A DNA stretch of 64,000 bases from Thiemannella venezuelensis. GTDB taxonomy: Bacteria > Actinomycetota > Actinomycetes > Streptosporangiales > Streptosporangiaceae. Made by a program: the position numbers and the translations under genes. Shown one piece after another: positions 1-64,000 of this stretch. Position 1 is the first letter of the stretch. The number at the start of each line of letters is the position of its first letter. The notes beneath the pieces are model-generated. The model had not been told where the DNA came from and did no database searches. It was given only the letters and a program-made list of their open reading frames with translations. Location: positions 124,001 to 188,000 of the forward strand of contig NZ_JACHJJ010000014.1 of NCBI RefSeq assembly GCF_014203605.1, in the 5' to 3' direction.

Positions 1-474
1 CGCGGCCTCGGCCAGCTCCCGCCGTGTCCGGTACAGCTCGAGCGTGACGTGCACGGCGACGCCCGCGGCGGCGGTGCCCCAGGCCACGGCGCCGGCCGCG
101 TCCTGGCCGCCGCCCGTGGCGAAGGCGACCGCCATCGAGGCGGCGGTGACCGCGGAGAGGGCCGCCGGGACGGCCCTGCCGCGCAGCACCAGGACGCAGG
201 CGATGGAGACGAGCGGGCACAGGTAGAGCCAGGTGCCGCCGTAGGCCGTGCAGCCGGCCAGGACGACGCCGGCCAGCCCCGCCAGCGCGACCCGCGCGGC
301 GGGGGCGGCGGCGGGCCGGCCGAAGGCGGCCCGCACGCTCAGCAGGTAGCAGGCGGTGACGGCGGCCAGTGCGGCGGCCTCCGGCCACCGGGGGTCCTCG
401 GCCAGGTCGGCGGCCGGGAAGAAGACCAGCGCCACCCAGAAGGAGAACGCCGCGGGACCTTTCACCCGGTCCAC
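1..474 (-). CDS. Sensor histidine kinase, N-terminal membrane half (cut by window edge)
   Basis: The visible 158 codons encode a hydrophobic N-terminal region with about five likely membrane spans, rich in Ala, Leu and Val. It ends in the charged stretch ELYRTRRELAEAA, which resembles the coiled linker that precedes the His-box (DHp) helix in NarL/DesK-type histidine kinases of Actinobacteria. The catalytic part lies beyond position 1, so the kinase call is an inference from this layout. The GTG start at 474 lies one base past the stop of the upstream esterase, so the two genes are probably co-transcribed. A second in-frame GTG is at 465. An alternative is any polytopic membrane protein with a cytosolic tail. 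Confidence 0.6.
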   Translation of the reverse strand, partial: MDRVKGPAAFSFWVALVFFPAADLAEDPRWPEAAALAAVTACYLLSVRAAFGRPAAAPAARVALAGLAGVVLAGCTAYGGTWLYLCPLVSIACVLVLRGRAVPAALSAVTAASMAVAFATGGGQDAAGAVAWGTAAAGVAVHVTLELYRTRRELAEAA

Positions 475-475
475 G

Positions 476-2026
476 TTAGTTCCAGAAGTCCAGCCGGTGC
501 CCGGCCGCGTAGTCGACCGGCCGGACCGCGCCGGGGGCCAGCGACTGCACGCCCCCGTCCACGCGCGGCCAGGCGGGCAGGCCGGGGCCGTTGGGATCGC
601 CGGCGCGGGCGAAGTTCGTCCAGTAGGCGATCATCTGCCGCGACAGCTCCCGCTGGCCGGGGTCGAGCCGCGCCGCCTTCTCCGGAAACAGGTACGGCAG
701 GTCGCCCGCGTGGTAGGCGCCCCAGTCGAAGTCCGTCTTCAGCGGCAGGAACATCGGGGCGTCGCGGTCGGCGAACTCGTAGCCGTAGACCGGTGCGTAC
801 CGGGCGAGCAGGGTGTTCTGCTCGTGGGTGGCCCGGGCCCACATGCGGTCGGTCAGGACCGTCGCCCAGGCGATGCCCGGGGAGGGGAAGCTCCGGGCCG
901 GATACCGGCGCAGGATCCGCCCGGCGTCCTCGCCGAACGCCTCCGCCACCAGCTCCCGGTACCGCCGCCCGATGAGGGGCCTGCCCTGCGCGTCGTGGTT
1001 CATCCCGACGAAGAGGCGGTGCTCGTCCCGGGTCGCGCCGGCCAGGACCGGCACGCGGTGGTGGCGTCCCGCGCGGATCGCCTCCGAGGGGATCTCCGGG
1101 AGCACCCTGTTGCCGTAGGCGTACGCCTGGAAGGCGTTCATGATCTGCGGTTCCCGGAGGATCCGCTCCACCGGCAGGGCACGCAGGCAGGCCAGGTCGC
1201 GGCAGCCGAGCCGCCCGGCGTAGTGGACGCCCAGCGCCTCGGTCTCGCGCGTGCCGCGCCAGCCCATGGAGGGCTGCGCGGGCAGGCCGGGGACCAGGCT
1301 GCCGGCGGGCATGTCCATCATGGTCTCGCCGCTCTGCATGATCGCCCGGTGGAAGAGGCCCTTCGCCCCGGGCGAGGTGAGGTGCCCGCCGATGGACAGC
1401 GCGCCGTAGGAGAGGCCGAAGACAGTCACGTTGCCCGGGTCCCCGCCGAAGGCCCGGATGTTGCGCCGTACCCAGGCGAGCGCCGCCTGCTGGTCCTGCA
1501 GGCCGTAGGTGCCGGAGTCCTTCAGCCCCGGGTAGCCGAAGGCGCCGAAGACGCCGAGCCGGTAGTTGATCGTGACGACGACCGTCCCCCGCGCGGCGAG
1601 CGGGCGGGCGTCGGAGAAGTGCCCCGCCCCGAGCGCGCCGTCGCCGTGCAGCCAGACCATGACCGGCAGCCCGGCGTCCCGCCCGCGCGGCGCGGTGACG
1701 TTGAGCACCAGGCAGTCCTCCGCGGTGCTGGCGACGGGGGCGTAGTCGGAGCCGACCTGCGGGCACATGTTCCCGGGCGCAGTGGCGTCCCGCACCCCCG
1801 TCCAGGGGCCGGCCCGCCGCGGCGACTCCCATCGTCCGGCGGCGGCGTACGGAATGCCGTGGAAGGTCCGGTGCCCGGGGGTCACCGTGCCGCGTACGGC
1901 CCCCGTCTCGGTCCTGACGACCGCGGGGTCGGCCTGCGCCGGTGTCCCGGCGCAGGCGGTGAGGAGGAGCGCGGCGGGCAGGACGGCCCGCCGGACGGAC
2001 CGGCGGACGTGCGGGAGAACTCTCAT
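476..2026 (-). CDS. Secreted lipoprotein carboxylesterase, type B family
   Basis: This 516-residue protein matches the carboxylesterase type B (PnbA-like) family, which hydrolyses carboxylic esters outside the membrane. The start at 2026 gives an Arg-rich n-region, a hydrophobic core and the lipobox LTAC with Cys at about residue 25, so it is probably lipid-anchored. Visible motifs are an HGDG oxyanion-hole loop near 127, the nucleophile elbow GLSYG with Ser near 206, the acidic region GATRDEHRLF, and a late catalytic His in GAYHAGDLPYLF. The family usually has GESAG at the elbow, so GLSYG is a variant. A longer start at 2107 would put 27 residues before the signal peptide and is less likely. 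Its substrate is not evident. Confidence 0.9.
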   Translation of the reverse strand: MRVLPHVRRSVRRAVLPAALLLTACAGTPAQADPAVVRTETGAVRGTVTPGHRTFHGIPYAAAGRWESPRRAGPWTGVRDATAPGNMCPQVGSDYAPVASTAEDCLVLNVTAPRGRDAGLPVMVWLHGDGALGAGHFSDARPLAARGTVVVTINYRLGVFGAFGYPGLKDSGTYGLQDQQAALAWVRRNIRAFGGDPGNVTVFGLSYGALSIGGHLTSPGAKGLFHRAIMQSGETMMDMPAGSLVPGLPAQPSMGWRGTRETEALGVHYAGRLGCRDLACLRALPVERILREPQIMNAFQAYAYGNRVLPEIPSEAIRAGRHHRVPVLAGATRDEHRLFVGMNHDAQGRPLIGRRYRELVAEAFGEDAGRILRRYPARSFPSPGIAWATVLTDRMWARATHEQNTLLARYAPVYGYEFADRDAPMFLPLKTDFDWGAYHAGDLPYLFPEKAARLDPGQRELSRQMIAYWTNFARAGDPNGPGLPAWPRVDGGVQSLAPGAVRPVDYAAGHRLDFWN

Positions 2027-2203
2027 GGGTTCAACGCTGCCGGGACCGGCTCCCGCCCGGAAGGTCCGCCGATCCGGGTTTTCCCATGACAAATGTCCTG
2101 GTTCCACGCGGGCCTGTCATGCCGCCTCCCCCCGCCCGAGCAACGATCATGCGTTCGACGTGCGGCCGGGCTCCTTCCCGGTGTGCCCGGTCCGCCCCTT
2201 CCG

Positions 2204-3445
2204 TCAGGCGACCGCCGGCGGACGGGACACCGGTGCGGTGGCGTATCCGCACGTCGCCTCGATGAGGTCGGCCGCCGCCCGGGCCCCGCCGCACTGACGG
2301 ATCTCCTCGCGCATGGCCGCGATGTTGGCCGCGATGTCCGGGTCCGCGACGACGTCCTCGACCGCCTGCCGCAGGGCGGACCCGTTCGCGCGGTCCCGGG
2401 GAAGGTGCCGCCCCAGGCCGAGCAGGTCTATCTGGTCGGCGTTGACCCGCTGCTCGGCCATCTGCGGGATCGCGACCATCGGGACGCCGTGGGCGATCGC
2501 CTCCATGGTGCTGCCCATTCCCGCGTGGGTGATGAACGCCCGTGCGTGGGCGAGGACCCGGAGCTGCGGAACGCTGCGATGGACCTCGATGTTCGGCGGG
2601 ATCGGGGGGAGCGCGCGGAGATCGAGCCCCTCGCCCACGGCCATGACCACCTGCCATGGGCCGTCGGCGAACGCCTCCACGCATTCGGTGAAGAACGCGG
2701 GCCGGTTGGTGTAGAGCGACCCGAGGGAGATCAGCAGGACCGGTGCGGCTCCGTCGCGCGGCCTCCAGTCGCCCTGGTGCGGACGCTCGTCGATGACCGG
2801 CCCGACGAAGGCGTGCTCATCGCCCAGGCTCTCCGGCCGGCGCTGGAAGCTCCGCGGCAGGAAGACCAGGCTGCGGGTGGCGCGGAGAAGGAAGTCCAGG
2901 GCGGGCACTCCGGGCGCGTGCTCGGCCGCGAACGCGCCGAAGGCGGGGAACAGGGCGTGCCGGGTGAGGTCGCTCGTGCCGTGCAGCTCGTCCTGCCATC
3001 CCGGGTAGAGGGCGTGGCTGGGGTTGAGCTGGATGGCCGGCCTCCCCCAGCGGCGGGCCAGGACGGGGCCGGCGAAGGCCTGCAGGTCGTGCAGTACGGC
3101 GTCGGGCGGCTCACCGTCGAAGGCCGCGGTCAGGCCGGGGAGGGCGAGACGGGCGTCCTGGAGGGCCAGCATCGCTCCTTCGGCGAGACTCTCCGGCGCG
3201 TCATCGGCGCGGCAGTGCGCCGACGGGAGGAGGACGGGGGCGGCACCGGCGGCGGTGATCTGCGGAGCGAAGGCCTCCGTGGTGACGTAGCTGACCCGGT
3301 GGCCGCGCCCGGTCAGCTCCCCCACGACGCCGAGGGTGGGATTCACGTGCCCGTGCTGCGGCAGGTTGACCACGAGCAGGTGCAGCGGGCACCCACCGGG
3401 GTCGTTGACGGTGTGCCGGCTCTGCGGCTGGTGATAGGCGGGCAT
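2204..3445 (-). CDS. MGT-family glycosyltransferase (family 1, UDP-sugar dependent)
   Basis: The 413-residue protein has the two-domain GT-B layout of macrolide-type glycosyltransferases (OleD/MgtA-like). The N-terminal domain opens with HLLVVNLPQHGHVNP, which carries the likely catalytic His at about 31 or 33. The C-terminal nucleotide-sugar site is HAGMGSTMEAIAHGVPM at about 307-323, followed by PQMAEQRVNAD. Members transfer a sugar from UDP-glucose or a related donor to small hydrophobic acceptors, often to inactivate a macrolide or decorate a product. An AAGGA Shine-Dalgarno about six bases upstream supports the ATG at 3445. It is divergent from the P450 cassette and may form its tailoring or self-resistance arm (inference). 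Confidence 0.88.
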   Translation of the reverse strand: MPAYHQPQSRHTVNDPGGCPLHLLVVNLPQHGHVNPTLGVVGELTGRGHRVSYVTTEAFAPQITAAGAAPVLLPSAHCRADDAPESLAEGAMLALQDARLALPGLTAAFDGEPPDAVLHDLQAFAGPVLARRWGRPAIQLNPSHALYPGWQDELHGTSDLTRHALFPAFGAFAAEHAPGVPALDFLLRATRSLVFLPRSFQRRPESLGDEHAFVGPVIDERPHQGDWRPRDGAAPVLLISLGSLYTNRPAFFTECVEAFADGPWQVVMAVGEGLDLRALPPIPPNIEVHRSVPQLRVLAHARAFITHAGMGSTMEAIAHGVPMVAIPQMAEQRVNADQIDLLGLGRHLPRDRANGSALRQAVEDVVADPDIAANIAAMREEIRQCGGARAAADLIEATCGYATAPVSRPPAVA

Positions 3446-3534
3446 CTGCGGTCCTTGTTCTCGTCCTCGGCATGTCGGGCCCGGCCCGGTCCGCCGGGAT
3501 GATCGAGGTCAGGCGGCGGACCCGGCCAATGTCA

Positions 3535-3557
3535 CTTGGAGTAATCATTACACAACT
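3535..3557. promoter_or_regulatory. AT-rich dyad between divergent glycosyltransferase and P450
   Basis: The divergent region is GC-rich except for an AT-rich island that holds GTAATCATTAC, a perfect 5+1+5 dyad at 3541-3551. It lies about 50 bases before the P450 start and 95 before the glycosyltransferase start, as expected for an operator or promoter serving both. No regulator gene is adjacent, so the binding protein is unknown. Confidence 0.4.
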
Positions 3558-3599
3558 TTCAGTAGCCAGAGGTTGCCGGATCCCCTAGGCTTCCGGGCC

Positions 3600-4919
3600 A
3601 TGCCCACCAGCAGTGATCACGCGCTTTCCGTCGGTGCGCAGGCGGCGCGCCTGTCTGCTGCCGCAGCGCAGGCAGCGGATCCCTTCCCGGCCTACCGCAG
3701 GTTGCGCGCGCTGGGAGAGGTGATCGAGACGCCGGAGGGCGTGCTCCTGGCCACCTCCCACGCGGCCTGCGGGGAAGTACTCCGCGACGCCGGGCAGTGG
3801 CTCGTCCCGAGGCCGCTCCGGGAAAGGGACGTTCCCGCGCACCGGAGGATGGCCTACGGGGTGCAGGAGCTCTACCGGATGATGGTCAGCCTGAACGCCC
3901 CGGCGCACGCGGCGCAGCGGCAGCCCGCGGTCCGGCTCATGACCAGGCGGGCGTTGTCGGGGTTCGAGCCGGTCGTCCGGCGACTGGCAGGTGAGCACGT
4001 CGACTCCTTCGAAACCGAGATCGGCCTTCGCGGCCGGGGTGACTTCGCGGCGACCGTGGCCTCTCCCATCGCGGGGAAGGCACTGTGCGGTTTCCTCGGC
4101 CTGCCGCAGAGCGACGCGGCCGCCCTGGTGGAACCCAGCCGGGCGGCGCTGGCCCTGCAGGAGATCAGCCCCGGCCGCGCCGCGCTCAGCGAGGCGGGTG
4201 AGGCCGTCGCCTTCCTCCTGGAGCATCTGCGGCGCCGGCTGGCCGAGCCTTCACCTGCTCCCCGGTTCATCGACGCGCTGGCCCGGGCCGAGACGGAGGG
4301 CGGCCTTCCCGGCGGCTACGCGGCCCGCGTCTCGGTGATGCTCCTGGTCGGCGGCACCAGCATCTCGGCCGACCATCTGTCCGGCGCCGTACTCGCCCTG
4401 GTCGAACACCCGCAGCAGGCCCGGATCGTCCGCCAGGAGCGCACGCTCACCGACAGCGTGGTCGACGAGCTCCTGCGGTACGCCCCTCCGATCCATGTCC
4501 TGCAGCGCCAGGCCGCGCGTGACGGCGTACTGCGCGGACATCCCGTGCGTGCCGGGCAGGTGGTGCGGCTCATGGTCGCAGCCGCGTCCCGCGACCCCGC
4601 ACTGACCGGTGATCCGGAACGCCTGGACGTGACCCGCCCGCGCCCTCGCCATCTGGTCTTCGGTCTCGGCTCCCACTACTGCCTCGGCGCGGCTCTGGCC
4701 CGGATGGAGTCGGCGGTCCTGCTGCCGCGCCTGCTGGCCGGGACGCCCCGGCTCACCCTGGCAGGCGAAGTGGCCTGGCGGCTCGGCTCCGCCCATCGGG
4801 GCATCGACCGCCTTCCACTGGCCGCGGGGCCGCCCGGACCGCCCGGGCCGCCCGGCCCGCCGAGCGACGTCGTCCTGGCGGGCGGCATCACCGCGCCAGG
4901 CGCGGAGGCACGGCGATGA
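3600..4919 (+). CDS. Cytochrome P450 with altered I-helix
   Basis: The 439-residue protein is a soluble bacterial class I-type P450. Visible landmarks are the K-helix ELLR at 290-293, the heme-ligand loop FGLGSHYCLG at 354-363 with Cys361 as thiolate ligand, and the C-helix region PAHAAQRQPAVR near 101. The I-helix reads VGGTSISAD at 250-258, so the usual acidic residue-Thr pair of AGxxT is replaced by Ser-Ile, which may change oxygen activation. The C-terminus has a collagen-like PPGPPGPPGPP run at 411-421. ATG 3600 is preferred over an in-frame TTG at 3573. The stop overlaps the next gene by ATGA. A redox partner is not encoded nearby and the substrate is unknown. Confidence 0.92.
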   Translation: MPTSSDHALSVGAQAARLSAAAAQAADPFPAYRRLRALGEVIETPEGVLLATSHAACGEVLRDAGQWLVPRPLRERDVPAHRRMAYGVQELYRMMVSLNAPAHAAQRQPAVRLMTRRALSGFEPVVRRLAGEHVDSFETEIGLRGRGDFAATVASPIAGKALCGFLGLPQSDAAALVEPSRAALALQEISPGRAALSEAGEAVAFLLEHLRRRLAEPSPAPRFIDALARAETEGGLPGGYAARVSVMLLVGGTSISADHLSGAVLALVEHPQQARIVRQERTLTDSVVDELLRYAPPIHVLQRQAARDGVLRGHPVRAGQVVRLMVAAASRDPALTGDPERLDVTRPRPRHLVFGLGSHYCLGAALARMESAVLLPRLLAGTPRLTLAGEVAWRLGSAHRGIDRLPLAAGPPGPPGPPGPPSDVVLAGGITAPGAEARR

Positions 4920-5779
4920 CCGCCGCATGCGACGGCGTTCTCCGAGGTCGCGTCGACGCCGCGGGAACCAGGTTCGCGGCGCTGCTCGCCGGCCCGCCGC
5001 CGCAGCAGCACCGGCGCGGCACCGTGATCTTCGTCAACGGCCTCTTCGGCTCGAAGGAGGACTTCGAGCCTCTGCTCACGGTGCCGGCCCTGCGCGGCTA
5101 CCGGCTCTGCTCCTACGATCAGCGAGGACAGCACGAGACGCCCGGACCCGACGAAGCGGCGGCCTACACGCTCCAGTCCCTGTCGTCCGATCTGCTCGCC
5201 GTCACCGCCGCGGTCGGTGACGGCCGGCCCACGCACCTGGTGGGGCACTGCGCGGGCGGGATCATCGCGAGTCAGGCGGTCCTTTCCGCTCCCGGTGCCG
5301 TCACCAGCCTGGCGCTCCTCGGCTGCCCGCTGCGCGTCCCGCGCGATGCCGCCGCCGATCTGGTGAACGCCGCAGAGATGATCGACCGGCTCGGGATGCG
5401 GGCACTGGAGCCGATCGTGAGCCAGTGGGCGCGTGCCGAGCCCGAGCGCCGCCCGCTGCTGGAGACCCGGATGCGCACCACACGGGCCGCGCACCTGTCC
5501 GGCTTGGCCCGCGCCCTGGCGGCCGGAACCGGCGACCTGGTCGCCCCCCTGATCCGCACCGGGACTCCGACGCTCGTCGTGCACGGCGCGGGCGACGGCC
5601 GCACCGCCTCCCGCGAAGAGTTCCGGCAACTGGCAGAGCGCTTCGGGCGATCGGCGGTGCGCGTCCCGGGCGCCCGGCACAACGTCCAGGTCGACCGGCC
5701 GGACGCGACGGCCGCCGCACTCACTGCCTTCTGGGCGGAGTGCGGATCAGCGGGCCACACGCCCCCTGCGCCCGCCTGA
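4916..5779 (+). CDS. Alpha/beta hydrolase with cysteine nucleophile
   Basis: The 287-residue protein has the alpha/beta-hydrolase order: strand TVIFVNGLFGSKEDF near 36, nucleophile elbow GHCAGG with Cys112, acid Asp227 in VVHGAGD, and His255 in PGARHNVQV. The usual nucleophile is Ser in GxSxG; Cys here recalls dienelactone hydrolase and thioesterase or acyltransferase variants. It starts inside the P450 stop (ATGA at 4916-4919), so it is translationally coupled to it and probably acts on the same metabolite. No signal peptide is seen, so it is cytosolic. The specific reaction cannot be told from the sequence. Confidence 0.85.
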   Translation: MTAACDGVLRGRVDAAGTRFAALLAGPPPQQHRRGTVIFVNGLFGSKEDFEPLLTVPALRGYRLCSYDQRGQHETPGPDEAAAYTLQSLSSDLLAVTAAVGDGRPTHLVGHCAGGIIASQAVLSAPGAVTSLALLGCPLRVPRDAAADLVNAAEMIDRLGMRALEPIVSQWARAEPERRPLLETRMRTTRAAHLSGLARALAAGTGDLVAPLIRTGTPTLVVHGAGDGRTASREEFRQLAERFGRSAVRVPGARHNVQVDRPDATAAALTAFWAECGSAGHTPPAPA

Positions 5780-5827
5780 CGATCGCCCTGCCCGTCCTCC
5801 CGCCGCTGATCGACCGGCCGCCGCCCG

Positions 5828-5850
5828 CCTGCCGTGGACGGTACGGCAGG
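5828..5850 (+). terminator. Hairpin between hydrolase and ABC genes
   Basis: CCTGCCGT and ACGGCAGG form an 8-bp perfect stem with a 7-base loop in the 120-base gap. There is no T-run. It may be a processing or attenuation hairpin that reduces read-through from the P450 pair into the ABC pair. Confidence 0.35.
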
Positions 5851-5899
5851 CCACCGGATCCAGACCTCTCCGGCCACCGGACCAACAGAAGGATCGGAA

Positions 5900-6577
5900 A
5901 TGCACGCCGCACACAACACCGCGGGAACGACCGGGCGCACCCCGGTGCTCCGCGTCGACGACGTCCACACGTCCTACGGCCGGCACCCCGTGCTCCGCGG
6001 AGCCTCCCTGTCGCTCGCCGCGGGTCACCTCGGCGGCGTGGTCGGAGAGAACGGATCGGGCAAGTCCACGCTGCTGCAGTTGCTCGCCGGCCGGCTCGCA
6101 CCCGACCGCGGCGCGATCCGCCGCCCCGCGGACTTCGGCTACTGCCCCCAGCGCACGATCCTCCACCCGGCTTTCACCGTCCAGCAGCACCTGCGCTTCT
6201 TCCAGGTCGCCTACGGCCTGCGGAATCTCGACCGCGCCGACCACCTCATGGACGTCCTCGGCTTCGCCGGCCATCGGCACCGGCAGGTCTCCACCCTGAG
6301 CGGAGGAACACAGCAGAAGCTCAACCTCACCCTGGCGCTCATGCACGATCCGCCGCTGCTTCTCCTGGATGAGCCCTACCAGGGGTTCGACTGGGAGACC
6401 TACGAACGTTTCTGGGAACTGGCGTCCGACCTCAAAGAACGCGGCAGCTCCGTCCTGATCGTCTCCCACCTCGCCTTCGACCTCACCCGCTTCGATCAGC
6501 TGTGGCGGCTGAGAGGCGGGCGGCTGCTCGACGACACGCGCGCGGAGCGCACCGCCGCGAACGGGGAGAGCCGGTGA
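5900..6577 (+). CDS. ABC transporter ATP-binding protein
   Basis: The 225-residue protein is a complete ABC ATPase: Walker A GENGSGKST at about 49-57, Q-loop YCPQ, signature LSGGTQQK, and Walker B LLLLDEP followed by YQGFD. It powers the permease encoded by the next gene, most likely as a CcmA/DrrA-like exporter of the ABC-2 class. ATG 5900 has AAGGA six bases upstream and is preferred over the longer start at 5834. The stop overlaps the permease start by GTGA. The position after a P450 and a hydrolase suggests export of their product or of a toxin (inference). Confidence 0.93.
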   Translation: MHAAHNTAGTTGRTPVLRVDDVHTSYGRHPVLRGASLSLAAGHLGGVVGENGSGKSTLLQLLAGRLAPDRGAIRRPADFGYCPQRTILHPAFTVQQHLRFFQVAYGLRNLDRADHLMDVLGFAGHRHRQVSTLSGGTQQKLNLTLALMHDPPLLLLDEPYQGFDWETYERFWELASDLKERGSSVLIVSHLAFDLTRFDQLWRLRGGRLLDDTRAERTAANGESR

Positions 6578-7407
6578 CCCGGACCCGGGCCTCCTCCGCC
6601 CACTACCTCACCGCCACGCGCTTCGCCCTCCTGGAACACCTCCGCAACCGCTTCGCCATGGTCCTGGCCGTCCTCTTCATCCCCGGCTGGACATCGCTGG
6701 TGTACCGGATCGTCAGCGAGCGCGATGTCACCTTCCTGCTGCGGGCGTCCGGTGAATGGGTGACCGCACCCGGTGACCGGCTCAGCTTCCTTCCCGCCGC
6801 GCTCAACACCGTCACGGCCATCATCGGCTTCATGATGTTCACCGTCACCTTCCGGTCCAGCCGGTTCGACCAGCGGTTGACGATGGCGGGCTATCCGCGC
6901 GGCGCGCTGATCGCGGCCAAGCTCACTGCGCTCCTGGTCGTCGCCGCCTTGATCTGCGCCTACACCACGGCCCTGATCTGCCTGCACTGGACGCCGAAGC
7001 AGCCGATCGCCCTGTGGCTCTCCCTTTTCTGCGCCGCCATGGCGTACGGAGGAATCGGCGTCATGCTCGGGGCGGTGCTCCGCGGAGAGCTGGAAGGCAT
7101 GTTCTCCATGATCATGATCAGCATCGTCGACACCACGCTGCAGAGTCCTTTCGTCAACCCCGCCGGCGACAACGATCTCATCCGCTACCTGCCGTCGTAC
7201 GGCACCATGCAGTCCGGCATGAGCGCGGCGTTCCTCTCCTCCTCCCCCCTGCCGCACCTCCTCCTGGAAGCGCTGTGGTTCATCGGTGCGATCACGGCGG
7301 CCGGAGTCGCCTTCAAGATCAACACTCGGGACCGCAGCGGGGCGCGGGTGGGACCGGTCCGAACCAGGTTCGGAACCACCGCGGGAGACCGTACCCGACG
7401 AGCGTGA
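6574..7407 (+). CDS. ABC-2 type permease
   Basis: The 277-residue protein has about six predicted membrane segments, for example around AMVLAVLFIPGW, TVTAIIGFMMFTV, LIAAKLTALLVVAALI and LLLEALWFIGAITAAGV. It matches the membrane half of an ABC-2 exporter. The GTG at 6574 overlaps the ATPase stop, so the pair is translationally coupled. It is the last gene of the cassette and faces the convergent hydrolase. No substrate-binding protein is encoded, which fits export rather than import. Confidence 0.85.
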   Translation: MTRTRASSAHYLTATRFALLEHLRNRFAMVLAVLFIPGWTSLVYRIVSERDVTFLLRASGEWVTAPGDRLSFLPAALNTVTAIIGFMMFTVTFRSSRFDQRLTMAGYPRGALIAAKLTALLVVAALICAYTTALICLHWTPKQPIALWLSLFCAAMAYGGIGVMLGAVLRGELEGMFSMIMISIVDTTLQSPFVNPAGDNDLIRYLPSYGTMQSGMSAAFLSSSPLPHLLLEALWFIGAITAAGVAFKINTRDRSGARVGPVRTRFGTTAGDRTRRA

Positions 7408-7560
7408 AGAGGCGGTCCTTCGAGGAGCCCGCGCGTCGGCGTCCGGTCGGTGCGGCGCCGGAAGCCGAGCCGTGCGAAGGGCCGCTCGCCCACGGCCGGC
7501 CCGGCGGACGCCCGCCACCGTCGACCCGCTCGGGCCGCCTCGGGGCCGAGACCGCGGGAC

Positions 7561-8535
7561 TCACCCGGCGGCGGGCGGGAGGTGGCAGGCCAGCCAGCGG
7601 TCCATCTCGGCGAAGACCTGCTTGCGCGCGGGCTCGGGCGAGAGCACCAGGTCGTGCATGCCGCCGGGCACCCGCACGCACGTGACGTGCCGGCCGACCC
7701 TGGTCGACCAGCGGGCGATCTGCTCGGGGTCGAGCACGGTGTCGGCGCCCTGCGCCTCGGGGGCGAAGTCGCGCAGCTGCAGGCCCTTCTCCGCGCAGAG
7801 CACCAGGACGGGCGCGTCCACCCGGAGGCCGCCGTGCAGGCGCCGCTGGGCGCGGCGGACGGCGGCCAGCCAGACCGCGTGCACCGGGAAGCCTCCGACC
7901 GGCTTCCACTCCAGGTCGAAGTCCCACTCGCCGTGGTGCTCGCGGTGCAGGCTGGTGCCGTACGCGGTGGACAGGCCCAGGGGCAGTACGGCGCGCGCCG
8001 GCAGCCGGGAGAGCGGGCCGTGCAGGAGGTCGGCGGCGAGCCGGAGCCCGGCGGGGACGTTGAGGTCGAAGAAGGGGCTGTTGAGCACCAGGCCCTGCAC
8101 GAGGCCCCGGCCGCGGACCCGGTCGGCCCAGAGGGCGGCGATGAGGCCGCCGGTGGAGTGGGCGTTGAGGACCACCGTGTCGTGGCCGTCGCGTTCCCGG
8201 ATGATCCGGACGGCCTCGTCGATCTCCGGGAAGTACTCGGTCACGCTGCGCACGAACCCGCGGGTCTGGTGCGGCAGCAGCGACCGGCCGTACTTGCGCA
8301 GGTCGAGGCCGTAGAAGTCGATCCCCTGGGCGGCGAAGTGGTCGGCCAGATGGGTCTGGAAGAAGTAGTCGGTGAAGCCGTGCACGTAGAGCACGGCCCT
8401 GCCGGTCGCCGGGATGTCGGCGCGGCGCCGTACGAGGGAGGCGATGACCTTGCCCTCGTAGTCGTCGGCCATGGGCAGGACCGTGAGCTCGTAGCCGGGC
8501 CCGAGGAGGTCTGACACACCGAGAACGTCTGACAT
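7561..8535 (-). CDS. Alpha/beta hydrolase (S33-like, monoacylglycerol lipase type)
   Basis: The 324-residue protein shows the fold of serine aminopeptidase S33/monoacylglycerol lipase-like hydrolases. The oxyanion strand is AVLYVHGFTDYFFQTHLADHF, the nucleophile elbow is NAHSTGG, an acidic region follows VLVLCAEKG, and the final His is in VPGGMHDLVLS. It lacks a signal peptide. The ATG at 8535 lies five bases after the stop of the crotonase gene, so both form one transcription unit. Likely role: hydrolysis of a lipid or CoA-derived ester linked to the crotonase step (inference). Confidence 0.87.
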   Translation of the reverse strand: MSDVLGVSDLLGPGYELTVLPMADDYEGKVIASLVRRRADIPATGRAVLYVHGFTDYFFQTHLADHFAAQGIDFYGLDLRKYGRSLLPHQTRGFVRSVTEYFPEIDEAVRIIRERDGHDTVVLNAHSTGGLIAALWADRVRGRGLVQGLVLNSPFFDLNVPAGLRLAADLLHGPLSRLPARAVLPLGLSTAYGTSLHREHHGEWDFDLEWKPVGGFPVHAVWLAAVRRAQRRLHGGLRVDAPVLVLCAEKGLQLRDFAPEAQGADTVLDPEQIARWSTRVGRHVTCVRVPGGMHDLVLSPEPARKQVFAEMDRWLACHLPPAAG

Positions 8536-8540
8536 GGGGT

Positions 8541-9422
8541 TCAGGGTAGTTCGTAGGGGTTGACGGGCCAGGAGGGGATCGCCTCGGGGAGGTCCTGGCT
8601 CACCTTCATGGGGAAGTTCGCCGGGCGCTTCTCCAGGAAGGAGGTGACGCCCTCGGCCGCGTCGGGGGCGGCGCCGAGGGCGTGCATCAGCTTGGAGTCG
8701 GCGCGGTGGGCCTCCCAGGGGGAGGCCGCCGACAGTCCGGACCACATGAGCCGGCGGATCGCGGCGACCGAGACGGCGGAGGTGTTGTCGGCGATCTCCC
8801 GGGCCAGCGCGCGGGCGGCCGGGAGCAGGTCCCCGGGGGCGAGGACCCTGGAGACCAGGCGGCCTTCGAGCGCCTCGGCGGCGGGGAAGACGCGGCCCGT
8901 CGCGGCCCACTCCATCGCCTGCGAGATGCCGACGATGCGGGGCAGGAACCAGCTGGAGGCGGCCTCGGTGACGATGCCGCGGCGGGCGAAGACGAAACCG
9001 AACTTCGCGGTGTCGGAGGCGAGCCTGACGTCCATCGGGAGCGTCATGGTCACCCCGACGCCGACGGCCGGGCCGTTGATCGCGCCGATGACCGGCTTGA
9101 GCGAGCGGGCGATGCGCAGCACGACCGTGCCGCCGCCGTCGCGCGGCGAGCCGTCGACGGTGTCGGCGCCGCCGAACATCTCCTCGGACCTGCGGTGGTT
9201 GAAGGTGTCGCCGCCGCCGCCGAGGTCGGCTCCGGCGCAGAAGGCGCGGCCCTGCCCGGTGACGATCACCGCGCGGACGTCGTCGTCGGCGTCGGCGAGG
9301 TCGAACGCCTCGATCAGCTCGGCGCGCATCACGTAGGTGAAGGCGTTGAGGCGCTCGGGCCGGTTGAGCGTGATGGTGGCGACGCCGTCGGCCACGCCGT
9401 ACTGGATCTCCGCGAAAGACAT
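8541..9422 (-). CDS. Enoyl-CoA hydratase/isomerase family protein (crotonase)
   Basis: The 293-residue protein carries the crotonase core. The first oxyanion-hole segment is GQGRAFCAGADLGGGGD near 60-75 and the second lies in LKPVIGAINGPAVGVGVTMTLPMDVRLAS. The family hydrates or isomerises acyl-CoA in beta-oxidation or aromatic catabolism. Length is slightly above the usual 260 because of a loop after AGADLG. It starts at ATG 9422, divergent from the LCP gene, and is followed at once by the alpha/beta hydrolase. Confidence 0.9.
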   Translation of the reverse strand: MSFAEIQYGVADGVATITLNRPERLNAFTYVMRAELIEAFDLADADDDVRAVIVTGQGRAFCAGADLGGGGDTFNHRRSEEMFGGADTVDGSPRDGGGTVVLRIARSLKPVIGAINGPAVGVGVTMTLPMDVRLASDTAKFGFVFARRGIVTEAASSWFLPRIVGISQAMEWAATGRVFPAAEALEGRLVSRVLAPGDLLPAARALAREIADNTSAVSVAAIRRLMWSGLSAASPWEAHRADSKLMHALGAAPDAAEGVTSFLEKRPANFPMKVSQDLPEAIPSWPVNPYELP

Positions 9423-9585
9423 GACCGAATCTTATTCCAGTACGGCGGGCCCGGAACACCCGGGAAGCTTTTCCCAAGTTGTTCACGCGCATGTCGCTTC
9501 CCTGTCCGAACGATCGCCTTACCATCACCCTCTGTGACGCACAAGTGGGTATGAAGGCTCGCAAGCGTGGGGAAACGGGGAAAAG

Positions 9586-11019
9586 GTGCGGAACACGTCA
9601 AAACCGTCCGGAGTCGGGGCGGTCATCGGATGGACGGCCCTGTCGGCCGTCGCGCCCGGCGCCGCCCATCTGCGGGCCGGCTGGCGCCGTACCGGACTGG
9701 CGCTGCTCTCGGTCTACGCCGTGGCGCTGCTCGCCCTGCTCTGGGTGGGGCTCACCTCCGACCTGGCCGCGCTCATCGGGCAGCTGCTGGCCCCCTCCTG
9801 GCTGACCGCCGTCACCGTCGGCTCCCTCGCGCTCGGCACCGCCTGGTTCGCCCTGGTCGTGCACTCCTTCACGGTGCTGAACCCCCGCACGCTGCCCGCC
9901 GCCGGGCAGGCCGCCACCGGGACCTTCGCGGGCATGCTCGCGGTGGCCGTGCTGCTCCCGTTCGGGCTGGTCGGCCAGTACGCCGCGATCTCCCAGACCG
10001 CCCTGGACGACGTCTTCACCGCCCCGGCCACGCCGCTGCCCACCGAGCACGAGCAGGACCCGTGGGCGGGACGGAGCCGGGTGAACATCCTGCTGCTCGG
10101 CGGCGACGCCGACGACCACCGGCCCGGCGTGCGGACCGACAGCATCAACGTGGCCAGCATCGACGTCAGGACCGGCAACACCGTCCTGCTCAGCCTCCCC
10201 CGCAACCTGGAGAACGTGCGGTTCCCGCCCGGCACCCCGATGGCCAGGCGCTTCCCCGGCGGCTTCCGGCTCCCCACCGGCCCGGGCGGCGGCCGCGACG
10301 ACCTGCTCTTCGGGGTCTGGGAGTACGCCGACGCCCACCCGGAGATCTTCGCCGGCAAGCGGGAGCAGGGCGCCCGGGCCCTGATCGACGCCGTCGGCTA
10401 CACCCTCGGCCTGAAGATCGACTGGTACGCCCTGGTGAACATGTGGGGCTTCGCCCGCCTCATCGACGCCATCGGCGGGGTCACGGTGACCGTGCCGCAG
10501 GACGTGGTCTTCGGTAAATACGACGAGGGCCTGGTCAAGGCGGGAACCCGCCGACTGGGCGGCGCCGACGCGATGTGGTTCGCCCGCTCGCGCACCAACA
10601 GCGACGACTACACCCGGATGGGCCGCCAGCGCTGCGTCCTGGGCGCCCTGCTCCAGCAGGCCGACCCGGCGACCGTGCTCTCCCGCTTCAACCGGGTCGC
10701 GCTGGCGGCCAAGGAGCTCATCAGGACCGACATCCCGCGTCCGATGCTGGAGCACCTGGTCCCGCTGGCGCTGAAGGTGAAGGGCGCCCAGGTGACCAGC
10801 GTGCAGTTCGTCCCGCCGCTGATCAACACCGGCTACCCCGACTGGACGAAGATCCGCACCATCACCGCCAGGGCCATCCGCGCCTCGGTCGCCGCGCCCC
10901 CGCAGGCCGCCGCCTCCCCCCGGCCGTCCGCCACCCCGACCGCCGTGACCGCGCAGGCGGCCGTGAAGGACAGGCCCGACCCCTCCGCGCCCAAGGAGAT
11001 CACCGAAGGCTGCGGCTGA
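9586..11019 (+). CDS. LytR-CpsA-Psr (LCP) family cell-wall glycopolymer transferase
   Basis: The 477-residue protein begins with four likely membrane spans (residues 1-140) and ends in an extracytoplasmic LCP domain (about 160-400). The domain contains RVNILLLGGD, RTDSINVASID, SLPRNLENV, an IGGVTVTVP strand and the conserved WFARSRTNSDDYTRMGRQR motif with phosphate-binding Asp and Arg residues. LCP enzymes transfer lipid-linked glycopolymers to peptidoglycan or arabinogalactan. A Pro/Ala/Thr-rich tail follows. GTG 9586, preceded by GGGGAAAA, is chosen as start. Four N-terminal spans instead of one is a known actinobacterial variant. Confidence 0.93.
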   Translation: MRNTSKPSGVGAVIGWTALSAVAPGAAHLRAGWRRTGLALLSVYAVALLALLWVGLTSDLAALIGQLLAPSWLTAVTVGSLALGTAWFALVVHSFTVLNPRTLPAAGQAATGTFAGMLAVAVLLPFGLVGQYAAISQTALDDVFTAPATPLPTEHEQDPWAGRSRVNILLLGGDADDHRPGVRTDSINVASIDVRTGNTVLLSLPRNLENVRFPPGTPMARRFPGGFRLPTGPGGGRDDLLFGVWEYADAHPEIFAGKREQGARALIDAVGYTLGLKIDWYALVNMWGFARLIDAIGGVTVTVPQDVVFGKYDEGLVKAGTRRLGGADAMWFARSRTNSDDYTRMGRQRCVLGALLQQADPATVLSRFNRVALAAKELIRTDIPRPMLEHLVPLALKVKGAQVTSVQFVPPLINTGYPDWTKIRTITARAIRASVAAPPQAAASPRPSATPTAVTAQAAVKDRPDPSAPKEITEGCG

Positions 11020-11070
11020 CCGCCGGGCCGACCGTCACCGGCCGCGGGCTCCCGGAGCCGGACGTCCCGG

Positions 11071-12084
11071 TCACGCCCGGTAGGAGTCCTTGGCGAGCCG
11101 GCGGACCCGGTCCTCGTCGATGCCGTGGCCGAGACCGGGCTGGGTGAGCGGGACGGCCACGACGCCGCCGGTGGCGCCGACCGGCGGGGTGACGATCTGG
11201 GCGCTGCGCGGCGGCTCGGCCACGTCGCACGGGAGCGTGCAGCCGGGCAGGCTGGCGGCGGCGACGGTGGCCGCCCTGGCCAGGCCGGTCCCCTGCCCCC
11301 CGGAGCAGGCGATCTCCCAGCCCGCCGCCGCGGCGCTGTCGTGCGCCCGCCGCACCTCTCGCAGGGAGCCCAGCACGGCCGGGCGGAGCAGCAGCGCGCG
11401 GCCCGCGCCCGCGGCGATCGCCTCGTCCAGCTCCGCCACCGAGGCCACCTCCAGCAGGACCGGCGCGGCGACGCGCTCCTGCAGATCGGCGTGGTCGGCC
11501 AGGCCGCCGGAGCCGGCGAACGGGCGCTCGATGGCGGACGGGGCGTAGGCGTCCAGCGCCTCCAGGGCCTCGATGTCGGTGTAGGCACCGCGGGCGTCCA
11601 GGCCGATGCCGAGCGCCGGGTAGGCCTGCCGGACGGCGCGCAGCGGCTCGACGTCCCAGCCGGGGTGCACGTCCATGGTGACGTGCGCGTATCCGGCGCA
11701 GACGTGCCGGTTCACCCGGGCGACCAGGCTGTCCAGGTTGCGCTCGGCGCCGATGCGCACGGTGGCCATCAGCGAGGTGCGGCTCCCGCCGAGGGCGTGC
11801 GCGAGCGGGACGCCGCGCATCCGGGCCCACAGGTCCCAGCAGGCCATGTCGGCGGCCGGGCCGCCGGGAACGGCGCCCAGCTCGTCGGGGTGCTCCCAGT
11901 CGACGCCGATCAGCGCCTGGGCGAGCCGCTCCTGCAGGATCGACCACGTCTTGGGATCGGGGTCGACGACCTCGCCCCAGCCGGTCATGCCCCCGTAGTC
12001 GGTGAGCCTGACGAGGATGCTCTCCGGCCGCCTGCCGTACGGAAGAACCAGCCGGGACACCTCGAGCCCGCACACACGCGGCAT
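11071..12084 (-). CDS. Enolase-superfamily protein (MLE/OSBS-like) lacking catalytic lysines
   Basis: The 337-residue protein has the capping domain plus TIM-barrel of muconate-lactonizing/o-succinylbenzoate-synthase-like enzymes. Metal-ligand strands are recognisable: LDAR (Asp163), IERP (Glu186) and LLEVAS (Glu212 where Asp is usual). The KxK acid-base motif before PGWD is TMD at 136-138, and the second catalytic Lys strand reads LLLRPAVLGS with Arg234. Both general bases are therefore missing, so the usual chemistry is unlikely. The reading frame is intact with good coding bias, which argues against a pseudogene. ATG 12084 has an AGGGGAG ribosome site; a longer frame to 12183 lacks one. 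Confidence 0.83.
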   Translation of the reverse strand: MPRVCGLEVSRLVLPYGRRPESILVRLTDYGGMTGWGEVVDPDPKTWSILQERLAQALIGVDWEHPDELGAVPGGPAADMACWDLWARMRGVPLAHALGGSRTSLMATVRIGAERNLDSLVARVNRHVCAGYAHVTMDVHPGWDVEPLRAVRQAYPALGIGLDARGAYTDIEALEALDAYAPSAIERPFAGSGGLADHADLQERVAAPVLLEVASVAELDEAIAAGAGRALLLRPAVLGSLREVRRAHDSAAAAGWEIACSGGQGTGLARAATVAAASLPGCTLPCDVAEPPRSAQIVTPPVGATGGVVAVPLTQPGLGHGIDEDRVRRLAKDSYRA

Positions 12085-12210
12085 GAACTCCCCTTGATCT
12101 CTATCACCCCGTGAAAGCGCGAATCCCGCCCGGAGGCGGGACCCACCCCTGAACGCGCCCGAGGGGTGCACTGCTTCCCCCATGGTGCCACGGCCGGCGG
12201 GGGACCGAGG

Positions 12211-13632
12211 TCAGACCCTCACCCGGCCCGCCACCGGCGCACCCGCGGCCGCCACCAGCGCGGTCAGCGCGAAGCACGCCAGGTAGACCGGGCCGGTGGC
12301 GCCGAAGGCCGCGACGACCGCTCCGACGGCGACGACCGTCGTCACCGTGAACACCGACTCCCCGACGCCCAGCGAGGCGCTGTTCTCGCCCTCCTCCCCC
12401 GGGCTCGACAGCTCCAGGACGAGCACCGACAGCAGCGGGTACACCAGGCCGATGCCGAAGCCCATGAGCATCTCGCCCAGGAAGGCCGCGGCCACCGGGA
12501 CCCCGGGCAGGACGGCCAGGGCCACCAGCAGCAGGCCCCCGGCCATCAGCAGCGGCCCGGTGCGCAGGATCGCCACCCGGTCGTACGGCCTGCGCCCCGC
12601 GATCCACGAGGCGAGCGACCACGCCAGCGCGCCGCCGGTGAGAACCAGGCCGGCCTGGGCGGGCGAGAGTCCCCGCTCGGCGCTGAGCATGAGCGGCAGG
12701 AACAGTTCCCCGCCGAAGAAGGCGCCGGCCACGATCCCGCGCAGGACGATCACCGAGGGCAGGCCCCTGCGGACCCGGACGGTGCCGGGCGGGAGCAGCC
12801 GGGGCAGCGCCGCGGCCAGCACGGCCAGGCCGGCCAGGAGCAGGACCGGGCCGCCGCCGTCGCGGGCCGCGCCGCCGTACTGCATGAGCGCCGCGCCGCC
12901 CGCCGTCAGCACCGCCCAGCCGAGCCTGCGCCCGATCGGCGTGCGCCCGGAGGCCGCCCCGCCGGAGGCCGTGTGCTCACCCGGCGGGGTGCGGTCGCCG
13001 GAGGAGGTCCCCGCGGCGGCGGTGCGCCCGGCCGCCGAGGCGGCGGCCAGACCGCGCCAGAGCAGCAGCGCGGCGGGGACGACCAGCAGCGGCACGCCGA
13101 GGAAGACCCAGCGCCAGCCGGGCCCCTCCACCACGACGCCGGTGATCACCGGCCCGATCATGGACGGCACCACCCAGGCCGCGGCGAAGACCGAGAAGAC
13201 CTTGGGGTGCAGCCCCGCGGGGTAGACCCGCGAGACGAGCACGTACAGCGCGACCTGGAAGACCCCGCCGCCGAAGCCCTGCACGAACCGGCCCGCGACG
13301 AACACGTCCATGGTCGGCGCGGTCCCGCTGACCACCAGGCCCGCCGCGAAGACGGCCACGCCCGCCCAGAGCGGGACGACCGGCCCGTACAGGTCGCCCC
13401 AGCGGCCGCCCAGCACGGTGGCGATCATCCCCGCCGCCAGCGCCCCGCTGAAGGCCAGCGCGTACAGGCCCAGCCCGTCGAGCTCCCGCCCGACCACCGG
13501 CATGGCGGTCGCCACCGCCAGCGCCTCGAAGGCCACCAGCATGATGAGCGCCACCATGCCGACCGTCAGCGCACGGTGGCGCTGCGCGAATATCCCCGGC
13601 GTCTCCCGGGAGGTCTCTGCAACCGTCGTCAT
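12211..13632 (-). CDS. MFS transporter
   Basis: The 473-residue protein has about 12-14 hydrophobic helices. The MFS loop 2-3 motif appears as GGRWGDLYGPVVP and a motif-B-like GRFVQGFGGG follows. It resembles drug-proton antiporters. A Gly/Ala/Thr-rich central loop (near ASAAGRTAAAGTSSGDRTPP) separates the halves. It lies 48 bases downstream of the TetR gene in the same direction, so it is probably expressed with it. Substrate unknown. Confidence 0.88.
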   Translation of the reverse strand: MTTVAETSRETPGIFAQRHRALTVGMVALIMLVAFEALAVATAMPVVGRELDGLGLYALAFSGALAAGMIATVLGGRWGDLYGPVVPLWAGVAVFAAGLVVSGTAPTMDVFVAGRFVQGFGGGVFQVALYVLVSRVYPAGLHPKVFSVFAAAWVVPSMIGPVITGVVVEGPGWRWVFLGVPLLVVPAALLLWRGLAAASAAGRTAAAGTSSGDRTPPGEHTASGGAASGRTPIGRRLGWAVLTAGGAALMQYGGAARDGGGPVLLLAGLAVLAAALPRLLPPGTVRVRRGLPSVIVLRGIVAGAFFGGELFLPLMLSAERGLSPAQAGLVLTGGALAWSLASWIAGRRPYDRVAILRTGPLLMAGGLLLVALAVLPGVPVAAAFLGEMLMGFGIGLVYPLLSVLVLELSSPGEEGENSASLGVGESVFTVTTVVAVGAVVAAFGATGPVYLACFALTALVAAAGAPVAGRVRV

Positions 13633-13680
13633 GATCGGACCGTACGGCCGCCGCCCCGGCGGGCGCATCGGCCCGGTGGA

Positions 13681-14418
13681 TCAGTCCTTGGACGTAGGAC
13701 CCGCCTCAGCCGCGTAGGACGCCAGGCCGCGCAGCATCAGGTCGAGCCCGAACGCGAACCGCTCCCGGTCGTCCGCGGCCACCAGGTCGTCCACGTGCGC
13801 GACGAGGGTGGGGAAGCGGTCGGCGGGCAGAGCGCGGTAGAAGGCGCCGATCTGGCCGAAGGTCTCCTCCAGGAAGCTCGCCACGTCCTTGCCGCTGGCC
13901 CGCTGCCGATTCATGTAGAGCGAGCTCTCGAAGGCGTCGGCGCAGACGTAGAGGCCGAGCCGGTCGACCATCAGTGAGGCGATCTTCGGTGGCACACCGC
14001 CCGCGATCATAATGGCGAGCTGGCCCTCGGCGACGCGCAGCGCGTTGGGGGTGGTCGGGATGTTCGCGAGGCCGACCCTGGCGATGTCGGCGTGCGCGCC
14101 GAACACCCGGATCGCCTCCAGGAGCAGCTCCCTGAGCTGCTCCAGCCAGCGCTCCGGCTCCGGCTCGGGTATCCGGATCTCGCCGATGACCTCGTCGTAG
14201 ATCAGGTCGAGCAGTTCCTCCTTGTTCGCCACGTGGGCGTAGAGGGAGGCGGGACCGGTGCCGAGCTCCTGGGCGACCCGGCGCATGCTCAGCGCGTCCA
14301 GCCCTTCGGCATCGAGGATCCGCAGCCCCGTGGAGACGATGAGATCCCTGCTCAGGACGGTTCTCGGCGCGCTGGGTCGGCGGGTCTTGCGCCACGGCGG
14401 GACGGGGATCTCGGTCAT
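13681..14418 (-). CDS. TetR-family repressor
   Basis: The 245-residue protein has a helix-turn-helix near residues 40-65 with SMRRVAQELGTGPASLYAHVANKEELLD, typical of TetR, and a TetR_C-like ligand-binding C-terminal half. It is divergent from an MFS exporter, the classic arrangement for drug-induced derepression. The intergenic region holds eight operator-like sites beginning 35 bases upstream of its ATG. A GTATAC -10-like box at 14428-14433 on the minus strand suggests a very short or leaderless transcript. The second MFS gene follows it. Confidence 0.92.
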   Translation of the reverse strand: MTEIPVPPWRKTRRPSAPRTVLSRDLIVSTGLRILDAEGLDALSMRRVAQELGTGPASLYAHVANKEELLDLIYDEVIGEIRIPEPEPERWLEQLRELLLEAIRVFGAHADIARVGLANIPTTPNALRVAEGQLAIMIAGGVPPKIASLMVDRLGLYVCADAFESSLYMNRQRASGKDVASFLEETFGQIGAFYRALPADRFPTLVAHVDDLVAADDRERFAFGLDLMLRGLASYAAEAGPTSKD

Positions 14419-14452
14419 GCGGGGATGGTATACCGCCCGAAATTCTTTCTGC

Positions 14453-14591
14453 GAACACCGTACCGGCGACGAACGCCGTACGTCTCACGAACGTCGTACG
14501 TCTCACGAACACCGTACTTGACACGAACGTCGTACTTGACGCGAACACTGTTCGTCTATACAACGGTGTTCGTAGACGACGAACGCCGTTC
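14453..14591. promoter_or_regulatory. Array of eight operator-like sites, seven at exact 18-bp period
   Basis: Related 11-mers (GAACACCGTAC, GAACGCCGTAC, GAACGTCGTAC and variants) start at 14453, 14471, 14489, 14507, 14525, 14543, 14561 (inverted) and 14581. The seven first starts are exactly 18 bp apart, the last 20 bp. The site at 14543 is a perfect dyad, GAACACTGTTC. Spacers are 7 bp, two are GTCTCAC and two are TTGACAC/TTGACGC, so a -35 box (TTGACG at 14536) and a -10-like TATACA (14557) lie inside the array. It sits between the TetR and MFS genes and probably binds several TetR dimers on one or nearly one DNA face. Confidence 0.8.
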
Positions 14592-14680
14592 GTCCGGGAT
14601 GGCGCCTTCCCCTCTCCCCGAGAGCGCAAGGAAACGCGCCGGAACAGCCCCCCAGACCTGAGACCCGGAACGGAGTCCCC

Positions 14681-16141
14681 ATGACCCCCACCGTCGACAC
14701 CGGCCCTCCGGCCATCACCGCCGAGCCGTACCGGTGGCGCTGGCCCGCGCTCTTCGTGATCCTCGCCGCCGAGGTCATGGACCTGGTCGACGCGGTGATC
14801 ACCAACATCGCGGCGCCGTCGATCCACGCCGGCCTGGGCGGGTCGACCAGCATGATCCAGTGGCTCGGCGCCGCGTACACCCTGGCGATGGCCGTCGGCC
14901 TGCTCACCGGCGGGCGTCTGGGCGACGTCTACGGCCGCAGACGCATGTTCGCGGTCGGCGTGGCCGGCTTCACCGCCGCCTCGCTCCTGTGCGGCCTGGC
15001 CGTCTCCCCCGAACTGCTGATCGGCTCGCGGGCGCTGCAGGGCCTGTTCGGGGCCATGATGATCCCCCAGGGACTCGGCCTGATCAAGGAGATGTTCCCG
15101 CCGAAGGAGACGGCCGCCGCGTTCGGCGTCTTCGGCCCCGTCATGGCTCTGTCCCTGGTGGGCGGACCGGTGCTCGCGGGCTGGCTGGTCGACGCCGACC
15201 TGTTCGGCACCGGCTGGCGCATGATCTTGCTGATCAACCTCCCGGTGGGCCTGCTCGCCCTCGCCGGAGCGGCCTTCCTCCTACCCGGGACGAGGCTCGG
15301 GCACGCCTCCCGCCTCGACCTGACGGGCGTGTTCCTGGCCTCGGCCGCCTCCTTCCTGCTGATCTACCCGCTGGTGCAGGGGCGCGACCTCGACTGGCCC
15401 GCCTGGACCTTCGCCTCGATGGCGGCCTCCGCCGCGCTCTTCGCGCTCTTCGCCCGCCACCAGGCGGCCAAACGGCGGACGGGCGGCGACCCGCTCCTGG
15501 TGACCGGGCTGTTCCGCAAGCGCGCCTTCACCGGCGGTCTGGTGACCGGCCTGGTCTTCTTCACCGCGCTGATCGGCTTCTCGATGGTGCTCGGCCTGTA
15601 CTTCCAGATCGGCCTGGGCTACGACCCTCTGAAAGCGGGCCTGGCGAACCTGCCCAACGCGATCGGCTCGCTGATCGGCTTCGCCGGCGTCAACGCCGCC
15701 GGTCTGGCGCAGAAGGTGGGCCGCAAGCTCATCCACCTCGGTGCGATCGTGATGGCGGCCGGTCTCGCCGGAATCGCCGTCACCCTGAACCTGGCCGGTG
15801 CGGACGTCACCCCGTGGCAGCTCGCCCCGGCGCTGTTCGTCACGGGGGCCGGGATGAGCATGATCATGGCGCCCTTCTTCGACATCGTGCTGGCCGGGGT
15901 CGAGCCGCACGAGTCGGGCTCGGCCAACGGCACCCTCACCGCCGTCCAGCAGCTCGGCGGCGCGCTCGGCTCCGCCGCGATCGGCACGCTCTTCTTCGGC
16001 ATGCTGGAGCGCGGCCGGACCTTCTCCGAGACGATGCAGACGACGATCTGGGTCACGGCCGGGTTGATCGCCGTCACCTTCGCCGCCGCCTTCCTCCTCC
16101 CGCTCCGCGCCCGTCCCGAGGAGCACGGCGCGGGTCACTGA
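14681..16141 (+). CDS. MFS drug exporter, DHA2 (EmrB/QacA-like)
   Basis: The 486-residue protein has about 14 hydrophobic segments as in DHA2 proton antiporters. Motif A is GGRLGDVYGRRRMF near 87, and motif C-like GPVMALSLVGGPVLAGWLV appears in helix 5. Proteins of this type expel hydrophobic drugs or dyes. The start has GGAG five bases upstream. It is divergent from the TetR gene, with the operator array covering its promoter, so induction by a TetR ligand, perhaps the exported compound, is expected. Confidence 0.93.
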   Translation: MTPTVDTGPPAITAEPYRWRWPALFVILAAEVMDLVDAVITNIAAPSIHAGLGGSTSMIQWLGAAYTLAMAVGLLTGGRLGDVYGRRRMFAVGVAGFTAASLLCGLAVSPELLIGSRALQGLFGAMMIPQGLGLIKEMFPPKETAAAFGVFGPVMALSLVGGPVLAGWLVDADLFGTGWRMILLINLPVGLLALAGAAFLLPGTRLGHASRLDLTGVFLASAASFLLIYPLVQGRDLDWPAWTFASMAASAALFALFARHQAAKRRTGGDPLLVTGLFRKRAFTGGLVTGLVFFTALIGFSMVLGLYFQIGLGYDPLKAGLANLPNAIGSLIGFAGVNAAGLAQKVGRKLIHLGAIVMAAGLAGIAVTLNLAGADVTPWQLAPALFVTGAGMSMIMAPFFDIVLAGVEPHESGSANGTLTAVQQLGGALGSAAIGTLFFGMLERGRTFSETMQTTIWVTAGLIAVTFAAAFLLPLRARPEEHGAGH

Positions 16142-16173
16142 GCGGCCGCCGCCGCTCTCCTCGCGTCTCCCTC

Positions 16174-16216
16174 CGTCCCGGCACGGGCGGGCCTCCGTGC
16201 CGCCCGCGCCGGGACG
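16174..16216. terminator. Bidirectional hairpin between MFS and VWA genes
   Basis: A 17-bp stem with one A/C mismatch (arms 16174-16190 and 16200-16216) encloses a 9-base loop. It lies between two convergent stop codons at 16141 and 16221 and could end transcripts from both sides. Confidence 0.7.
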
Positions 16217-16220
16217 CGTC

Positions 16221-17426
16221 TCAGCCGGCCGGGCGGTCCAGGTGCCGCTCGGCCCACTGGCCGATGTCGCGGCGCTCGATCGCGGCGGCCATCAGGCCGG
16301 GGAAGGCGTCGGGGGTGCAGGCGAAGGCGGGCACCCCCATCGCGGCGAGCGCGGCGGCGTTCTCCCGGTCGTAGAAGGGCGCGCCCTCGTCCGACAGCGC
16401 GAGCAGCACGATCACCTGCACCCCGGCCGCGGTCATCTGGGCCACCCGGCGGAGCATCTCCTGCCGGACCCCGCCCTCGTACAGGTCGCTGATCAGGATG
16501 AAGATGGAGTCGCCTGGCCGGGTGATGAGGCCCTGACCGTAGGCGATGGCCCGGTTGATGTCGGTGCCGCCGCCGAGCTGGGTGCCGAACAGCAGCTCCA
16601 CCGGGTCGTGGAGCCGGTCGGTGAGGTCGACGACCGCGGTGTCGAAGACCACCAGCGACGTCTTCAGCGAGCGCATCGAGGCGAGCACCGCGCCGAAGAC
16701 GCTGGAGTAGACGACGGAGGCGGCCATCGAGCCGCTCTGGTCGATGCAGAGCACCACCTCGCGCTGGACCGCCCGCTGGCGCCTGCCGTACCCGACCAGC
16801 CGGGAGGGGATCACGGTGTTCTTCTCGGGCAGGTAGTTCTTCAGATTGGCGCGGATCGTCCGGTCCCAGTCGATGTCGGCGACCCGCTTGGGGCGGTGGG
16901 TGCGCGCCGAGCGGTCGAGCGCGCCGGTCACCGCGGCCTTGGTCTTCTGGACCAGCCGCCGCTCCAGCTCGGCGACGACCTTGCGGACCAGCGCGCGCGC
17001 CGACTCCCTGGCCTTCTCCGGCATCACCCGGTTGAGCGACAGGAGCGTGCCGACCATGTGCACGTCGGGCTCGACCGCCTCGAGCATCTCCGGCTCCAGC
17101 AGCAGCCGGGTCAGGTTCAGCCGCTCGACGGCGTCCTTCTGCATCACCTGGACCACGGTCGAGGGGAAGTAGGACCTGATGTCGCCCAGCCAGCGCGCCA
17201 CCCGCGGCGCGGACGCGCCGAGCCCGGCGCTCCGCTCACCCGACGGCCTGCCGCCGTCCCCGCCGCCGTTGTAGAGCGCGGCCAGCGCACCGTCCATCCG
17301 GGCGTCGGTCCCGCCCAGCGCGCACCCGGTGCCGTCGGCGTCCCCGCCGAGCACCAGCCGCCAGCGGCGCAGCCGCTCGCCGCCGTCCGCGGCTCCGGTC
17401 GCGGTCCCCGTCACGCTGTCCGTCAC
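16221..17426 (-). CDS. VWA-domain protein of the SWIM/MoxR operon (YehP-like)
   Basis: The 401-residue protein ends in a von Willebrand A domain (about 222-395). All MIDAS elements are present: DQSGS at 229-233, Thr288 in LGGGTDIN and Asp314 in ISDLYEGG, so Mg-dependent ligand binding should be intact. The N-terminal 200 residues are helical and charged (EKARESARALVRKVVAELERR). No signal peptide or membrane span is seen, so it is cytosolic. GTG 17426 overlaps the stop of the DUF5682 gene. MoxR ATPases typically act with VWA partners as metal- or ligand-dependent remodelling factors; this one is the last gene of the operon. Confidence 0.9.
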   Translation of the reverse strand: MTDSVTGTATGAADGGERLRRWRLVLGGDADGTGCALGGTDARMDGALAALYNGGGDGGRPSGERSAGLGASAPRVARWLGDIRSYFPSTVVQVMQKDAVERLNLTRLLLEPEMLEAVEPDVHMVGTLLSLNRVMPEKARESARALVRKVVAELERRLVQKTKAAVTGALDRSARTHRPKRVADIDWDRTIRANLKNYLPEKNTVIPSRLVGYGRRQRAVQREVVLCIDQSGSMAASVVYSSVFGAVLASMRSLKTSLVVFDTAVVDLTDRLHDPVELLFGTQLGGGTDINRAIAYGQGLITRPGDSIFILISDLYEGGVRQEMLRRVAQMTAAGVQVIVLLALSDEGAPFYDRENAAALAAMGVPAFACTPDAFPGLMAAAIERRDIGQWAERHLDRPAG

Positions 17427-19855
17427 GACGCCCTCCCCAGGATCTCCAGCACGGTCCGTACGGCCGCCGCCGCACGCTGATCGTCGATGTCGTCGGCCGC
17501 CGCGGCGGCGGTCGTCGCGCCGGTGCCGAGCGAGCGGGCCCGCTCGCCGATCGCGCGGCGCTCCGGAGCGGCGAAGGCGCCGAAGGTCCGCCGCAGCAGC
17601 GGCAGCACGTCCACGAACGCCTCCGGGGTCAGCCCGGTCAGCCATCCGTCGATGAGCCCGAGCAGCCGGGCGTCGTGCACCAGCAGCAGCCCGCCGCCGG
17701 AGACGAACCCCTCGACCCAGGCCGCCGCCCTGGCCGGCGGGTGCCCGGACGACATCGCCCGCGACATCCGGAGCTCGGCGCGGCCGGCGTCGAGCTCCCC
17801 GGTGTCCAGCAGGATCCGGACGATCCGCCCCTCGATCAGCCCGTGCAGGTCCGACCGCCCCGACACCGCGCGCAGCGCGCCCAGCCAGCGCCCCTTCGGC
17901 GGCTCGTCGCCCGCGGAGTCGAGCAGCCCGACGGCCGCGTGCACCGCGTCCACGTGGCCGAGCAGGCCGCGGGCGGCGTCGTCGTCCAGGCCGGTGACCG
18001 CCCCGCCCAGCCCGACGCAGACCCGGGTGAGCAGCGCGTCGACGATCGAGGCCAGCCCGGCGGCGGGCGTGCCGCGCACGTCGCCGTAGCGCTGCGCCCG
18101 GACCATCGCCGGCAGCGCCGCCATCAGGTGCGTCACGTCGCTGTCCAGCGCCGCCCGCGCCGACAGCGCCTCCAGCACGTACGGCAGCGCGTCCGGCAGG
18201 TCGGCGAGCAGGCACCGCTCCACCAGCCCCGTGAGGTCGGCGAGCGAGACCCCGCCGCCGGAGCCCGCGGATCCGCCCGCCCCCGCCGTGCCCGGGGCCG
18301 GGACTCCGCGGCCCGGTGCTCCCGACCGGCCCCGCCCTGCCGTCCCGCCCCGCGCGAGGTCGCGGACGCGGGCGGCGGCGGCCGACGGGACGGTGGTGCC
18401 CCAGGCGCCCGCCTCGATCAGGTCGATGTCGAACTCGGGACGCCAGGCGAGCGTCCACGACTCGCGGAAGGTGCCCTTGCCCCGGCTCTCCTGCGGGCTG
18501 CCCCAGTCCACGCCGAGCAGGCGCAGGCGGTGCAGCAGGCGGCTGCGCTCCAGGTCCAGGGGCTTGCGCAGGTCGAGGTCGAGCTCCCGGTCGAGGGCCT
18601 CCGGCTTGAGCTTGAGCCGCCGCTGCTCCTCGCGCAGGTGGCGCTGGAGCGGGACCATCGGGGTCGTGTCGGGCACCTGGCCGAGCCGCTCCCCCACGAC
18701 CATGTGCCGCTGGATCAGCTCCACCGGCAGGTCGTCGCCCTCGCACAGGACCGCCCTGACCGCCTCGGTGACCTCCGCCAGCCCGGCCAGCGGCCGTCCC
18801 CGCAGCACCGCCAGGGACTCCGCCAGCCGTACCGCCTCGATGACGTGCGCGGAGGAGACCGGCAGGTCCTCGGCGCGCAGCACCCCGGCGGCCTCGGTCA
18901 GCCAGCGCTCCACGGGCCGGTCCGGGGAGGCGAACAGGTGGTGGTACCAGCCCGGGGAGGTGACGCCGGCGCCGTACCCGCTCCAGGCGGCCAGCCGCCC
19001 GTAGGTCCACGGCACCCAGGTCAGCTCCACCTTGGCCTTGGGCAGGCCCTTGAGCAGCGCGTCGTCCGCCTTGGCCGGAGGCAGCCCGGCGCCCCAGCCC
19101 CGGCGGCCCCGCCCGGCCGGTCCCCCGTCTCCTCCCGATCCCGCCGGATCGGCCGGGTCGGCGAGCGCGGGGACGTGCCAGGCGCCGCAGACCACGGCGA
19201 CCCGCTCGAACCCGTCCTTGACCGCCTTGCGGACCGTGCGGCGCATGAACGCCTCGCGCCGCGCCTCGTACCCGTCCGGGACGTGGCCCTCGCGGACCGC
19301 GGCCATCGCCTCGGCGATCACCTGGAACGGCGTGTCCCCGCGGTGCTCGACCGCGTCCTCCCACCACCGCTCCGGGTCGTCGTATCCGGCGGCGCGGGCG
19401 AGCTCCCCGATCGGGTCGATCCGTACGGCCCGCGCCCGCTCCTCCTCCGCCGGGTCGTCCCCGGCCGGCGCCGGACCCGCGTCCCCGTCACCGGCCGCGT
19501 CCCCGGGGGAACCGGCCTCCTCGGAGTCCTCCGCCGGGACGGCGAGGCCGTGCGCGGCGGGCAGGTCGCAGAACCGGACCGGCACCCCCGCCCCGACCGC
19601 GTAGCGGATCGCCTGCCACTCGGGGGAGAAGACGGCGAACGGCCAGAACGCGGCCCTGGACGGCTCGCCCGGCACGTGCGCCAGCAGCGCCACCGGCGGC
19701 TGGAGATCCGGGTCCTGCGCGAGGGCGACGAGCTCGTCGGCCTCGGGCGGGCCCTCGATGAGCACGACGTCCGGCTTGAGCCTTTCCAGCTCCGCGCGCA
19801 GGGCCCGCGCCGAGCCGGGCCCGTGGTGCCGGACCCCGAGAACGGACACGCTCAT
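17423..19855 (-). CDS. DUF5682 family protein
   Basis: The 810-residue cytosolic protein opens with SVLGVRHHGPGSARAL (His10, His11), then IEGPPEAD (Glu34), then VVCGAWHVPAL (His227). Spaced His/Glu/His elements of this kind resemble the TraB/ChaN/erythromycin-esterase type of fold, which hints at a hydrolase-like N-terminal domain; this is an inference. The rest is an alpha-helical region with a Gly/Pro/Ala-rich linker near 495-550. Its biochemical role is not known. ATG 19855 has a strong AGGAGG seven bases upstream. It is the only member of the operon not overlapping its upstream gene, separated from MoxR by 135 bases. Confidence 0.87.
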   Translation of the reverse strand: MSVSVLGVRHHGPGSARALRAELERLKPDVVLIEGPPEADELVALAQDPDLQPPVALLAHVPGEPSRAAFWPFAVFSPEWQAIRYAVGAGVPVRFCDLPAAHGLAVPAEDSEEAGSPGDAAGDGDAGPAPAGDDPAEEERARAVRIDPIGELARAAGYDDPERWWEDAVEHRGDTPFQVIAEAMAAVREGHVPDGYEARREAFMRRTVRKAVKDGFERVAVVCGAWHVPALADPADPAGSGGDGGPAGRGRRGWGAGLPPAKADDALLKGLPKAKVELTWVPWTYGRLAAWSGYGAGVTSPGWYHHLFASPDRPVERWLTEAAGVLRAEDLPVSSAHVIEAVRLAESLAVLRGRPLAGLAEVTEAVRAVLCEGDDLPVELIQRHMVVGERLGQVPDTTPMVPLQRHLREEQRRLKLKPEALDRELDLDLRKPLDLERSRLLHRLRLLGVDWGSPQESRGKGTFRESWTLAWRPEFDIDLIEAGAWGTTVPSAAAARVRDLARGGTAGRGRSGAPGRGVPAPGTAGAGGSAGSGGGVSLADLTGLVERCLLADLPDALPYVLEALSARAALDSDVTHLMAALPAMVRAQRYGDVRGTPAAGLASIVDALLTRVCVGLGGAVTGLDDDAARGLLGHVDAVHAAVGLLDSAGDEPPKGRWLGALRAVSGRSDLHGLIEGRIVRILLDTGELDAGRAELRMSRAMSSGHPPARAAAWVEGFVSGGGLLLVHDARLLGLIDGWLTGLTPEAFVDVLPLLRRTFGAFAAPERRAIGERARSLGTGATTAAAAADDIDDQRAAAAVRTVLEILGRAS

Positions 19856-19990
19856 CGCCCGCCTCCTTTCCTGATGCGGCCGGGGACTTCACGGGTACCG
19901 CGGGGAGCCGCCCGGCGTTCCCGGGACGGACCGCGGTCGCGGCCGGCACCCGCCCGTCCGGGGCGGACCGCGGCCGGGGAGTGCTCCGGC

Positions 19991-21058
19991 TCAGCCCGCG
20001 TCACGGCAGGCCCGGTAGAAGTCGCGCCAGTCCGCGCGCTCGCGCACCACGGTCTCGAGGTACTCGCGCCAGACGACGCGGTCGGAGACCGGGTCCTGGA
20101 CCACGGCGCCGACGATCCCGGCGGCCACGTCGGAGGGACGGAGCACCCCGTCGCCGAAGTGCGCGGCCAGCGCGACGCCGTTGGTGATGACGGAGATGGC
20201 CTCGGCGGTGCTCAGCGTGCCGCTGGGCGACTTGATCTTGGTGCGGCCGTCCTCGGTCACGCCGGTCCGCAGCTCGCGGAAGACCGTGACGACGCGGCGG
20301 ATCTCCTCCATCCCGGCCGGGATCTCCGGCAGTTCCAGGGAGCGGCCGAGCTGCTCCACCCGGCGGGAGACGATGTCCACCTCCTCCTCGGGGGTGCCCG
20401 GCACCGGGAGCACGACGGTGTTGAACCGGCGGCGCAGCGCGCTGGACAGGTCGTTGACGCCCCGGTCCCGGTCGTTGGCGGTGGCGATGAGGTTGAACCC
20501 GCGCGCCGCCTGGACCTCCTCGTTCAGCTCGGGAATCGGCAGCGTCTTCTCCGACAGCACGGTGATCAGCGCGTCCTGCACGTCGGAGGGCATGCGGGTC
20601 AGCTCCTCGACCCGGGCGAGGCGGCCCTCGGCCATCGCGCGCATCACCGGGCTCGGGGTCAGCGCCTCCCGGGACGGCCCCTCGGCCAGCAGCCGGGCGT
20701 AGTTCCAGCCGTAGCGGACGGCCTCCTCTGCGGTACCCGCCGTGCCCTGCACGAGCAGGGTGGAGTCGCCGCTGACCGCGGCGGCCAGGTGCTCCGACAA
20801 CCAGGTCTTGGCGGTGCCGGGCACGCCGAGCAGCAGCAGCGCCCGGTCGGTGGCCAGCGTCGCCACGGCCACCTCGACGATGCGGCGGGGGCCGATGTAC
20901 TTGGGGGTGATCCGGTCGCCGTCGCCCAGGATGTAGGAGGTCACCGCCCACGGGGAGAGCTTCCAGCCCGGCGGCCTGGCCCGGTCGTCGTCCTTGGCCA
21001 GGATCGCCAGCTCCTCGGCGTACTGGTCCTCGGCGTGGGCGCGCAGCACCGTCGTCAT
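19991..21058 (-). CDS. MoxR-type AAA+ ATPase (YehL subgroup)
   Basis: The 355-residue protein has a MoxR AAA+ core: Walker A GVPGTAKT at 78-85, a Walker-B-like region ending RVEELTRMP, sensor I ATANDRDRG, and arginine-rich LSSALRRRFN. The second acidic motif is E-E rather than the canonical D-E, as seen in some MoxR groups. Context places it with the YehL subgroup, paired with SWIM and VWA proteins. It is expected to hexamerise and remodel a client protein. ATG 21058 overlaps the DUF5691 stop (ATGA), so stoichiometric co-translation is likely. Confidence 0.92.
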   Translation of the reverse strand: MTTVLRAHAEDQYAEELAILAKDDDRARPPGWKLSPWAVTSYILGDGDRITPKYIGPRRIVEVAVATLATDRALLLLGVPGTAKTWLSEHLAAAVSGDSTLLVQGTAGTAEEAVRYGWNYARLLAEGPSREALTPSPVMRAMAEGRLARVEELTRMPSDVQDALITVLSEKTLPIPELNEEVQAARGFNLIATANDRDRGVNDLSSALRRRFNTVVLPVPGTPEEEVDIVSRRVEQLGRSLELPEIPAGMEEIRRVVTVFRELRTGVTEDGRTKIKSPSGTLSTAEAISVITNGVALAAHFGDGVLRPSDVAAGIVGAVVQDPVSDRVVWREYLETVVRERADWRDFYRACRDAG

Positions 21059-22554
21059 TGCAGCTCCTTCAGCATGTCGTCACGGAAACGCAGGAGGGCG
21101 GCGACCTCCTGGATGGGCGGTTCGAGGGACAGTCGCTCGGCCAGGCCGTACAGACCGGGGTCGATGCGCTCACCGGCCAGCTTGGACAGCTCGCCGAGGT
21201 TCCACGGCTGGGTGCCGGCCAGGTCGAGGATCTTGCCGAGCACGGCCCGGGCGAGCTCCGGCCCCCACGGCGCCGCCGCGCCGCCGAGGACCATGATGAG
21301 CTGGCCGTCCAGGCCGTGACCGCGGACGAAGGCGGCGGCCAGGGCCTCCTGCTCGTCCCGGGGCAGTACGGCCAGCAGGTCGGCGAGCGGGTCGGAGCCG
21401 AACAGCTCCCGCGCCCACTGGGGGTCGCCCTGGAGCACGGCCGCCCTGACCCAGCCGGCCGTGACCTCCCGCCCCCAGTCCACGATCTTCATCCGGACGA
21501 GCTCGCGGGGCGGGCGGCCGAGCAGGCCGCTCCAGAGGCCGAGCGGGGTGCGGGCCACGACCTGCTGCAGCCACCAGCTCCGCTCGCCGGTGCCCCGGGG
21601 CGGCTTGGCCCGGATGCCGTCGCGCTCCATGGCGGCGTCGCAGGCGTCGGGCGGGTTGACGAGGATCTTGCCGTTCAGCATCGTGAAGCAGCCCGCGGCC
21701 CGCTCGGCCATCCGCCGGCCGAGACGCGAACCCGGCAGCCGGGTGAGCAGGTCGGCGGCCTCGTGCCTGACCTCACGGCGGCGGTCGTCGAGCGCGGCCT
21801 CCAGGAACGGCTCGTCGTCGAGGGAGAGCCCCTCGGCCAGCAGCTCCAGGAAGGCGGCCCGGTCGTCCGGGCCCTCCTTCTCCCAGGTCGCCGCGAGCAG
21901 CTCGCGGGCGGCCGCGGGGTCGGCGGCCCGCAGCGCGCCCAGGTGGGCACGGCGGTCCCCCGAGGTGCCCAGTTCCCACACCTCGGGGCTGGGCCCGGCC
22001 ACGGTGGCCTCCTCCGCGAGGAAGCCCCAGGCGGGGTTGAGCGCGGCCAGCCAGCGGCCCCGGCGCCCGGCGAGGACGCCGAGGTGCGGCCGGATCGAGC
22101 GGTCGCGGGCGGCGTGGTCGAGCAGTTCGGGCAGCAGGTGCGGGGAGAGCCGGTAGCCGCGGTCCGCGGCGGTGCGCAGCCACTCGGCGAGCAGCCTCGG
22201 CCGCTCGCCGCCGAGGATCCGGGCCAGCCGGTCGCCCGCGGCGCGCGGGAGCGCGAGCTGCTCCTCGGGCGGAGCCGGCTCCAGCGGCTCACCGGCGCGC
22301 AGCCGCTGCCCGGCGCGGGCCCGGACGGTCTGCACGGCGGCCCGTCCGAGCAGCTCCGCCGCGGGGTCGGCGTCACCGGAGGCGCCGGGCAGCGGCCTGC
22401 GGTCGGTGCCGACGAGCGCGGTGGAGACGAGGTCCTCCCACGCGGTCGCGGCCTCCGCCGTGGCCGGCGCGGGGGCCTCCACTCCGACCGTCGCGGGGGC
22501 CGTCGCGGGGGCCGCCCCCGTGCCCGTTCCGGTGTTCTGCGGAGCGCTGCTCAC
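21055..22554 (-). CDS. DUF5691 family protein
   Basis: The 499-residue protein starts with a low-complexity Ala/Pro/Thr leader of about 35 residues, then WEDLVSTALVGTDRRPLP, which is characteristic of this family. The rest is helical and reads like repeated alpha-hairpins, for example RREVRHEAADLLTRLPGSRLGRR, suggesting a HEAT-like scaffold (inference). A conserved segment CFTMLNGKILVNPPDACD is visible. GTG 22554 overlaps the SWIM gene stop by GTGA, and its own stop overlaps MoxR by ATGA. Function unknown; the position suggests a structural adaptor between the SWIM protein and MoxR. Confidence 0.87.
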   Translation of the reverse strand: MSSAPQNTGTGTGAAPATAPATVGVEAPAPATAEAATAWEDLVSTALVGTDRRPLPGASGDADPAAELLGRAAVQTVRARAGQRLRAGEPLEPAPPEEQLALPRAAGDRLARILGGERPRLLAEWLRTAADRGYRLSPHLLPELLDHAARDRSIRPHLGVLAGRRGRWLAALNPAWGFLAEEATVAGPSPEVWELGTSGDRRAHLGALRAADPAAARELLAATWEKEGPDDRAAFLELLAEGLSLDDEPFLEAALDDRRREVRHEAADLLTRLPGSRLGRRMAERAAGCFTMLNGKILVNPPDACDAAMERDGIRAKPPRGTGERSWWLQQVVARTPLGLWSGLLGRPPRELVRMKIVDWGREVTAGWVRAAVLQGDPQWARELFGSDPLADLLAVLPRDEQEALAAAFVRGHGLDGQLIMVLGGAAAPWGPELARAVLGKILDLAGTQPWNLGELSKLAGERIDPGLYGLAERLSLEPPIQEVAALLRFRDDMLKELQ

Positions 22555-23828
22555 AGCACCACCACCCGGCCTTCCTCGTCCCAGGTCGACAGGGGGCGCA
22601 GGCCCCCGGGGGTCCATTCGGCGGCGACGGTCAGCGGGTGCCCGCCGGAGGCGGCGACCAGCCGCCACGGGGTGCCCGCCGACGGGTGCAGCGGGAGCCC
22701 GCCGTCCGCGCCGCCCAGCAGCCACGCGCCGTTCCGCATCGGGACGACCGCGTCGAGGACCACCGGCCAGGAGTCCGTCCACGGGTCCCCCGCCAGGGCC
22801 GCCGCGATCTCCCCCAGCACCGCCTCCGGCGTGGAGCCGGGCGGCGGGGCGGCGGGGGCGGCGGCGTGCCGGGCGGCGACCAGGGCGCGCAGCGGGGCCG
22901 TACCGGGGTAGAACGCCAGCTCGGCGTCCATGGCGGTGCCGGTGACGAGCGAGGCGTCGAGGGCCTGGCCGGTGGGGGCGAAGGAGAGCACGAGCGCGGC
23001 CCGGCCGGTCGTCCTGCCGCGCAGCCAGACCCGGCGCGAGATCAGCCGCTCCTGCTCCTCGTCGCGCCGCCCCAGCACGTCCCACACGTCGCGGACGGTC
23101 TCCCCGGCGAGCACCTCCTCCCTGGTGACGGGGAAGCCCACCCGCCCCCGCACGGCCGGCGCCAGCAGCTCGCGGCGGTGGGCGGTGAGCAGGAGGTGGA
23201 GGAGGGAGTACTCGGACAGCAGCCGGGCGGGCCAGTCGTCGTCCGCCAGGACGGCGCCCAGGCGGGAGACGGTCCCGGCGACGCCGGGGGCCTGGGCGTC
23301 GACGAGGCGCTTGACCAGGCCGTCCCAGTGGTCGTGGCGGCGCGAGCCGGCGATGCCCTGCCGCACCTGGTCGGCCAGCCAGCGCTCCAGCTCCTCCAGC
23401 CCGGCCGCGACCCGCTGCTCGCGCTGCTCGGCCCTGCGGGGGTCGGGGGCCGCGCCGGGCTCCGCCGCACGGGGCGCGGCGGCGGGCCTGGCGGCGCGGG
23501 CGCGGCGCTGGTCGAGCCACTCGGCCACCCAGTCGGCGGGCTCGTCCGCGCCCGGCACTCCGTCGGCCGACCAGAGCAGCAGCAGGCCGAGCGCGTGCTT
23601 GCAGGGGAACTTCCGGCTCGGGCAGCTGCACCGGTAGGCGGGCTCGGACAGGTCCACGCACGCCCGGTAGGGCGTGGAGCCGCTGCCCTTGCACTCTCCC
23701 CACACCGCCTCGGCGGCGACACCGGCGTTCGACCACTTGCCGGGAGACGACACTCCTTGGGCCGCTTTCTGGGACGAGGCGTCGGGCGCGAGCGCGAGGA
23801 CCTGGTCCCGGTTCCACCGTTCGATCAC
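22551..23828 (-). CDS. SWIM zinc-finger protein (YehQ-like), first gene of operon
   Basis: The 425-residue protein has a SWIM zinc finger CxCx6CxH at residues 67-78 (CSCPSRKFPCKH), which can bind nucleic acid or protein. The following region is rich in Arg/Ala/Pro, then a long conserved helical part without known motif. GTG 23828 is preferred because the family begins IERW-QVLALAPDASS; a TTG at 23858 would add ten residues. TAGCGT seven bases before this GTG could be a -10 element, which would give a leaderless mRNA. It leads the operon SWIM-DUF5691-MoxR-DUF5682-VWA. Confidence 0.88.
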   Translation of the reverse strand: MIERWNRDQVLALAPDASSQKAAQGVSSPGKWSNAGVAAEAVWGECKGSGSTPYRACVDLSEPAYRCSCPSRKFPCKHALGLLLLWSADGVPGADEPADWVAEWLDQRRARAARPAAAPRAAEPGAAPDPRRAEQREQRVAAGLEELERWLADQVRQGIAGSRRHDHWDGLVKRLVDAQAPGVAGTVSRLGAVLADDDWPARLLSEYSLLHLLLTAHRRELLAPAVRGRVGFPVTREEVLAGETVRDVWDVLGRRDEEQERLISRRVWLRGRTTGRAALVLSFAPTGQALDASLVTGTAMDAELAFYPGTAPLRALVAARHAAAPAAPPPGSTPEAVLGEIAAALAGDPWTDSWPVVLDAVVPMRNGAWLLGGADGGLPLHPSAGTPWRLVAASGGHPLTVAAEWTPGGLRPLSTWDEEGRVVVL

Positions 23829-23983
23829 GCGCCGAACGCTAGCCAACCCCGCCGACAAATTCGGGTCATCACCATATATCCCTTATTTCCGCCGCTAGAA
23901 GGCCGGGTCCCGGTGCCGGAACGGGCACCGCCCCGGCCCGTGCTCCCGCCGGACCTGATGCGGCCTGCCCTTACCATCGTGCG

Positions 23984-24415
23984 GTGACCACACCTCCGCG
24001 CCCGCCGCTCGCCGAGATCCTGGACCTGCAGCCGCACCCCGAGGGGGGCTGGTTCCGGGAGACCTGGAGGACCTCCCACTCCCTCGCCCCGGACGGGTAC
24101 GGCGGGGCGCGGGCGACGGCGACCGGGATCTACTTCCTGCTCGGCCCCGGCGAGGAGTCGCGCCCGCACGTGGTCCGCTCCGACGAGGTGTGGCTCTGGC
24201 ACCGGGGCGGCCCGCTCACCCTGCTCCTGGGCGGCCACGAGGGCCAGCCGGCCCGTGCGGTCACCCTGGGCCCGCTGGTGGAGGAGGGCCAGGTCCCCCA
24301 GGCCCTCGTCCCGGCCGGGACCTGGCAGGCGGCCCGCCCCGCCGGGCCCGAGGCCGTACTGGTGAGCTGCGTCGTCTCCCCCGGCTTCGACTTCGCCGAC
24401 TTCCGCATGATCTGA
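23984..24415 (+). CDS. Cupin_5 (DUF985) domain protein
   Basis: The 143-residue protein covers the whole DUF985 cupin: LDLQPHPEGGWFRETWR at the N-terminus, TGIYFLLGPGEESRPHVVRSDEVWLWHRGGPL in the middle, and SPGFDFADFRMI at the end. These small beta-barrels usually bind a metal, though their reaction is unknown in most cases. It begins with GTG 23984 in the 155-base region divergent from the SWIM operon. Confidence 0.9.
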   Translation: MTTPPRPPLAEILDLQPHPEGGWFRETWRTSHSLAPDGYGGARATATGIYFLLGPGEESRPHVVRSDEVWLWHRGGPLTLLLGGHEGQPARAVTLGPLVEEGQVPQALVPAGTWQAARPAGPEAVLVSCVVSPGFDFADFRMI

Positions 24416-24568
24416 GAGCCGGAGCCGTCGGCGCGGTGGAGGGACCCGCGGGCCCGCGCCGCGCGGGCGCCCCGACCCGCCCCGCGCCTGACGCGACCTT
24501 GTCGCAAGAGCGTGACCTGCGCTGATGTCGAGATGCTGCAATCGGCGCCGTGGGTCATCGTGGGTGGT

Positions 24569-25720
24569 ATGAGCGATCAGCGAGCCGCCGCCGGCCGGAC
24601 CCCGGAGGGCCGCGGGCACGGCCATGACCACGGGTACGGCCACGGACACGGGCACGACCACGGACATGGGCACGGGCACGGGCACGCGGGTGCGGGGATC
24701 CGGGCGAGGCTCGCGCATCTGGTGCGGCCGCATTCGCACGAGGCGGCCGAGAAGGTCGACGCGGCGATGGAGTCCAGCGCCGAGGGCATGCGGGCGCTGT
24801 GGATCTCGCTGGGGGCGCTCGGCCTGACCGCGGCCGTCCAGGCCGTCATCGTGGCGCTGTCGGGGTCGGTGGCGCTGCTGGGCGACACCGTGCACAACGC
24901 CGCCGACGCGCTGACGGCGGTGCCGCTGGGCATCGCCTTCGTGCTGGGCCGCCGCCCGCCCGACCACCGCTACACCTACGGGTACGGCCGGGCCGAGGAT
25001 CTGGCCGGGATCGTCATCGTGCTGGCCGTCGCGGCTTCGGCGGTCGCGACCGGCTGGGCGGCGCTGGAGCGGCTGGCCCGTCCGCAGGAGGTCACGCACC
25101 TGGGGGCGGTCGCGGCCGCGGGGCTGGCCGGGTTCGCCGGCAACGAGCTGGTGGCCCGCTACCGCATCCGGGTCGGCCGCAGGATCGGGTCGGCGGCGCT
25201 GGTCGCCGACGGCCTGCACGCCCGCGCCGACGGGTTCACCTCCCTGGCGGTCCTGGCCGGCGCCGGCGGTGTCGCGGCGGGCTGGGACCGGGCCGACCCG
25301 GTGGTCGGCCTGCTGATCACCGCGGCGATCGCGGGCGTGCTGGGGCAGGCGTCCCGGCAGATCTACCACCGGCTGATGGACGCCGTCGATCCCGCCGTGA
25401 CCGCCCGGGCGCGTGCGGCGCTGCGCGCCACCGGCGGAGTGCTGCAGGTGGGGCGGGTCCGGCTGCGCTGGGTCGGTCACCGGCTGGAGGCCGACTGCCA
25501 GATCGTGGTGGACCACACCCTGTCGGTGGTCGCCGCCCACCGGATAGCGGTCGCGGCCGAGCACGCCCTGCTCCATGCCCTGCCCCGGCTGGCCACCGCC
25601 ACGGTGCACACCGACCCGGGACCGGCCGGCGGCGTCGACCACCACGCCCTCCTCGCCGGCCACCGGCGGACGCCCGCCGGTGGTCCCCCGCACGTCCACG
25701 GCGGGGCGGACGCCGTCTGA
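24569..25720 (+). CDS. Cation diffusion facilitator metal exporter with His-rich N-terminus
   Basis: The 383-residue protein has six membrane helices and both CDF metal sites: HNAAD in GDTVHNAADAL and HARAD in VADGLHARADGF. These His/Asp pairs favour zinc-type ions. Residues 17-41 carry about ten HG/HD pairs, a metal buffer preceding helix 1. A cytosolic domain follows the last helix and ends in another His-containing tail (HALLAGHRR, PHVHGG). ATG 24569 begins MSDQRAAAG; an upstream ATG at 24512 lacks support. Exports divalent cations in exchange for protons. Confidence 0.92.
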   Translation: MSDQRAAAGRTPEGRGHGHDHGYGHGHGHDHGHGHGHGHAGAGIRARLAHLVRPHSHEAAEKVDAAMESSAEGMRALWISLGALGLTAAVQAVIVALSGSVALLGDTVHNAADALTAVPLGIAFVLGRRPPDHRYTYGYGRAEDLAGIVIVLAVAASAVATGWAALERLARPQEVTHLGAVAAAGLAGFAGNELVARYRIRVGRRIGSAALVADGLHARADGFTSLAVLAGAGGVAAGWDRADPVVGLLITAAIAGVLGQASRQIYHRLMDAVDPAVTARARAALRATGGVLQVGRVRLRWVGHRLEADCQIVVDHTLSVVAAHRIAVAAEHALLHALPRLATATVHTDPGPAGGVDHHALLAGHRRTPAGGPPHVHGGADAV

Positions 25721-25732
25721 CATGATGCGCCC

Positions 25733-26359
25733 ATGCGCGATCCCCTCAGCGACCTGGCGGCGTTCCGTGCCTCGGCCGCCGTCCGGCTGTCCGCTCACCG
25801 GCACACGACGCTGCCCGACGCGCCGGGCGTCCGGCGGGCCGCGGTGGCCCTGTGCGTCGTCGAGCACGCGGGCGCCCCTTCGGTGATCGTCATCAAGCGG
25901 GCCCACCGCGGCCGCAACGCGGGCCAGTGGGCGCTGCCGGGCGGGCGCCTGGATCCCGGCGAGACCCCGCTGCAGGCGGCGCTGCGCGAACTGCACGAGG
26001 AGATCGGGCTGGCCGCCGCGCCGGGAGCCGTGCTGGGGCGGCTCGACGACTTCCCCGCCGCCTCCAGCTTCACGATCACTCCTCTCGTGGTGGCGGTGAC
26101 GGATCCGGGACCGCTGGCGCCCAGCGCCGACGAGGTCCACTCGGTGCACCATGTGCCGCTGCGCCGGCTGGCGGCGGAGGACGCGGTGCGGTGGGTGCCG
26201 CAGCCGGGCGGCGGACGGCTGCTGCAGATGCGCCTGGGCCCGGAGATGGTGGTGCACGCCCCCACCGGCGCGCTGCTGTGGCAGTTCCGCGAGGTCGTGC
26301 TGCTCGGCCGTACCGCACGGGTGGCCGACTTCCTGCAGCCGGAGTGGACGCGGCGCTGA
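25733..26359 (+). CDS. NUDIX hydrolase (CoA-pyrophosphatase-like)
   Basis: The 208-residue protein has a complete Nudix box, GRLDPGETPLQAALRELHEE plus IGL, with all catalytic Glu residues and the Arg. The preceding IVIKRAHRGRNAGQWALPGG and the later FTITPLVVAV resemble the UPF0035 motif and ITP segment of NudL-type CoA pyrophosphatases. It therefore probably cleaves CoA or acyl-CoA diphosphates; other nucleoside diphosphate derivatives are possible. The ATG lies 12 bases after the CDF stop. Confidence 0.87.
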   Translation: MRDPLSDLAAFRASAAVRLSAHRHTTLPDAPGVRRAAVALCVVEHAGAPSVIVIKRAHRGRNAGQWALPGGRLDPGETPLQAALRELHEEIGLAAAPGAVLGRLDDFPAASSFTITPLVVAVTDPGPLAPSADEVHSVHHVPLRRLAAEDAVRWVPQPGGGRLLQMRLGPEMVVHAPTGALLWQFREVVLLGRTARVADFLQPEWTRR

Positions 26360-26442
26360 CGGCGCCTCGGCGGTGCGGGCATGTGACGGTTCACTGCCGG
26401 GCGGAGAGAATGCGGTTACACGCCCTATCTAGGAGGTCAACG

Positions 26443-27978
26443 GTGACCATCGAGATCGTCTCCGTCATCGGCGGGAAAGAATCGTCCGGCGGCACGGCCT
26501 ATGACTCGATCAATCCCTCCCGTGTGGACGAGGTCGTCGCACGGGTGCGGCTCGCCGACGCCGCCGCGTTCTCCGCCGCCTGCCGTACGGCCTCCGCCGC
26601 CCAGCGCGAGTGGGCGCGGGTCCCGGCTCCGGTGCGCGGGCGGGTGGTCGCCTCGATCGGGCGGCTGGTGGAGGCCAACGCCGAGGCGCTGGCCCGGCTG
26701 GTCACCCGGGAGATCGGCAAGCCGTACGCCGAGGCGCTGGGCGAGGTGCGGGAGATCGTCGACACGTGCGACTTCTTCCTCGGCGAGGGGCGGCGGCTGT
26801 ACGGGCAGACGGTGCCCAGCGAGATGCCGGACAAGAACCTGTTCACCTTCCGGGTGCCGGTCGGCGTGGCGGCGGTGATCACCGCGGGGAACTTCCCGGT
26901 CGCGGTGCCGTCGTGGTACCTCGTCCCGGCGCTGCTGTGCGGCAACGCGGTGGTGTGGAAGCCCGCCGAGTACGCCGCGGCCTCCGCGCACGCGCTCTAC
27001 CGGCTCTTCGCGGCGGCCGGGCTGCCCGAGGGCGTGCTCAACCTGGTGCTCGCCGACGGCCCCGCCACTTCCGCCGGGCTGGAGGAGGCGCTGGGCGAGG
27101 GCACGGTGCACAAGGTCGGGTTCACCGGATCCAGCGCGGTCGGCCGGACGGTCGGCGAGCTGTGCGGGCGGCATCTGCAGTCGGCCTGCCTGGAGCTGGG
27201 CGGCAAGAACCCGATGGTGGTCATGCCCGACGCCGACCTGGACCTGGCGGTGGAGGGCGCGCTGTTCGCCGGGTTCGGTACGGCGGGGCAGCGCTGCACC
27301 TCGCTGGGGACCGTGATCGTGCACGAGAGCGTCCACGGCGAGTTCGTCGCCCGCTACACGCGCGCGGTGGCCGGCGCGGTGATCGGCGACCCGGCGGGCG
27401 AGGTGCTCTGCGGCCCGCTGCTGGACCGCAGGTTCGCCGAGCGCTACGAGGAGTACCTCGGCTGGATCGAGCCGCACCACACGGTGGTCTCCGGCCCGAC
27501 CGGCCGGATCACGGCGGACAACCCCCGGGGCGGGTTCGACGGCGCGGGCGGCCTCTACTACCACCCGGTGGTGGTGGACGGGGTGCGCGGCGGCGACCGG
27601 CTGTTCATGGAGGAGACCTTCGGCCCGATCGTGGGCGTGACCGCGTTCGGCACGCTGGAGGAGGCGATCGAGCTGGCGAACCTGCCCGGGTACGGCCTGT
27701 CGTCCTCGATCTACACCACCGATCCCAGGGCCGCCTTCCGCTTCCGCGAGGGCATCGGGGCGGGCATGGTCAGCGTCAACAACTCCACCTCCGGCGCCGA
27801 GGCGCACCTGCCGTTCGGCGGGAACGGGAAGTCGGGCAACGGCAGCCGCCAGTCGGGGATGTGGGTGCTCGACCAGTTCACCCGCTGGCAGGCGATGAAC
27901 TGGGACTACTCCGGCCGCCTGCAGAAGGCGCAGATGGACGTGGCCGAGATCGTCCCGGACCTGGGTTACCGGATCTGA
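26443..27978 (+). CDS. NAD(P)-dependent aldehyde dehydrogenase
   Basis: The 511-residue protein is a full-length ALDH. The cofactor fold contains GFTGSSAVG, the catalytic base region is CLELGGKNPM (Glu), and the nucleophile is in GTAGQRCTSLG (Cys). The end shows NNSTSGAEAHLPFGGNGKSGNGSR. The GNAGQRC-like context recalls ALDH7-type semialdehyde dehydrogenases, but the substrate cannot be fixed. The start is GTG 26443 behind a perfect AGGAGGT at 26431-26437; longer frames from 25852 run through the NUDIX gene in another frame. Likely detoxifies or oxidises an aliphatic or amino-semialdehyde. Confidence 0.93.
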   Translation: MTIEIVSVIGGKESSGGTAYDSINPSRVDEVVARVRLADAAAFSAACRTASAAQREWARVPAPVRGRVVASIGRLVEANAEALARLVTREIGKPYAEALGEVREIVDTCDFFLGEGRRLYGQTVPSEMPDKNLFTFRVPVGVAAVITAGNFPVAVPSWYLVPALLCGNAVVWKPAEYAAASAHALYRLFAAAGLPEGVLNLVLADGPATSAGLEEALGEGTVHKVGFTGSSAVGRTVGELCGRHLQSACLELGGKNPMVVMPDADLDLAVEGALFAGFGTAGQRCTSLGTVIVHESVHGEFVARYTRAVAGAVIGDPAGEVLCGPLLDRRFAERYEEYLGWIEPHHTVVSGPTGRITADNPRGGFDGAGGLYYHPVVVDGVRGGDRLFMEETFGPIVGVTAFGTLEEAIELANLPGYGLSSSIYTTDPRAAFRFREGIGAGMVSVNNSTSGAEAHLPFGGNGKSGNGSRQSGMWVLDQFTRWQAMNWDYSGRLQKAQMDVAEIVPDLGYRI

Positions 27979-28045
27979 TCTTTGCCGTCCGGCGGGGTTG
28001 CCCGCACCAAGATCGCGGCATCTTCCCCTGCGGGGGCGACCCCGT

Positions 28046-28083
28046 CCGCGAGGGGGCGCGTGCTGCGGCGCGGCCCCTCGCGG
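28046..28083 (+). terminator. Terminator hairpin after aldehyde dehydrogenase
   Basis: Arms 28046-28055 and 28074-28083 pair over 10 bp, then a G/G mismatch and four further pairs around an 8-base loop. It lies 68 bases after the ALDH stop and has no T-run, typical for a GC-rich genome. Confidence 0.65.
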
Positions 28084-28105
28084 ATCCACCGTCCCGGCGG
28101 GTCCG

Positions 28106-28175
28106 CCGTCCCCGATCCGCCGTCCCCGATCCGCCGTCCCCGATCCGCCGTCCCCGATCCGCCGTCCCCGATCCG
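28106..28175. repeat. Five tandem copies of a 14-bp unit
   Basis: CCGTCCCCGATCCG is repeated five times without any change, with three matching bases on each side. The unit is not a multiple of three and lies between the ALDH terminator and the stop of the convergent gene, so it is noncoding. Identical copies suggest recent slippage. Confidence 0.97.
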
Positions 28176-28241
28176 CCGCCCGGGCGTGCCCGCCGCGGAC
28201 GGCGCGCCGGGCCCGGCCGGACGCACCGCGCCGCACCGCGG

Positions 28242-28634
28242 TCAGTAGAGCGGGATGGACGGTCGGGGCTGGACGGGCGAGTACAACCGCTCCACCGGCG
28301 GGCGGCCGAGCTCCGCCGCGGGCGCCGGCACGGCCCGGAGCGTGCCGCGCCGCGCGTGCTCGCCCTGGGGGAAGGCGCTCACCCGGTCCACGCCGCAGCC
28401 GGGGCAGTTGCTTCCCGCCCACGGGGGCTGGACGGGCACCCCCGACCTCAGCCAGACCACGACGTCGTGGCCGTGCTCGTCGGTCAGACGGCGGACGGTG
28501 TACTCCTCCTGCCAGACATGCCTGCAGCCCAGGCACTCCAGCGGCCACGTCTCGCGGACGCTGAACTCCTCGTGCACGAGAACCACCTCCTCGGTGACAC
28601 CGGCGACCATTCGAGTCTGTTCGCCCTCCACCAT
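28242..28634 (-). CDS. Small zinc-ribbon protein, function unknown
   Basis: The 130-residue protein has two CxxC knuckles, CLGC near 34 and CPGC near 77, separated by about 40 residues, which fits a zinc ribbon. The region between them reads HVWQEEYTVRRLTDEHGHDVVVWLRSG, and the tail is Pro/Arg-rich. No signal peptide or membrane span is present. The start is uncertain: ATG 28634 or the internal ATG at 28610; neither has a clear ribosome site. It is divergent from the methyltransferase, with an AT-rich shared promoter region. No known function. Confidence 0.6.
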   Translation of the reverse strand: MVEGEQTRMVAGVTEEVVLVHEEFSVRETWPLECLGCRHVWQEEYTVRRLTDEHGHDVVVWLRSGVPVQPPWAGSNCPGCGVDRVSAFPQGEHARRGTLRAVPAPAAELGRPPVERLYSPVQPRPSIPLY

Positions 28635-28746
28635 GACAACAAGCGGGAAGACGTATTGATTGCGTAATTCTCATATATTAAGACGATCTTTCTCGACTAA
28701 TGAGACTACTGCTACGGTTCCCCCATCGACCGAAGGAGTGGTCCCG

Positions 28747-29556
28747 ATGACGGCAAAGGACGCCGTGTACACCCATGGCCATCACGAGTCCGTGCTGCGC
28801 TCCCACCGGTGGCGCACCGCGGAGAACTCGGCGGCCCACCTCCTGCCGCACCTGGCGCCGGGCATGTCGCTGCTGGACGTGGGGTGCGGTCCGGGCACCA
28901 TCACCGCCGACCTGGCCGAGCTGGTCGCGCCCGGCGCGGTCACCGCGGCCGAGGTCACCGAGGAGGCGCTCGGGCTGGCCCGCGCGGAGGCGGAGCGGCG
29001 GGGGCGGGACGACATCACCTTCGCGGTGGCCGACGTGCACGCGCTGGACTTCCCCGACGACTCCTTCGACGTCGTGCACGCCCACCAGGTGCTGCAGCAC
29101 GTGGGCGACCCGGTCCTGGCGCTGCGCGAGATGCGGCGGGTCTGCAGGCCGGGCGGGATCGTCGCGGTGCGCGACAGCGACTACGCCGCCTTCACCTGGT
29201 TCCCCGAGCCGCCCGGGCTGGACGAGTGGATGGCCCTCTACCAGAAGGTCGCCCGGGCCAACGGCGGCGAGCCGGACGCGGGGCGCCGGCTGCTCTCCTG
29301 GGCCCGCGCGGCCGGCTTCTCCGACGTCTCCGCCACCTCCTCGACCTGGTGCTTCGCCACCCCGGAGGACCGGGAGTGGTGGGGCGGGATGTGGGCCGAG
29401 CGCATCCTGAAGTCCGACATGGCCCGCCAGGCCCTCGCCTCGGGCGCCGCCACCGAGGAGGAGCTGCACCGCATCTCCGCGGGCTGGCGGGCCTGGGCCG
29501 CCGAGCCGGACGGGTGGCTCTCCCTGCTCCACGGCGAGCTGATCTGCCGTGCCTGA
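28747..29556 (+). CDS. SAM-dependent methyltransferase (UbiE/Methyltransf_11 type)
   Basis: The 269-residue protein shows class I motif I LLDVGCGPGTIT near 44, the acidic post-I region, motif II VADVHALDFPDDSFDVVHAHQVLQH, and post-motif VCRPGGIVAVRDSDY. It probably methylates a small molecule. ATG 28747 follows AAGGAG. The upstream 60 bases are unusually AT-rich (CATATATTAAG near 28671), a likely promoter shared with the divergent zinc-ribbon gene. It ends at a strong palindrome. Confidence 0.92.
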   Translation: MTAKDAVYTHGHHESVLRSHRWRTAENSAAHLLPHLAPGMSLLDVGCGPGTITADLAELVAPGAVTAAEVTEEALGLARAEAERRGRDDITFAVADVHALDFPDDSFDVVHAHQVLQHVGDPVLALREMRRVCRPGGIVAVRDSDYAAFTWFPEPPGLDEWMALYQKVARANGGEPDAGRRLLSWARAAGFSDVSATSSTWCFATPEDREWWGGMWAERILKSDMARQALASGAATEEELHRISAGWRAWAAEPDGWLSLLHGELICRA

Positions 29557-29582
29557 GGGCCGCCGCCCGGTCCGGGGCCGGT

Positions 29583-29632
29583 CCGCCGCGCGGGGTACGG
29601 CCGCCGCGCGGCGGCCGTACCCCGCGCGGCGG
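29583..29632. terminator. Perfect 50-bp palindrome between convergent genes
   Basis: Both 25-base arms (29583-29607 and 29608-29632) are exact reverse complements with no loop. It starts 27 bases after the methyltransferase stop and ends one base before the stop of the M14 gene. It can form a long hairpin in either transcript, so it is most likely a bidirectional terminator. Confidence 0.85.
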
Positions 29633-29633
29633 G

Positions 29634-31454
29634 TCAGGGCTGCTGGGTGATCTTCACGTCGTCCACCCCGGCCTCGACCAGCGAGGCGCCGGAGGCGTCG
29701 GCCGCCTCGATCAGGATGCGGACGCTCTGGCCCGCGAACGCGGAGACGTCCGCCGTGGCCGTGGCCCAGGAGCCGTTGCGGTTGGTGGCCGCGCCGAGCT
29801 GCTGGAACACCTGGGTCGTGGTCGAGCCGACGACCTTGACGCGCAGGAAGTCGGCGCTGGAGGAGTTGGAGCCGTGCGCCAGGTACCACGACAGCGACAG
29901 GGTCAGCGTCCCGCCCGCCGGCAGGGTGATCGCCGGTGACCGGACGCTGGTGAGGCCGCCGTCGATGTCGTAGGCGCCCGCCGAGGAACCGGCCAGGCGG
30001 CCGGTGACCAGGTCGTTGACGCCGCTGACCGTGGTGCCGAGCTGCTTGGCCCCGCTGGAGGAGGTGGCCGCCGGGTCGCCGCGCTCCCACTGCCCGAGGG
30101 TGGCGGTGTCGGTGCCGCCCGGGTTCGCCGTCCAGCCGGTCGCCGTCTCGAAGTCGTCGGAGTAGACCGTCACCGGCGGCGTGCCGGTCCCGCAGTACTG
30201 CGACTCCTTGCCGATGATCCGGTAGACGCAGTCGGAGTACTCCAGCAAGCGCAGGACCGCCTCCCGGTTGCGGGCGGTCTGCGGGCCGATCTGCTCGTCG
30301 GGCGGGTAGAAGCCGGGCGAGCCGGTCGGGTACATCTCGAAGGTGTAGCTGAAGATCTTGTGGACGCCCCACATCCAGTCGTCGATGCTGCCGTCGGTGA
30401 TGTAGAGGTCGCTGGCCTGCTGCGGGGTGTAGCCGTTGGTCCCGGCCATGTTCTGGCCCAGGGTGGCGTGGGCGTCGCGGTCGTCCTGGGTGAGGCCGGG
30501 GGCGGTGTCGTTGTAGGTGTAGCCGTACGGCCACAGGATCAGCTCGCCGTAGGTGTGCCAGTCGATGTGCGCCCTGATCTGCTGCACGCCGCCGACGACC
30601 CGGCCGTTGACCCAGTTGGCGACGGCGCTGACCTCGGGCGCCGAGGCGGGCGACGGGCCGCGGTAGGTCTCGCTGGAGGTGGAACCGGAGGAACCGCCGC
30701 AGCAGCCCCAGTTGTGGGCCCAGTTCCGGTTCATGTCGGTGCCCACGGCGGAGGAGCCGGGGTTGGGCTGCCGGTTCTTCCGCCAGGAGCGGTAGGAGCC
30801 GGTCGCGATGTCGTACTCGCCGCCGTCGGGGTTGAGGTCCGGCATGATCCAGATCTCGCGGCCGTTCACCAGGTTCGTGATGCGGCTGTCGCTCCCGTAG
30901 CCGTCGGTGAGGAGGTTCATGATGTACAGGGCCATCTCGACGGTCAGGTGCTCGCGGGCGTGCTGGTGGTGGGTGAACAGCACCTCGGGCTCGTTCTCGT
31001 CGGTCGCGGCGTTGTCACTGATCTTGACGGCCATCAGGTCGCGGCCCTCGTAGGAGGTGCCGTAGCTGATCTTCCGGGCGATCGCGGGATGGTCGGCGAC
31101 GATCTGGTTCACCGCCGCGGTCATCTCCGCGTAGTTGTGGTAGCCGGAGTCGGCGGGCGGGAAGTCGAGGGCGCGGGCGTCGGGGGATAACGATCGGTTG
31201 ATCTTCGTGACGGTGTAGCCCAGTTTCCTGATGGCCTCGACCTCGGCCTCCGTGGCGGTCACCACGACCGAGGCGGGGTCCACCTGGTCGATCGCGGCGC
31301 CCGTGGCCGCGACCGCGCTGCGCTGGCGGGGGTCGCCGGGCCCCTCGACCTTGTACTGGCCGCTGGGCGGCGGCTCGGCCGAGGCTCCCACTCCGGTCAT
31401 GCCGGTGCACAGCAGCACCAGCACGGCGATTCCGACGATCAGACGGCGTCTCAC
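29634..31454 (-). CDS. Secreted M14 zinc carboxypeptidase with C-terminal beta-domain
   Basis: The 606-residue protein has a signal peptide ending near ASAEP, a short propeptide-like part, then a carboxypeptidase A/T domain. Zinc ligands are in HHQHAREH (His and Glu) and [10 protein letters not shown] (His), with the catalytic Glu in SYTFEMYP. It releases C-terminal residues outside the cell. The last 160 residues (from [12 protein letters not shown]) look like a jelly-roll adhesion or P-type beta-domain. GTG 31454 with AGGAGG six bases upstream is the best start; an earlier in-frame GTG at 31493 is less likely. A long palindrome ends it. Confidence 0.93.
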
Positions 31455-31562
31455 CGGTGTCCTCCTCAGACGCGTTCTCGGGGGGTCTGTCACGCGTCTG
31501 CACTGAGAGTCAGGCACGCCGGTGAATCCGGAAAGGCCCAAATTCCGGTCACCCGTCCCGCA

Positions 31563-31608
31563 CGGAGGGTCCCTGCCGGGCCGTGCTCCGCCCGGCGGGG
31601 ACCCTCCG
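31563..31608 (-). terminator. Terminator after FtsH-like gene
   Basis: Arms 31563-31581 and 31590-31608 form a 19-bp stem (one T-G wobble position) with an 8-base loop, directly after the stop codon at 31610. It separates the protease gene from the M14 gene downstream. Confidence 0.8.
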
Positions 31609-31609
31609 C

Positions 31610-34600
31610 TCAGCGTGCCCGCCCGCCGTCCGGGCCTCCGTCCACGCCCCTGTCGGTGCCACCGGTGCCGCCGCCGTACCCGAGCAGGCGCATGGCGATC
31701 TCCGGATCCATCGCGGCGGCCAGCAGCTGGGCCCGCTCCACCGCGTTGTCCCGCTGCGCCTCCGCCCTGGCCCGCGCGGCCTGCACGCCCCGGACCACCG
31801 CGAAGGCGATGCCCGCCCCCGCGACGACGGCCACCACGGCCACGAACACCACCAGGAGCGCGCCCTGCCCCGGTGCGCCGGCCGCCCGTCCCCCGGTGAG
31901 GGCGAACGCGCCGAGCAGCGTGAACGCGGCCAGCACGACCAGGCTGACGGCGACCGCGGCGACCGTCCGCAGACCTCCCCGCCGCCTCGGCGCGGCGGAG
32001 ACGGGCTCCACCACGGCCCGGGGAGGCGGCGGCTGGATCACCGGGCCGTTCCCCGTCTCCGGGGGAGGCGGCTGGATCACCGGGCCGTCCTTCGCCCACG
32101 ACGCGAAGTCGGGGCCGGTGGCGGGAACCGGTTCGAGTACGGCGGAGGCCCCCGCCGGCGCAGCGGCGGGTTTCACCGGAGACGTCACCGTGGGCGTCAC
32201 GGCGGATATCACGGGGGGCGTCCCGGTGAGGACCGGGGCGCCGTGCCCGTTGCCGGTCACCACCGCGCCCTGGATGACGGCGGCGGGTTCGAGGCGGGGC
32301 ACGGCCGCCGGAACGGGCAGCTCGCGTGCCACGTGGCTGTGCTCGCGGTGCGCCCTGGCCGCCTCCAGGTGGTACTCCTCGATCTCGGCGTAGAACCCGT
32401 CGGAGGCGTAGACCGAGCCGTCGACCAGCGGCCCCTGCCGCCGCTCCAGGACCGCGACCACGTCGTCGCCGTTCAGCGTCTTGTGGGTCTCCAGCGCGTG
32501 GGCCAGGCAGAGCACCTCCCGCCGGTGCTCCTTCAGCAGGTCCTCCGTCTCCTTCAGCAGGCGCACCAGGTTGTACTCGATGCGCTCGCCGAGCACGTCG
32601 GGCACGGTCGCCTGCCTGCCCGCCCGCGGGGCCGGGCCGCCGGGGCCGCCCGCGCCGGGCATCGACTTGCCGCCGCCCATGATCTCCAGCTCCTGGAGCG
32701 CGGGCAGCGAGGTGACCCCGCGCCCCATGCCCCAGTGCGCCTCCATCAGCGCGGTCAGGTAGGTGGCCGAGTAGAGGTCCCCGGAGACGCCGGAGGAGTT
32801 GTCCTTGGCGAAGAACATCCGCTCCCCGGCCAGCGAGGCGAGGGAGACCATGATGTCGGCCTCGTGCTCGGACTTCCACCGGGTGAACTGGTCCTCGGGC
32901 TTGATGCTGGCGACCATGCCGAGGTAGTCGGCGCCCTTCTCGATCGTGGCGATGTCGATCTCGAGGTGGAAGCGCGTGCGGTAGGCCGCCACCGCGTGGC
33001 ACGCCTCGTGCACGGCCACCGCGTGCCGCTCGCGCTCGATGTACTCCACGTCCTCGGGCGGGCCGAGCTGCTTGAGCCGCTTGGCGCGGGTCACGTCGGA
33101 CCAGGTGATGACCTCGCGGCCGTCGCGGATCGCGGTGATCAGCGACTCGTTCACCAGGTCCTTGATCGTGGCGCCGGTGGCGTACGGGGTGATCGTGGCC
33201 AGCTTGTCGAGCTGCTCCTCGGTCAGCTCGTGGTTCACCTTGTCGAAGTAGCCCCGGTAGGTGCGGACCCGGCCCGCCTTGGACGGGTAGCCCACCTTGT
33301 AGATGCGGTCGATCCGGCCGGGCCGCAGCAGCGCCTCGTCCAGCGAGTTGGGCATGTTGGTGGCCATCATGACCAGGATCCGGTACTTGGGCGGCGGCTT
33401 GGGCCGCATGCCGAACAGCCTCCGGACGTGGCGGTTGACGATGCCGCGCGGTTTCTTCAGGCCGGACAGCTCGGTGAGCAGCGCCTGCAGGGTGCCCGGG
33501 TCGCCGCCGCCGCCCATGTTCCCGCCCATGAAGAAGCGGTTGCGCGCGGTGTCCGGCCGCTCCCCCGTCCCCGCTCCGCGGGTGAGGAGCCACCGGGAGT
33601 CCTCCGACAGGTAGGTGAAGCCGTGGCAGCCGCCGGCGTGCGGGGAGCCGCCGGCGTGCGGGGAGAACCCGGGCCCGCCCCTGGGTCCCTGCTGGGCCAG
33701 CGAGCCGCGGCGGCCGAGGGAGTCGGCCTCGTCGAAGAAGACGATCACCCCGCCGTACCGGAGCGCGAGCTTGCGCAGCTTCCGGAAGAGCGACTTGACC
33801 TTGAGGATGCCGATGCCCATGAACATGTTGACGAACGCGCCGGGGTCCACGAAGACGTACGGCTTGCCGGTCTCCCCCGCCACGGCCTCGGCCATCAGGG
33901 TCTTGCCGGTGCCGGGCGGACCCCACAGCAGCAGTCCGCTGGGGACGTAGCCGCCGCGCTCCTCGATGGCGTCCGGTTTCTCCAGGAAGACGATGTTCTC
34001 CTTGACCCGCTCGACCACGTGGTCCTGGCCCCAGACGTCGGTGAAGCGGGTCTTGATGTCGTCGGGGAAGTAGGTCTCGACCCCGCCGCGCGACAGCAGC
34101 CAGAACAGGCCGATGAACTGGAAGGCGATGAAGAAGAACGCGAAGGCCAGCTGCGCGACGTACGGCAGCGCCTGCCAGAGCAGCGCCGGCGCCTGGAACA
34201 GCGCGAGGGCGGGCGAGGTCTCCAGCACCTGGCCGAGGACCAGCGCGAGCACCGCGATCCAGAACAGCCACTTGATCGCGCGGGCGAGGCGGAAGCGGTT
34301 CCAGTCGGAGAAGCGGCGGTGGGTCCAGCGTTCGAAGCCGCCGAACACGCCCCGTGTCCAGAACCCGTGGTACGCGGCGGAGCGCTCGCTGACGAGGAAG
34401 TGGATCTGCCGCAGGACCTCGGCACCCAGCAGCCAGAAGATCCAGGGCGCCTCGATCGCGGTGCCGATCATCGCGTCCTGGAAGGAGATGACACCCTCGA
34501 AAGATGCCATCTTGTTCCAGACCAGCACGAAGTAGATGATCGTGAGGATGAGGACGAACTTGATCCGGTCCCAGAACGGCATGCGCTTGCGGGTCGACTC

Positions 34601-34672
34601 GCGCGCGTCGTTCGGGCCGGTGCCCGGCGGGCGGAGGCCCTCGACATGAGGGGGCGGTGGGGGTGACTTCAT
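31610..34672 (-). CDS. FtsH-like membrane AAA+ zinc metalloprotease, extended
   Basis: The 1020-residue protein has three to four membrane spans within residues 36-195. Its AAA+ core has Walker A GPPGTGKT (251-258), Walker B VFFDEAD (311-317), sensor ATN (437-439) and arginine fingers RPGRIDR (450-456). The M41 peptidase domain has HEACH (555-559) and the third ligand region GDLYSATYL. Compared with FtsH (about 650 residues) it has a long insertion between Walker B and sensor I with the repeat [12 protein letters not shown], and a C-terminal tail with duplicated GPVIQPPPP and two more membrane spans. It probably degrades membrane proteins; it may be a second, specialised FtsH. ATG 34672 has GGAGAGG upstream. 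Confidence 0.9.
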
Positions 34673-34686
34673 ATGCGGGCCTCTCC

Positions 34687-35376
34687 TCACCCGATGGGGC
34701 GCTTGACCTTCAGGGACTGGGCGATGGTGTCGAACTCCTGCGCACGCTTGCGGTAGCAGGCCGCCGAGCAGCGGATCAGCATCATGGAGAGCCGTTCGCC
34801 GTCCGCGTCCAGGTAGGAGGTGAGGTCGAAGGTCTGCGTCCCGGCGCCTTCGACGGCGTAGTTGAACCGCACGCGCACTCCGCGCACCCCGTCGCCGGGA
34901 TGGAACACCTCGTCGGAGAGCAGTTCGAACCCGGTCAGCGGGTAGCCCGGGATCTGCGCGGTCTGCTCCCGCGTGGCGTCGGTGACGGGGAGGATCGCGT
35001 CCCGCATGACGTTCAGGGAGATCATGTCCCGCTGTTCGGGCACCAGCGTGATGACCCGGACGAAGACGAACGGCTCGTCCGCGGTGCCGACGCCGTAGAG
35101 ATGGCCGACGGAGGGCTCGGCGTGCGCGTCGTACCCGACCGACCAGACGAGTTTCCTGCGCACCTGGGCCGTGGCCGACTCGGGGTCCTGCTCGAAGAAG
35201 CCGTCCAGGGCCTGCTGGTCCACCTGGCGCCAGGCCGCCGGGACTTTGAAGTAGGTCTGCCCGCTGTCGTGGCGGACGTAGGTGAACTGCGGGCTCGCGC
35301 ACCCGGTCAGTCCGGCGGTCATGGCGGTGACGAGCGCCACCGCCACTGCGGTGGGAGCGGTCCCTGGTCGTCTCAC
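34687..35376 (-). CDS. Lipoprotein of unknown function, partner of the FtsH-like protease
   Basis: The 229-residue protein has a signal peptide and lipobox LTGC (Cys26), so it is exported and lipid-anchored. The mature part begins [26 protein letters not shown], a typical start of LpqN/PsbP-like actinobacterial lipoproteins (inference), and has a late CSAACYRKR pair of cysteines. GTG 35376 is the start. It lies 14 bases upstream of the FtsH-like gene on the same strand, so both form an operon; it may be a client or a periplasmic adaptor. Confidence 0.75.
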
Positions 35377-35802
35377 GAGGGCTATACCTCCGCTTTACGA
35401 GCCAACAGGTGACTTATGCCCCTTTTCCCAGATCTCTCCCCTCACCGAAGAGGGGAATCTTCACCAAATCTTGGCTTTTACTTGTCTGCACTTGTTACAG
35501 ATCATCAGAACGAATCTGTCAACCCCGTCCGGCCCCCATCGATCCCCGGGCGGAACCGTGGACAGGAGGGGCAGGGAGGGGTTCCGGCGCCGGGGGCCGG
35601 CCCCGGCCCGTATGATCTTCGAGGAGCGCGGGAGGGCACGCGGAGGCCCGCCGCCGGAGGACTCCGGAGTGACACCTCCGTACATGTCACGTTTCCTGGG
35701 CGAAGAAGCTACGCCGCCCACCGGAACCGGAGAGGATGAAAGGATCGCACCATCCTCGCCGCACTGTGCCGACCGGCAGGCCGACGGACCCGGAGCCGCT
35801 TC
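35377..35802. other. Noncoding stretch between lipoprotein and CMD genes
   Basis: These 426 bases hold no convincing gene; short frames have third positions with much more A/T than neighbours. An AT-rich part lies at about 35450-35525. A small hairpin (arms 35437-35443 and 35450-35456, loop ACCGAA) lies near the left end. The promoter of the lipoprotein operon and that of the CMD gene must lie here. Confidence 0.6.
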
Positions 35803-36186
35803 ATGAACGACCACGCGGACGACACCGCTCCCGGCCGCCGAGCCAGGGGATTGGAGATCATGAGACGCGTCAACGGCGGGGCCGGCGCCGGCGACGGCTC
35901 CGGAGACTTCTTCGCCATGACCGTCGAGCACCTGTTCGCGGAGGTCTGGTCCCGCGACGGGCTGAGCCTGCGCGACCGCAGGCTGCTCCTGCTCGGCCTG
36001 CTCGTCGGCGGGAGCATGCAGGACGAGGTCGCGGTGCAGCTCGACGCCGCGCTACGGACCGGGGAGCTCACCCCCGACGAGCTCCGCGAGGTCGTCGTCT
36101 TCCTCACCCACTACGCGGGCTGGCCGCGCGGGTCCAGGCTCAACGCCCAGGTCGAGGAGTTGCTCTCCCGGTTCATGAAGGACTGA
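35803..36186 (+). CDS. Carboxymuconolactone decarboxylase (CMD) family protein
   Basis: The 127-residue protein matches the gamma-carboxymuconolactone decarboxylase fold, with SLRDRRLLLLGLLVGG, LDAALRTGELTPDELREVVVFLTHYAGWPRG and LNAQVEEL. The CxxC/His redox pair of AhpD-like members is absent, so it belongs to the decarboxylase-like rather than the disulfide-reductase branch. Small stand-alone members mostly have unknown substrate. An alternative start is the ATG at 35860. Confidence 0.87.
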   Translation: MNDHADDTAPGRRARGLEIMRRVNGGAGAGDGSGDFFAMTVEHLFAEVWSRDGLSLRDRRLLLLGLLVGGSMQDEVAVQLDAALRTGELTPDELREVVVFLTHYAGWPRGSRLNAQVEELLSRFMKD

Positions 36187-36220
36187 GGAGCCCGGGCCCC
36201 GCAGGGCCCGGGCGGACGGC

Positions 36221-37399
36221 TCAGCCCGCGGCCTCCAGGCGGTAGACGGGCCCGCTCAGGCTGAGCGCGTAGAGCTCTCCGTCGTGGTCCTCCCCGAAGG
36301 ACGACAGCTGCTCCACCCTGCCCAGGTCCTTCCCCTCGCCGGGCCGGTCGGCCGGGGCCGACCTGACCCAGCCCGCGCAGAAGTCGCCGTAGAGGAACCG
36401 GCCGGCCAGCGACGGGATCTTCGTGCCCCGGTAGACGTACCCGGCGATGACCGAGCAGGTGCCGTCCTGGCCCAGGGGGTACTCGATGACCGGGTCGACC
36501 AGCCCGCCCGCCGCGCCGTTCCCCCGGAACGGATGGCGGCCCTCCCTGAGGTTCCAGCCGTAGTTCCGGCCGCCCTCGCCCTTCGGCTGGTGGTCGACCT
36601 CCTCCCACTCGTTCTGGCCGACGTCTCCGATCCACAGGTCGCCGGTCTTCCGGTCGAAGGTGAACCGCCAGGGGTTGCGCAGGCCGTACGCCCAGATCTC
36701 GGGTTTCGCGCCCTGCCTGCCGGCGAACGGGTTGTCCTCGGGGACCTTGTACGGCGTGCCGCGCGGGTCGATCCTGAGGATCTTCCCGAGCCAGGTCCCC
36801 AGGTTCTGCCCGTTGCCCTGCGGGTCGCCGCCGCTGCCGCCGTCCCCCAGCGCGATGTAGAGGTGGCCGTCCGGCCCGAAGGCGAGCTGCCCTCCGTTGT
36901 GGTTGGAGTACGGCTGCGGCTGGGTCAGCACGTCCCTGCGGCCGGTCGCCTCCCTCCCGTCGAAGGCCCACTCCGTGATGTGGGTGGTCCCCTCGCGGTC
37001 GGTCCAGTTCAGGTAGAGGAAGTCCTCCTCCGGATGGAACGCCACACCGAGGAGCCCCTGCTCGTTGCCCCGGCTCACCTCGTCCGACAGGTCCACGACG
37101 GGATCCTCGGCGACCTTCCCGCCGGAGATCTTCCGCAGCCGCCCGCCCTGCTCGGCGACGTAGAGCGTCTCGTCACCGGGGCGCAGCGCCATCGCCACGG
37201 GCATGTCGAGCCGGGCGATCTCGGTGAACTCCGGCCCGGCCCCCGGGTCCGGGGTGCCCGCGGCGGAGGTGGGGGCCGCGGATCCCGTGGCGCCCGGAGC
37301 GGTCGCGGCGGAACCGCCGGCGGGCTCACCCGCCGAGCACGCCGCCAGCGCCACGCACAGCAGGGCCGCCCCCGCCCCGGTCCGGTAAGAGATGTGCAC
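36221..37399 (-). CDS. Lipoprotein PQQ-type sugar dehydrogenase (GDH/sorbosone family)
   Basis: The 392-residue protein has a signal peptide with lipobox LAAC (Cys21), an Ala/Gly/Thr-rich linker, then a six-bladed beta-propeller of the glucose/sorbosone dehydrogenase family. Characteristic blade motifs are QGLLGVAFHPE, NHNGGQLAFGPDGHLYIALGDGG, DPRGTPYKVPEDNPF, WAYGLRNPWRFTFD, IGDVGQNEWEEV and YGDFCAGWV. It probably oxidises sugars or related alcohols on the cell surface with PQQ. GTG 37399 with GGAGG nine bases upstream is the start. It is divergent from the SDR gene by 91 bases. Confidence 0.92.
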   Translation of the reverse strand: MHISYRTGAGAALLCVALAACSAGEPAGGSAATAPGATGSAAPTSAAGTPDPGAGPEFTEIARLDMPVAMALRPGDETLYVAEQGGRLRKISGGKVAEDPVVDLSDEVSRGNEQGLLGVAFHPEEDFLYLNWTDREGTTHITEWAFDGREATGRRDVLTQPQPYSNHNGGQLAFGPDGHLYIALGDGGSGGDPQGNGQNLGTWLGKILRIDPRGTPYKVPEDNPFAGRQGAKPEIWAYGLRNPWRFTFDRKTGDLWIGDVGQNEWEEVDHQPKGEGGRNYGWNLREGRHPFRGNGAAGGLVDPVIEYPLGQDGTCSVIAGYVYRGTKIPSLAGRFLYGDFCAGWVRSAPADRPGEGKDLGRVEQLSSFGEDHDGELYALSLSGPVYRLEAAG

Positions 37400-37490
37400 G
37401 GTCGTCAGCCTCCATCGATCGGTCCTACCCCTTGATGATCCCCTGTACCCGGGTACCGCCGCGAAGGTTCCGGCGTCCTAGACTGCCGTC

Positions 37491-38243
37491 ATGCCTTCCG
37501 CACTGATCACGGGCGCGACCGCCGGCATCGGTGCCGCGTTCGCCCGCCGCCTGGCCGCCGACGGCTTCTCCCTCGTCCTCGTCGCCCGCGACGAGAAGCG
37601 GCTCGCCTCCCGCGCCGAGGAGCTGCACCTGCGTTACGGGGTCGCGGTCGAGACGCTGCCCGCCGACCTGACCGCCGAGGACGGCCTCGCCGCGGTCGAG
37701 GAGCGGCTCCGCGAGGGCGTCGACCTGCTGGTCAACAACGCGGGCTTCGGCCACCCGGGGGCCTTCCTCGACGTGCCGGTCGCCGACGAGCTGCGCATGC
37801 TGAAGCTGCACTGCGAGGCGGTGCTGCGGCTGACGCTGGCCGCGCTGCCGGGGATGAGGGAACGCGGCCGGGGCGCGGTGGTCAACGTGGCGTCGGTCGC
37901 GGCGTTCTTCACCCGGGGCACCTACAGCGCCTCCAAGGCGTGGGTGGTCAACTTCAGCGAGTCCACGGCCGCCGAGCTGGCCGGGAGCCGCGTACGGATT
38001 ATGGCGCTCTGCCCGGGGTTCGTCCGGACCGAGTTCCACGACCGCGCCTCGATGGACGTCTCCGGCATCCCCGGCTTCCTGTGGCTGTCGGCCGACTCCG
38101 TGGTCGACGAGGCCATGCGCGACCTGGCCCTCGGCAGGCGGGTGAGCGTCCCGGACCTGCGCTACAAGGCCATCGTCGCGGTCGGCAGGCTGATCCCTCG
38201 CGGGGTGACCGGCCGGATCTCCCAGCGCCTCGGCCGCCGCTGA
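37491..38243 (+). CDS. Short-chain dehydrogenase/reductase
   Basis: The 250-residue protein has the classical SDR motifs: TGATAGIG cofactor loop at about 7-14, NNAG at about 83, catalytic Ser in NVASVAAF, and YSASK. A C-terminal basic helix (LIPRGVTGRISQRLGRR) recalls membrane-associated DltE/SDR members. It reduces or oxidises an unidentified carbonyl substrate using NAD(P). Confidence 0.92.
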   Translation: MPSALITGATAGIGAAFARRLAADGFSLVLVARDEKRLASRAEELHLRYGVAVETLPADLTAEDGLAAVEERLREGVDLLVNNAGFGHPGAFLDVPVADELRMLKLHCEAVLRLTLAALPGMRERGRGAVVNVASVAAFFTRGTYSASKAWVVNFSESTAAELAGSRVRIMALCPGFVRTEFHDRASMDVSGIPGFLWLSADSVVDEAMRDLALGRRVSVPDLRYKAIVAVGRLIPRGVTGRISQRLGRR

Positions 38244-38369
38244 CGCCGGGCCGCACCCGCCGGATCCCCGGCTCGCCGTACGCCCGGGAGGACTGCGGGC
38301 CCGGGAGGACGGCGGGCCCGTACGCGCCGGCGCCGTGCCGTCGCCGCCGTACGGCAGGCGGATACGGAA

Positions 38370-38406
38370 GGGCCCGCGCCACGGGAGGGGGTCGTGGCGC
38401 GGGCCC
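38370..38406. terminator. Bidirectional terminator between SDR and MsiK-like genes
   Basis: A perfect 14-bp stem (38370-38383 and 38393-38406) with a 9-base loop lies 20 bases from the MsiK-like stop. Just upstream are two near-identical adjacent 17-bp units around 38286-38320. Confidence 0.75.
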
Positions 38407-38426
38407 TACCGGCCTGCGGGGATGGT

Positions 38427-39647
<1,221 letters not shown>

Positions 39648-39691
39648 GGAGGGTCCTTAGCGCTTCGGGCCAACCCCGCGTTCGCCCGATA

Positions 39692-39705
39692 GTGGATACG
39701 TTTTC
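39692..39705. promoter_or_regulatory. LacI-type operator candidate for MsiK-like gene
   Basis: TGGATACGTTTTCA has an imperfect dyad around a central CG, as in LacI/CcpA-like operators, and lies 45-58 bases upstream of the MsiK-like start. Confidence 0.5.
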
Positions 39706-39810
39706 ATGAATCTCACCCGAACCGGACATCCCTGTCAAGAGTTCGGCGAGTTTTCCCTGTCGATTCGGCTCCCGTTACCTCTCCGTGCTGGAGTCGGCAC
39801 GGAAAGAATG

Positions 39811-39826
39811 ATGGAATCGTTTCCAT
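39811..39826. promoter_or_regulatory. LacI operator overlapping its own start codon
   Basis: ATGGAATCGTTTCCAT has perfect 6-bp arms (ATGGAA/TTCCAT) around TCGT. It covers the first two bases of the LacI ATG (39825), which suggests negative autoregulation. Confidence 0.6.
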
Positions 39827-40811
39827 GAACGCACGCCGGACAACCATCAAGGATGTCGCCGAGGCGGCGGGGGTCGGGGTGGCCACGGTCTCCCGGGTGC
39901 TGTCCGGCGGCTCGGCCAGCCCGGAGACCAGGGAGCGGGTGCTGACCGTCGCGGCCCAGCTCGACTACCGGCCCAGCGCGCTCGGGCGCAACCTGCGCCA
40001 GCGGCGCTCGGGCGGGATCGGGCTGCTGGTCCCCGACATCACCGACAGCTTCTACGGCCGCCTGGCCGACGGGGTCCTCGCCTGCGCGCGGGCGGCGGGC
40101 GAGCCGGTGGTCCTGGGCACGACCGGCGACGACGCCGAGCGCGAGGCGGAGCAGATCGGCATGCTGCTGGAGCAGGGCGTGGACCGGGTGGTGGCGGTTC
40201 CCGCGGGAAGTGCGGAGATCTGGGAGCCGACCCTGCGGGCCGGGCTCACCACGGTGTTCGCCCACCGCTCCGCCGCCGGCCGCGACGACGTGCCCGCCGT
40301 GCTCGCCGACGACCGGGCGGGCGTGCGGACCGCGGTCGACTACCTGACGGGGCTGGGGCACCGCCGCATCGCCTACCTCGGCGGACCCGGCCAGGAGCAG
40401 CGGGTCTCGGTCTTCCGGCAGTCCCTGGGCGCCCTCGTGGACGAGGAGCTCATCGTCTCGGCGCGGGGCAGCCGCGACTCGGCCTACGCGGCGGCGGCCG
40501 GGCTCTTCCAGCACCGGCCCGACCTGACCGCCGTGCTGGCCGGCGGGAACCTGCTGGGCGAGGCCGCCGTGCTCGCCGCCGGGGAACTGGACCTGCGGGT
40601 GCCCAAGGACCTGTCACTGATCATGTTCGACGACGTGCCCTGGGCCGAGCTGTGCGCTCCCCCGCTGACCGTGATCGCCCAGCCCGCGCAGGACATCGGC
40701 TACCGCGCGGCCGAGCTCGTGCTGCGCGGGGGCGGGCGGCGCCCCCGCGGCGTGCTGCTGCCCACCGAGCTGATCGTCCGGGGCAGCTGCGGGCCGCGGC
40801 GCACGGCCTGA
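39825..40811 (+). CDS. LacI-family sugar-responsive repressor
   Basis: The 328-residue protein has the N-terminal LacI HTH and hinge, TIKDVAEAAGVGVATVSRVL then YRPSALGRNLRQRRS, followed by a periplasmic-binding-like domain with GLLVPDITDSFYGRLADGV and FDDVPWAELCAPPLT. It likely represses the divergent MsiK-like gene and itself until a sugar binds. Two operator-like palindromes lie in the shared region. Confidence 0.94.
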   Translation: MNARRTTIKDVAEAAGVGVATVSRVLSGGSASPETRERVLTVAAQLDYRPSALGRNLRQRRSGGIGLLVPDITDSFYGRLADGVLACARAAGEPVVLGTTGDDAEREAEQIGMLLEQGVDRVVAVPAGSAEIWEPTLRAGLTTVFAHRSAAGRDDVPAVLADDRAGVRTAVDYLTGLGHRRIAYLGGPGQEQRVSVFRQSLGALVDEELIVSARGSRDSAYAAAAGLFQHRPDLTAVLAGGNLLGEAAVLAAGELDLRVPKDLSLIMFDDVPWAELCAPPLTVIAQPAQDIGYRAAELVLRGGGRRPRGVLLPTELIVRGSCGPRRTA

Positions 40812-40852
40812 CCCGGCCGGCGCGCACGCCGGGACGGCCGCGCCCACCGGAA

Positions 40853-40899
40853 CGGACCGCCGGGCCGGGGCCGTCCCCCGGCCCCGGCCCGGCGGTCCG
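40853..40899. terminator. Bidirectional terminator after LacI gene
   Basis: A perfect 20-bp stem (40853-40872 and 40880-40899) with a 7-base loop lies between the convergent LacI and glutathione peroxidase genes. Confidence 0.85.
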
Positions 40900-40914
40900 G
40901 AGTGGCTTCCCGGC

Positions 40915-41400
40915 TCAGAGTGACTTCTCGATCGCCGCGACGAGGGCGGCGTCCTCGGGCTCGACGTTCGGGCGGAACCGGCCCAGCACCTCGCCGTCCC
41001 GGGAGACCAGGAACTTCTCGAAGTTCCACTGCACGTCGCCCGCCTCGCCCCCGGCGTCCGCGGCCCGGGTCAGCTCGGCGTAGAGCGGGTGGCGGCCGGA
41101 GCCGTTGACGTCGGTCTTGGCCAGCAGCGGGAAGTCCACGCCGTAGTTGACCGCGCAGAACTCCTGGATCTCCTCGGCGCTGCCCGGCTCCTGACCGAGG
41201 AACTGGTTGCAGGGCACGCCGACGACGGTGAACCCGCGTTCGGCGTAGGCCTCCTGGAGGCGGACCAGGCCGGCGTACTGCGGGGTGAGGCCGCAGCGGG
41301 AGGCCACGTTCACGATGAGGAGGGTCTTGTCGCCCGCGAGGTCCGCCAGCGTGGTGGGGGCTCCGGCGAGGGTGTCCACGGAGATGTCACGAATGCTCAT
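40915..41400 (-). CDS. Glutathione peroxidase-type thiol peroxidase
   Basis: The 161-residue protein has the peroxidatic Cys in NVASRCGLTPQY (a Cys, not selenocysteine), the second Cys in GVPCNQFLGQEPG, and WNFEKFLV. The tetrad residues Gln and Trp are thus visible. Bacterial Cys-type members generally use thioredoxin to reduce hydroperoxides. It is a single gene with its own convergent terminator. Confidence 0.95.
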   Translation of the reverse strand: MSIRDISVDTLAGAPTTLADLAGDKTLLIVNVASRCGLTPQYAGLVRLQEAYAERGFTVVGVPCNQFLGQEPGSAEEIQEFCAVNYGVDFPLLAKTDVNGSGRHPLYAELTRAADAGGEAGDVQWNFEKFLVSRDGEVLGRFRPNVEPEDAALVAAIEKSL

Positions 41401-41816
41401 GAACGGAGCCTAGTAGGCCTTTTCCGGCCCCCGACAGGCCGGGCGGCACGCCGCGCCCGACCGCCACCGGCTCCCGGCCAGACGGCCTGCGCCGGTTCAA
41501 ACCCCATGGCGGGTCGATCTTTTCACCGGTCCGCCGCCTCGGGGAGCGCGCGACCGTCAGCCCGTCCTCCTCGAACCGCCCGGAAGCCGCGAAGATCCGG
41601 TAAACAGCCTTCCTCCCCGTGTCGCAGCCGCCGTCCGGAACTACCCCGGCGTACTAGAAACCGCCTAGAGACACCGCCGCGGCGTCGTACCGGGAACATG
41701 CCGGCACGACCACGCGGGCGTCCCCCGTCCGAGCCACGGACGCGGGACCGCCAAGCGGGCGCAGGGCCGCCGTGCCCCTGCCCGCCTCCCGCACGCGGCC
41801 CGACGGAAGGATGACG
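41401..41816. other. Noncoding stretch upstream of the transglycosylase gene
   Basis: These 416 bases hold no supported gene. The stretch could contain a long leader for the transglycosylase. GGTTCAAACCCC at about 41494 recalls a tRNA T-arm, but the stem does not pair. A c-di-AMP (ydaO-type) riboswitch, common before such genes in Actinobacteria, was looked for by eye and its conserved GGGGGAACC-like core was not seen. Confidence 0.5.
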
Positions 41817-42389
41817 ATGAACGGCAACCGCGCACTGCGCACCACGGTCGTGACCGTGCTCGCCGCCTCCACCGTGGCCACGTCCACGGCGGCCTGCCAG
41901 GCCGAGGCGACCTCCAGACCGGTAGGGGAAGAACCGGTCCAGGCGGTCCACCGGGGCGAGCGGTCCGCGCAGGCGGTCCGTCCCGCGCAGCCGGCCCACC
42001 GGAGCGGGCGGCCCGCCAGGACGGTTCACCGGGGCGTGTGGGCGCCCGAGGCCGAACCCCGGCCCAGGCCCCGCACGCGGACCGCCAAAGGCAGGAACAA
42101 GGCGATCGCTTTCCGCCTCGTCTCCCGCCGCGCGTGGTCCGACGACCAGTTCCGCTGCCTGGACCGGCTCTGGACCAGGGAGAGCAACTGGAACCACCGG
42201 GCGCACAACCGCTACACCGGTGCCTACGGCATCCCGCAGGCGCTGCCGGGCTCGAAGATGAGCGGCAGCGGCGGCGACTGGCGGTCGAACCCGGCCACGC
42301 AGATCCACTGGGGCCTGCGCTACATCACGAGCCGCTACGGGACAGCGTGCGGCGCATGGGGTCACTTCCAGTCGAGGCACTGGTATTGA
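41817..42389 (+). CDS. Secreted lytic transglycosylase-like protein
   Basis: The 190-residue protein begins with an export signal (LRTTVVTVLAASTVATSTAAC), then a basic, Arg/Pro-rich linker of about 70 residues, then a short transglycosylase-like domain. The domain has the catalytic Glu in LWTRESNWNHRAHNRYTGAYGIPQAL, WRSNPATQIHWGLRYI and CGAWGHF. Such proteins cut peptidoglycan glycans. The start at ATG 41817 has GGAAGG at a proper distance; ATG 41811 is too close. Whether the signal is a lipobox is unclear (TAAC). Confidence 0.88.
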   Translation: MNGNRALRTTVVTVLAASTVATSTAACQAEATSRPVGEEPVQAVHRGERSAQAVRPAQPAHRSGRPARTVHRGVWAPEAEPRPRPRTRTAKGRNKAIAFRLVSRRAWSDDQFRCLDRLWTRESNWNHRAHNRYTGAYGIPQALPGSKMSGSGGDWRSNPATQIHWGLRYITSRYGTACGAWGHFQSRHWY

Positions 42390-42429
42390 CCCGGCGGGAG
42401 TGCCCAGGGGAAGGGAGCACTCCCGGCGA

Positions 42430-42460
42430 ACGCCCGGGGCGTCGGGAGCGCCCCGGGCGT
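42430..42460. terminator. Bidirectional terminator between transglycosylase and TetR
   Basis: Arms 42430-42441 and 42449-42460 form a perfect 12-bp stem with a 7-base loop. The right arm touches the TetR stop codon. Confidence 0.75.
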
Positions 42461-43101
42461 CATCCTCCGCGCCGTTCCCGGCGCACGGCGATGGCCTGGA
42501 CGAGCAGTTCCACGCCGAACTCGAACTCCGACTCGTGGTCGCAGGAGCCCAATTCCGCGGCGAGGGCGTTGGTCTGCGGGAACAGCACCGGATCCACCTT
42601 GGCGACGTCCACCTCGGCGTGGTGGACCGGGGCGAAGGTCGGGGTGACGCCGACCTCCCGCAGCAGCGATCCCACGATGTAGGCGATGAACATGCGCAGG
42701 ATCCGCACCGCCTCCTCGCCGTCGAATCCGGCGCTGCGCAGCGTGGCGAGCGCCCGCTCGACCGGGAGCAGCCCGGCGGTCGACTGCAGCTGGCGGCTGA
42801 CCACCACCATCGTGCACCGGGGGTAGTGGTGGGCGATCTGCCGGAACGCCCGCGCCTGCATACGCACCCGGTCGGTCCAGTCGGCGTCCGGGTCGTCGGT
42901 GAACTCGATCCCCGACAGCACCGTCTCGGCCACCGCGTCGAGCAGGGCCGCCTTGTTGGGCACGTGGTTGTAGAGCGACATGACCCCCACGCCCAGGTCG
43001 GCCGCGATCCTGCGCATGGAGACCGCGTCGGCCCCCTCGCGCTCGATCAGGTCGATGGCCGCGGCGACGATGCGCGGACGGGACAGCGGCTCTGCGGACA
43101 T
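42460..43101 (-). CDS. TetR-family repressor of the di-iron protein
   Basis: The 213-residue protein has a TetR HTH, SMRRIAADLGVGVMSLYNHVPNKAALLD, at about 29-56, and a ligand domain resembling TetR_C. Recognition residues are similar to those of the first TetR in this window. It is divergent from the ferritin-like gene, and two identical 15-bp dyads lie between them. ATG 43101 is chosen; a longer frame to 43191 would run through the operators. Confidence 0.92.
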   Translation of the reverse strand: MSAEPLSRPRIVAAAIDLIEREGADAVSMRRIAADLGVGVMSLYNHVPNKAALLDAVAETVLSGIEFTDDPDADWTDRVRMQARAFRQIAHHYPRCTMVVVSRQLQSTAGLLPVERALATLRSAGFDGEEAVRILRMFIAYIVGSLLREVGVTPTFAPVHHAEVDVAKVDPVLFPQTNALAAELGSCDHESEFEFGVELLVQAIAVRRERRGG

Positions 43102-43130
43102 GTCTTCATTCTCTCCCGGGCCATTGACGT

Positions 43131-43145
43131 ACGTACACCGTACGT
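43131..43145. promoter_or_regulatory. TetR operator A
   Basis: ACGTACACCGTACGT has perfect 6-bp arms around ACC. It directly follows a TTGACG -35-like box at 43124. It is the exact reverse complement of operator B, 31 bp away centre to centre (three helical turns). Confidence 0.8.
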
Positions 43146-43161
43146 GCCACGCTCCAGGCAT

Positions 43162-43176
43162 ACGTACGGTGTACGT
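43162..43176. promoter_or_regulatory. TetR operator B
   Basis: ACGTACGGTGTACGT has the same arms around GGT and lies just before the GGAGGT ribosome site of the di-iron gene, so bound repressor would block it directly. Confidence 0.8.
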
Positions 43177-43190
43177 CTCTGGAGGTCGCA

Positions 43191-44303
43191 TTGTCGACGC
43201 ACGATCTGTACACGATCCCGGCCGAGCTCTCCACCTGGGACGTGGAGGCGGCGGGCGCCGCCCGCTTCACCTGGGAGTACGACGACGGCAGGGACCGCAT
43301 GCTCGCCCTCTACCAGAAGGGCAAGGACAAGCAGTGGGACTCCGTCAAGCGCATCGACTGGGACCTCGAGGTCGATCCGTACAACGTGCTCGGCATCCCC
43401 GACAACACCATCGCCATCCACGGCACCCCGCTGTGGGACCGGATGGACGAAAAGCAGCGCCAGGACGTCCGGCTGCACGGCGCGGCCTGGCAGTTCTCCC
43501 AGTTCCTGCACGGCGAGCAGGGCGCGATGATCTGCTCGGCCCGGATCGTCGAGTCGGTCCCCGACCTCGACTCCAAGTTCTACGCCGCCACCCAGACCAT
43601 GGACGAGGCCCGGCACGCCGAGACCTACGCCCGGTTCCTGCAGGAGAAGGTGGGCCTGGCCTACCCCATCAACGAACACCTCAAGGCCCTGCTGGACAGC
43701 ACCCTGAGCGACTCCCGCTGGGACATGCCCTACCTGGGCATGCAGGTGCTCATCGAGGGACTGGCCCTGGCCGCGTTCGGCGTGATGCGCGACATCACCA
43801 CCAAGCCGCTGCCCAAGCAGATCCTCGCCTACGTGATGCAGGACGAGGCCCGCCACGTCGCCTTCGGCCGGATGGCGCTGCGCGACTACTACGCCCAGCT
43901 CAGCGAGAGCGAGCTGCGCGAGCGCGAGGACTTCGTCATCGAGGGCTGCTACCTGATGCGCGACCGCCTGCGCGGCCGGGAGACCTGGGAGACCATCGGC
44001 CTGAACAAGGCCGAGGTCGCCGAGGCCATGGAGGCCGTCGACAACTCCGAGTACCTCAGGCTCTTCCGCTCCCTGCTGTTCAGCCGCATCGTCCCCTGCG
44101 TCAAGGACATCGGCCTGTGGAGTCCCCGTCTGCAGCAGGCCTACGCCGACATGGGCGTGCTCGACATGGCCGGGCAGAGCCTGGACGCGCTGATGAGGCA
44201 GGACGAGGAGATCGCCGAGAAGGTCGACGCCGAGCGCTTCGCCGCCGAGGAGGCCGAACGCCACGCCGAGGTCGCCGAGACCATCGCCCTCGGCGCCGAG
44301 TGA
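43191..44303 (+). CDS. Ferritin-like di-iron protein (RNR-R2-like fold)
   Basis: The 370-residue protein has six likely iron ligands in four helices: Glu109 (HGEQG), Glu139 and His142 (MDEARHAE), Glu189 (LIEGLAL), Glu219 and His222 (QDEARHVAF). This duplicated ExxH layout defines a di-iron carboxylate site as in ribonucleotide reductase R2 or N-oxygenases such as AurF. Lacking a partner R1, it is more likely an oxygenase or oxidase than a true reductase subunit (inference). The start is TTG 43191 behind GGAGGT. Probably induced by the ligand of the divergent TetR. Confidence 0.87.
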   Translation: MSTHDLYTIPAELSTWDVEAAGAARFTWEYDDGRDRMLALYQKGKDKQWDSVKRIDWDLEVDPYNVLGIPDNTIAIHGTPLWDRMDEKQRQDVRLHGAAWQFSQFLHGEQGAMICSARIVESVPDLDSKFYAATQTMDEARHAETYARFLQEKVGLAYPINEHLKALLDSTLSDSRWDMPYLGMQVLIEGLALAAFGVMRDITTKPLPKQILAYVMQDEARHVAFGRMALRDYYAQLSESELREREDFVIEGCYLMRDRLRGRETWETIGLNKAEVAEAMEAVDNSEYLRLFRSLLFSRIVPCVKDIGLWSPRLQQAYADMGVLDMAGQSLDALMRQDEEIAEKVDAERFAAEEAERHAEVAETIALGAE

Positions 44304-44355
44304 CGCCGGTCCCGGGGTGGGCTCCGGAGTGGGCCCCGCCGCGCAGCCGGCCGGC

Positions 44356-45795
44356 TCACCGGCCCGCGCGGACGCCGCCGGGGCGGCGGGCCGGGGGGAT
44401 GGCCGGGGGGATGGCGTGGCCGAGGCCGAAGGTGCCGTCCGGGTCGTAGGCGGCCTTCACCTCGGTCAGGCGCCGGTGGTCGGCGGCGGTGTAGGCCGTC
44501 GCGGTCCGGGTGGTGTCATGCAGGAAGTTCAGGAACGACCCGCCGGTGGCGTACGGGCGCAGGGCGGCGGCCAGGTCCGGTGCCTCGGCGTCGACGATCA
44601 CCGACAGGGACGTGTCGCGGTGGCCCGCGGGGCCGGCGCCGGGTCCGGGGGACGCCATCGCACCGCCCCAGTGCCGCACCTCCACCGTCGTCACCGGCTC
44701 CGACGGGCCTTCGTGGTCCGCGGCGCGCACCAGCGCGTCGATCACCGGGTCCGGCAGGCGGTGGAACAGGTTCACCTGCCGGGGGGCGGTGCCGCCCATC
44801 GACGCCTCGGCGTAGGGCACCGTACGGAGGTCGTCGAGCAGCGCCGGACCGGCGGCCCGCCACAGCGGTGCGAGCGCCCGCAGGGCGGGTCCGGCGTCCC
44901 CGGCGTACATCGCCTTGACCATGAGGACACGCCGGCCGCGCACCGCACCGGGCGTCCGCGGGGTGTCCGGCATCCGGGTCAGCAGGACCGCGGTGCTCAG
45001 CTCGTCGGGAGCGGTGGCGATCCAGTCGCGGTAGAACGCCAGGGTGTCGGCCGCCCGCTCGACCGGGAAGCAGGCGGTTCCCGCGTGGACCCGGGCGACC
45101 GGGTGGAGCCGGAACTCCAGGGAGGTGACCACGCCGAAGGAGCCGCCGCCCCCGCGCAGCGCCCAGAACAGGTCGGGGTGGCTGCCGGGGCTCGCCGTCA
45201 CGAGCCGGCCGTCGGCGGTGACCACCTCGGCGCGGAGCACGCTGTCGGCGGCGAGGCCGTACCGGCGGGCCAGCCAGCCCAGCCCGCCGCCGAGGGTGTA
45301 GCCGGTCACGCCGACGTCCGGTGAGGAGCCCGACAGCGGCGCCAGGCCGAACGGCGCGGCGGCGGCCAGCACCCGGCCCCAGCGGGCGCCGGGGGCGACC
45401 CGGGCGGTCCGCCGCTCCGGGTCGACCAGCACGCCGGTCATCTCCGAGGTCTTCAGCAGCAGGCCGCCGTCGCAGGGGGCGTGCGTGCCGTGCCCGGTCG
45501 CCTGCACCGCCAGCGGGAGCCCCAGCTCGCGGGCGGCGAGCACCGCGGAACGGACGTCCTCGGCTCCGGCGGCCTCGGCCACCAGGGCGGGCCGCGGGTC
45601 GAACGCCGGGAACAGCGGCTGCCGCGCCCTGTCGTAACCGGCCTCTCCGGGCAGGTGCACCGCTCCGGCGAACCGGCCGCCGAGGCGACCGGCGGCACGG
45701 ATCACGGCGGAAGGCACGGCCGGGGACACAGCGGGAGACACGGCGGGAGACACGGCGGGAGACGCAGTCGCGGACATGGTCGCGGACATGGCCAT
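44356..45795 (-). CDS. FAD-linked oxidoreductase (berberine-bridge type)
   Basis: The 479-residue protein has an FAD-binding_4 domain: AVQATGHGTH with the His that links FAD, then LSGSSPDVGVTGYTLGGGLGWLARRYG, and a C-terminal BBE segment (VKAAYDPDGTFGLGH). The Cys that gives a second FAD bond in many members is replaced (GSSPDVG), so FAD is probably singly attached. The N-terminus, MAMSATMSATASPAVSPAVS and so on, is built of 12-bp DNA repeats with ATGs at 45795, 45789 and 45777; the true start is uncertain. It oxidises sugars, alcohols or product intermediates. Confidence 0.9.
   Translation of the reverse strand: MAMSATMSATASPAVSPAVSPAVSPAVPSAVIRAAGRLGGRFAGAVHLPGEAGYDRARQPLFPAFDPRPALVAEAAGAEDVRSAVLAARELGLPLAVQATGHGTHAPCDGGLLLKTSEMTGVLVDPERRTARVAPGARWGRVLAAAAPFGLAPLSGSSPDVGVTGYTLGGGLGWLARRYGLAADSVLRAEVVTADGRLVTASPGSHPDLFWALRGGGGSFGVVTSLEFRLHPVARVHAGTACFPVERAADTLAFYRDWIATAPDELSTAVLLTRMPDTPRTPGAVRGRRVLMVKAMYAGDAGPALRALAPLWRAAGPALLDDLRTVPYAEASMGGTAPRQVNLFHRLPDPVIDALVRAADHEGPSEPVTTVEVRHWGGAMASPGPGAGPAGHRDTSLSVIVDAEAPDLAAALRPYATGGSFLNFLHDTTRTATAYTAADHRRLTEVKAAYDPDGTFGLGHAIPPAIPPARRPGGVRAGR
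45731..45790. repeat. 12-bp tandem repeats in the BBE gene start
   Basis: Three copies of a 12-bp unit (GCGGGAGACACG, the last with two changes) at 45731-45766 and two copies of GTCGCGGACATG at 45767-45790 encode the Ala-Val-Ser-Pro and Met-Ser-Ala-Thr repeats. Since 12 is a multiple of three, copy changes keep the frame. Confidence 0.9.
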
Positions 45796-45842
45796 GGTGG
45801 TGGTCCTCTCCAGTGGGATCCGGCGGTCGACGCACTCTCACG

Positions 45843-45883
45843 ATATAGTCATAAATCTTGATAATCAAGGATCGTGACTATAT
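45843..45883. promoter_or_regulatory. Nested dyad operator/promoter
   Basis: Outer arms ATATAGTCA (45843-45851) and TGACTATAT (45875-45883) and inner arms CTTGAT/ATCAAG (45857-45869, one central A) share the same centre at 45863. TTGATA at 45858 and TATATT at 45879 could act as promoter elements to the right, with mirrored ones to the left. The layout suggests a MarR-like or similar dimer site controlling the BBE gene. Confidence 0.65.
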
Positions 45884-46050
45884 TTTCCGCGAAGTGACCG
45901 CGGGGCGGGCGCGAACGGCGCGGCCCGCCCGGGGACGCGGACCGGCCGGCCGCCGCCCCCGTGGAGCAGGAGCCGTCCGGGACCCCGGCCGGGCAGGGCC
46001 ACCCGCGCGTGCGCTCGCCGTTCCCCCTGGCCGGAGCGGCTCCGGACGGT

Positions 46051-46075
46051 GTTTACCGGCGGGTTCACCGGATAG
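46051..46075 (+). promoter_or_regulatory. SigB-type stress promoter of csbD-like gene
   Basis: GTTT at 46051-46054 and GGATAG at 46070-46075 are 15 bases apart and match the general-stress consensus GTTT-N14-16-GGGTAT. It lies 44 bases before the csbD-like start. CsbD proteins are stress-sigma-controlled in other bacteria. Confidence 0.6.
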
Positions 46076-46118
46076 GCGCATCCCTCGACAGGAGTGCGGC
46101 CGACGGAAGGGGACGACC

Positions 46119-46313
46119 ATGGGAGCGGACGACAAGATCGCGAACAAGGCCGAGGAGATCAAGGGCACGGCCAAGGAGAACCTCGGGGACCTCACCGGTG
46201 ACGAGGACCTCCGGGCGGAGGGCCGGGCAGACCGGATGGAGGGCAGCGTCAAGCAGGCCGGCGAGAAGGTCAAGGACGCCGGGAAGAAGATCAAGGACGC
46301 CTTCACGGACTGA
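46119..46313 (+). CDS. CsbD-family stress-response protein
   Basis: The 64-residue protein shows the whole CsbD pattern: KIANKAEEIKGTAKENLGDLTGDEDL, then EGRADRMEGSVKQAGEKVKD and a Lys-rich end. It is small, highly charged and without signal. The family is induced under stress; molecular function is unknown. The preceding region shows a SigB-type promoter, and GGAAGGGG serves as ribosome site. Confidence 0.93.
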   Translation: MGADDKIANKAEEIKGTAKENLGDLTGDEDLRAEGRADRMEGSVKQAGEKVKDAGKKIKDAFTD

Positions 46314-46330
46314 TACCGCCCGGGCGGGGT

Positions 46331-46360
46331 GCCGGGGCCGGCCTTGCGGCGGGCCCCGGC
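46331..46360 (+). terminator. Terminator after csbD-like gene
   Basis: A 9-bp stem, one G/G mismatch and three further pairs close a TTGC loop, 18 bases after the stop codon. Confidence 0.6.
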
Positions 46361-46375
46361 CGCGCCTACCGTCGG

Positions 46376-46669
46376 ATGATGACCGTCGTTCACCGGCCCC
46401 GGGTGGCCCTGGAAGGCGCGCGGGCCTTCGTCGCCGCGGCGAGCTCAGAGGTCTACTGGTGGCTCACCGACATGACCGGGACGCATCTCGGCGTCCTGTA
46501 CCAGCTGCGGCTTGCCGAGACACGGCTGCGCCTGCAGCGCGAGGACGCGGAGTTCACCGAGATCGGCGCCTGGCGGGTGCGGCTGGAGGACCTGCTGCAC
46601 GAGCGACCGGACCTGGCGCCGTTCCTGCTCCGGCTCACCGGGGAGATCTCCGAGCGCCTGCCGCGCTGA
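46376..46669 (+). CDS. Small protein of unknown function
   Basis: The 97-residue frame has normal codon bias and no detected domain. It contains VALEGARAFVAAASSEVYWWLTDMTG, then helical AETRLRLQREDAEFTEIGAWRVRLEDLLHERPDLAPFLLRL. No signal or membrane span is clear. It starts with two consecutive ATGs (46376 and 46379). No function is assigned. Confidence 0.55.
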   Translation: MMTVVHRPRVALEGARAFVAAASSEVYWWLTDMTGTHLGVLYQLRLAETRLRLQREDAEFTEIGAWRVRLEDLLHERPDLAPFLLRLTGEISERLPR

Positions 46670-46715
46670 CCTCCCGGGACGCGGCGGGACCTCTACCGCG
46701 ACACGACCGGGACCT

Positions 46716-47039
46716 CTACCGCAGCACGACGAAGACGAGGGAGCCGGTGACGGCGGCGAGGGTGCCGAGCCAGGCGAGGATCGCGTCGGCCCGCTCGTCG
46801 AGCGGGCGCCCCTCGTGCAGGGCGTCCTGGACGCGGTGGTAGCGCACGCCGGTGCGCGCCAGCAGGAGCGCGCCGCACAGCGCGGCCAGCGCGAAGGGGA
46901 CGGCGGCGAGCGGGTGGACGCCGGCGCGCAGCGCGATCCCGCCGGCGCCCAGGCCGCTGGCGGCCAGCATCGTGGCGGAGCGGACCCAGGCCAGCCGGGT
47001 GCGCTCGCTCTGCAGCCCCTCGTCCCAGAGCTCGGTCAT
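46716..47039 (-). CDS. DUF202 membrane protein
   Basis: The 107-residue protein has three membrane spans and the DUF202 entry ERTRLAWVRSATMLAASGLG. Homologues of this type occur next to YidH. It begins at ATG 47039, downstream of a second DUF202-type gene. Function unknown; probably a small integral membrane complex with its neighbour. Confidence 0.87.
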   Translation of the reverse strand: MTELWDEGLQSERTRLAWVRSATMLAASGLGAGGIALRAGVHPLAAVPFALAALCGALLLARTGVRYHRVQDALHEGRPLDERADAILAWLGTLAAVTGSLVFVVLR

Positions 47040-47140
47040 CGCCCGGCTCGCAGCCCCGTCACCGGCGCCCCCCGCGCGCCCGCCCCCCGCGCGCCAGGAC
47101 CGGCCGGCCCGCCGGGATCCACCGGTACGGCGGTGCTCAT
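47036..47140 (-). CDS. Possible 34-residue mini-ORF linking the two DUF202 genes
   Basis: ATG 47140 overlaps the upstream stop codon (ATGA) and its own TGA overlaps the ATG of the next gene (ATGA). The peptide is Gly/Ala/Pro/Arg-rich. It may only serve ribosome coupling over the 97-base gap; an N-terminal frameshift in the neighbour is less likely because that neighbour already has a full DUF202 start. Confidence 0.3.
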   Translation of the reverse strand: MSTAVPVDPGGPAGPGARGAGARGAPVTGLRAGR

Positions 47141-47499
47141 CGGCCCGTCAGGATGAGGACGAGCGCGAGCAGGGCCACCGCCGCCACGCCGTACCCGAAC
47201 AGCGGGGCCAGGGCGGGCGGCGGGAGCGGGGAGGCCGTGCGCAGGGCGCGCTGGACGTGGCGCCAGCGGGGGTAGGCCATCGCGGCGGCCAGGGCGGACA
47301 GGGAGACCAGGACGACCGCGAGCAGGGTCCGCATCCAGGGCACGAAGACGTCCGGGGAGACGGCCGCCATCGCGACGCCGCCCGCGCTCAGCGCCAGCGA
47401 GGTGCTCAGCCAGGTCAGGAACGTGCGTTCGTTGGCGAGCGTGAACCGGGGGTCCGGCTCCCTTCCGCGGGCGTCGGCCGGTTCTCTCGGGGTGTCCAT
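47137..47499 (-). CDS. YidH/DUF202 family membrane protein
   Basis: The 120-residue protein has the family start DPRFTLANERTFLTWLSTSLALSAGGVA and three membrane spans. It is the first gene of a two-gene DUF202 unit. Two paralogous DUF202 proteins side by side are common in Actinobacteria. Function unknown. Confidence 0.9.
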   Translation of the reverse strand: MDTPREPADARGREPDPRFTLANERTFLTWLSTSLALSAGGVAMAAVSPDVFVPWMRTLLAVVLVSLSALAAAMAYPRWRHVQRALRTASPLPPPALAPLFGYGVAAVALLALVLILTGR

Positions 47500-47550
47500 G
47501 GAATCGACGCTATTTCAGCGACATTTCCCCTAGAGAACCCGGGATTCGGC

Positions 47551-47584
47551 AAAAACCCCGGCCCTGGTGGGTCCAGGACCGGGG
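47551..47584 (-). terminator. Intrinsic terminator with T-tract after lipoprotein gene
   Basis: Arms 47556-47567 and 47573-47584 form a 12-bp stem with one mismatch and a 5-base loop; on the minus strand five T follow (47555-47551). A true U-tract is unusual among the hairpins of this window. Confidence 0.8.
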
Positions 47585-47666
47585 CGGCATGCCTGTCGCG
47601 GAGCGTCCGGCTCCGCGCGGCGGCCGGTCTCGGGCGGCCGGTCTCGGGCGTCCGGGACCGCGGCCG

Positions 47667-48068
47667 TCAGGCGCAGGCGCCGGTGAGCTCCTCGACCCAC
47701 TTCACGCCGTCGGTGGCGATCTTCTGCGCCGCGTCGACGGCCTCGTTGGCGTTGTTGACGTTGAAGCCCTCCAGGCTGGCGGCCACGCCGTCGGCGGCCT
47801 CCTTCAGGGAGGTGTTGGCGGCCTTGTCGGCGAGGTCGCCGAGCTGGGCGGCGCCGTCGTTCAGCGCCTTCTCCATCGCGGCGGGGTCGTTGATCAGCCC
47901 GGCCACCTTCGACATGGTCTCGGTAACGATGCCGGCGGCCTGCAGGCACTGCTGGGCCTTGTCGACGCCCTCGCTCACCTGCTGGATCTCGGAGCAGCCG
48001 GTGGTCAGGAGCGCCGCGGCCAGCGCGGAGGCGGCCAGGGCGAGGGTGCGTCGCTGAAGAGGTCGCAT
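47667..48068 (-). CDS. Small lipoprotein of unknown function
   Basis: The 133-residue protein has a signal peptide ending in lipobox TTGC (Cys25) and a helical mature part with heptad-like Ala/Val repeats: QQVSEGVDKAQQCLQ, then AAMEKALNDGAAQLGDLADKAANTSLKEAADG. It has Cys residues near both ends of the mature part. It lies 84 bases downstream of the LivK-type binding protein but is probably a separate gene with its own terminator. No function known. Confidence 0.75.
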   Translation of the reverse strand: MRPLQRRTLALAASALAAALLTTGCSEIQQVSEGVDKAQQCLQAAGIVTETMSKVAGLINDPAAMEKALNDGAAQLGDLADKAANTSLKEAADGVAASLEGFNVNNANEAVDAAQKIATDGVKWVEELTGACA

Positions 48069-48152
48069 GCTTCGACACTACCCAACGGCCCGGTACGGCA
48101 GGCGGCATCCGCAAGACCGGTTCACCGCCCGCCGCACCGGATCCCGGCGGGA

Positions 48153-49439
48153 TCAGAGCTTGCCGAAGCAGGGGCCGTCCATGGTGTAGGACTGCGCGGT
48201 CGGACCGGTGTAGAAGTCCTTGACGATCGTGACGCCGGTGGGCGCCGCGGTGTCGGGCTTGTTGATCAGCGTCTGCCGGAAGGTCGCGGTGTTCGGGTCC
48301 CCGGCGAAGTTGCCCGCCTCGGGCGGGAGCATGCCCTCGTAGTCGACCGTGTTCAGCGACTTGACCGCGGCGAGGAGGCCCTTGCGGCTGACGTCCCCGC
48401 TCGCGACCATCTTCTCCAGCGCCGCCTTGAGCGGGTAGGACCAGGCCCAGCCGGAGGTGTAGCCGTCGCTCGGGGTGACGTTCCCCAGCGCCTCGCGCAT
48501 CGCCTTGTGGCCGGGGGTGTCGGCGCCCCACGGCTTGCCGGGCGAGGACTGCTCGTAGAGGGCGAGGATCGCGGGCGCGGCCGGGCTCTTCAGCAGCGCC
48601 GGGTTCCAGGTGGGGGCGGTGCCGATGAAGCGCCCCTTGAACCCGGCGGCGGCGGACTGGCCGATGACCGCGGCCGCGTCGGCCGGGCCGGTGGTCAGGA
48701 TGACCAGGTCGGGCTTGTTCTTGGTGATCTCGGTTATGGCCCGGCCCTGCTCGGTGGCGCCGGACGGGGTCTCGACGGCGGTGAACTCCAGGCCGTTGCG
48801 CTCGGCCGCGGCCTTCGCCCCCGCCGCGGCGTCGGCGCCGTAGTCGCCGGCGTAGTGCACGGCCATGACGGTCTTCGGCTTGTAGGCCTCCACCGCGTAG
48901 TCGACGGCGTTCATGGACTCGACGCAGTAGTTCGCGCCGGTCTCCACGATGACGTCCTCGAACTCCCAGGCCGAGGTCCACGACGCGGGCGCGGAGACCA
49001 CGTTGTTGGCCTTCAGGTCGGCGATGATGGCCGCGGTGGTCGGCGAGCCGAGCGTCTGGGCCAGGCCGAGCACGTTGTTCTTGATCTCCTGGTAGACCTG
49101 GTTGTGCGTCTCGGGGTTGTACTTGTTGTCGCGGACGTAGGCCTGCACGTCCACCTCGTACTTGCCGCCGATGCCGCCGGCCTTGTTGACCCGGTTCCAG
49201 AACGCCTTCTGCGCCTGGGTGATCGGTACGGCCAGCGCGGCGAACGGCCCGGAGGTCAGGTCGGAGATCGTGCCGAGGTAGATGCACCCCTTGTTCCTGT
49301 CCACCGGGATCGGGCACGGCTCGCTGGTGACGCCCGTGGTCACGGCGCCCTTCTTATCCTCGTCGTCCCCCCGGATGACACCGCACGCGGACAGAAGGGC
49401 CACCAGGGACACGGCTATCACCAGATGGCGCTTCGACAT
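48153..49439 (-). CDS. Liv-type ABC substrate-binding lipoprotein
   Basis: The 428-residue protein has a lipobox SAC (Cys19) and the periplasmic-binding type I fold of LivK/urea/aromatic binding proteins: IYLGTISDLTSGPFAALAVPITQAQKAFWNRVNKAGGIGGKYEV and later AVHYAGDYGADAAAGAKAAAERNG. It captures the substrate for the permease genes upstream. Such proteins bind branched amino acids, but also many organic acids; the operon context favours an acid. Confidence 0.92.
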   Translation of the reverse strand: MSKRHLVIAVSLVALLSACGVIRGDDEDKKGAVTTGVTSEPCPIPVDRNKGCIYLGTISDLTSGPFAALAVPITQAQKAFWNRVNKAGGIGGKYEVDVQAYVRDNKYNPETHNQVYQEIKNNVLGLAQTLGSPTTAAIIADLKANNVVSAPASWTSAWEFEDVIVETGANYCVESMNAVDYAVEAYKPKTVMAVHYAGDYGADAAAGAKAAAERNGLEFTAVETPSGATEQGRAITEITKNKPDLVILTTGPADAAAVIGQSAAAGFKGRFIGTAPTWNPALLKSPAAPAILALYEQSSPGKPWGADTPGHKAMREALGNVTPSDGYTSGWAWSYPLKAALEKMVASGDVSRKGLLAAVKSLNTVDYEGMLPPEAGNFAGDPNTATFRQTLINKPDTAAPTGVTIVKDFYTGPTAQSYTMDGPCFGKL

Positions 49440-49479
49440 GGATTCGGCTCCTTTTCGGTAGGAGGTGCGAGGAGAAAGG

Positions 49480-50667
49480 TCAATACGAGAAGGGCCAGCT
49501 CTTCCAGTAGGCGCGGGCGCGGATCCAGATTCCGAAGAGCCCCCGGGGCTCGAAGACGAGGAACAGCACGATCAGCAGGCCGTACAGGGCGACCTGGATC
49601 TGGAAGACGTTGGGCGTCTGGGTGGTGTCGGCGCTGACGAACGGGAGCAGCGCCGGGAGTTCCTGGGTGATCCGGGGCAGCAGGGTGACGAACAGCGCCC
49701 CGGCGATCGCCCCGGAGACCGTGGCCACTCCGCCGATCAGGACCATCGCGATGAACTGCACCGACATCAGCAGGTTGAACGAGCCGGGGTCGAAGAACCC
49801 GGTGACCGTGTACATCAGCGCGCCCGCGCAGCCCGCGTAGCCCGAGGAGATCGCGAAGGCGAGCGTCTTGTAGCGGGTCAGCGGCACGCCGATCACCTCC
49901 GCGGCGATGTCGCGGTCGCGGATCGCGGAGAAGGCCCGGCCGATCCGGGAGCGGGCGAGGTTGCGCGCGGCCACCGCGAAGACCACCAGCAGCACGAGCA
50001 TCAGCATGTAGAGCGACTGCGCCCGGGTGCCGAGCGCGCTGTCGGCGTCGAACCGGAAGCCGAACAGCTCGGGCACGGCGGCCGGGCGGCCCACGCCGGG
50101 GCCGCCGGTCAGGTGGTCCCACTCCTTGAAGACGTGCTCGCCGAGGAAGACCAGCCCGAGCGTGACGATCGCCAGGTAGAGGCCGCGCAGCCGGGCGGCG
50201 AGCGGGGCGACGAGCACTCCGGCCAGCGCCGCGGCCGCTCCGGCGGCGGGCAGCCAGACGAGCATGCTGGTGATCCCGAAGCCCAGGGTGCGCCCGCCGG
50301 GGTCCCCGGAGACCGCCGCCGCGGTGTAGGCGCCGACGGCGACGAAGAAGGCGTGGCCGAGCGAGACCTGGCCGGCGTAGCCGGTGACGATGTTGAGCCC
50401 GATCGCGCCGATCGCCGCGACGTACCCGGCCGCCAGCAGGACCAGCAGGTCGTCGGGGAGGCCGCTGAGCAGGACCGCGGCGCCCAGCAGCAGCGCGAGC
50501 CCGGCCTTCTTGGCCCGGGTGTCGAGCAGCGCCATGTCCTGGGCGTAGGCGGTGTAGAGCAGCGGGCGCCCCTTCGGCCGGCGCGCCCGGACCGCCCCGG
50601 GGCCCCCGGGGCCGCTGTCCGGACGCACGCCCGGACGCACGCCGACCTGTCCGGTCCGCTCGGTCAT
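49480..50667 (-). CDS. LivM-type ABC permease
   Basis: The 395-residue protein has about eight to ten membrane spans and the LivM hallmarks YVAAIGAIGLNIVTGYAGQVSLGHAFFVAVGAY and VFLVFEPRGLFGIW. A basic leader of about 40 residues (PGVRPDSGPGGPGAVRARRP) precedes the first span. The ATG overlaps the LivH stop (ATGA). It forms the channel with the LivH-type protein. Confidence 0.93.
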   Translation of the reverse strand: MTERTGQVGVRPGVRPDSGPGGPGAVRARRPKGRPLLYTAYAQDMALLDTRAKKAGLALLLGAAVLLSGLPDDLLVLLAAGYVAAIGAIGLNIVTGYAGQVSLGHAFFVAVGAYTAAAVSGDPGGRTLGFGITSMLVWLPAAGAAAALAGVLVAPLAARLRGLYLAIVTLGLVFLGEHVFKEWDHLTGGPGVGRPAAVPELFGFRFDADSALGTRAQSLYMLMLVLLVVFAVAARNLARSRIGRAFSAIRDRDIAAEVIGVPLTRYKTLAFAISSGYAGCAGALMYTVTGFFDPGSFNLLMSVQFIAMVLIGGVATVSGAIAGALFVTLLPRITQELPALLPFVSADTTQTPNVFQIQVALYGLLIVLFLVFEPRGLFGIWIRARAYWKSWPFSY

Positions 50668-51551
50668 ACCCGTTCCACCTCCGGAGTGCCGAACAGGCCG
50701 TACGGTCTGACCAGCAGGACCAGGAGCATGACCGCGTACGGCGTGACGACCGCGAAGTTCTGCCCCAGCCAGGGCGCGAGATCACCCTGGTAGGACTGGA
50801 CCAGCGACTCCACGACCCCGATCGCCAGCCCGCCGATCACCGCGCCGCCGAGCGAGTCGAGCCCGCCGACGATGATCGCGGGCAGCGCCTTGAGCGCGAT
50901 GATCCAGGTGAGCTGGTCCACGCCCTGCCCGGTGCCGGCGAAGGTCCCGGCGATGGCGGCCAGCCCTCCGGCCAGTGCCCAGGAGAGCGCGAAGACCATG
51001 CCGACCGAGACGCCCTGGGCGAGCGCGGTCTCCTGGTCGAAGGCGGCCGCCCGCATGGCCAGGCCGTACCGGGTGTAGCGGAAGAACGCGAACAGCAGGG
51101 AGACGAGCACGGCCGTGGTCAGCAGCATCGCGATCCACCGCTGCTGCACGGCCAGGCCGCCGACCTCCACCAGGCTCAGTCCCCACGGATCGCCGACCTG
51201 GCGCACGTCCAGCCCGATGAAGCCGTTGACCACGACCCGGACGACGACGTCGATCCCGAGCGTGATGATCGCCACGACGAAGACGGGCCGGCCGACCATC
51301 GGGCGGATCGCGACCCGCTCCACGCCCAGGGCCAGCCCGGCCACCAGCAGCGCCGCCAGCGGCACGGCGAGGTAGAAGCCGGTCGTCCCGGCCAGGTGGC
51401 TGACCGCCACCGCTCCGGCGATCATGAAGGCGGGCTGGGCGAAGCTGATCACCCGCGTCGCCTTGTAGACGATCACGAACCCGAGGGCCAGCAGGGCGTA
51501 GACCGAGCCGTTGCCCAGCCCGCGCACCAGCGATTCGAGCACACCCTTCAT
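50664..51551 (-). CDS. LivH-type ABC permease
   Basis: The 295-residue protein has about eight membrane spans, with GLGNGSVYALLALGFVIVYKATRVISFAQPAFMIAG at the N-terminus and ALPAIIVGGLDSLGGAVIGGLAIGVVE. It overlaps the acyl-CoA synthetase stop (ATGA at 51548-51551) and the LivM start. The tight coupling of permeases to an acyl-CoA synthetase suggests uptake linked to activation. Confidence 0.93.
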   Translation of the reverse strand: MKGVLESLVRGLGNGSVYALLALGFVIVYKATRVISFAQPAFMIAGAVAVSHLAGTTGFYLAVPLAALLVAGLALGVERVAIRPMVGRPVFVVAIITLGIDVVVRVVVNGFIGLDVRQVGDPWGLSLVEVGGLAVQQRWIAMLLTTAVLVSLLFAFFRYTRYGLAMRAAAFDQETALAQGVSVGMVFALSWALAGGLAAIAGTFAGTGQGVDQLTWIIALKALPAIIVGGLDSLGGAVIGGLAIGVVESLVQSYQGDLAPWLGQNFAVVTPYAVMLLVLLVRPYGLFGTPEVERV

Positions 51552-53401
51552 CGGTCCCGGTACATCCCTTCGACGAGGTCGGCGAAGAGCCGTTCGACCG
51601 CGCTCCGCTTGACCTTCTGGGTGGCGGTGAGCTCGCCGTCCTCGTGGTCGAGCTCCTTGGGCAGCAGCGCGAACCGCTTGACCTGCTCGACCCGGGCGAA
51701 CCGCTCGTTGACATCGTCGACGACCCGCTGCACGAGCTCCCGGACCTCGGCCTTCTCCGACAGGTCCCGGTAGGTCGTGTACGGCAGGCCGCGGCGGCGC
51801 GCCCACTCCCCCACCGTGTCGAGCTCGATGCCGATCAGCGCGGCCAGGTGCTTGCGGCGGTCGCCGACGACGACGGCCTCCTTGACGTACGGCGAGGCCT
51901 TGAGCGCGTTCTCGATCTCGCTCGGCGCGATGTTCTTGCCGCCGGCCGTGATGATGATGTCCTTCATCCGGTCGGTGATCCTGACGTGGGTGCCGTCCAC
52001 CCACTCGCCGACGTCGCCGGTGTGCAGCCAGCCGTCGGCGTCGAGCACGTCGGCGGTGGCGCGGGGGTCGCGCCAGTATCCGGCGAAGGTGCCCGGGTGC
52101 CGGGTGAGGATCTCGCCGGTCAGCTCGTCGATCCTCAGCTCCACGCCCTCGTGGGGCTCGCCGACGGTGCCGAGCCTGATCCGGCCGGGACGGTTGCCGG
52201 TGGCGACGGCGGTGTTCTCGCTCATGCCGTACACCTCGTGCATGGCGATCCCGATGCCCATGTAGAACTTGAGCACGGCGGGCGCGATCGGCGCCGCGCC
52301 GGAGGCGGCGTAGCGGACCCGGCGCATGCCCAGCCGCTCGCGCAGCGCGCGGTAGCACAACAGCCAGCCGGCGCCGTACAGCATCCGCGTGCGCGGGGTG
52401 TGCGTGCCGCCGGTGCGCACCAGCTCGTCGCCGATCCGGTCGGCCACCCGGAGCCAGAACCGGGTGACGGCGCGCTTGAACGGCGAGGCCGACTCCAGCC
52501 GGATCTCCACCCCGGCGAGAACCTTCTCCCAGATGCGCGGCACCCCGAACAGGATCGTCGGCTGCACCTCGCGCAGGTTGGCCTGGACGGTCTCGATGGA
52601 CTCGGCGAAGTTGACCTGGACCCCGGCGGCGGCGTTGAACCAGACCGTGAAGGCCCGTTCGGCCACGTGGCACAGCGGCAGGTACGACAGGATGAGGTCC
52701 TTCTCCGACGGCGGCGGCGAGGCGAAGCCGCCTCCCTCGACGAGCCGCGCGATCGCGTACTCGACGTTGCCGACGGTCAGCATCACGCCCTTGGGCGGGC
52801 CGGTGGTGCCGGAGGTGTAGATCAGTGTGATCACGTCGTCGGGCAGGGTGGCGGCCATCCGCCGCTCGACCGCGCCGGGGTCCTCCTCCCGGTGGGCCGC
52901 CCCGATCTCCAGCAGCTCGGTCCAGGACATGAGCCGGGGGTCGTCGTAGCGCCCGCGCACGCCCCGCGGCTCGACGTAGACGATCCGCTCCAGTTCCGGG
53001 CAGCGGCCGGCGACCTCCAGCGCCTTGTCGACCTGCTCCTGGTCCTCGGCGAGGAGGATCCTCGCCCCGGAGTGAGAGAGCAGGTAGGCGGCCTCGGCGG
53101 CCGGGTTGGTGGGGTACAGGCCGACCGTGACGCCGCGGACCGCGACGATCGCGAGGTCGGCGTAGAGCCACTCGCGCCGGTTCTCCGAGTGCACGGCCAC
53201 CCGGTCGCCGGGCTCGACGCCGAGCGCGAGCAGGGCGTGCGCGACGAGCTGGACGTTCTCCCAGTAGTCCGCCCAGGTGACCTCCTGCCAGATGCCGAAG
53301 TCCTTCTCCCGCATGGCGACGCGGCCGGGCGCGGCCCGGGCCCGGTCGCGGACCCGGGTGGCGACGGTCGTGGTTCCGGTGCGGTCTTGCGTGAGCGTCA
53401 T
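51548..53401 (-). CDS. Long-chain acyl-CoA synthetase-like AMP ligase (FadD15 type)
   Basis: The 617-residue protein is an ANL-family ligase. It shows P-loop YTSGTTGPPKGV near 194, VYGMSENTA, the hinge TGDVGEW and RITDRMKDIIITAGGKNIAPSEIEN. Length and motifs fit the FadD15/long-chain branch, forming acyl-CoA from acid, ATP and CoA. It lies inside the ABC importer operon, overlapping both neighbours by four bases, so it probably traps the imported acid. Fatty, aromatic or steroid-side-chain acids are possible substrates. Confidence 0.93.
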   Translation of the reverse strand: MTLTQDRTGTTTVATRVRDRARAAPGRVAMREKDFGIWQEVTWADYWENVQLVAHALLALGVEPGDRVAVHSENRREWLYADLAIVAVRGVTVGLYPTNPAAEAAYLLSHSGARILLAEDQEQVDKALEVAGRCPELERIVYVEPRGVRGRYDDPRLMSWTELLEIGAAHREEDPGAVERRMAATLPDDVITLIYTSGTTGPPKGVMLTVGNVEYAIARLVEGGGFASPPPSEKDLILSYLPLCHVAERAFTVWFNAAAGVQVNFAESIETVQANLREVQPTILFGVPRIWEKVLAGVEIRLESASPFKRAVTRFWLRVADRIGDELVRTGGTHTPRTRMLYGAGWLLCYRALRERLGMRRVRYAASGAAPIAPAVLKFYMGIGIAMHEVYGMSENTAVATGNRPGRIRLGTVGEPHEGVELRIDELTGEILTRHPGTFAGYWRDPRATADVLDADGWLHTGDVGEWVDGTHVRITDRMKDIIITAGGKNIAPSEIENALKASPYVKEAVVVGDRRKHLAALIGIELDTVGEWARRRGLPYTTYRDLSEKAEVRELVQRVVDDVNERFARVEQVKRFALLPKELDHEDGELTATQKVKRSAVERLFADLVEGMYRDR

Positions 53402-54189
53402 GGCGCCCCTCCCAGGTAGGCCGCGACGACCTTGGGGTCGCGCTGGACCTCGGCCGGGGTGCCGAGCGCGACCGGGCGCCCGAAGTCGAGCACGAGCACC
53501 CGGTCGGCCAGGTCCATGACCAGGCCCATGTCGTGGTCGACGAGCACGACGGGCACGCCGAGCTCGTCGCGGATGTCGAGGACGAAGCGGGCCATGTCCT
53601 CGGTCTCCTCCAGGTTCATCCCGGCGACCGGCTCGTCCAGCAGCAGCAGGCGGGGCTCCATCGCCAGCGCGCGGCCGAGCTCGACGCGTTTCTGCACGCC
53701 GTACGGGAGCAGCCGGACGGGGTGGCGGCGCCAGGCCGCCAGGTCGAGGAAGTCGATGATGTCCTCGACGCGGGCGCGGGCGGCGAGCTCCTCTCGGCGC
53801 GCCCGGCCCAGCCAGAGCAGGGCCTGCAGCGGGCCGTAGCCGAAGTGGTGGTGGCGGCCGAGCATGAGGTTGTCGAGCACGGTCAGGTTGTGGAACAGCT
53901 CGACGTTCTGGAAGGTGCGGGCCAGGCCCATGGCGGCGATCCGGTGCGGGGGGCGGCCGATGACGTCCTCGCCGAGGAAGGTCACCGTGCCGCGCTGGGG
54001 CCGGTAGACGCCGGACAGCACGTTGAAGACGGACGTCTTGCCCGCGCCGTTCGGGCCGATGACGGCGAACAGCTCGGCCGGGGCCACCTCGAAGGAGACC
54101 CCGTCGATCGCCTTCACCCCCGCGAACGCGAGGCCGACGTCCTCGACCTTCAGCACGGGCGGTACGGCCTCCCGGGCTCCGCCCGTCAT
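53398..54189 (-). CDS. LivG-type ABC ATPase
   Basis: The 263-residue protein has Walker A GPNGAGKTS, a Q-loop LARTFQNVELFHNLTVLDNLMLGRHHH, and Walker B LLLLDEPVAGMNLEETEDM, all typical of LivG. The signature is PYGVQKRVELGRAL, a deviation from LSGGQ (family often PYGxQRR). ATG 54189 overlaps the LivF stop; a GTG at 54198 is possible. Confidence 0.92.
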   Translation of the reverse strand: MTGGAREAVPPVLKVEDVGLAFAGVKAIDGVSFEVAPAELFAVIGPNGAGKTSVFNVLSGVYRPQRGTVTFLGEDVIGRPPHRIAAMGLARTFQNVELFHNLTVLDNLMLGRHHHFGYGPLQALLWLGRARREELAARARVEDIIDFLDLAAWRRHPVRLLPYGVQKRVELGRALAMEPRLLLLDEPVAGMNLEETEDMARFVLDIRDELGVPVVLVDHDMGLVMDLADRVLVLDFGRPVALGTPAEVQRDPKVVAAYLGGAP

Positions 54190-54971
54190 GACAGCCACCT
54201 CTTCCTGCGCCGGTAGTGCTTGACCTCGCGGAAGGACTTGACCGCCCCCTCCGCGCCGAGGCCGAGGTAGAACTCCTTGATGTCCTCGTCGGCCAGGAGC
54301 TCGGCCGCCGGGCGGTCCATGACGATCTTCCCGGTCTCCATGACGTAGCCGTGGTCGGCGACCGACAGCGCCATCGTGGCGTTCTGCTCGACGAGCAGCA
54401 CCGTGGTCCCCTGCCGGTTGATCTCGACGACGAGGTCGCGGACCTGCCGGACCAGCGAGGGGGCGAGACCGAGGCTGGGCTCGTCCAGCAGCAGGTAGCG
54501 GGGGCCGGCCATGAGCGCCCTGCCCACCGCCAGCATCTGCTGCTCGCCGCCGGACAGGTAGCCGGAGACGTTCCTGCGCCTCTCCTTCAGCAGCGGGAAC
54601 AACCCGTAGACCCGCTCCAGGTTCTCGGCGGAGGACCGGGCGGCGGTGTGCGCGCCGACCTTCAGGTTCTCCTCGACGGTGAGCTCGGCGAAGATCCGCC
54701 GCCCCTCCATGACCTGGCTGACGCCGCGCCGTACGAGCTGCGCGGGGCGCAGGCCGTGCACGGGCTCGCCGTCGAGGAGGACCGACCCCTTGGTGATCTC
54801 GCCGTCGTGCACGTCCAGCAGGCCCGACAGGGCCCGCAGCAGGGTGGTCTTGCCCGCTCCGTTCGCGCCGAGCAGGGCCACGATCGATCCGGCCGGCACC
54901 CGCAGGCTGACTCCGCGCAGCACCAGCATCACGTCGTCGTAGACGACCTCGAGGTTGCGGACCTCCAGCAT
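54186..54971 (-). CDS. LivF-type ABC ATPase, first gene of operon
   Basis: The 261-residue protein has Walker A GANGAGKTT, LSGGEQQMLAVGRALM and LLLDEPSLGLAP, characteristic of LivF. The C-terminus is longer than usual, with a basic end HYRRRKRWLS. It heads the six-gene operon, 155 bases divergent from the UBP zinc-finger gene. Confidence 0.92.
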   Translation of the reverse strand: MLEVRNLEVVYDDVMLVLRGVSLRVPAGSIVALLGANGAGKTTLLRALSGLLDVHDGEITKGSVLLDGEPVHGLRPAQLVRRGVSQVMEGRRIFAELTVEENLKVGAHTAARSSAENLERVYGLFPLLKERRRNVSGYLSGGEQQMLAVGRALMAGPRYLLLDEPSLGLAPSLVRQVRDLVVEINRQGTTVLLVEQNATMALSVADHGYVMETGKIVMDRPAAELLADEDIKEFYLGLGAEGAVKSFREVKHYRRRKRWLS

Positions 54972-55126
54972 CGGGCTCCCTGAGGTTTGCGGCCTAGGTC
55001 ACCCCCCGATGAAGGACAGAGTGAGACACGGTGGACCCCTGATCAATAGGCGCGGCGGCGAGGTGTCCAAATCGGAACATGGCTCTGGTCGTACGATCGC
55101 GGTGAGACGACTGTGTAAGGGAGAAC

Positions 55127-55384
55127 ATGTCCGCCTGCGAACACCTCACCTCGGTCCAGGACCCGCCCGCCCGCACGCCCGGCGGGTGCGAGGAGTGCCT
55201 GGCCACCGGGAGCCGCTGGGTCCACCTGCGCCGGTGCCTGTCCTGCGGGCACGTCGGCTGCTGCGACTCCTCGCCGAACAGGCACGCCACCGCCCACTTC
55301 AAGGAGAGCGGCCACCCGGTCGTGGCCTCCTTCGAACCGGGCGAGACGTGGCGCTGGTGCTACGCCGACCAGACCCTGGGCTGA
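55127..55384 (+). CDS. UBP-type zinc-finger protein
   Basis: The 85-residue protein is a stand-alone ZnF-UBP domain with CEH, GGCEECLATGS, HLRRCLSCGHVGCCDSS, NRHATAHFKESGHPV and the aromatic end WRWCY. In eukaryotes the domain binds the ubiquitin tail; bacteria lack it, so the ligand here is unknown. Such genes often stand near Na+/H+ antiporter genes in Actinobacteria, as here (convergent, at 55783). Confidence 0.92.
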   Translation: MSACEHLTSVQDPPARTPGGCEECLATGSRWVHLRRCLSCGHVGCCDSSPNRHATAHFKESGHPVVASFEPGETWRWCYADQTLG

Positions 55385-55782
55385 CGGCGCGGGCGGCCTG
55401 CGCCCGGCGGGGATGAGAGGTCCCTCAGTCCTGCGGAGGAGGGTCTCCGGCCTTCCGGCGGATGGAGAAGCGCCGCCGCGTCGGGGAGGCTGGGGTGCGA
55501 GGCCGCGCGCCGGGGCCCCGTTCCCCGGTGCGCGTCGGGCCCCCGGGGAGCAGGAGGCGTTCGTGGAACAGACCGTCATGAGCGGGTTCTTCGCGCGAGG
55601 GCTCCGGTGGCCGAAAGGAGTCCCGCCTCCCGGCCGGGCGAACGCGATCTCCCTGGCCGCGGAGCGGGAACCCGGCGGTGCGGCCTAGGCCGACCGGCTG
55701 CCCACCCTCGTCCTGACCGGAGTGCGCCCCGCGTGAGGAACGGCGGCGGACACACGCCGTCCGCGCACCGCCGGTCCGTGAT
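55385..55782. other. Noncoding gap between UBP and antiporter genes
   Basis: These 398 bases show no gene with neighbour-like codon bias. A frame from 55413 to 55688 is Arg/Gly/Pro-rich with poor third-position bias and no ribosome site and is not called. Confidence 0.6.
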
Positions 55783-57363
55783 CTAGTCGCGGGCCAGCGT
55801 CGCCTCCTCGGAGTCGAGCTCGTGCAGGACCCTGCGGAGGACCTCGTCGTCGATGCGGCGCTCGTCGCGCAGCCGTACGAAGACCTCGCGCTCGGCCGCG
55901 AGCATCTCCCGGCGCAGCCGCCGGTAGACGGCGCCGGGGGTCTCCTCGCCCTCCGGGCCGGTGCCGCCGCCCAGCCGTTCCCAGGCGGTCAGGGCACGGC
56001 GCTCGGCCCTGAGCCTGAGCTGTTCGACGACCTCCTGGTGGACGTCGGCGACGCCGCCGGCCACCAGCTCGTCCAGGCGGTCGAGGGCCGCCGAGGCCGC
56101 GGCCTGCTGGGCCGCGGCCTCGGCCAGGTCGTCGGCGAAGGTCTCCTGCTCGGTGGAGACCCGCAGCCGCCGGATCAGCCAGGGGAACGACATGCCCTGG
56201 ACCAGGAGCGTGCCGATCACCACGGTGAAGGTGAGGAAGAGCAGCATGTCCCGGCCGGGGAGGTCGGGCAGGGCGAAGGCGGCGGCCAGGGAGACCACGC
56301 CGCGCATGCCCGCCCAGCCGACGATCGCGACGTTCTGCCAGGGCGGCGGCTCGGGTTCGTTGCGGCGGACCCGCCGGGAGAGCAGCCGGGGGAGGTGGGT
56401 GGCGGGCACCACCCAGGCGATCCGGGCGGCCACCGCGGCGGCGAACACCGCCAGCGCGGCGCCGACCGGCCGCCACGGGTCCGACCAGTCGAGCGCGCTG
56501 ACGATCGGCCACATCTGCAGGCCGATCAGGGCGAAGACCACCGACTCCAGGAAAAGGTCCACGACCCGCCAGAGCGCGCCGGACAGCAGCCGGGTGCCGA
56601 ACTCGCTCCTGGGCATCCGGTGGCCGACGACCAGGCCGACGACCACCACGGAGACCACGCCGGAGGCGTGCACGGCCTCGGCCGCCAGGTAGGTCCCGAA
56701 CGGGATGAGGAGCATCACGGTGTTCTCGACCAGCGAGTCGCGGAGCGCCGCGAGGATCCGGGTCAGCAGCCAGGCGAGCGCCAGGCCGATCACCGCGCCG
56801 CCCGCGGCGGCGTAGGCGAACTGGCCGAGCGCGCCCGGCCAGGTGACCCCGTGCCCCACCGCGGCCGCCACCGCCACCCGGTAGGCGGTGAGCGCGGTGG
56901 CGTCGTTGAACAGGCTCTCCCCGACCAGGATGGTGACCACCTTGCGGGGCAGCCCCAGCCTGCGGGCCACCGCCACCGCGGCGACCGCGTCCGGCGGCGC
57001 CACGATGGCGCCGAGCGCGAAGGCCGCGGCCGGGTGCAGCTCCGGAAGGAGCAGGTGGACGACCAGGCCGATCACCAGCGTGCTGAACAGCACCAGCCCG
57101 ACCGACAGGAGCGCGACCGGTCTGCGGACCGCCTTGAGCCCCAGGTAGGAGCTGTCGATCGCGGCCGAGTAGAGCAGTGGCGGAAGGAAGACCAGCAGGA
57201 CGATCTCGGGGTCCAGCTCGTAGGCCGGCACCAGCGGCGAGAGCGCCAGCCCGGCCAGGACCAGCAGCAGCGGCGCGGACCATCCCCTGCGCCTGGCCAC
57301 GGCCGCCACCGCGATCGCGACGACGGACACGGCGAGCACCTGCGCCATCGCCGCCTGACTCAT
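55783..57363 (-). CDS. Na+/H+ antiporter, CPA1 family
   Basis: The protein of about 526 residues has 12 membrane helices and the CPA1 ion site region FALGAIVAPPDAVAAVAVARRLGLPRKVVTILVGESLFNDATAL with the paired Asp/Asn motifs. Later WAGMRGVVSLAAAFALP is typical. A cytosolic helical tail of about 130 residues follows. It extrudes Na+ (or K+) for protons. ATG 57363 is used; a GTG lies at 57369. Confidence 0.93.
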   Translation of the reverse strand: MSQAAMAQVLAVSVVAIAVAAVARRRGWSAPLLLVLAGLALSPLVPAYELDPEIVLLVFLPPLLYSAAIDSSYLGLKAVRRPVALLSVGLVLFSTLVIGLVVHLLLPELHPAAAFALGAIVAPPDAVAAVAVARRLGLPRKVVTILVGESLFNDATALTAYRVAVAAAVGHGVTWPGALGQFAYAAAGGAVIGLALAWLLTRILAALRDSLVENTVMLLIPFGTYLAAEAVHASGVVSVVVVGLVVGHRMPRSEFGTRLLSGALWRVVDLFLESVVFALIGLQMWPIVSALDWSDPWRPVGAALAVFAAAVAARIAWVVPATHLPRLLSRRVRRNEPEPPPWQNVAIVGWAGMRGVVSLAAAFALPDLPGRDMLLFLTFTVVIGTLLVQGMSFPWLIRRLRVSTEQETFADDLAEAAAQQAAASAALDRLDELVAGGVADVHQEVVEQLRLRAERRALTAWERLGGGTGPEGEETPGAVYRRLRREMLAAEREVFVRLRDERRIDDEVLRRVLHELDSEEATLARD

Positions 57364-57476
57364 CCCCACCCCCGCCCGTCAGGGATGATCAGCTTACGTC
57401 ACCGGCGGGCCGTGCGGCCCGTGCGGCACGGCACGCCGACCGTCCGGCTCCGGCCTCCGGCGCGCCGGGGCGGCGC

Positions 57477-58751
57477 TCACCAGTCTCGGCGACCACCCCG
57501 GCCGTCGTAGCGCTGGTCGTCATAGCGCGGGTCGTCGTAGCGCGGGTCGTCGTAGCGGTCCTCGGGACGGAGCCGCTCGCCGGTGGAGTGCGGCGGGTCC
57601 TGGATGTAGGGGCGCGACATCCGCTGCTCGCCCTGGTGGCCGTGGAGGTCCAGCGGGTCGGCGGGGTCCACACCCCGGTCGTAGCCGGACGGCGGGCCGT
57701 ACAGGTCCCGCAGGTCCGCCGGGTGGCCGCCCGGCGGAGAACCGGGGGCCTGCCGCGGCCCCCCGAACGCGTAGGGGTCGGGCTGGGCCGGGGCGGGATA
57801 ACCGTAGGGGTCGGCCGCGGGGACGCCGGGACCGGACCGGCCGCTCTGGGCCGCGAAGCCGAAGGGGTCCGTGGAGTGCCCCTGGGAGGGGTAGGCGTCG
57901 GGGTCGGGCAGGCGCGCGGCGGACGGGAACTGCTCCGCGTGGGGCGTGAACGGGTCGACCGGGCGCTGCGGGGCGCCGAAGGGGTCCGCCGGCTGCTGCG
58001 CGGCGAAGGGGTCGGAGGCCTGCCTGGCGAAGGGGTCCTGCGGCGCGCCGTAGGAATCCGGCTGGGCGCCGTAGGAATCCGGCTGGGCGGCGTACGGCTC
58101 CGGCTGGGCGGCGTAGGGGTCCTGCGGCGCGCCGTACGGATCGGGCTGCCGATGGCCCTGGTGGGCGGCGTACGGGTCGCTCACCGCCTGGTACGGCTGC
58201 TCGCCCGGGACGCCGGGATCGGCGAGGTCGGGCAGGCCGTACGGGAGGGAGTCACCGACGATCATGTTCTCGCGCGGCACCGCGTCGGCCGGGCCGTACC
58301 CGGGCGCGCGGTCCTGGAACCGGTCCGGCGGGGGCGGGGCGCCCCGGGCGACGAGCACGTCGTTGGGTCCGAGCGCGGCGGCCTGGCGCGGCTCCTCCGG
58401 CTGCGGGGCCGCCTGGCCGGGCAGCGGGTCGGCGTACTGCGGCTGGGCGTAGTCCTCGGGGCGGGGCCGGGCGTACTGCCCGGTGCCGGGGAGCTCGGCG
58501 TGGCCGCCGGGAGCCTGCTCGTCCACCTCGTCGGGGTACTGGCCTCCGGCCTCGATGAACCCCTCGTCCAGGGTGTCGACCAGGCGGCCCACGTCGTCCA
58601 TGGGCATGCGGAAACTGGCGGTGCACATCTCGCCGCGCCACAGGCTCAGCACCAGCGTGCCTTCGTGCCACGTGACCCGGAGCACCCGCTCCTGACCACG
58701 CTCGTCAAAGAACACCTCGCCGAACGACGGCAACGGGACAACTTCCGACAT
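57477..58751 (-). CDS. Low-complexity DPY/Q-rich protein with conserved N-terminal domain
   Basis: The 424-residue protein has a compact N-terminal domain (1-65; EVVPLPSFGEVFFDERGQE and SLWRGEMCTASFRMPMDDVGRLVDTLDEG). The remaining 350 residues are disordered and repetitive: DPYGAPQ, DPYAAQP, DPFGAPQ units, then YDDPR repeated three times and a basic GRGGRRDW end. No signal or span is present. The tail may drive condensation or tethering (inference). The start is ATG 58751; an in-frame ATG at 58760 is possible. It is divergent from the DinG-like gene. Confidence 0.78.
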   Translation of the reverse strand: MSEVVPLPSFGEVFFDERGQERVLRVTWHEGTLVLSLWRGEMCTASFRMPMDDVGRLVDTLDEGFIEAGGQYPDEVDEQAPGGHAELPGTGQYARPRPEDYAQPQYADPLPGQAAPQPEEPRQAAALGPNDVLVARGAPPPPDRFQDRAPGYGPADAVPRENMIVGDSLPYGLPDLADPGVPGEQPYQAVSDPYAAHQGHRQPDPYGAPQDPYAAQPEPYAAQPDSYGAQPDSYGAPQDPFARQASDPFAAQQPADPFGAPQRPVDPFTPHAEQFPSAARLPDPDAYPSQGHSTDPFGFAAQSGRSGPGVPAADPYGYPAPAQPDPYAFGGPRQAPGSPPGGHPADLRDLYGPPSGYDRGVDPADPLDLHGHQGEQRMSRPYIQDPPHSTGERLRPEDRYDDPRYDDPRYDDQRYDGRGGRRDW

Positions 58752-59048
58752 GGAGGACATAGTCTCTAACCAGCCTTTATTCGTCCACTCGACCTCTAGA
58801 AACCCTACCGAATCGGTCCTAACGTCCCCATCTTCCGCCCCAATGACACCAGAGGGAAGCCGGTTGCCGACCCCGAACGGCGGTGCGTGGCTGGGTGGTC
58901 CCGCCAGTCTGCCATGGAAGGCGACCCCGGGGTCCCGGAACTCCGGGACGCGTCCGCCCGGTGACCCTCCGGAGGCGGCGGGCGGCCCGCCACCGGATTC
59001 ACGCGGGGCACGCCTCCTTGTCGGAGCGAGCGGGTACGGTTGGCTGTC

Positions 59049-61187
59049 GTGCCGACCGACTCTCTCACCTCCGACGAACCCCTCGCCACGGCCTCCGGCG
59101 ACACCGCCGCCGTGGACGCCGTCTCCATGGACGCCCGCACGGAGGACGCCTCCGCGGAGGACGCCCCCGCGGAGCGGCCCGCGCGCACCAAGGCCTCCGG
59201 AGCGGACCTCCCCCCGGTCGACGAGTTGCTCGGCGCGGCCGTCCAGGCCGTGGGCGGGGTGGAGCGCCCCGGCCAGGTCGCGATGGCCAGGGCCGTCCAG
59301 CAGTCGATCGACTCCGGCGACCACCTGGCCGTCCAGGCCGGAACCGGCACCGGCAAGTCCCTGGCCTACCTGGTCCCCTCGATCCGGCACGCGATGACCT
59401 CCGAGGGCGCCGTCGTGGTCTCCACCGCGACGATCGCCCTCCAGCGCCAGCTCGTCGACCGCGACCTGCCCCGGCTGGCCAAGGCGCTGGCGCCGAGCCT
59501 GCCCGCCGAGCCCACCTTCGCGATCCTCAAGGGCCGCCGCAACTACCTGTGCCGCTACAAGGCCGCCGCCGGCTGGCCCGACGACGAGCCGGACCAGCTG
59601 TTCGACCCGCGCGAGGTGAGCGCGACCGGGCGCATGGTCCAGCGCATCCAGGAGTGGGCGGAGGAGACCGAGACCGGCGACCGCGACGAGCTGGTCCCCG
59701 GGGTCAGCGAGCAGGCCTGGCGGCAGTTCTCCGTCAGCTCCAGGGAGTGCCTCGGCGCGCAGCGCTGCCCGAGCGGCATGGAGTGCTTCGCCGAGCTCGC
59801 CCGGGCCCGGGCGGGCGAGTCGGACATCGTGGTGACCAACCACGCGCTGCTGGCGATCGACGCGATGGAGGACCTGCCGCTCCTGCCGGAGCACGAGGTC
59901 GTCGTCGTGGACGAGGCGCACGAGCTGGTCGACCGGGTCACCTCGGTGGTGACCGGCGAGCTGTCGGAGGCCATGGTCACGGTGGCGGTGAGCCGGGTCG
60001 GCCGGCTGATCGAGCAGCCGGCCTCCGACCGGCTCATGGAGGCGGGAGAGGACCTGAAGGCGCTGCTGGCCGCCGCTCCCCCGGGGCGGCTGGACGAGCT
60101 GCCCCAGGTGCTCGGCCTGACGCTCGCGCTGGTCCGCGACGCGGCGTGGGCCTGCATCACGGCCCTGGGCCCCCGCAACTCCTCCGACAAGGACGACCCG
60201 GAGAAGGCGGGGCTGCGCAAGGCCGCGTTCACCGCGCTGGACGAGGTCCACGACACCGCCCAGCGCATGCTGGACGCCTTCGGCCACGCCGAGGAGGTCG
60301 ACCGGGCCGAGGTGGTCTGGCTGGACGGCGCCACCGAGCGCCGCCCGCCGGTCCTGCGGGTCGCCCCGCTGACGGTCGCCGGGATGCTCCGCGACAAGCT
60401 GTTCGGCGACCGCACGGTGGTGCTGACCTCCGCCACGCTCGCGCTGGGCGGCACCTTCGACGGGCTGGCCCGGCAGTGGGGCATCGGCCCGGGCGACGGC
60501 GACCGCTCCGGCTGGTCCGGGCTGGACGTCGGCTCCCCCTTCGACCACCCGCGCAGCGGCATCCTCTACGTCGCCAAGCACCTGCCCCAGCCGGGCCGCG
60601 ACGGCCTGCCCGAGGCCTACCTGGACGAGATCACCGAGCTGATCGAGGCCGCCGGGGGCCGGACGCTGGGCCTGTTCTCCTCGATGCGCGCGGCCAAGGC
60701 CGCCACCGAGGCCCTGCGGGACCGGTTGAGCGTGCCGCTGCTGTGCCAGGGCGACGATTCCACGATGCTGCTGGTCAAGCAGTTCGCCGAGGACGAGCCG
60801 ACCTGCCTGTTCGGCACCCTCTCGCTCTGGCAGGGCGTGGACGTGCCCGGCCCGTCGCTCCGGCTGGTCGTCATCGACCGCATCCCCTTCCCCCGCCCCG
60901 ACGACCCGCTGAGCTCCGCCCGCCAGCGCCACGTCGCCGCCAAGGGCGGCAACGGGTTCATGTCGGTCGCCGCGACCCACGCCGCCCTGCTGCTCGCCCA
61001 GGGCGCCGGCCGCCTGCTCCGCAGCCAGCACGACAAGGGCGTGGTCGCGGTCCTCGACCCCCGCCTGGCCACCGCCCGTTACGCGGGCTTCCTGCGGGCG
61101 TCCCTGCCGCCGTTCTGGTCCACCAACGACCCCGACACGGTCCGCGCGGCGCTCAAGCGCCTGTCGGCCTCCCCGCCGGCGCCGTGA
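59049..61187 (+). CDS. dinG: DinG-like ATP-dependent DNA helicase (iron-sulfur, XPD-type)
   Basis: The 712-residue protein has Walker A GTGTGKS near 98, the DEAH box VVVDEAHEL, and four FeS-cluster Cys between them (NYLCRYK, SSRECLGAQRC, GMECF). Motifs V/VI appear as FGTLSLWQGVDVPG and VIDRIPFPRPDDPL and QGAGRLLRSQHDKGVV. It unwinds DNA 5' to 3' and may act at R-loops or damage. A variable acidic leader of about 60 residues precedes the core. The start is uncertain: GTG 59049 or TTG 59040. Confidence 0.92.
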   Translation: MPTDSLTSDEPLATASGDTAAVDAVSMDARTEDASAEDAPAERPARTKASGADLPPVDELLGAAVQAVGGVERPGQVAMARAVQQSIDSGDHLAVQAGTGTGKSLAYLVPSIRHAMTSEGAVVVSTATIALQRQLVDRDLPRLAKALAPSLPAEPTFAILKGRRNYLCRYKAAAGWPDDEPDQLFDPREVSATGRMVQRIQEWAEETETGDRDELVPGVSEQAWRQFSVSSRECLGAQRCPSGMECFAELARARAGESDIVVTNHALLAIDAMEDLPLLPEHEVVVVDEAHELVDRVTSVVTGELSEAMVTVAVSRVGRLIEQPASDRLMEAGEDLKALLAAAPPGRLDELPQVLGLTLALVRDAAWACITALGPRNSSDKDDPEKAGLRKAAFTALDEVHDTAQRMLDAFGHAEEVDRAEVVWLDGATERRPPVLRVAPLTVAGMLRDKLFGDRTVVLTSATLALGGTFDGLARQWGIGPGDGDRSGWSGLDVGSPFDHPRSGILYVAKHLPQPGRDGLPEAYLDEITELIEAAGGRTLGLFSSMRAAKAATEALRDRLSVPLLCQGDDSTMLLVKQFAEDEPTCLFGTLSLWQGVDVPGPSLRLVVIDRIPFPRPDDPLSSARQRHVAAKGGNGFMSVAATHAALLLAQGAGRLLRSQHDKGVVAVLDPRLATARYAGFLRASLPPFWSTNDPDTVRAALKRLSASPPAP

Positions 61188-61286
61188 CCGGCAGGGGTCA
61201 CCGGGCCCGGCGGCAGTGCCGCGTCCGCAGATGACGTCGTGAGCGGTGCCGGAGCCGGCGCGGGCAGGCGTGCGGGCCCCGGCCCG

Positions 61287-62066
61287 TCAGCCGAAGGGCT
61301 TGAGGTCCGGGCGCTTGGGGTCGAGGTCGTCGCCCGAGGAGCGGCCGCGCAGCCGGCGCACGACCCACGGGCCCAGGTGGCTGCGGACCCACTGGACGTC
61401 CTCGCGGCGCTTGACCCGGGGGTCGACGCGCTCGCGGGGCGGCCAGCTCATCCGCCAGTCGTCCTCGGTCGGGACGCCGAGCACGTCGCACACCTTGGCG
61501 GCCACCATCCGGTGGCCCTCCTCGTTCATGTGCAGGCGGTCGTCGCTCCAGGCCCGCCAGTCGCGCAGGCCCTGCATCGACCACTGGTCGACGAGGCGGC
61601 AGCCGTACAGGTCGGCGATGGACCGGACGTGCAGGTAGAAGATCGCGAAGGTCCCGCGGGCCCGGCGCATGATCGGGGTGTCGCGGGGGTCCACGCCGGT
61701 GAACAGCAGCACCTCCGCCCCGGTGGCCCGCAGGTCCCGTACGGCTCCCGCCAGCTTCTTGGCCATGCGGTCGGGGTCGCTGCCCGGCCGGAGCAGGTCG
61801 TTGCCGCCGGCGCAGAAGCTGACCAGGTCCGGGCGCATCCCGACGGCGAGCGGGACCTGCTCGGCGACGATCTGGTCGATGAGCTTGCCGCGCACCGCGA
61901 GGTTGGCGTAGCGGAACTCCGGGTCGAGCGCGGCCAGCCGCTCGGCGACCCGGTCGGCCCAGCCGCGGAAGCGGTCCGGCGCCCCGCCGCGGTCGTCCGC
62001 GGCGGGGTCGTTCAGGCCCTCGGTGAAGCTGTCGCCGAGGGCGACGAAGGAACGGTAGTGCGTCAC
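61287..62066 (-). CDS. SGNH/GDSL hydrolase
   Basis: The protein of about 259 residues has the four SGNH blocks: ALGDSFTEGL (Ser), ANLAVRGKL (Gly), GGNDLLRPG (Asn) and WSDDRLHMNEEGH (Asp, His). These enzymes are esterases or acetyl hydrolases. GTG 62066 has GGGGGA upstream; ATG 62084 is an alternative. It follows aroQ on the same strand with a hairpin between. Confidence 0.92.
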   Translation of the reverse strand: MTHYRSFVALGDSFTEGLNDPAADDRGGAPDRFRGWADRVAERLAALDPEFRYANLAVRGKLIDQIVAEQVPLAVGMRPDLVSFCAGGNDLLRPGSDPDRMAKKLAGAVRDLRATGAEVLLFTGVDPRDTPIMRRARGTFAIFYLHVRSIADLYGCRLVDQWSMQGLRDWRAWSDDRLHMNEEGHRMVAAKVCDVLGVPTEDDWRMSWPPRERVDPRVKRREDVQWVRSHLGPWVVRRLRGRSSGDDLDPKRPDLKPFG

Positions 62067-62084
62067 GGGTCCCCCCGATCCCAT

Positions 62085-62107
62085 GATCGCGGCGTCCGGC
62101 CGCGATC
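62085..62107 (-). terminator. Hairpin after aroQ
   Basis: GATCGCGG and CCGCGATC form an 8-bp perfect stem with a 7-base loop (62085-62107). It lies between aroQ and the SGNH gene and may end or attenuate aro transcription. Its position just upstream of the SGNH start also allows a regulatory role. Confidence 0.45.
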
Positions 62108-62166
62108 GGTTGTTCAGACGGTCCCGGTCGCCCGGATCCCGCCGGCCGCCGGCACGCCCCTGCCGG

Positions 62167-62610
62167 TCAGCCCGCGTCGGCGACGGCCCGCAGGGCCAGC
62201 ACGTACGAGGTGAGGCCGAACCCGGCGATGGTGCCGGTGGCCACCGCGGCGACCACCGAGGTGTGCCGGAACTCCTCGCGCGCCGCCGGGTTGGAGATGT
62301 GCACCTCCACCAGGGGCGCGGTGCGCTGGGCGATGGCGTCGCGCAGCGCGTACGAGTAGTGGGTGAACGCCGCCGGGTTCAGCACCACCGGGATCTTCCC
62401 GTCGGCCGCCTCGTGCAGCCAGCCCACCATCTCGGCCTCGTCGTCGGTCTGCCTGACCTCCACCGACAGGCCCAGCTCCCGGCCGGTCTCCCGGCAGAGC
62501 TCGGCCAGGTCGGCGAAGGTCTCGGCGCCGTAGACGTCGGGCTCGCGGGTGCCCAGCCGGGAGAGGTTGGGGCCGTTGAGGACGTAGACGAGCTTCATCC
62601 GATCATTCAC
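62167..62610 (-). CDS. aroQ: 3-dehydroquinate dehydratase, type II
   Basis: The 147-residue protein shows the type II DHQase pattern: [18 protein letters not shown] (Arg and catalytic Tyr), [18 protein letters not shown] (catalytic His, Arg/His), and [15 protein letters not shown]. It dehydrates 3-dehydroquinate in the shikimate pathway. GTG 62610 is used; ATG 62598 is a second possibility. It follows aroB by 63 bases. Confidence 0.96.
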
Positions 62611-62673
62611 CGTTCCTCACTCGCCGCGCGGCCGTACCGCCCGCCGGGCCCGCTTCCGGGCACTCGGCGCGGT

Positions 62674-63750
62674 TCACCGCGCGACCTCGTTGTAGGCGGC
62701 CTCCAGGAGCTCCTCGGCCGGGTCCTCCAGCGGGGAGACCCTGGCCAGGCCGTCCAGGACGACGAAGCGCAGCGTGGCGCCGCGGCTCTTCTTGTCCAGC
62801 CGCATATGGTCGCGGAGCGCGGGCCAGGCCTCCCTGCGGTAGGCCGTGGGCAGGCCGACCGAGGCCAGGACGGAGCGCGTGCGCTCCACGACGTCGGCGC
62901 CGATCCGGCCGTCCAGCCGGGACAGCTCGGCGGCGTAGACCATGCCGATGGCGACGGCCTCGCCGTGGCGCATCCGGTAGTCCTCGACCCGCTCGATGGC
63001 GTGGGCCAGGGTGTGGCCGTAGTTGAGGATCTCCCGCAGGCCGCCCTCGCGCAGGTCCGCGCCGACGACGTGGGCCTTGATCCGGACCTTCCGCTCGATC
63101 AGCTCGCGGGTGTGCCGCCCCTCGGGGAGCCGGGCGCCCTCGGGGTCGGCCTCGACGAGGTCCAGGATCACCGGGTCGGCGATGAACCCGCCCTTGATGA
63201 TCTCCGCCAGCCCGCCGACGTAGTCGTCGCGGGGCACCGAGACCAGCGTGGCCAGGTCGCACAGGACCCCGGCGGGCGGATGGAAGGAGCCGACGAGGTT
63301 CTTGCCCTCGGGGGTGTTGATGCCGGTCTTGCCGCCGACCGCCGCGTCGACCATGCCGAGCAGGGTCGTCGGCACCTGCACGACCTTGACCCCGCGCAGC
63401 CAGGTGGCGGCCACGAACCCGGCCAGGTCGGTGGTGGCCCCGCCGCCGACGCCGACCACGGCGTCGGAGCGGGTGATGCCGTAGCGGCCGAAGGCCGACC
63501 AGAGCTCGGCGGCCACCTCGACGGTCTTGGCCCGCTCGGCGTCGGGCACCGGCAGCGCGACGACCTCGTATCCGGCCGCCTCGATCGCGCCGCACACCGG
63601 CCGGGCGATCTCCGGCAGGCTCGCCGGGTGCACGACCGCGACGGTGCGGACCTTCGGCCCGAGCAGCCCGGGCAGCTCGCCGAGGACGCCGGTGCCGACC
63701 ACCACGTCGTACGGCGCCTCGCCGGGGACCGGGATCCTGGTGACCGTCAT
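62674..63750 (-). CDS. aroB: 3-dehydroquinate synthase
   Basis: The 358-residue protein has the NAD/Zn-dependent DHQS motifs: VVGVGGGATTDLAGFVAATWLRG, PTTLLGMVDAAVGGKTGINTPEGKNLVGSFHPP, and metal-ligand region LNYGHTLAHAIER plus HGEAVAIGM. It converts DAHP to 3-dehydroquinate. The ATG overlaps the stop of a 15-residue mini-ORF behind aroK. Confidence 0.97.
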   Translation of the reverse strand: MTVTRIPVPGEAPYDVVVGTGVLGELPGLLGPKVRTVAVVHPASLPEIARPVCGAIEAAGYEVVALPVPDAERAKTVEVAAELWSAFGRYGITRSDAVVGVGGGATTDLAGFVAATWLRGVKVVQVPTTLLGMVDAAVGGKTGINTPEGKNLVGSFHPPAGVLCDLATLVSVPRDDYVGGLAEIIKGGFIADPVILDLVEADPEGARLPEGRHTRELIERKVRIKAHVVGADLREGGLREILNYGHTLAHAIERVEDYRMRHGEAVAIGMVYAAELSRLDGRIGADVVERTRSVLASVGLPTAYRREAWPALRDHMRLDKKSRGATLRFVVLDGLARVSPLEDPAEELLEAAYNEVAR

Positions 63751-63794
63751 CGCCGGGCCCCCGTCAGGACCGCCTTCACGTCGTGTCCGCTCAT
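63747..63794 (-). CDS. Possible 15-residue mini-ORF bridging aroK and aroB
   Basis: ATG 63794 overlaps the aroK stop (ATGA), and its TGA overlaps the aroB ATG (ATGA). The peptide reads [15 protein letters not shown]. It probably passes terminating ribosomes from aroK to aroB. The same arrangement is seen at 47036-47140. Confidence 0.35.
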
Positions 63795-64000
63795 CCGCCG
63801 ATCCCCTTCACGATCTCGTCCGCGACCTCGCCGGGCGCCCGATCGTCGGTCGAGACCGTGATCGCGGCCAGTTCCTGGTAGACAGGGCGGCGGGCGTCCA
63901 TCAGCTTCTTGAGCTGGCTGCGCGGGTTGAGCACCAGCAGCGGGCGCGCCGAGCCCAGCCCCACCCGGGAGACCGCCTGCGAGAGGCCGACCTCCAGGTA
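63791..64000 (-). CDS. aroK: Shikimate kinase, C-terminal part (cut by window edge)
   Basis: The last 69 residues are visible: [41 protein letters not shown] and a helical end. They match the C-terminal part of shikimate kinase, including the RPLL segment and RxPxY motif before the last strand. It phosphorylates shikimate. The N-terminal P-loop lies beyond the window. Upstream of aroB in the usual order. Confidence 0.93.

Follow-up and report, generated by a model that had tools for sequence, protein, structure and literature searches.

A MoxR–VWA operon with a PafBC-type promoter motif as a candidate DNA-damage-induced remodelling machine

Five minus-strand genes encoding SWIM, DUF5691, MoxR, DUF5682 and VWA proteins lie together in the window, the whole 64,000-nucleotide stretch of DNA that was analysed. 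Four-base stop/start overlaps join them at 17423–17426, 21055–21058 and 22551–22554, and the junction between MoxR and DUF5682 is a 135-nt gap, so the five genes do not form one continuous overlap chain. This arrangement had been described by a sequence-only reading of the DNA, and coordinates and Pfam matches confirm it. Three features are absent from that reading: the identity of E. coli yehM as a DUF5682 gene, a PafBC-type promoter motif and a TraB/TIKI-type domain. The parts of the locus are as follows.

23836..23857, minus strand: TGTCGG-N10-TA-N3-T, a DNA-damage promoter motif of PafBC (RecA-NDp) type, with 7 nt between its end and the SWIM start codon; agrees exactly with the motif in PMC8151990
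22551..23828, minus strand: SWIM zinc-finger protein, 425 aa, GTG start; Pfam SWIM, 2.8e-06; corresponds to the SWIM portion of YehQ in E. coli
23595..23630, minus strand: SWIM zinc-binding motif CSCPSRKFPCKH, from the sequence and its conservation across relatives
21055..22554, minus strand: DUF5691 alpha-solenoid protein, 499 aa; Pfam DUF5691, 3.9e-146; proposed target adaptor or scaffold
19991..21058, minus strand: MoxR-type AAA+ ATPase, 355 aa, YehL counterpart; Pfam AAA_5, 1.8e-38
17423..19855, minus strand: DUF5682 protein, 810 aa, YehM counterpart, with an N-terminal TraB/TIKI-type domain and a helical C-terminal solenoid; Pfam DUF5682, 3.1e-283
19067..19855, minus strand: alpha/beta domain of TraB/TIKI type at the N-terminus of DUF5682, residues 1–263, with H10, E34, R200–E201 and H227; VIA structure match and hhalign
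16221..17426, minus strand: CoxE-type VWA protein, 401 aa, YehP counterpart, complete MIDAS; Pfam VWA_CoxE, 9.4e-54

A related cluster exists in E. coli, where yehL, yehM, yehP and yehQ encode MoxR, DUF5682, VWA and SWIM proteins. The sequence-only reading had rightly named the AAA, VWA and SWIM counterparts and had missed yehM; since yehM is a DUF5682 gene, E. coli holds four of the five families, without DUF5691. The E. coli cluster differs further from the present one in its gene order and in having DUF4132 genes upstream, namely yehI and yehH, the latter a pseudogene. YehQ was considered as a DUF5691-containing protein, and DUF5691 was not found in it. At least 80% of yehLMPQ is held by 5,162 of 5,426 E. 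coli genomes (about 95% of complete genomes), which makes the set soft-core. In the literature searched, no published function was found for the set, yeh genes included, in agreement with the earlier statement that no client or phenotype is known.

All five families are present in 70 of 80 loci. DUF5691 scores above the cut-off in nine of 149 genomes, all of them within the ten that have DUF5682. Loci of this kind occur in Actinobacteria, Cyanobacteria, Deinococcus, Bacteroidota and Alphaproteobacteria, and in partial form in Fusobacterium; the wide conservation claimed earlier thus extends to several phyla, and the families co-occur well beyond close relatives. A form of the set with DUF4132 is found in E. 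coli, Iodobacter and Allorhizobium. DUF4132 was also tried as a homologue of DUF5691; hhalign gave no match (E 0.41), so the likeness between the two is one of place only, and perhaps of role. When flanking genes were clustered with blastp-fast for 37 genera, each represented by a single locus, by which distant homologues could be missed, no conserved client or metalloenzyme gene was seen beside the operon among the clusters listed, and the widest flanking family among them covered 7 of the 37 loci, in related genera. The flanking clusters are mainly local synteny of related genera. Restriction-type genes adjoin the set in some loci (annotated in L008, read by eye in L012, and a PDDEXK gene in L005). 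One phage record, MT835988, an unverified faecal scaffold, gave a match.

The residues expected of a SWIM zinc finger are strictly conserved, the cysteines in 94/94 and the histidine in 95/95 covered rows of relatives, which together with the Pfam match upholds the zinc finger first read from the letters. In seven of 80 loci the SWIM and DUF5691 proteins are naturally fused, and the AF2 model of one such fusion (from L029; pLDDT 92.7) gave ARM/HEAT-like matches in structure comparison (best Z 8.4, rmsd 18.6). The helical DUF5691 scaffold suggested earlier therefore appears, in the predicted model, as an ARM/HEAT-like alpha-solenoid. A likeness to ZSWIM8 (9rwz_M, Z 7.6, rmsd 18) was too weak for use, and Foldseek returned no match below 0.001 with either the fusion model or the DUF5682 model.

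Among relatives of the MoxR protein, Walker A Lys84, sensor-1 Asn195 and Arg211 are each found in 104 of 104, and the same 104/104 have EE in place of DE in Walker B. The solved sequences nearest to this protein are Midasin and NorQ. Its score against the NCBIfam model MadB_ATPase (42 bits, with a 475-bit cut-off) places it outside that family, and its Pfam bpMoxR match (24.4 bits) is below the 27-bit cut-off. The VWA protein retains the complete MIDAS attributed to it earlier, with DxSxS and the third Asp in 101 of 101 relatives and Thr in 99 of 101; an Amidohydro_2 match on the same protein fell below the family cut-off.

The AF2 model of DUF5682 (pLDDT 82.7) was matched by VIA to 8b6h_DQ (Z 10.3, rmsd 5.4, 199 aligned residues), a TraB family protein according to the PDB sequence file. 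Residues H10, E34, R200, E201, M204, G224 and H227 are present in 108 of 108 relatives, among them the His/Glu/His motif (His10, Glu34, His227) that had already been noticed, and the TraB alignment shows the same motif order, GxxH ... E ... R/E-M ... GxxH. In hhalign, residues 2–37 of DUF5682 (36 residues) matched a TraB sub-profile of five sequences, split off after inspection of the sequences, with P 1e-5 and 1.4e-6; the mixed 16-sequence TraB profile gave a weak match (E 0.011 and 0.0028). An EreA profile reached E 0.09 to 0.2, and a ChaN profile, from which row L141 had been left out for its wrong reading frame, E 0.006 to 0.022 at a probability of at most 6%. With Foldseek by itself, the DUF5682 model gave nothing significant. 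As modelled, the N-terminus of DUF5682 carries a TraB/TIKI-type domain with invariant His, Glu, Arg-Glu and His positions, set on an α-solenoid; judged from these residues and the predicted fold, this domain is probably a metal-dependent hydrolase. TIKI proteins have protease activity. DUF5682 shares motif order and predicted fold with the TraB/PrgY/GumN (TIKI) family, but it has no PF01963 (TraB_PrgY_gumN) match in Pfam at E 0.1 or better, bears a long C-terminal solenoid and lies inside a MoxR–VWA operon. L009 has an annotated gene in which DUF5682 and VWA are fused.

The sequence before the SWIM gene agrees exactly with the PafBC DNA-damage promoter motif, which is given as TGTC[A/G]G-N10-TA-N3-T in PMC8151990. 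Across 74 actinobacterial SWIM promoter windows, which exclude four cyanobacterial loci as well as L018 and L071 (no SWIM match), the exact motif occurs in 53, representing 17 of 27 genera, where 0.05 would be expected from the background rate; it is missing from the other 21. With at most one mismatch it is present in 69 of 74, compared with 0.9 in dinucleotide shuffles. In the same windows the motif was found at eight wrong spacings in 0/74, and neither reversed nor on the opposite strand; before the four internal genes the counts were 0/44, 0/44, 0/43 and 0/44. The first scan relied on a longer RecA-NDp consensus, and the published form was found afterwards. Nine further DUF5691-type loci lie outside the 74 (L011, L094–L100, L102): six of them are without the exact motif, three having one mismatch and three at least two. 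Among six actinobacterial loci without DUF5691 (L009, L101, L103–L106), five have the exact motif upstream of the set, and in L105 this motif precedes a WGR-DUF4132 gene; no motif was found upstream in L104, where the first gene lies close to the end of the contig. On the divergent AAA arm the CA variant alone is seen (relaxed pattern 27/30, exact 0/30), and the opposite-strand control in these windows matched in 13 of 30, probably because the SWIM-arm motif lies within them.

In the same 8.2-Mb genome the motif also precedes genes of DNA repair and replication. It occurs 45 times in all, compared with 6 when the pattern is reversed, and stands no more than 50 nt before recA, uvrA, uvrB, uvrC, pcrA/uvrD, radA, nfo, ligA and dnaG. 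Of 30 sites examined, 11 fall within that distance upstream of a gene for DNA repair or replication, and six of the 11 have the same 6–7 nt spacing; 18, the operon itself aside, were not counted with such genes. The genome also has a proteasome/pafA locus, with a WYL-WCX regulator gene. The operon is a predicted member of the PafBC (RecA-NDp) regulon through a motif shared with recA and uvr genes; PafBC denotes a regulon and not a protein family. In 76 upstream regions, cyanobacterial ones included, an SOS-box pattern had no exact match and three with one mismatch. Outside Actinobacteria, the sequences upstream of the set in ten loci, scanned with four LexA-type patterns, gave nothing beyond three loose CTG-N10-CAG strings, two LexA patterns had no match in the E. 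coli region, and one RDRM pattern had none in Deinococcus. Evidence for the damage link therefore comes from Actinobacteria only. For S. venezuelae, a LexA study (PMC9380542) reports that conservation of the M. smegmatis PafBC motif was not detected in an initial search.

Because the set carries the same DNA-damage promoter motif as recA and the uvr genes, it probably encodes an ATP-driven machine that helps cells to cope with damaged DNA. With moderate confidence, the operon is read here as a DNA-damage-induced MoxR–VWA remodelling machine, joined by a SWIM–solenoid adaptor and by a hydrolase of TraB/TIKI type. Upon DNA damage, as the motif suggests, a PafBC-type activator would switch the operon on together with excision-repair genes and recA. 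The MoxR ring and the CoxE-type VWA protein would then form an ATP-driven remodeller comparable to NorQ–NorD, a role to which their families and intact motifs point by analogy; the sequence-only reading had likewise proposed a chaperone-like machine. The SWIM finger and the DUF5691 solenoid may serve as a target-binding adaptor, given their natural fusion and predicted fold, and DUF4132 or another large protein could fill the adaptor slot in other lineages. The hydrolase domain of DUF5682, tethered to VWA, would process the remodelled target or be activated by the machine. This proposal ties a MoxR–VWA machine to the bacterial DNA-damage response, suggests a TraB/TIKI-type catalytic domain for DUF5682, and offers a concrete, testable function for a conserved, unexplained operon.

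A metalloenzyme-maturation chaperone is a fairly unlikely alternative, in which MoxR and VWA would put metal into a client, possibly DUF5682, and the damage promoter would reflect a need under oxidative or genotoxic stress. NorQ–NorD, CbbQ–CbbO and CoxD–CoxE likewise pair a MoxR AAA+ protein with a VWA partner, the VWA protein here is of CoxE type with its MIDAS intact, and NorQ, among the solved sequences nearest to the MoxR protein, is described in PMC13036017 as inserting iron, with NorD, into NOR. The invariant His/Glu/His residues of DUF5682 and its fusion to VWA would suit a metal-receiving client, and the PafBC regulon is described in PMC8223512 as including oxidative-stress genes. However, this reading leaves the SWIM and solenoid proteins without explanation, and compared with NorQ–NorD the operon adds SWIM, DUF5691 and DUF5682, has EE in Walker B and shows no conserved client metalloenzyme gene alongside among the clusters listed from the 37-genus comparison.

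A conflict system, anti-phage or abortive, with DUF5682 as the effector and induction by DNA damage from an invader, is very unlikely. The vWA–MoxR ternary systems (VMAP, iSTAND) share the MoxR and vWA core; in PMC7159879, Kaur et al. derive this pair from CoxD–CoxE systems and liken the N-terminal domain of the iSTAND vWA protein to CoxE. The sub-threshold bpMoxR match and the restriction-type genes beside the set in some loci fit such a relationship. The VMAP, iSTAND or beta-propeller third component and the effector domains of those systems were nevertheless not found in the five proteins by Pfam at E 0.1, PADLOC gave only weak IetA matches to AAA (E 0.0046 and 0.026), and the five-part make-up is constant in 70 of 80 loci. 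The soft-core presence in E. coli and a viral-contig scan that confirmed no relatives speak against a mobile defence system of the usual kind, and the promoter motif is common to uvr/recA-type genes. It is highly improbable that the motif is nothing more than a strong promoter of a generic kind, with the operon encoding a chaperone made constitutively for proteostasis or envelope stress: the TAnnnT part resembles an ordinary -10 element, and most examined sites were not counted with repair or replication genes, but the whole genome has only the 45 sites, and 11 of those examined stand at such genes.

Within the favoured reading of a damage-induced remodelling machine, a more specific task is conceivable, although we judge it unlikely: the machine may strip and cut proteins stuck on damaged DNA, such as DNA–protein crosslinks or stalled complexes. 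WGR binds DNA breaks. The SWIM–solenoid pair, or WGR-DUF4132 in its place in other lineages, would locate the lesion or the trapped protein, MoxR–VWA would pull on that protein and DUF5682 would process it. If so, the set in Actinobacteria would work alongside excision repair under PafBC control, and nearly every E. coli would carry a counterpart.

The five minus-strand genes proposed by the sequence-only reading are confirmed at their positions (SWIM 22551-23828, DUF5691 21055-22554, MoxR 19991-21058, DUF5682 17423-19855, VWA 16221-17426). Their products are assigned by Pfam to SWIM, DUF5691, AAA_5 (MoxR), DUF5682, and VWA_CoxE, respectively. The 4-base overlaps described between the genes hold at three junctions, and the MoxR/DUF5682 junction is instead a 135-nt gap. 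The functional motifs of SWIM, MoxR, and VWA are intact. As expected from that reading, the VWA MIDAS is complete (DxSxS and the third Asp in 101/101 covered rows, Thr in 99/101), as is the SWIM zinc finger (cysteines in 94/94 covered rows, histidine in 95/95). In MoxR, Walker A Lys84, sensor-1 Asn195, and Arg211 are kept in 104/104 rows of relatives, and Walker B is EE, not DE, in all 104 rows, including E. coli YehL.

Among the regions upstream of the set, word counts single out TTGTCAGTG for divergent Streptomyces-type loci (27 of 30) and TGTCGGTGG for colinear loci (11 of 46). Both agree with the PafBC motif of mycobacteria, given as TGTCGG or TGTCAG-10N-TA-3N-T (PMC8151990). Pattern matching places two exact copies in the window:

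23836-23857, minus strand: exact PafBC-type motif, ending 7 nt ahead of the SWIM start
59019-59040, plus strand: second exact PafBC-type motif, 8 nt before a YoaA/DinG-like helicase gene

An exact motif occurs in 53/74 actinobacterial SWIM promoter windows, where the background rate predicts 0.05, and at most one mismatch is found in 69/74 windows vs 0.9 in shuffles. The windows come from the best 80 of 569 relatives and 26 of them are Streptomyces; they are therefore non-independent, and the spread of the exact motif over 17/27 genera is the safer count. Matches fell to 0/74 in each case when the motif was reversed, sought on the other strand, or given any of eight alternative spacings, and windows ahead of the internal genes of colinear operons gave 0/44, 0/44, 0/43, and 0/44. 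Of the 53 exact windows, 37 have 7 nt between the motif and the first in-frame start, and 11 have 6 nt. At the MoxR arm of divergent loci, 27/30 have a CA-for-TA variant and 0/30 an exact copy. Nine further DUF5691-type loci (L011, L094-L100, L102) comprise three exact motifs, three with one mismatch, and three with at least two. Among actinobacterial loci without DUF5691 (L009, L101, L103-L106), an exact motif precedes the set in 5/6, lying 55 nt (L105) and 5 nt (L106, first frame) ahead of a long frame. No exact motif was found upstream in L104, where the first gene is near the contig end.

Across the 8.18-Mb source genome, the pattern has 45 sites vs 6 for the reversed pattern. Thirty of the 45 were examined as loci, plus one further site, which precedes a WYL regulator gene. 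Eleven of the 30 lie within 50 nt upstream of DNA repair or replication genes, several of them read in part. One site is that of the SWIM operon, one belongs to a WYL-domain gene, and the remainder stand ahead of other genes or no clear gene.

Genomic PafBC-type sites from the pattern scan, by distance to the following gene
6 nt before dnaG
7 nt before an RNase_T-type exonuclease gene
9 nt before nfo
34 nt before ligA
7 nt before uvrC
45 nt before uvrA
6 nt before radA
7 nt before pcrA/uvrD
46 nt before recA
7 nt before uvrB
8 nt before a YoaA/DinG-like helicase gene (the second site in the window)

The genome also has a proteasome/pafA locus that includes a WYL-WCX regulator. For S. coelicolor, recA and SCO6735 are reported to have RecA-NDp promoters, and SCO6735 expression goes up 5-fold after UV (PMC5087735). 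Against this stands S. venezuelae, where a first search reportedly did not show the mycobacterial motif to be conserved (PMC9380542). Judged from its promoters, the set is very probably under DNA-damage regulation in Actinobacteria. The evidence for this link covers Actinobacteria; among the LexA-type patterns tried, essentially nothing was found upstream of sets elsewhere. Loss of pafBC in M. smegmatis is reported to lower MoxR1, MoxR2, and a von Willebrand factor, as the proteins are named there (PMC5656591); these may be kin of this set.

The MoxR-VWA kind of system is already known, and a place in the DNA-damage response would be unexpected. The earlier statement that no client or phenotype is established for this set is borne out within open-licence literature, which is not proof. 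No mention of DUF5682 or DUF5691 was found there, nor, among the matches listed, a function under the yeh gene names, nor anything relevant for SWIM with mitomycin, von Willebrand, and AAA. More than one of the yeh names occurs in a genome announcement and in a Shigella sonnei paper; the passage in the latter reports a deletion and gives no function.

Conservation was assessed in the best 80 of 569 relatives from a genome-contig scan, a sample biased to close kin. The complete five-part set is present in 70 of these 80 loci: 38 are colinear (SWIM-DUF5691-MoxR-DUF5682-VWA), 25 have SWIM-DUF5691 divergent from MoxR-DUF5682-VWA, and seven fuse SWIM and DUF5691 in a single reading frame. Seven further loci lack a part at a contig end. 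In the Streptomyces contig L058, no VWA gene was found in the 1.4 kb after DUF5682 (12614-13979), and the DUF5691 frame is broken into two pieces. In two cyanobacterial contigs (L062, which begins at a contig edge, and L066), DUF5682 stands without the other four partners in the available stretch. In 149 sampled genomes of the source's phylum, DUF5682 occurs in 10 and DUF5691 exceeds the cut-off in 9, all within those 10; in the tenth, DUF4132 adjoins DUF5682. In a further genome, a sub-threshold DUF5691 match occurs in the absence of DUF5682. The whole set recurs in plasmid-collection records of Deinococcus, Hymenobacter, Rhizobium, Methylosinus, Methylobacterium, and Nocardia. In the Methylosinus OB3b plasmid copy (L007:11160-12385), the VWA gene lies in three frames, unannotated.

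Gene fusions suggest two physical modules, SWIM with DUF5691, and VWA with DUF5682 and the MoxR ring. DUF5682 and VWA form a single annotated 1255-aa gene on a Streptomyces plasmid (L009). In a model of a natural SWIM-DUF5691 fusion (pLDDT 92.7), a long solenoid extends after the SWIM protein; it matches ARM/HEAT proteins best (top Z 8.4, rmsd 18.6), at a level no better than a common arrangement.

The DUF5682 AlphaFold2 model (pLDDT 82.7) joins an N-terminal alpha/beta domain to a helical solenoid. Residues H10, E34, S77, E79, D97, R200, E201, M204, G224, and H227, among the motif positions counted, are invariant in 108/108 rows, including E. coli. A Foldseek search with this model gave no significant match. 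In VIA structure comparison, residues 1-263 rank first with Tetrahymena complex IV chain 8b6h_DQ (Z 10.3, rmsd 5.4, 199 aligned), and the same protein matches twice more (9.2 and 9.2); this TraB-type match stands narrowly above helical matches to the C-terminal part. The PDB sequence file labels the chain a TraB family protein, in agreement with the TraB-family subunit mentioned in the complex IV paper (PMC10060162). In profile comparison, residues 2-37 of DUF5682 align with a TraB sub-profile, with P of 1e-5 (residues 1-300) and 1.4e-6 (residues 1-125); against five test profiles, the profiles of the other four families reach 0.077 or worse (DUF5691, MoxR, VWA) and 0.054 or worse (SWIM). GxxH, E, ER-M, and GxxH follow in identical order in the TraB alignment. 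Pfam does not count DUF5682 as a PF01963 member. Fold match, profile match, and motif order together point to a TraB/TIKI-like N-terminal domain at superfamily level, and DUF5682 probably carries one.

From the observed promoter motif, gene unit, domains, and residues, we infer a machine in which DNA damage would induce the operon and VWA would dock onto the MoxR ring in the manner of NorQ-NorD. In that pair, the VWA protein inserts a finger into the pore of the ring, and the partner is proposed to be twisted as ATP is turned over (PMC13036017). The SWIM-solenoid module would deliver a target, on which DUF5682 might hydrolyse something; alternatively, the motor might switch DUF5682 on. The mechanism as a whole is a prediction that we rate slightly above even.

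DUF4132 replaces DUF5691 beside MoxR, DUF5682, and VWA in E. coli, Iodobacter, Allorhizobium, and some Streptomyces, most with a SWIM gene. The sequence-only reading, which named yehL, yehP, and yehQ, overlooked yehM, the E. coli DUF5682 gene. The L105 DUF4132 protein begins with a WGR domain, and no homology is detectable between DUF4132 and DUF5691. In Fusobacterium (L012:5938-7851), an unannotated 637-aa protein occupies the same place, and upstream ORFs resemble, by eye, a restriction endonuclease and a DNA methyltransferase. The set is therefore read as a core with one slot for varied large proteins. In a Deinococcus study, the genes that DdrO depletion strongly raises include a DUF4132 gene, which was not raised when irrE mutants were irradiated; the same study cites MolR as previously described as LexA-regulated (PMC8533742). 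The source genome has three DUF4132 matches (contigs C4, C21, C28) vs one for DUF5682. A third actinobacterial form (L106:3550-11021) consists of a VWA-bearing frame, then MoxR, then DUF5682. An unverified 'Bacteriophage sp.' scaffold (L160, MT835988.1), perhaps a bacterial contig, encodes a DUF5682 relative at 26.6% identity. In E. coli, yehL-yehQ is present at a coverage of at least 80% in 5,162/5,426 complete genomes, with 5,320 places chromosomal and 2 on plasmids. A minority of genomes carry an interrupted or partly lost operon, as with the IS5 element in yehM of strain HNSQ2209.
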